Assembly: GCA_002393705.1 (NCBI GenBank)
Contig: DGTH01000096.1
Coordinates: 1 to 11,801, forward strand
Reading direction: 5' to 3'
Origin: Prevotella sp. UBA4341
GTDB lineage: Bacteria > Bacteroidota > Bacteroidia > Bacteroidales > Bacteroidaceae
Length of the DNA: 11,801 bases
Notes under the pieces: generated by a model
The model's database searches: none
Seen by the model: the letters and a program-made list of their open reading frames with translations, nothing else
Told to the model about the DNA's origin: nothing
Made by a program: the position numbers and the translations under genes
Shown here: positions 1 to 11,801 of the stretch, in pieces
Position numbering within the stretch: the stretch's first letter is position 1
Layout of the letters: the number at the start of each line of letters is the position of its first letter

Positions 1-1354
1 TGAGCACCTTCTCCTCGTTGGTCATGGTGCCCTCGTCGTTCCATTCGGGCACGCGCTCGTTCCAGTCGTACAGCTCGACGTGCTCCACGCTGTGGCGGGC
101 TGCCGTCTCGGCATAGACCACGGCCTCGATGAGCGAGTTAGAGGCCAGTCGGTTGCCGCCGTGCAGACCTGTGCATGAGCACTCGCCGAGGGCGTAGAGG
201 CGCTCAATGCTGGACTGCCCGTTCAGATCGACCTTGATGCCGCCGCACATGTAGTGGGCTGCGGGGCGTACGGGTATGTAGTCCTGGGTAATGTCTATGC
301 CCATGGAGAGGCACTTCTGGTAGATGTTGGGGAAGTGCTTGCGCGTCTCGTCGGCCGGCTTGTGGGTCACGTCCAGGCAGACGTGGTCAATGCCGTGAAT
401 CTTCATCTCCTTGTCGATGGCTCGGGCCACGATGTCGCGTGGGGCCAGCGAGAGTCGCTTGTCGTATTTCTCCATGAACGACTCGCCGTTGGGCAGGCGG
501 AGTATGCCGCCGTAGCCGCGCATGGCCTCGGTGATGAGGTAGGCGGGGTGCGTCTCGTTGGGGTTATGCAGCACGGTGGGGTGGAACTGTACGAACTCCA
601 TGTCCTGGACGGTTGCCTTGGCGCGGTAGGCCATGGCAATGCCGTCGCCGGTGGCTATGACGGGGTTGCTGGTGGTCAGATAGACGGCACCGCAGCCGCC
701 GGTGCAGAGCACGGTAATCTTTGAGAGGTAGGTATCGACCGTTCCTTCGTTCAGTACATAGGCACCGTAGCAGCGAATGTTGGGTGAGCGGCGGGTGACG
801 CGAACGCCCAAGTGGTGCTGGGTGATGATTTCTACGGCGAAGTGGTGCTCCTTGACCTCTATGTCGGGGCAGGCCCTGACGGCGGCCATTAGTCCGCGCT
901 GTATCTCGGCTCCGGTATCGTCGGCATGGTGCAGGATGCGGAACTCTGAGTGGCCGCCCTCACGGTGCAGGTCGAAGTCGCCATTCTCCTTGCGGTCGAA
1001 GTTGACGCCCCACTGGACGAGCTCCTTGATTTGTTCGGGAGCCATGCGTACCACCTGCTCAACGGCAGCGCGGTCGGAGATGTAGTCGCCCGCTATCATG
1101 GTGTCCTCGATGTGCTTGTCGAAGTTGTCAAGCTCCAGGTTGGTCACGCTGGCCACGCCGCCTTGTGCAAACGAGGTGTTAGCTTCGTCGAGACTGGTCT
1201 TGCAAATCATGCAGATACGCGGTTGCTGGGTTGGCCTTTGACCTTTGTCCTTTGACCTTTGTCCTTGAGCGTTCAGGGCACGTGCCACTTTGAGGGCGTA
1301 GCTCATACCGGCCACGCCAGCTCCGATAATAAGAAAATCGTACTTATAAACCAT
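1..1354 (-). CDS. nadB: L-aspartate oxidase, 3' end cut by window edge
   Basis: Flavoenzyme that oxidises L-aspartate to iminoaspartate, the first step of de novo NAD synthesis, in the cytoplasm; quinolinate synthase NadA is its usual partner but is not in the window. The start ATG is read from 1354 downward. Visible: the FAD dinucleotide motif GAGVAG at residues 11-16, the SFAQGGVA segment, HSEFRILHHADDTGAEI, the QFHPTVL substrate-site segment, and GECSCTGLHGGNRLASNSLIEAVVY near the cut. These fit aspartate oxidase rather than a succinate dehydrogenase flavoprotein. 451 codons are present; the E. coli enzyme has 540, so roughly the last 80-90 residues lie outside. Oddity: residues about 30-40 (GQRSKDKGQRP) come from a 7-base tandem repeat sitting in the loop after the first Rossmann helix. 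Divergent from dacB, with 57 bases between the start codons. Confidence 0.95.
   Translation of the reverse strand, partial: MVYKYDFLIIGAGVAGMSYALKVARALNAQGQRSKDKGQRPTQQPRICMICKTSLDEANTSFAQGGVASVTNLELDNFDKHIEDTMIAGDYISDRAAVEQVVRMAPEQIKELVQWGVNFDRKENGDFDLHREGGHSEFRILHHADDTGAEIQRGLMAAVRACPDIEVKEHHFAVEIITQHHLGVRVTRRSPNIRCYGAYVLNEGTVDTYLSKITVLCTGGCGAVYLTTSNPVIATGDGIAMAYRAKATVQDMEFVQFHPTVLHNPNETHPAYLITEAMRGYGGILRLPNGESFMEKYDKRLSLAPRDIVARAIDKEMKIHGIDHVCLDVTHKPADETRKHFPNIYQKCLSMGIDITQDYIPVRPAAHYMCGGIKVDLNGQSSIERLYALGECSCTGLHGGNRLASNSLIEAVVYAETAARHSVEHVELYDWNERVPEWNDEGTMTNEEKVL
1235..1267. repeat. 7-base tandem repeat inside nadB
   Basis: Plus strand reads CCTTTGA, CCTTTGT, CCTTTGA, CCTTTGT, then CCTTG: four 7-base units with alternating last base and a partial fifth. 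It is translated in the nadB frame as a lysine/arginine-rich loop without breaking the gene. Confidence 0.9.
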
Positions 1355-1371
1355 TGTTTTTTGTTTTAGTG

Positions 1372-1402
1372 TTGCAAAGGTAAAAATAATTTTGTAATTT
1401 TG
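1372..1402 (+). promoter_or_regulatory. Putative dacB promoter
   Basis: TTG at 1372-1374 and TAATTTTG at 1395-1402 are separated by 20 bases, close to the Bacteroidetes -33/-7 arrangement. The -7 box ends only 9 bases before the ATG, so the transcript would have almost no 5' leader. Confidence 0.6.
1375..1382 (-). promoter_or_regulatory. Putative nadB promoter -7 box
   Basis: Minus strand TACCTTTG matches the Bacteroidetes sigma-ABfr -7 consensus TAnnTTTG, 20 bases upstream of the nadB ATG. The nearest TTG on that strand (1406-1408) is 23 bases further upstream, slightly long. It overlaps the dacB promoter, so the two divergent promoters probably exclude one another. Confidence 0.5.
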
Positions 1403-1411
1403 CGCCAAATT

Positions 1412-2659
1412 ATGAAGAAATTACTCTTTTTCTTGCTGTCTGCCGTTTTTCTGACACCTGCAACAGCCCAAACCGACCCCACCACAGCGGTCGGCGGTCT
1501 TCCCGCCGACACCCTTACTATCGACACCGTCCCCGCTCCGCTGCCCTGGCCGTTGTCGCTACAGGTGCGTCTCGACTCGCTTGTGGCTGCTGAGCCGCTG
1601 TTGGAAGTGTCGCAGATGGGGCTGATGGTCTTCGACCTGTCGGCCGACAGCACGCTCTACACCTACAACCACCGCCACACCCTGAGGCCGGGCTCTACAA
1701 TGAAGCTCGTCACCGCCATAGCTGCCCTGGACCGGCTGGGCGGCAACTACAAGTTCCGCACCTCGCTGTACTACACCGGCCAGTTAGACAGCTGCACGCT
1801 CCGGGGCGACCTCTACTGTGTGGGCGGCATGGCTCCGAAGTTTGAGCAGGAGGACCTTAGCGCCTTCGTGCAGGAAATAAAGGCCTTGGGCATTGACACC
1901 ATACGTGGCCGCATCGTGGCCGACAAGTCGATGAAGGAGCCCGACACGCTGGGCTGGGGCTGGTGCTGGGACGACGACAACCCCGTGCTCTCGCCCCTGC
2001 TGGTCGGCAAGAAGGACGAGTTTACAGAGCGTTTCGCCCAACAGTTGATGCGTGCCGGCGTAGTGGTCGATGCGGAGCTTGCCGAGGGCCGCTTGCCCGA
2101 GCGCAACACCGTGGCCGTCTGCTCGTGCTACCACACGCTGGACCAGGTGTTGCCCCGCATGATGAAGGACAGCGACAACCTCTTTGCTGAGTCGGTGTTC
2201 TACCAGCTGGGACTCCTGCAGGGTGGCCGTCCTGCGACGCTGAAGTCGTCGCGTGCCGTGGTGAACAAACTGATAGAAAAGGTGGGGCTCCGGCCGTCGG
2301 ACTATATCATTGCCGATGGTAGCGGACTCTCGCTCTACAACTACCTCTCGCCCCAGCTCGAAGTGGCGCTGTTGCGCTATGCGTGGCGCAACTACGACAT
2401 CAGGGGCCACCTGTACCCCGTGCTGCCCATAGCCGGACAGGACGGTACACTCGAGAAACGCATGCGCCGTACTGCTGCCGCCGGCAACGTCCATGCCAAG
2501 ACGGGAACCCTGAAGGCCGTCACCGCGCTGGGCGGCTACTGCCGTGCGGCTAACGGCCACATGCTCTGCTTTGCCATCATGAACCAGGGCGTGATGCAGA
2601 TTAACCGAGGCCGCGACCTGCAGGACCGCATCTGCGTGCTGCTCTGTGATACGCCATAA
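1412..2659 (+). CDS. dacB: D-alanyl-D-alanine carboxypeptidase/endopeptidase, PBP4 type (peptidase S13)
   Basis: Periplasmic penicillin-binding protein that trims or cleaves peptidoglycan stem-peptide cross-links. 415 residues from ATG 1412; an in-frame TTG at 1400 lies inside the promoter box, so the ATG is preferred. Residues 1-20 (MKKLLFFLLSAVFLTPATAQ) form a signal peptide. The three active-site motifs of the serine peptidase family are present in order: STMK (Ser95, Lys98), SDN (254-256) and KTG (363-365). The 155 residues between the first two motifs are fewer than in E. coli PBP4 (477 residues in total), so the inserted accessory domains are reduced. Residues about 21-50 are a low-conservation proline/threonine-rich linker that contains a palindromic element. 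The gene is followed after 64 bases by the GH5 gene, possibly the same transcript. Confidence 0.93.
   Translation: MKKLLFFLLSAVFLTPATAQTDPTTAVGGLPADTLTIDTVPAPLPWPLSLQVRLDSLVAAEPLLEVSQMGLMVFDLSADSTLYTYNHRHTLRPGSTMKLVTAIAALDRLGGNYKFRTSLYYTGQLDSCTLRGDLYCVGGMAPKFEQEDLSAFVQEIKALGIDTIRGRIVADKSMKEPDTLGWGWCWDDDNPVLSPLLVGKKDEFTERFAQQLMRAGVVVDAELAEGRLPERNTVAVCSCYHTLDQVLPRMMKDSDNLFAESVFYQLGLLQGGRPATLKSSRAVVNKLIEKVGLRPSDYIIADGSGLSLYNYLSPQLEVALLRYAWRNYDIRGHLYPVLPIAGQDGTLEKRMRRTAAAGNVHAKTGTLKAVTALGGYCRAANGHMLCFAIMNQGVMQINRGRDLQDRICVLLCDTP
1490..1510. repeat. 21-base palindrome within dacB linker
   Basis: Arms GTCGGCGG and CCGCCGAC flank a 5-base loop TCTTC. Translated as VGGLPAD in the unconserved linker after the signal peptide. 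Very similar to the palindrome at 2670-2690. Confidence 0.65.
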
Positions 2660-2668
2660 AGCTACAGT

Positions 2669-2691
2669 GCTCGGCGGTTCCCCCGCCGAGC
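2669..2691. repeat. GC-rich hairpin between dacB and the GH5 gene
   Basis: A 9-bp perfect stem GCTCGGCGG / CCGCCGAGC with loop TTCCC, starting 9 bases after the dacB stop codon. It could act as a terminator or RNA-stabilising hairpin, but no T-run follows; the next stretch is A-rich up to the GH5 start. Its core is nearly identical to the palindrome inside dacB at 1490-1510, which suggests a small repeated palindromic element rather than a plain terminator. Confidence 0.55.
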
Positions 2692-2723
2692 TCCCAATAA
2701 CAAAAACCAAAACCAAAACAGGA

Positions 2724-4043
2724 ATGAAAAAACTATTTATTGCCCTCATGACACTGCTGGCCTTGCCCATCGAGGCGCAGCAGAACATGGAACTGACGGC
2801 TGCTGAAGTGGCTGCCCGCATGACGCCCGGATGGAACCTGGGCAACACCCTGGAAGCAGGCGACAACAGTAACAACTATAAGAACAGCGGCACCGGCACC
2901 GAGACCTGGTGGCAGGACACGAAGACCACCAAGGCCGTCATTGACTACGTGCGGGCACAGGGCTTCCGCAGCATCCGCATTCCGTGTGCATGGGTCATGG
3001 GCCACATTAGCAATGCCACCGACAATACCATCGACCCGGCGTGGATGCAGCGGGTGAAGGAGATTGTCGATTACTCGCTCGAGGCTGGGCTCTACGTCGT
3101 CATCAACCAGCACTGGGATGGCGGATGGCTGGAAAACCACATTGCCGACACCAGCGGCAAGGCCCAGCGCAAGGAGACGTTGAAGAGCATCTGGACGCAG
3201 ATAGCCACCACCTTCCGCGACTATGACGAGCGCCTGCTCTTTGCCGGACTCAACGAGCCGAATGCCGAGAACCTGGCTGCCACGAACAACCTGGTGGAGT
3301 ACGAGCAGGTGTTCCTGAATACCGTCAGGGACACGGGGGGCAACAACCCCCAGCGCGTGCTCATCGTGCAGGGACCATCGACCAACATAGACCATACCTG
3401 CAACTATCTGACGACACTGCCCACTGACCCGGCAGAAGACCGCCTCATGGTGGAGGTACACTACTATGCGCCGTGGAACTTCTGGGGCATGGAGCACGAC
3501 GAGTCGTGGGGCAACGTTTTCTACTACTGGGGCAGCCAGAACCACGTCAGCGGCTCTACACACAACGCTACCTACGGCGAGGAAAGCTACATGGAGGAGC
3601 AGTTGCAGAAGATGAAGACCCGCTTCGCCGACCGTGGCATTCCGGTCTATATAGGAGAGTTTGGAGCCAACTGGCGCAAGATAACCGGTGCCGCTGAAAG
3701 CCAGGAGAAGCACAACGCCTCCATCAAGTACCACTATAAGGTGTTCATGGAGAAGTGCTTCCAGAAGGGCATCGTACCCGTGGTGTGGGACACGAACTAT
3801 CGCGGACAGCCCTCCATGACCATCATTGACCGTAAGAACCTCACCATCTACAACAACTACATGATGGACGGCATCCACGAAGCCATGGAGGAAGCAGGCA
3901 TTTCTACCGCCATTCTTTCCCCTCAGAGCGAGGTGCCGGCCCAGGAATCGCCGGCCATCTACGACCTGCAAGGCCGCGTCATGGCAGCCGTGTCTGACGG
4001 GGCTATCTATATTCGTGGCGGCCGCAAATACGTGGGCCGATGA
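2724..4043 (+). CDS. Secreted glycoside hydrolase family 5 endoglucanase (cellulase)
   Basis: Predicted retaining beta-glucanase acting on cellulose or related beta-glucans outside the cytoplasm. 439 residues from ATG 2724, chosen because MKKLFIALMTLLALPIEA is a signal peptide; the open frame upstream runs back into dacB and encodes nothing recognisable. GH5 landmarks: GWNLGNTLEA (36-45), RIPCAW (85-90), NQHWDGGW (128-135), the acid/base glutamate E178 in LNEPN, HYY (246-248), and the nucleophile E312 in IGEFGA. The set resembles subfamily 4, not certain. The last 30 residues (PAIYDLQGR...IYIRGGRKYVGR) form a short C-terminal tail common in secreted Bacteroidales proteins and resembling type IX secretion sorting tails. 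No carbohydrate-binding module is visible. The stop codon overlaps the mutY start. Confidence 0.92.
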   Translation: MKKLFIALMTLLALPIEAQQNMELTAAEVAARMTPGWNLGNTLEAGDNSNNYKNSGTGTETWWQDTKTTKAVIDYVRAQGFRSIRIPCAWVMGHISNATDNTIDPAWMQRVKEIVDYSLEAGLYVVINQHWDGGWLENHIADTSGKAQRKETLKSIWTQIATTFRDYDERLLFAGLNEPNAENLAATNNLVEYEQVFLNTVRDTGGNNPQRVLIVQGPSTNIDHTCNYLTTLPTDPAEDRLMVEVHYYAPWNFWGMEHDESWGNVFYYWGSQNHVSGSTHNATYGEESYMEEQLQKMKTRFADRGIPVYIGEFGANWRKITGAAESQEKHNASIKYHYKVFMEKCFQKGIVPVVWDTNYRGQPSMTIIDRKNLTIYNNYMMDGIHEAMEEAGISTAILSPQSEVPAQESPAIYDLQGRVMAAVSDGAIYIRGGRKYVGR

Positions 4044-5065
4044 GTTTCACCACCACCATTCTGCAGTGGTTCGGACAGAACGGCCGCGAGCTGCCTTGGC
4101 GCGAGACACGCGACCCGTATGCCATCTGGCTCTCGGAAGTCATCCTGCAGCAGACCCGCATAGAGCAGGGCCGTCCCTATTGGGAGCGCTTCATGCGCCG
4201 CTGGCCAACCGTGGCCGACCTGGCAGCTGCCTCCGAGGACGAGGTGCTGCGCGAGTGGCAGGGACTGGGCTACTACAGCCGGGCTCGCAACCTTCTGGCA
4301 ACCGCCCGCCAAGTCAGTGCTCGTGGAGGTTTCCCCTCCACGTTCCAAGAGCTGCGCGCCCTGAAAGGCGTGGGCGACTATACGGCAGCAGCCATTGGTT
4401 CCTTTGCCTTCAACCTCCCCGTGGCCGTGGTCGATGGTAACGTGTATAGGGTGCTGGCCCGCCACTTCGGTATCAGCACACCCATCAACACTACCCGGGG
4501 CAAGAAGGAGTTTACGGCTTTGGCACAGCAGCTGTTACTCCCCGCCCTAAACAGGGAGGGGCAGGGGGCGGGTCTCTTCAACCAGGCCATGATGGACTTC
4601 GGGGCCACCCTGTGTACGCCCTCCAGTCCGCATTGTGACGAGTGCCCGCTCATGGAGACATGTGTTGCTCTGCGTGAAGGAAGGGTAGGGGAATTGCCGG
4701 TCAAGCAGCGCCGCGTGCAGGTTAAAGAGGTGAACATAACCTACCTATATATAAGGTACGCAGGCGAAACGGTCCTTCGCCGCCGACCCGCCGGCGGCAT
4801 CTGGGCAGGGCTGTATGAACCCTTCTTAATTGAGAATTGGGAATTCGGAATTGAGAATTCTCAATTCTCAATTCTCAATTCTCAATTACTTGCCAAGCAA
4901 GTCAAGCACGTGCTGACCCATCGTGTCATTTATGCCGACTTCTACCTGTGGGAGCCGCAGGAGCGGCCACAGCTGCCTGAAGGCTATTTCTGGATACGTG
5001 AGGAAGACATTGGCAACTACGGCGTTTCTCGACTGGTAGAAATGCTGTTCTCCATTCTTAATTAG
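4040..5065 (+). CDS. mutY: A/G-specific adenine DNA glycosylase MutY
   Basis: Base-excision repair enzyme that removes adenine mispaired with 8-oxoguanine. 341 residues; ATG 4040 overlaps the GH5 TGA by 4 bases, which suggests translational coupling. Catalytic Glu33 lies in WLSEVILQQT, the helix-hairpin-helix in LKGVGDYTAAAIG (108-120), and catalytic Asp132 in VVDGNV. The [4Fe-4S] ligands are C192, C199, C202 and C208 with the expected C-x6-C-x2-C-x5-C spacing. The C-terminal NUDIX-like domain that recognises 8-oxoG covers about 230-341, with KHVLTHR (289-295) at the conserved F/S-H loop. Oddities: residues 263-283 are a 7-base tandem repeat array translated in frame, residues about 167-178 come from a GC-rich inverted repeat, and the stop codon itself lies within another 7-base array. 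Function probably retained, since all catalytic residues are intact. Confidence 0.95.
   Translation: MSFTTTILQWFGQNGRELPWRETRDPYAIWLSEVILQQTRIEQGRPYWERFMRRWPTVADLAAASEDEVLREWQGLGYYSRARNLLATARQVSARGGFPSTFQELRALKGVGDYTAAAIGSFAFNLPVAVVDGNVYRVLARHFGISTPINTTRGKKEFTALAQQLLLPALNREGQGAGLFNQAMMDFGATLCTPSSPHCDECPLMETCVALREGRVGELPVKQRRVQVKEVNITYLYIRYAGETVLRRRPAGGIWAGLYEPFLIENWEFGIENSQFSILNSQLLAKQVKHVLTHRVIYADFYLWEPQERPQLPEGYFWIREEDIGNYGVSRLVEMLFSILN
4541..4572. repeat. GC-rich inverted repeat inside mutY
   Basis: CCCGCCC at 4541-4547 pairs with GGGCGGG at 4566-4572 across an 18-base loop. It encodes roughly PALNREGQGAG between the catalytic domain and the FNQAMMDFGA segment, where MutY homologues usually have a shorter linker. 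Confidence 0.45.
4828..4887. repeat. 7-base tandem repeat array inside mutY
   Basis: Eight consecutive 7-base units: AATTGAG, AATTGGG, AATTCGG, AATTGAG, then AATTCTC four times, then AATT. The first half is the reverse complement type of the second (GAG versus CTC), so the array is also an inverted repeat centred near 4855. Its 60 bases equal 20 codons and keep frame. Confidence 0.93.
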
Positions 5066-5239
5066 TAATTTATTAATAATTAGTAATTAGTAATTAGTAA
5101 TGAGTAATTATGATTACCACATAAAGGCGGGGAATATTCCATCCATAAGGGTTGGCATTGCTCAAGGGCTTGCACGGAAATCATAATTACTAATTACTAA
5201 TTACTCATTACTCATTACTAATTACTCATTACTAATTAA
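5059..5239. repeat. Element with inverted arms of 7-base repeats between mutY and the pagL-like gene
   Basis: The left arm (5059-5111) consists of TAATTAG/TAATGAG units. The right arm (5184-5239) consists of TAATTAC/TCATTAC units, the reverse complement type. They flank a 72-base core (5112-5183) of ordinary composition with no open frame of note. The arms could pair into a long AT-rich stem. The left arm begins inside mutY and supplies its TAG stop (5063-5065). Position between two convergent genes is compatible with a bidirectional terminator or a MITE-like element. Confidence 0.85.
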
Positions 5240-5256
5240 GAATTCCTCATTTAGAA

Positions 5257-6501
5257 TTAAAGTTTCACAGGAATGCTGACCTGCACTTCCGTCAGGTCGG
5301 CCTTCGTGCGGTGAGCCTGCACGCTGGCCCCCACCTTCAGGTGGCCGAGCTTCGGGAAGGTGTAGAACACACCGACGCGCTCGTAGTACGGCTGTTCTAT
5401 CTCCTTGGCATGGCTGCCCATGTGGCGGTGCAGATAGATGCCGAGGGCCAGGTCGAGCGAGAAGTTGTGGTAATACACCTCGTGGCGTGCGCTGATGCCG
5501 ATGCTCCAGGGCGAGTGCTTCGTGCTGATGCCAGCCGCCTCGTCCAGGTCGCGCACGTGCTTGTAGTACGTGCCGTAATAGACGTCGGCCCCAATGCCCG
5601 AAGCCCAGCGGCGGGCGTAGCGGTACATGAAGGCGACGGAGGCCGAGTAGGACATGTAGAAGTGAAAGTCGTCCGTGCGGTAGTCGGGTTCGCCGGGCTC
5701 GGTGTTGTACTGTGTCCGTTGCCAGTCCTCCAGCAGCGTCTTGCCGCCTATGCCGAGGCGCAGCTCTGTGTACCAGTATTTGGGTGATGGGTGGTGGGTG
5801 GTGGGTGATGGGCGACGGCTTATGGCTTGATGATAGGGAGTATATCTCACGCCTATTACCGGTCCCCAGTGGTTCTCACCCTTGTTGGGACGTGCCAGTG
5901 CGCCGTTGCTGTGGTGACCGTAGGTCAGTCCGCCCATGAGTGCCCAGTCGTCGGTGACGTTATAGTAGCCCATGAGGGCCGCCCCGAAGTGGATGCTCAG
6001 GGCGCTGCCAATGAGTTCGTTGTCGATGTTGTCGTGGGGGTTGTAGTACCACGAGTTGTAGCCAATGCCGGCCCTGAGGCTGTAGTCCAACTGCCAGCGG
6101 CCTCGGCGCAGCAGCGGGCGCGAGAAGTTGCCGTAGATGGTGAAGATGTTGCCAAGGTGCGAGTCGTAGTCCACCAGCTGGGCCTTGCCCCAGGAGTGGT
6201 CGGCCGTGCGCCGCATGGTGACGCCGTGGTTCAGGCTCAGCATGGCCCCGAGGCTCAGGGTGGGGTAGTTATAGTCTTCGGCAAAGGCATCGTGGTCAGC
6301 CGGAACCGACGTGAAGTCCAACTCGGCGCCGAAGGCAAAGCCCTGCTTCTTCTGTAGCCACATGCGCTCGTACTGGTCCATGGCTATCTGCCAGTGAGGC
6401 ATCAGGCTGACGCTGAAGCCCACGTGGCGCACGCTGTCGCCGTCGGCTGCTGAGGCCCGCAGGCTGCAAAAGAGCAGTATAAGAATGCAAATTTTTCTCA
6501 T
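5257..6501 (-). CDS. PagL-like outer membrane lipid A 3-O-deacylase family protein
   Basis: 414 residues, start ATG read from 6501. MRKICILILLFCSLRASA is a signal peptide and the rest alternates in the way of an outer membrane beta-barrel, with many Tyr/Trp/Gly. The segment GLTYGHHSNGALARPNKGENHWGPVIGVRY (191-220) matches the PagL/acyloxyacyl hydrolase signature; by analogy with Pseudomonas PagL, H196 and S198 would be the catalytic pair and E209 a candidate acid. PagL removes the 3-linked acyl chain of lipid A in the outer membrane. The protein is more than twice as long as classical PagL (about 170 residues), with a second barrel-like half after about residue 240; such long forms occur in Bacteroidetes. 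Residues about 228-240 (SRRPSPTTHHPSP) come from a 7-base tandem repeat. No lipid A genes are nearby, so function rests on the motif alone. Confidence 0.75.
   Translation of the reverse strand: MRKICILILLFCSLRASAADGDSVRHVGFSVSLMPHWQIAMDQYERMWLQKKQGFAFGAELDFTSVPADHDAFAEDYNYPTLSLGAMLSLNHGVTMRRTADHSWGKAQLVDYDSHLGNIFTIYGNFSRPLLRRGRWQLDYSLRAGIGYNSWYYNPHDNIDNELIGSALSIHFGAALMGYYNVTDDWALMGGLTYGHHSNGALARPNKGENHWGPVIGVRYTPYHQAISRRPSPTTHHPSPKYWYTELRLGIGGKTLLEDWQRTQYNTEPGEPDYRTDDFHFYMSYSASVAFMYRYARRWASGIGADVYYGTYYKHVRDLDEAAGISTKHSPWSIGISARHEVYYHNFSLDLALGIYLHRHMGSHAKEIEQPYYERVGVFYTFPKLGHLKVGASVQAHRTKADLTEVQVSIPVKL
5782..5816. repeat. 7-base tandem repeat inside the pagL-like gene
   Basis: Plus strand reads GGGTGAT, GGGTGGT, GGGTGGT, GGGTGAT, GGGCGAC: five 7-base units. 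On the coding strand it gives a proline/histidine/threonine-rich loop between predicted barrel strands, in frame. Confidence 0.9.
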
Positions 6502-6508
6502 CAGGGCA

Positions 6509-6516
6509 CAAAATTA
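6509..6516 (-). promoter_or_regulatory. Putative -7 box of the pagL-like gene
   Basis: Minus strand TAATTTTG (TAnnTTTG) ends 7 bases before the ATG, implying a nearly leaderless transcript. No clear -33 element at the usual distance. Confidence 0.5.
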
Positions 6517-6560
6517 CAAAATAATTCATAATTCACGGCGCATAATTCGGAAATATTTTA

Positions 6561-6568
6561 TAATTTTG
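6561..6568 (+). promoter_or_regulatory. Putative purN -7 box
   Basis: TAATTTTG ends 8 bases before the purN ATG. Between the two divergent -7 boxes sit three copies of ATAATTC (6521-6527, 6528-6534, 6542-6548), spaced in steps of 7 with one unrelated 7-base unit between; they may be a degenerate repeat array or a binding site. No clear -33 element. Confidence 0.5.
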
Positions 6569-6576
6569 TCGTCGCA

Positions 6577-7164
6577 ATGAAGAAAGTCAACATAGCCATA
6601 TTCGTGTCGGGAAGCGGCACTAACTGTGAGAATCTTATCAAGTATTTCACCCCCTCGTCCCTCGCTGACTGCAGGTTGGTGGTGAGCAACAAGCCTGACG
6701 CCTATGGTCTGACGCGTGCAGAGCGGCTGGGCGTGAAGACGGCTGTAGCACCTAAGGCACAGCTGAACGATGCCGGCTTCATGCTGCCGTTGCTCCGGGA
6801 GTACCGGATTGACTTCATCGTGCTGGCCGGTTTCCTGCCTTTAGTGCCCGACTTCCTCATTGATGCCTATCCGCGTCGCATTGTCAACCTGCACCCCGCG
6901 CTGCTGCCCAAGTATGGCGGTAAGGGCATGTGGGGCCACCATGTGCATGAGGCGGTGAAGGCGGCTGGCGAAACGGAAACGGGCATGACCGTCCATTACG
7001 TCACGCCCGTTTGCGACAGTGGCGAAATCATTGCCCAGTTCCGTGTGTCGCTTTCGCCCGACGACACCGTCGATGACATAGCCCGCAAGGAGCACGAGCT
7101 GGAGATGGAGCACTTCCCCCAAGTGGTGGAGGAAGTGATACGGCGCACCTTTGCGCCGGCTTAG
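6577..7164 (+). CDS. purN: Phosphoribosylglycinamide formyltransferase (GAR transformylase)
   Basis: Transfers the formyl group from 10-formyltetrahydrofolate to glycinamide ribonucleotide, step 3 of purine synthesis, in the cytoplasm. 195 residues, close to the usual ~190-210. The N-terminal phosphate-binding loop VSGSGTN is at 10-16. NLHPALLPKYGG starts at 104 and carries the catalytic Asn104 and His106. VTPVCDSGEII carries Asp147, the third catalytic residue. LAGFLPLVPDFL (83-94) matches the conserved folate-side segment. Start ATG 6577 follows a -7 box by 8 bases. Divergent from the pagL-like gene; no other purine gene is adjacent, so it appears to be a single-gene transcript. Confidence 0.95.
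   Translation: MKKVNIAIFVSGSGTNCENLIKYFTPSSLADCRLVVSNKPDAYGLTRAERLGVKTAVAPKAQLNDAGFMLPLLREYRIDFIVLAGFLPLVPDFLIDAYPRRIVNLHPALLPKYGGKGMWGHHVHEAVKAAGETETGMTVHYVTPVCDSGEIIAQFRVSLSPDDTVDDIARKEHELEMEHFPQVVEEVIRRTFAPA
7141..7158 (+). terminator. Hairpin at the end of purN
   Basis: CGGCGCA / TGCGCCG, 7-bp stem with loop CCTT, ending 3 bases before the stop codon. No T-run follows on the plus strand, so a terminator role is only possible. Confidence 0.3.
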
Positions 7165-7192
7165 TAATCACAAAAAATAATTTGTTACGAAT

Positions 7193-7274
7193 CGAGGTAC
7201 GAGGTGCGAGGTGCGAGGTACGAGATTACCTTGCACGCCATCCTCTTTTTATTCTTAACTATTCTCGTACCTCG
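7193..7274. repeat. 7-base repeat array with long hairpin between purN and the C_GCAxxG gene
   Basis: Units CGAGGTA, CGAGGTG, CGAGGTG, CGAGGTA, CGAGATT run 7193-7227. The last 12 bases of the regular part (7214-7225, CGAGGTACGAGA) are exactly complementary to 7263-7274 (TCTCGTACCTCG), forming a 12-bp stem with a 37-base loop rich in pyrimidines. It lies between convergent genes, so it may end transcription from both sides. Confidence 0.85.
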
Positions 7275-7304
7275 AAAATACCAACTTATTTGTTTGCATG
7301 TTAC

Positions 7305-7796
7305 TTATTCAGAATATTTAGTCAGTAGGTAGTCGGCAAAGATGCGTGCGGCACTCTCTACCTTTGCTGCACACGGGCGCGTCTTGTAGTACTCGGCCGT
7401 CCGGGGCGAGGCCACGTAGCTGTCAGGTGCCTTCTCGTAGCCCTTCAGACCCAGAATCTCGGCGCATATCAGACTGCCGTTCTCGGCCTTCGAGCGGGCC
7501 AGCAACTCCTGCACCACCTTGTAGCAGGCCGACTTGCCCTCGCGGTCGCTGCCCTCGGTCTGTCCGCAGTCTAAGCCCACCAGCATGACGATGCCTGAGA
7601 CGGCACCGCACATCATTCTCAGTCGCCCCACGCCACCGCCGAAACCGGCGCCAATGCGCTTGGCCATTTCCTCGTCAAGTCCGTACAGGTCGGCAAAGGC
7701 GGCCACCACGCTTTGGCAGCAGCCGTAGCCCTGCATGAAGTTATCGACAGCCCGCTCCACCCGGCGCTCGGCTTCCTCTTTGCTAAAATGTGTCAT
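7305..7796 (-). CDS. C_GCAxxG_C_C family putative redox-active protein
   Basis: 163 residues from ATG at 7796 (MTHFSKEEAERR); the frame stays open further upstream but that part covers promoter sequence and encodes nothing family-like. The conserved cysteine pattern is visible: GYGCCQSVVAAF (C26, C27), GAGFGGGVGRLRMMCGAVSG (C63), then C77, C91, C111 and C142. The glycine-rich GFGGG and CGAVSG segments define this small family, which is thought to bind metal or act in redox chemistry; the substrate is unknown. It has no membrane segment or signal peptide and is likely cytoplasmic. Divergent from the MATE transporter gene with 242 bases between starts; whether they work together is not evident. 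Confidence 0.85.
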   Translation of the reverse strand: MTHFSKEEAERRVERAVDNFMQGYGCCQSVVAAFADLYGLDEEMAKRIGAGFGGGVGRLRMMCGAVSGIVMLVGLDCGQTEGSDREGKSACYKVVQELLARSKAENGSLICAEILGLKGYEKAPDSYVASPRTAEYYKTRPCAAKVESAARIFADYLLTKYSE

Positions 7797-7827
7797 AGTT
7801 GTAAGTTGTAATAGTTCTTTTGCTTTG

Positions 7828-7835
7828 CAAATATA
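7828..7835 (-). promoter_or_regulatory. Putative -7 box of the C_GCAxxG gene
   Basis: Minus strand TATATTTG (TAnnTTTG), about 31 bases before the ATG. No convincing -33 element. It supports the 7796 start over any upstream start. Confidence 0.45.
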
Positions 7836-7972
7836 CACAATTCCTCCCAATATACGCACACTAATTAAGGAAAAAAGCAAAAAACTTGCAGGAATCATAA
7901 TTCCCATAAAGCAAAGCGCACGCCTTTCGTTACTTTTAACGTGCAAACTGCTCATAATTCGATTATTATTTG

Positions 7973-7980
7973 TAACTTTG
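7973..7980 (+). promoter_or_regulatory. Putative -7 box of the MATE-ATPase gene
   Basis: TAACTTTG, 58 bases before ATG 8039, giving a leader of about 50 bases. No clear -33 element. A GTG in frame at 7994 would lie almost at the transcription start and is therefore less likely as the start. Confidence 0.5.
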
Positions 7981-8038
7981 CAGCCAACGGCACGTGGAAG
8001 AAGGTGCAGTAAAACAGTCAAGCAAAACTATCTCAACT

Positions 8039-9757
8039 ATGAATATTAGCAATTTTCGTAACAGCTATCTTATCGACAAGGCTTACCGGCTAACCCTGTT
8101 GAGTGTTACGCTTACGGCATTGGCACCGCTCATAGCTACGCTGGTAGATGGGCTCTTTTCGAGCAACCTGTTGGGCAACGATGCTTTCATCGCAGTGAGT
8201 GTGGTGCTACCTTTAGTCAACGCAGTGAGCGTGCTGACGATGATATGCGAACGCGGCGGCGCAGTGCTTGCAGCAGGTCAGCTGGCCAAGGGCAACCGCG
8301 ACAAGGCCAACCGCATATACACAACGGCATTGGTCTCGGCGGTGCTGGTGGCGGTATTAGCGGCTGTGGGCATCTGGATTAACCTCGACAGCATCTCTTT
8401 GGGACTGACCGGCAGGCCCGAGAGCGCAGCGTATGCCCGCGAGTACCTACAGGTGATCGTAATCTACCTGCTCATCCTGCCGCTAAACAACACGTTCAAC
8501 GACTTTGCAACGCAAGAGGGGGTTCCGCAGTTAACCACCCGGGCCGTGGCTATGGGCAGCGTGGTCAATGTGGTGCTCGACATCCTTTTCATCGGTGTTC
8601 TCGACATGGGCATCAGCGGTGCGGCATGGGGTACGGTCATTTCGGGTCTCATCAATCTCGCGCTCATATCGCCCCATTTCCTTAAGGGCAAGAGCCAGTT
8701 CAGATTGGCGCGACCGCAGGGCGACCAGGGTGCCATCATCGGCGAGAACCTCAAGCATGGCTTCGGCTTCAACGTCTATTTTATCGTGGTAAATGCCTTT
8801 ATGCTGCTGGGCAACGCATTGGTGCTGAAAGTGGCAGGACACGACGGGCTGACGCTCTTTGATGTATGTCTGCAGATACAGTCGGCCACGTTCTCGGTTG
8901 TTTTGGGACTCACTATGGCTGGCGTCTCGCTCGTCACCTACATGCGTGCTACCGGCGACAGCGACGGACTGCGGCGCATCATGAATAATACTGCCAGCAT
9001 ACTGGTGGGATTCTACGGTGTGCTACTGCTGTTATTGGTGGCTGTGCCGCAGTTTTTCCTGTGGTGTTTTGGGCTCGACGGTATCGACCTCGCCCTGGCC
9101 CGCAGGGTGTTCACCTGCTTTGGCATCTACTACTTCTGCTTCTGTGCGGTAGCGGTATATGCCACTGTCGTACTGCAACTGGCAGGTCTCGTCACGGCCA
9201 AGATCGTGCTGGTATTCGCCATGGGCATCATAGCCTATCTGAGTATGCTTGGCCTTTCGGAGGTCAGTGCCGATGCCATGTGGCTGGGAATGATTGTGGG
9301 TGGTGTGCCTATCCTTGTGGTCAGTCTGGGTTACGGCTACAGGAGGCACCTCAAGCACCCGTTCTATACCAAGTTCTCGTTGGTCGATAAGATGCCTTCG
9401 TGTATTAAGTTCGAATGCTCGATAGATTACGAGCAGCATAATCTTGAAGAGATGAAGAAGATGATCAAGTTATTTGCCGTCATCTGCGAGATGAGCGACG
9501 AGCTGAGTTTTAAGATGTACTCTACTATCCTGGCGCTGTTAAACAATGCACGGGAGCGTAGAAGCCGTCATCTTAAATATCTTGACATCACGCTCTGCGA
9601 GTTAGACGACGGGGTCCAGATGACCATCAAAGACTGCGGCCGTCCCTACGACCCGGTACACAATGGTATGGATGCCGCATCTGTAGGCGCCCGCTCTGCC
9701 ACCTACCGCTACATGTTCACCATGAATGTAACAACTATAGTATGGAATAAAATATAA
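8039..9757 (+). CDS. MATE-family efflux transporter fused to a C-terminal histidine-kinase-like ATPase domain
   Basis: 572 residues from ATG 8039. Residues about 15-435 contain some twelve hydrophobic segments arranged as in MATE/DinF cation-coupled exporters of drugs or metabolites in the inner membrane (for example 21-40, 52-72, 94-116, 135-155, 170-212, 243-265, 275-300, 318-345, 355-382, 385-432). GDQGAIIGENLKHG (228-241) lies at the mid-protein loop. After residue 440 comes a soluble domain of about 130 residues resembling GHKL/RsbW-type ATP-binding folds: a helix with LLNNARE (500-506) like an N-box, IKDCGRPYDP (530-539) like a G1 box, and a terminal YRYMFTMNVTTIVW strand. The Glu usual before the N-box Asn in RsbW kinases is not evident, so ATP or nucleotide sensing rather than phosphorylation is plausible. 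Substrate unknown. Confidence 0.88.
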   Translation: MNISNFRNSYLIDKAYRLTLLSVTLTALAPLIATLVDGLFSSNLLGNDAFIAVSVVLPLVNAVSVLTMICERGGAVLAAGQLAKGNRDKANRIYTTALVSAVLVAVLAAVGIWINLDSISLGLTGRPESAAYAREYLQVIVIYLLILPLNNTFNDFATQEGVPQLTTRAVAMGSVVNVVLDILFIGVLDMGISGAAWGTVISGLINLALISPHFLKGKSQFRLARPQGDQGAIIGENLKHGFGFNVYFIVVNAFMLLGNALVLKVAGHDGLTLFDVCLQIQSATFSVVLGLTMAGVSLVTYMRATGDSDGLRRIMNNTASILVGFYGVLLLLLVAVPQFFLWCFGLDGIDLALARRVFTCFGIYYFCFCAVAVYATVVLQLAGLVTAKIVLVFAMGIIAYLSMLGLSEVSADAMWLGMIVGGVPILVVSLGYGYRRHLKHPFYTKFSLVDKMPSCIKFECSIDYEQHNLEEMKKMIKLFAVICEMSDELSFKMYSTILALLNNARERRSRHLKYLDITLCELDDGVQMTIKDCGRPYDPVHNGMDAASVGARSATYRYMFTMNVTTIVWNKI

Positions 9758-9779
9758 TCGAAAACAGGGATGGTTACCT

Positions 9780-9823
9780 AAGCAGGGAGTTTATGCCAGG
9801 GAAGCAGGGAGTTTCTGCCGGGG
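9780..9823. repeat. Two tandem copies of a 22-base sequence
   Basis: 9780-9801 and 9802-9823 are identical at 20 of 22 positions (core AAGCAGGGAGTTT). They start 22 bases after the transporter stop codon. A weaker partial copy may precede them from 9762. Function unknown. Confidence 0.8.
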
Positions 9824-9971
9824 AAGGCAATGATATCAAAAAGCAGTGCAATGCTTCCACAAATGGACAATTTTCTGCTAAAATCACATAAAAACCCAAA
9901 CTTTTTTGTGTAAATAGAAGGTGGTTTGAAGTTTTGTATGTAAATTTTGGTACATTTTTCTCATCATTTCT

Positions 9972-10002
9972 TTTGCAGTTTACTAAATAATGCTTAACTT
10001 TG
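9972..10002 (+). promoter_or_regulatory. Near-consensus Bacteroidetes promoter without an obvious gene
   Basis: TTTG at 9972-9975 and TAACTTTG at 9995-10002 are separated by exactly 19 bases, the best promoter match in the window. Transcription would start near 10009, reading rightward into a stretch that has no convincing gene. Confidence 0.65.
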
Positions 10003-10426
10003 CCACCGACAAAGCCAGTCCAAGCAGTCAGAGGCCAGCAATGGCTGATGATTGTGAGGGCAGGGCGGGTCAAAACAAACATCGATGGAATCCTGAGGCT
10101 GAGCATGCCATTTGTAAGGACAGCCGAAGGGAAAGGACGTTTTCTGAACGTTACCTGTCTGTGCAGTCAAATCTCGCAAATTTGAATCTTTCCACAGCGG
10201 TAATGCAACGAAGCGTTCGCGTGGGTGTATTATATCCCGGCTGTTCGTTGCTATCATTGTATTTTGGTGGTTAGCATCTACGCCGAACTATATAATATTA
10301 CTCGGCGTGGGCTGGCTTGCGTTGCTTATCCTTGGAAAGAGGCAATGCGAGAGCCTGACTGCAGGGATAGGCACGGAGGAACAAACTCCCACGTATTCTA
10401 TGCTAAAATCCAAACATTTTTTATAG
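10003..10426 (+). other. Transcribed-looking stretch without a convincing gene
   Basis: About 420 bases downstream of a strong promoter. All three forward frames contain only short open segments without recognisable domains. Two clean hairpins are present: GCAACGAA (10205-10212) with TTCGTTGC (10244-10251), and a 9-bp stem CTACGCCGA (10278-10286) with TCGGCGTGG (10302-10310; one G-T pair). It could be a structured RNA, a decayed gene, or the non-coding part of another mobile element. Low certainty for any of these. Confidence 0.35.
10148..10426 (+). pseudogene. Hydrophobic reading frame lacking a start codon, possible gene remnant
   Basis: The frame from 10148 to the TAG at 10424-10426 encodes 92 residues including two likely membrane segments, LFVAIIVFWWLAS and YIILLGVGWLALLIL, then a polar tail. 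There is no ATG before the last few residues, and the same frame upstream is interrupted by several stops (for example TGA 10145-10147). It may be the 3' remnant of a small two-span membrane protein or a chance frame. No family recognised. Confidence 0.25.
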
Positions 10427-10431
10427 TTTAA

Positions 10432-11493
10432 CTAAAAATTAACACACATGGCATAATTCTTTACATCGTCACTTTTCTTGCTGGGGCAAGGATTATATTT
10501 TTCCTTCTTTCTGACCATCGCTACCAGTATGTGCAGTATTTTATTCTTTACGTTATTGATTGCTACCTGTCTTTTCTTCCCTTTTTGTATCATTCTGTCA
10601 TAGTAGGTTCTTATCTCCGGCTCAAACTCTTTGGCTACGTGTGCAGCCTGTCCGAGCAGGGACTTGATGAGCTTGTTGGCGAAGTGGCTTGTTGTGGGGG
10701 CGGTGTTGATGCTTGTCCCAGACTGTTTTCCAAAAGGTGCCACTCCGTAGTAACAGGCGATCTTTCTTGAGTCGTAGTTGAATTTCTTGAAGTTGTTGGT
10801 GTAGATCATCAGGCATGCTGCGTTCTGCAGTGCCACGCCCCTCATGGAGGTGATGATGTCGTAGTTCTCACGTAACGCCTCGTCTGCGGCGATGATTTCC
10901 TTCATCTTGTCATCGCACTGCTTGATGGCCTTATTGAGTTCAGCAATGAGGTGCTTGGTCTTGCGCTCAACGAAAGAAAGCGCCTTTGACTTGCCTCTGA
11001 CGGCCTCCTTCTCTATACTCCTTACCTGTAGCCTTACACGCTGTTCTACGAGCTTATGACGGTAGAGGAATATCTCACGCAGTTCCTGCAAGTTCTCGTC
11101 CATAGGTTCAAACAGTTGTGCCTTGTCCTGATGGCGCCAGGCGTACTCAGCGATGACTGCAGAGTCTGCCTTGTCGCTCTTGACGCGCTGTATGCCGGAG
11201 GAATGCTTGATAGCATATGCATTAGCCACCCACATATCGTAGCCACGTCCGTAAAGCCAGCGGCTCAATGGCAGGCTGCATGCGCCCGTATCCTCTCCGC
11301 AGAAGAGCCATTCCTCCTGGACGGTCTTCCATGCGTTCTGCTTCACCCACTTGACAAAACGCTTGAATCCTTTGGGATCGTTGGTGAAGGTTTCCCACTT
11401 GCGATCCTCCAGTTCGTGGAGACCCGCTGCCAAAATCACTGTCGCATCAAACTTTTTCTTCGAAAAATCGATGCCGATAAACAATTTTTTCAT
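10432..11493 (-). CDS. IS110-family transposase (DEDD/RuvC-like with C-terminal serine domain)
   Basis: 353 residues, full family length. The N-terminal RuvC-like domain shows D9 in FIGIDFSKKKFDATV, E67 in FCGEDTG, and D107/D110 in KSDKADSAVIAEYA, the expected DEDD set. A helical, probably coiled-coil stretch (about 132-210) follows. The C-terminal Transposase_20 domain begins at ITSMRGVALQNAACLMIY (214-231), continues with KFNYDSRKIACYYGVAP, and has FGKQSGTSI with S258 as the likely catalytic serine. These recombinases work with a structured RNA from the element itself that base-pairs with target and donor DNA. No internal stop or frameshift, so it may be active. The ATG at 11493 is the only sensible start. 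Confidence 0.95.
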   Translation of the reverse strand: MKKLFIGIDFSKKKFDATVILAAGLHELEDRKWETFTNDPKGFKRFVKWVKQNAWKTVQEEWLFCGEDTGACSLPLSRWLYGRGYDMWVANAYAIKHSSGIQRVKSDKADSAVIAEYAWRHQDKAQLFEPMDENLQELREIFLYRHKLVEQRVRLQVRSIEKEAVRGKSKALSFVERKTKHLIAELNKAIKQCDDKMKEIIAADEALRENYDIITSMRGVALQNAACLMIYTNNFKKFNYDSRKIACYYGVAPFGKQSGTSINTAPTTSHFANKLIKSLLGQAAHVAKEFEPEIRTYYDRMIQKGKKRQVAINNVKNKILHILVAMVRKKEKYNPCPSKKSDDVKNYAMCVNF

Positions 11494-11504
11494 ACCTTTG
11501 TACC

Positions 11505-11682
11505 GTTTTTAATTATAACTGGCCACTGGCTGCCTTGACTCTAAACTCTAAGTAGGCTCGAAGCCATTAATATTCTATCAGAGCTTTGCAGCTGGGCAGG
11601 GGAGGGCCGTAACGCAGGCTAGTCTCACAAGGACTTTCTTTTTTATGGTTTCCCTCTCCTGCCGGTCAGTCTTTCCTTCAGA
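11505..11682 (-). ncRNA. Candidate bridge RNA (seekRNA) of the IS110 element
   Basis: Read in transposase sense from about 11680: a small 5' hairpin (GTCT/AGAC) is followed by a 12-position stem, 5' arm at 11663-11652 and 3' arm at 11606-11595, with one A-C mismatch. The stem encloses an internal loop whose left strand is 11651-11636 and right strand 11620-11607, capped by an AGTC/GACT hairpin. Next comes a weaker stem GCTGC/GCAGC enclosing a second loop capped by GGCT-TCG-AGCC (11565-11555). Two successive looped stems match the target-binding and donor-binding loops of IS110 bridge RNAs. A promoter sits just upstream. The 3' end is not defined and the RNA may continue into the transposase message. 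Confidence 0.65.
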
Positions 11683-11685
11683 CAA

Positions 11686-11714
11686 CAAAGGTAATAAAAC
11701 TGACCTTAATCAAA
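11686..11714 (-). promoter_or_regulatory. Putative promoter of the bridge RNA
   Basis: In transposase sense, TTTG (11714-11711) and TACCTTTG (11693-11686) are separated by 17 bases. Transcription would start near 11679, at the base of the first hairpin of the candidate RNA. Confidence 0.5.
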
Positions 11715-11786
11715 GCATCAGACGCAGAAAAACAATTAACATCCCGCCGGATTTTCGTCAAGTTCTTCATCCCATCTGACTTTGAT
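11709..11786. repeat. Bulged inverted repeat in the outer part of the IS110 left end
   Basis: ATCAAAG-CA-TCAGA (11709-11722) pairs with TCTGA-CTTTGAT (11775-11786): 12 base pairs with a 2-base bulge, 52 bases apart. The inner arm overlaps the -33 region of the bridge RNA promoter. Confidence 0.5.
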
Positions 11787-11790
11787 GCCG

Positions 11791-11798
11791 CAAAGTTA
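11791..11798 (-). promoter_or_regulatory. -7 box at the outer edge of the IS110 left end
   Basis: Transposase-sense TAACTTTG (TAnnTTTG), three bases inside the predicted left end. Its -33 element would lie outside the integrated element, or be provided by the right end in a circular form. Confidence 0.45.
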
Positions 11799-11801
11799 GA
11801 G

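What the first reader, a model, noticed from the sequence alone, without database searches (positions are those of the whole stretch)
11505..11693. IS110 non-coding end has the architecture of a bridge RNA with two guide loops
Seen: a -33/-7 promoter, then an 11-of-12 paired stem enclosing an internal loop with two unpaired strands (11651-11636 and 11620-11607) and an apical hairpin, then a second stem enclosing a loop capped by GGCT-TCG-AGCC. Known: IS110 recombinases use an RNA from their non-coding end with a target-binding and a donor-binding loop, and can be reprogrammed by changing those loops. Inference: this is a native bridge RNA from a Bacteroidales element, with a transposase whose catalytic residues are all present.
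Basis: partly seen in the sequence, partly recalled or inferred. Interest (0 to 1): 0.75.

Follow-up and report, generated by a model that had tools for sequence, protein, structure and literature searches.

The report
Bridge RNA of a Bacteroidales IS110
The non-coding end of this jumping gene very probably makes a guide RNA that pairs with both the element's own ends and the DNA site it inserts into; this is a gut-bacterium member of the recently described bridge RNA systems, with some structural twists of its own.

Summary
The window carries an IS110-group element (10393-11801, - strand); five recombinase residues align with the IS621 catalytic set. Its left end encodes a bridge RNA. A covariance model built without the window and L002-L009 finds it as the only hit in 11.8 kb (111.6 bits). 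Among 40 relatives, 34 of 42 stem pairs show double changes. All four guides match their own DNA far better than permuted pairings. The contig stops at the left end, but empty sites in relatives read AAAAAGAC|GTGGGAG: left guide 8 of 9 in three of four loci, right guide 4 of 6 plus two wobbles. Correction: the internal -33/-7 promoter is weak (12 of 40); a Bacteroidota-type promoter formed by joining the ends is better kept (28 of 43 exact). Additions: an outer helix closes both loops into a three-way junction; the shared core base is C alone, not CT; one handshake position covaries (35 of 40); some right flanks copy the element's own left-end hexamer, unexplained. No transcript or activity was tested. 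New member of a known kind, possibly a variant.

The parts
10435..11493 (-). IS110 recombinase, 353 aa (stop at 10432-10434); D9, E67, D107, D110, S258 align with IS621 D11, E60, D102, D105, S241
   Evidence: Pfam DEDD_Tnp_IS110 8.2e-22 and Transposase_20 7.3e-13; alignment to IS621 8wt6 E 2.5e-18 and ISCro4 9t56 E 8.5e-19, residue mapping
10393..10401 (-). right end: left donor ATAGAATA plus core C (10393)
   Evidence: same sequence ends the right end of relatives, flanks diverge after C in multicopy genomes
10411..10414 (-). TTTG, -33 half of the proposed junction promoter, 22 nt from core C
   Evidence: exactly 22 nt from core C in 28 of 43 distinct right ends
10386..10393 (-). right target, C|GTGGGAG
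   Evidence: flank of the element; 4 strict / 6 with wobble of 8 letters against the right target guide
11796..11801 (-). left end: core C (11801) and right donor TCTAA; the contig stops here
   Evidence: left flank not available
11791..11798 (-). TAACTTTG, -7 half of the proposed junction promoter
   Evidence: TAnnTTTG in the 34 left ends listed, though the donor letters before it change; the left ends were located with consensus strings that include these letters
11698..11705 (-). strand U (GGTCAGTT), can pair with strand M in place of strand D
   Evidence: own U:M pairing reached by 0 of 2000 permutations, but the U:D control is also reached by only 1 of 2000; weak when a fixed register is imposed
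11675..11691 (-). short hairpin CCTT/AAGG (5' stem-loop candidate)
   Evidence: 98.8% of cells paired, two pairs with a double change in one sequence each
11664..11673 (-). outer helix P1, 5' strand (strand M)
   Evidence: 10 of 10 pairs show double changes among 40 relatives, 77.1% of cells paired; in the window 8 of 10 columns pair, one as G-U (letters)
11515..11524 (-). outer helix P1, 3' strand (strand D)
11652..11663 (-). target-binding loop stem, 5' strand
11595..11606 (-). target-binding loop stem, 3' strand
11636..11644 (-). left target guide AAAAAAGAA
   Evidence: guide at this offset matches the left flank in relatives; against the empty sites, 8 of 9 for L090, L091, L095 and 7 of 9 for L096 (my count from the printed letters)
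11613..11618 (-). right target guide CCTGCG
11571..11578 (-). left donor guide ATAGAATA, identical to the right end
   Evidence: 8 of 8; across relatives 39 of 43 full matches versus 2 of 1470 for other end types
11544..11551 (-). right donor guide TTAGAGTT, complementary to the left end (CTCTAA)
   Evidence: 6 of 6 by letters; across relatives 42 of 43 versus 20 of 718
11555..11565 (-). apical hairpin GGCT-TCG-AGCC of the donor-binding loop
   Evidence: 86.9% of cells paired
11527..11594 (-). donor-binding loop with its stem
   Evidence: stem 89.0% of cells paired, 4 of 6 pairs with double changes; in the window 4 of these 6 columns pair

Best explanation
The left end of this IS110-group element encodes a bridge RNA on the same strand as, and directly upstream of, the recombinase gene. 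The RNA folds into a target-binding loop and a donor-binding loop. [quoted passage not shown] in the second loop the strands pair the same way with the joined right and left ends of the excised circle. The recombinase (RuvC-like DEDD plus serine domain) then exchanges strands next to an invariant C. When the element excises, its ends join and rebuild a Bacteroidota -33/-7 promoter that would transcribe the RNA. Shown here by comparison of sequences: fold, guide-DNA matches at all four guides, crossover point, aligned catalytic residues, junction promoter letters. Inferred: transcription, RNA-protein binding, recombination.
For: Fold: (22 of 22 IS110 loci left out of the model are hit, 0 of 9 loci without the element). 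Left target guide: 44 distinct pairs, own 7.23 of 9 versus 3.87 for others, 0 of 5000 permutations. Right target guide: 47 pairs, 5.32 of 8 versus 3.67, 0 of 5000. Donor guides. Copies in one genome with changed guides have matching changed flanks (G162 CTAACGACC/CTAATGACC; G347 AGAATGAC/AAAGTAAC). Empty sites for the window's target. Handshake position: 35 of 40 versus permutation mean 11.2, maximum 22. Protein. Junction promoter.
Against: No transcript or binding data. The window's own left flank is missing because the contig ends at the left end. Its left guide has A where the target has the crossover C, and its right guide needs two wobble pairs (4 of 46 other right flanks score at least as well). 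Single copy in a 62% complete genome, so no sign of recent movement in this host. The relatives are related to one another, so pairs are not independent and permutation counts are not probabilities. No Rfam family reaches its gathering score.
Confidence: 0.95

Rival explanations
1. The structured region is only a leader of the recombinase mRNA that controls its translation, with no guide role.
For: It lies directly upstream of the start codon; ACAAAGGTA before the ATG is the exact complement of TACCTTTGT in the hairpin; strands U and D can both pair with strand M.
Against: A plain leader does not explain loop strands that match each element's own flanks and ends.
Confidence: 0.03
2. The bridge RNA is transcribed from the internal -33/-7 promoter named by the first reader, so integrated copies make it constitutively.
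For: TTTG, 17 nt, TACCTTTG in the window; TTTG at 19-20 nt in 12 of 40 relatives; the TAnnTTTG letters are nearly invariant.
Against: 28 of 40, the window included, lack a TTTG at that distance; TACCTTTG pairs with AAGG, so it seems to be inside the RNA; the junction promoter is better kept.
Confidence: 0.2
3. It is a dead copy: a real bridge RNA family, but this element no longer moves.
For: Single copy in its genome, guide mismatch at the crossover base, two wobble pairs.
Against: Open reading frame, aligned catalytic residues and both donor guides intact; genome only 62% complete.
Confidence: 0.25

Closest known systems
IS621 bridge RNA and recombinase (IS110 group; PMC11208160, PMC11208158)
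   Same: Left-end RNA upstream of the gene; target-binding then donor-binding loop; 5' strand of each loop pairs with the bottom strand, 3' strand with the top; promoter rebuilt at the joined ends; handshake position next to the core; the five catalytic residues align.
   Different: Shared core base is a single C instead of CT; TTTG/TAnnTTTG promoter instead of sigma-70; left end 308 nt here (about 250 to 317 in relatives) instead of 191; an outer helix closes both loops into a three-way junction, which the IS621 text that I read does not describe (5' stem-loop plus two further stem-loops). Figures could not be read.
ISEc21 and its seekRNA (IS110 type; PMC11187229)
   Same: Upstream non-coding region, joined-end promoter, RNA matching both target strands with the top-strand match 3' of the bottom-strand match; natural redirection in a relative (ISMch6) (section 12).
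   Different: Not compared by sequence here; the reported main RNA is 74 nt.
ISCro4 recombinase (PDB 9t56)
   Same: Best-scoring solved chain by sequence, E 8.5e-19.
   Different: Its RNA was not compared.

Membership tests
IS110 group bridge RNA elements | Recombinase with DEDD RuvC-like domain and C-terminal domain with conserved serine | tested here: met
IS110 group bridge RNA elements | Long non-coding left end with the RNA upstream of the gene on the same strand | tested here: met
   left end 308 nt, model hit
IS110 group bridge RNA elements | Two stem-loops with internal loops, supported by covariation | tested here: met
IS110 group bridge RNA elements | First loop strands match bottom and top strand of the target | tested here: met
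   across relatives; for the window's left half only through empty sites in relatives
IS110 group bridge RNA elements | Second loop strands match the element's own ends | tested here: met
   window 8 of 8 and 6 of 6
IS110 group bridge RNA elements | Promoter rebuilt across the joined ends | tested here: met
   letters and spacing only; activity not tested
IS110 group bridge RNA elements | RNA is transcribed and bound by the recombinase; recombination is RNA-guided | not testable with these tools
   needs RNA-seq and a binding or recombination assay
IS621 subgroup | CT core dinucleotide | tested here: not met
   both junctions share only C; the base before it varies on the left
IS1111 group | RNA in the right end, downstream of the gene | tested here: not met
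   RNA is upstream
IS1111 group | Subterminal inverted repeats of 7 to 17 bp | tested here: inconclusive
   no inverted pair joins the two ends in 9800-11801, but one search reports only repeats of 12 or more

The most novel reading that the evidence does not exclude
Bacteroidales IS110 elements form a structurally distinct bridge RNA class: an outer helix ties both guide loops into one three-way junction, this helix competes with an alternative upstream pairing that could switch the RNA between forms, the core is a lone C, and the elements sometimes recombine their right end with genomic sites that mimic their own left-end hexamer, leaving deletions or inversions.
Probability: 0.4. Interest if true: 0.65.

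Novelty: new member of a known kind. Interest (0 to 1): 0.45.

Why it matters
The bridge or seek RNA systems whose experiments I read about here are from E. coli (IS621, ISEc21, ISEc11). A small, naturally retargeted system with a Bacteroidota-type promoter would be a candidate for programmable insertion in gut Bacteroidales. The relatives with known flanks suggest guide lengths (left 9, right about 6, donor 8 and 6 positions, one handshake position) before any experiment, and the outer helix raises a testable question: in IS621 the two loops of one complex are thought to come from two RNA molecules, so a helix that ties them together may change how the complex is built.

Tried and rejected
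Rfam at gathering thresholds: no hit in the window or in 5 repeat loci. A scan of viral contigs with patterns from the one protein (close relatives only) and a blastn search of plasmids found nothing. Own genome: no second copy of gene or left end. RNAalifold on the 40-row alignment gave only 14 pairs, I think because the register shifts between classes; the structure that I named was counted with the misaligned rows kept. In some searches one of five measures, the number of further pair types, is not above shuffles (55 of 500 and 464 of 500 as high). Alternative pairing U:M in a fixed register is weak, and slides of +1 and +2 give higher covariation; only the register-free test is strong, and its control U:D is itself reached by only 1 of 2000 permutations, so relatedness inflates that test. 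Solo RNAs: of 27 model hits in 150 genomes, 19 lie next to recombinase matches, 3 more next to partial, broken or weaker genes (L107, L113, L122), 2 have no gene in the fetched stretch (L117, L120) and look like decayed remnants, 3 were not examined. Handshake test first run with a wrong register in elements with two TTAGAG copies (30 of 40), corrected (35 of 40); the position next to the C shows no signal (21 of 40, as in permutations). The target-loop handshake is weaker: 16 of 27 at one position, 3 of 5000 permutations as high, its control against the own target 13 of 26, 177 of 5000.

Rows dropped: one search parsed 70 of 86 loci (8 without the hairpin motif, 8 without the simple anchor motif). 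Eight loci that repeat a place already held were dropped before the statistics; identical guide-flank pairs were counted once, except, where identical end-flank pairs were; rows without a flank on the contig were not counted. L061 was left out (no exact right donor guide); it is the one right-donor miss, and the four left-donor misses are L034, L061, L052 and one of 7 ATAGGAAG rows. The alignment of 40 was chosen from 57 by a 95% identity limit. L099-L102 came later and are in none of these statistics (L099 and L100 were searched).

Full report
What was checked. The finding names 11505-11693 on the - strand. I read the letters, folded them, and collected relatives by protein at E up to 1e-60: 38 of 398 genomes of the same genus, 15 of 399 of the family draw, 3 of 393 of the order draw, each count including the window's own genome and the draws overlapping, plus 8 named loci in genome contigs, of which 6 are titled as Bacteroidales, Bacteroidaceae or Bacteroides, one as Mediterranea and one as a Lachnospiraceae metagenome bin. 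A viral-contig scan and a plasmid search found none.

The element. The gene at 10435-11493 is an IS110 recombinase. Aligned with IS621 (8wt6) and ISCro4 (9t56), D9, E67, D107, D110 and S258 fall on the IS621 residues D11, E60, D102, D105 and S241; the PDB chain numbering runs two ahead of the paper's, an offset inferred from the fit of all five (residue names from passages of PMC11208158). Genomes with several copies (G162, G060, G194, G347) fix the ends: flanks diverge after a C on both sides. By the same consensus the window's right end finishes at 10393 and its left end begins at 11801, which is also the contig end. So the left flank of this copy is not in the assembly.

The fold. On 40 relatives below 95% identity (alignment A1) the named structure has 81.3% of cells paired against 70.2% in shuffles, 34 of 42 pairs with double changes against 24.8, covariation 0.358 against 0.175, none of 500 shuffles as high; further pair types are not exceptional (73 against 69.2, 55 of 500); partner slides of 1 to 3 columns give 31 to 54% paired. 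The outer helix (11673-11664 with 11524-11515) has a double change at all 10 pairs; in the window 8 of the 10 columns pair, one as G-U. A covariance model from 20 relatives that exclude the window and L002-L009 finds the window region 11674-11513 as its only hit, the 22 other IS110 loci that I gave it and left out of the model, and none of 9 loci without the element. I chose the structure knowing the window, so the model is held out in sequence, not in design.

The guides. One search compares each element's flank with its own and with the other RNAs at fixed offsets. Left target: 44 distinct pairs, 7.23 of 9 versus 3.87; own flank best or tied in 32. Right target: 47 pairs, 5.32 of 8 versus 3.67; best or tied in 21. 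No permutation of 5000 reaches either mean. Donor: the left donor guide equals the right end at 8 of 8 in 39 of 43 distinct cases, against 2 of 1470 pairings with other end types; the right donor guide fits the left end at 6 of 6 in 42 of 43, against 20 of 718. Ends and guides change together: ATAGAATA, ATAGAATG, ATAGAAAG, ATAGGAAG, TTAGGAAG, ATAGATTG, ATAAAATG; CTCTAA, CTTTAA, CTTTAT, CCCTAA, CCTTAC. Three end types do not fit fully (ATATAATT 6 of 8, ATAGATTA and CTAGGAAG 7 of 8). Natural retargeting shows within genomes: L044 differs from L041 by two bases in 230 upstream of the gene, one of them in the left guide, and its flank carries the same change; in G347 the more diverged copies L053 and L054 (gene 909 of 1035 identical) have different left guides, each fitting its own flank at 8 of 9 (L030 is the same place as L053). 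Retargeting in nature is already reported for ISMch6 (PMC11187229, section 12 read).

The window's own target. Searching 100 relatives with the right flank found empty sites. Of nine loci examined, L090, L091, L095 and L096 read AAGAC|GTGGGAG, L092, L093, L094 and L098 read AAGGCATGGGAG, and L097 matches elsewhere. The left half fits the window's guide AAAAAAGAA at 8 of 9 in L090, L091 and L095 and at 7 of 9 in L096 (my count), with a mismatch at the crossover C; the target is rich in A, so this match is less telling than its length. The right guide fits C-GTGGG with 4 strict and 2 wobble pairs; 4 of 46 other flanks score at least as well with wobble allowed, so this half alone would not convince. 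These loci are copies of a dispersed repeat, not proven orthologues of the insertion site.

Promoter. Joining the ends gives TTTG-N20-TAACTTTG. TTTG lies exactly 22 nt from the core C in 28 of 43 distinct right ends; 10 of the other 15 differ by one letter there (my count), and 5 (L027, L029, L030, L031, L061) do not have it. TAnnTTTG and TTTG are the sigma-ABfr -7 and -33 motifs of B. fragilis; the -33 motif was not found in Flavobacterium johnsoniae (PMC7366714, passages). IS621 likewise rebuilds a promoter on excision (PMC11208160, section 5).

Handshake position. In IS621, bases beside the core in one loop pair with the other DNA after strand exchange (PMC11208158, passages). Here the donor-loop base two before the core C equals the target base in 35 of 40 distinct cases (permutation mean 11.2, maximum 22) and does not follow the own donor (6 of 38); the base next to the C shows no signal. 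The target-loop counterpart is weaker. In the window this position would be a G-U wobble if the empty-site target is right.

What it is and how it differs. The defining features of an IS110-group bridge RNA element that could be tested are met. Against IS621 the core is C alone; the outer helix is not described in the IS621 text that I read (sections 5, 6 and 12 and passages of PMC11208160; section 7 and passages of PMC11208158), but figures are not held and Durrant and colleagues report diverse structures, so I file it as a new member, with the variant reading as the novel case. Searches for print on Bacteroidales bridge RNAs listed no paper with that subject in its title; I did not open the listed papers beyond the three IS110 ones, and subscription papers and preprints are mostly not held.

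Open points. Strand U (11705-11698) and strand D can both pair with strand M (0 of 2000 permutations for each, but 1 of 2000 for the U:D control), which would allow a switch between a 5' hairpin and the closed three-way form; a fixed-register count does not support U:M. Right flanks that copy the element's own left-end hexamer occur in 5 of 55 elements exactly and in 9 of 55 at 4 or 5 of 5 letters after the C (expected 0.05 and 0.86 with equal base use); the same comparison at five other offsets gives at most 1 exact match and at most 3 with exactly four letters. Two hexamer types are copied exactly and a third nearly; L027 and L028 seem to share one site. I suspect recombination of the right junction with a left-end mimic, but did not test it.

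Noticed in passing
L007, L017, L046, L063, L075 (exact); L027, L028, L029, L084 (4 of 5): Right flank begins with the element's own left-end hexamer (CTCTAA, CTTTAA-like or CCTTAC by type) instead of a match to the right target guide; 5 of 55 exact, expected 0.05. Could be adjacent deletions or inversions through a left-end mimic.
   Followed up: partly
window 10059-10393 (-); L090-L096, L098: The element sits at the edge of a dispersed repeat of about 335 nt found in 16 of 60 genomes including the window's own, in some at several places; no Rfam hit in 5 loci. Its nature is unknown.
   Followed up: partly
L117 384-533 (-), L120 1501-1648 (+): Bridge RNA hits without a recombinase gene in the fetched stretch, apparently decayed remnants.
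   Followed up: partly
window 11493-11501 and 11685-11693: ACAAAGGTA just before the start codon is the exact complement of TACCTTTGT in the 5' hairpin; it may hide the start codon in some transcripts.
   Followed up: no
L099, L101, L102 (G1116): Relatives in another family of the order: the left guide CGTCCCTAC equals the left flank in L099 and L101 and fits at 8 of 9 in L102 (read by eye, not in the statistics).
   Followed up: no
window 7994-9754 (+): MatE transporter whose C-terminal part looks, from memory, like a regulatory histidine-kinase-type ATPase; no Pfam match there.
   Followed up: no
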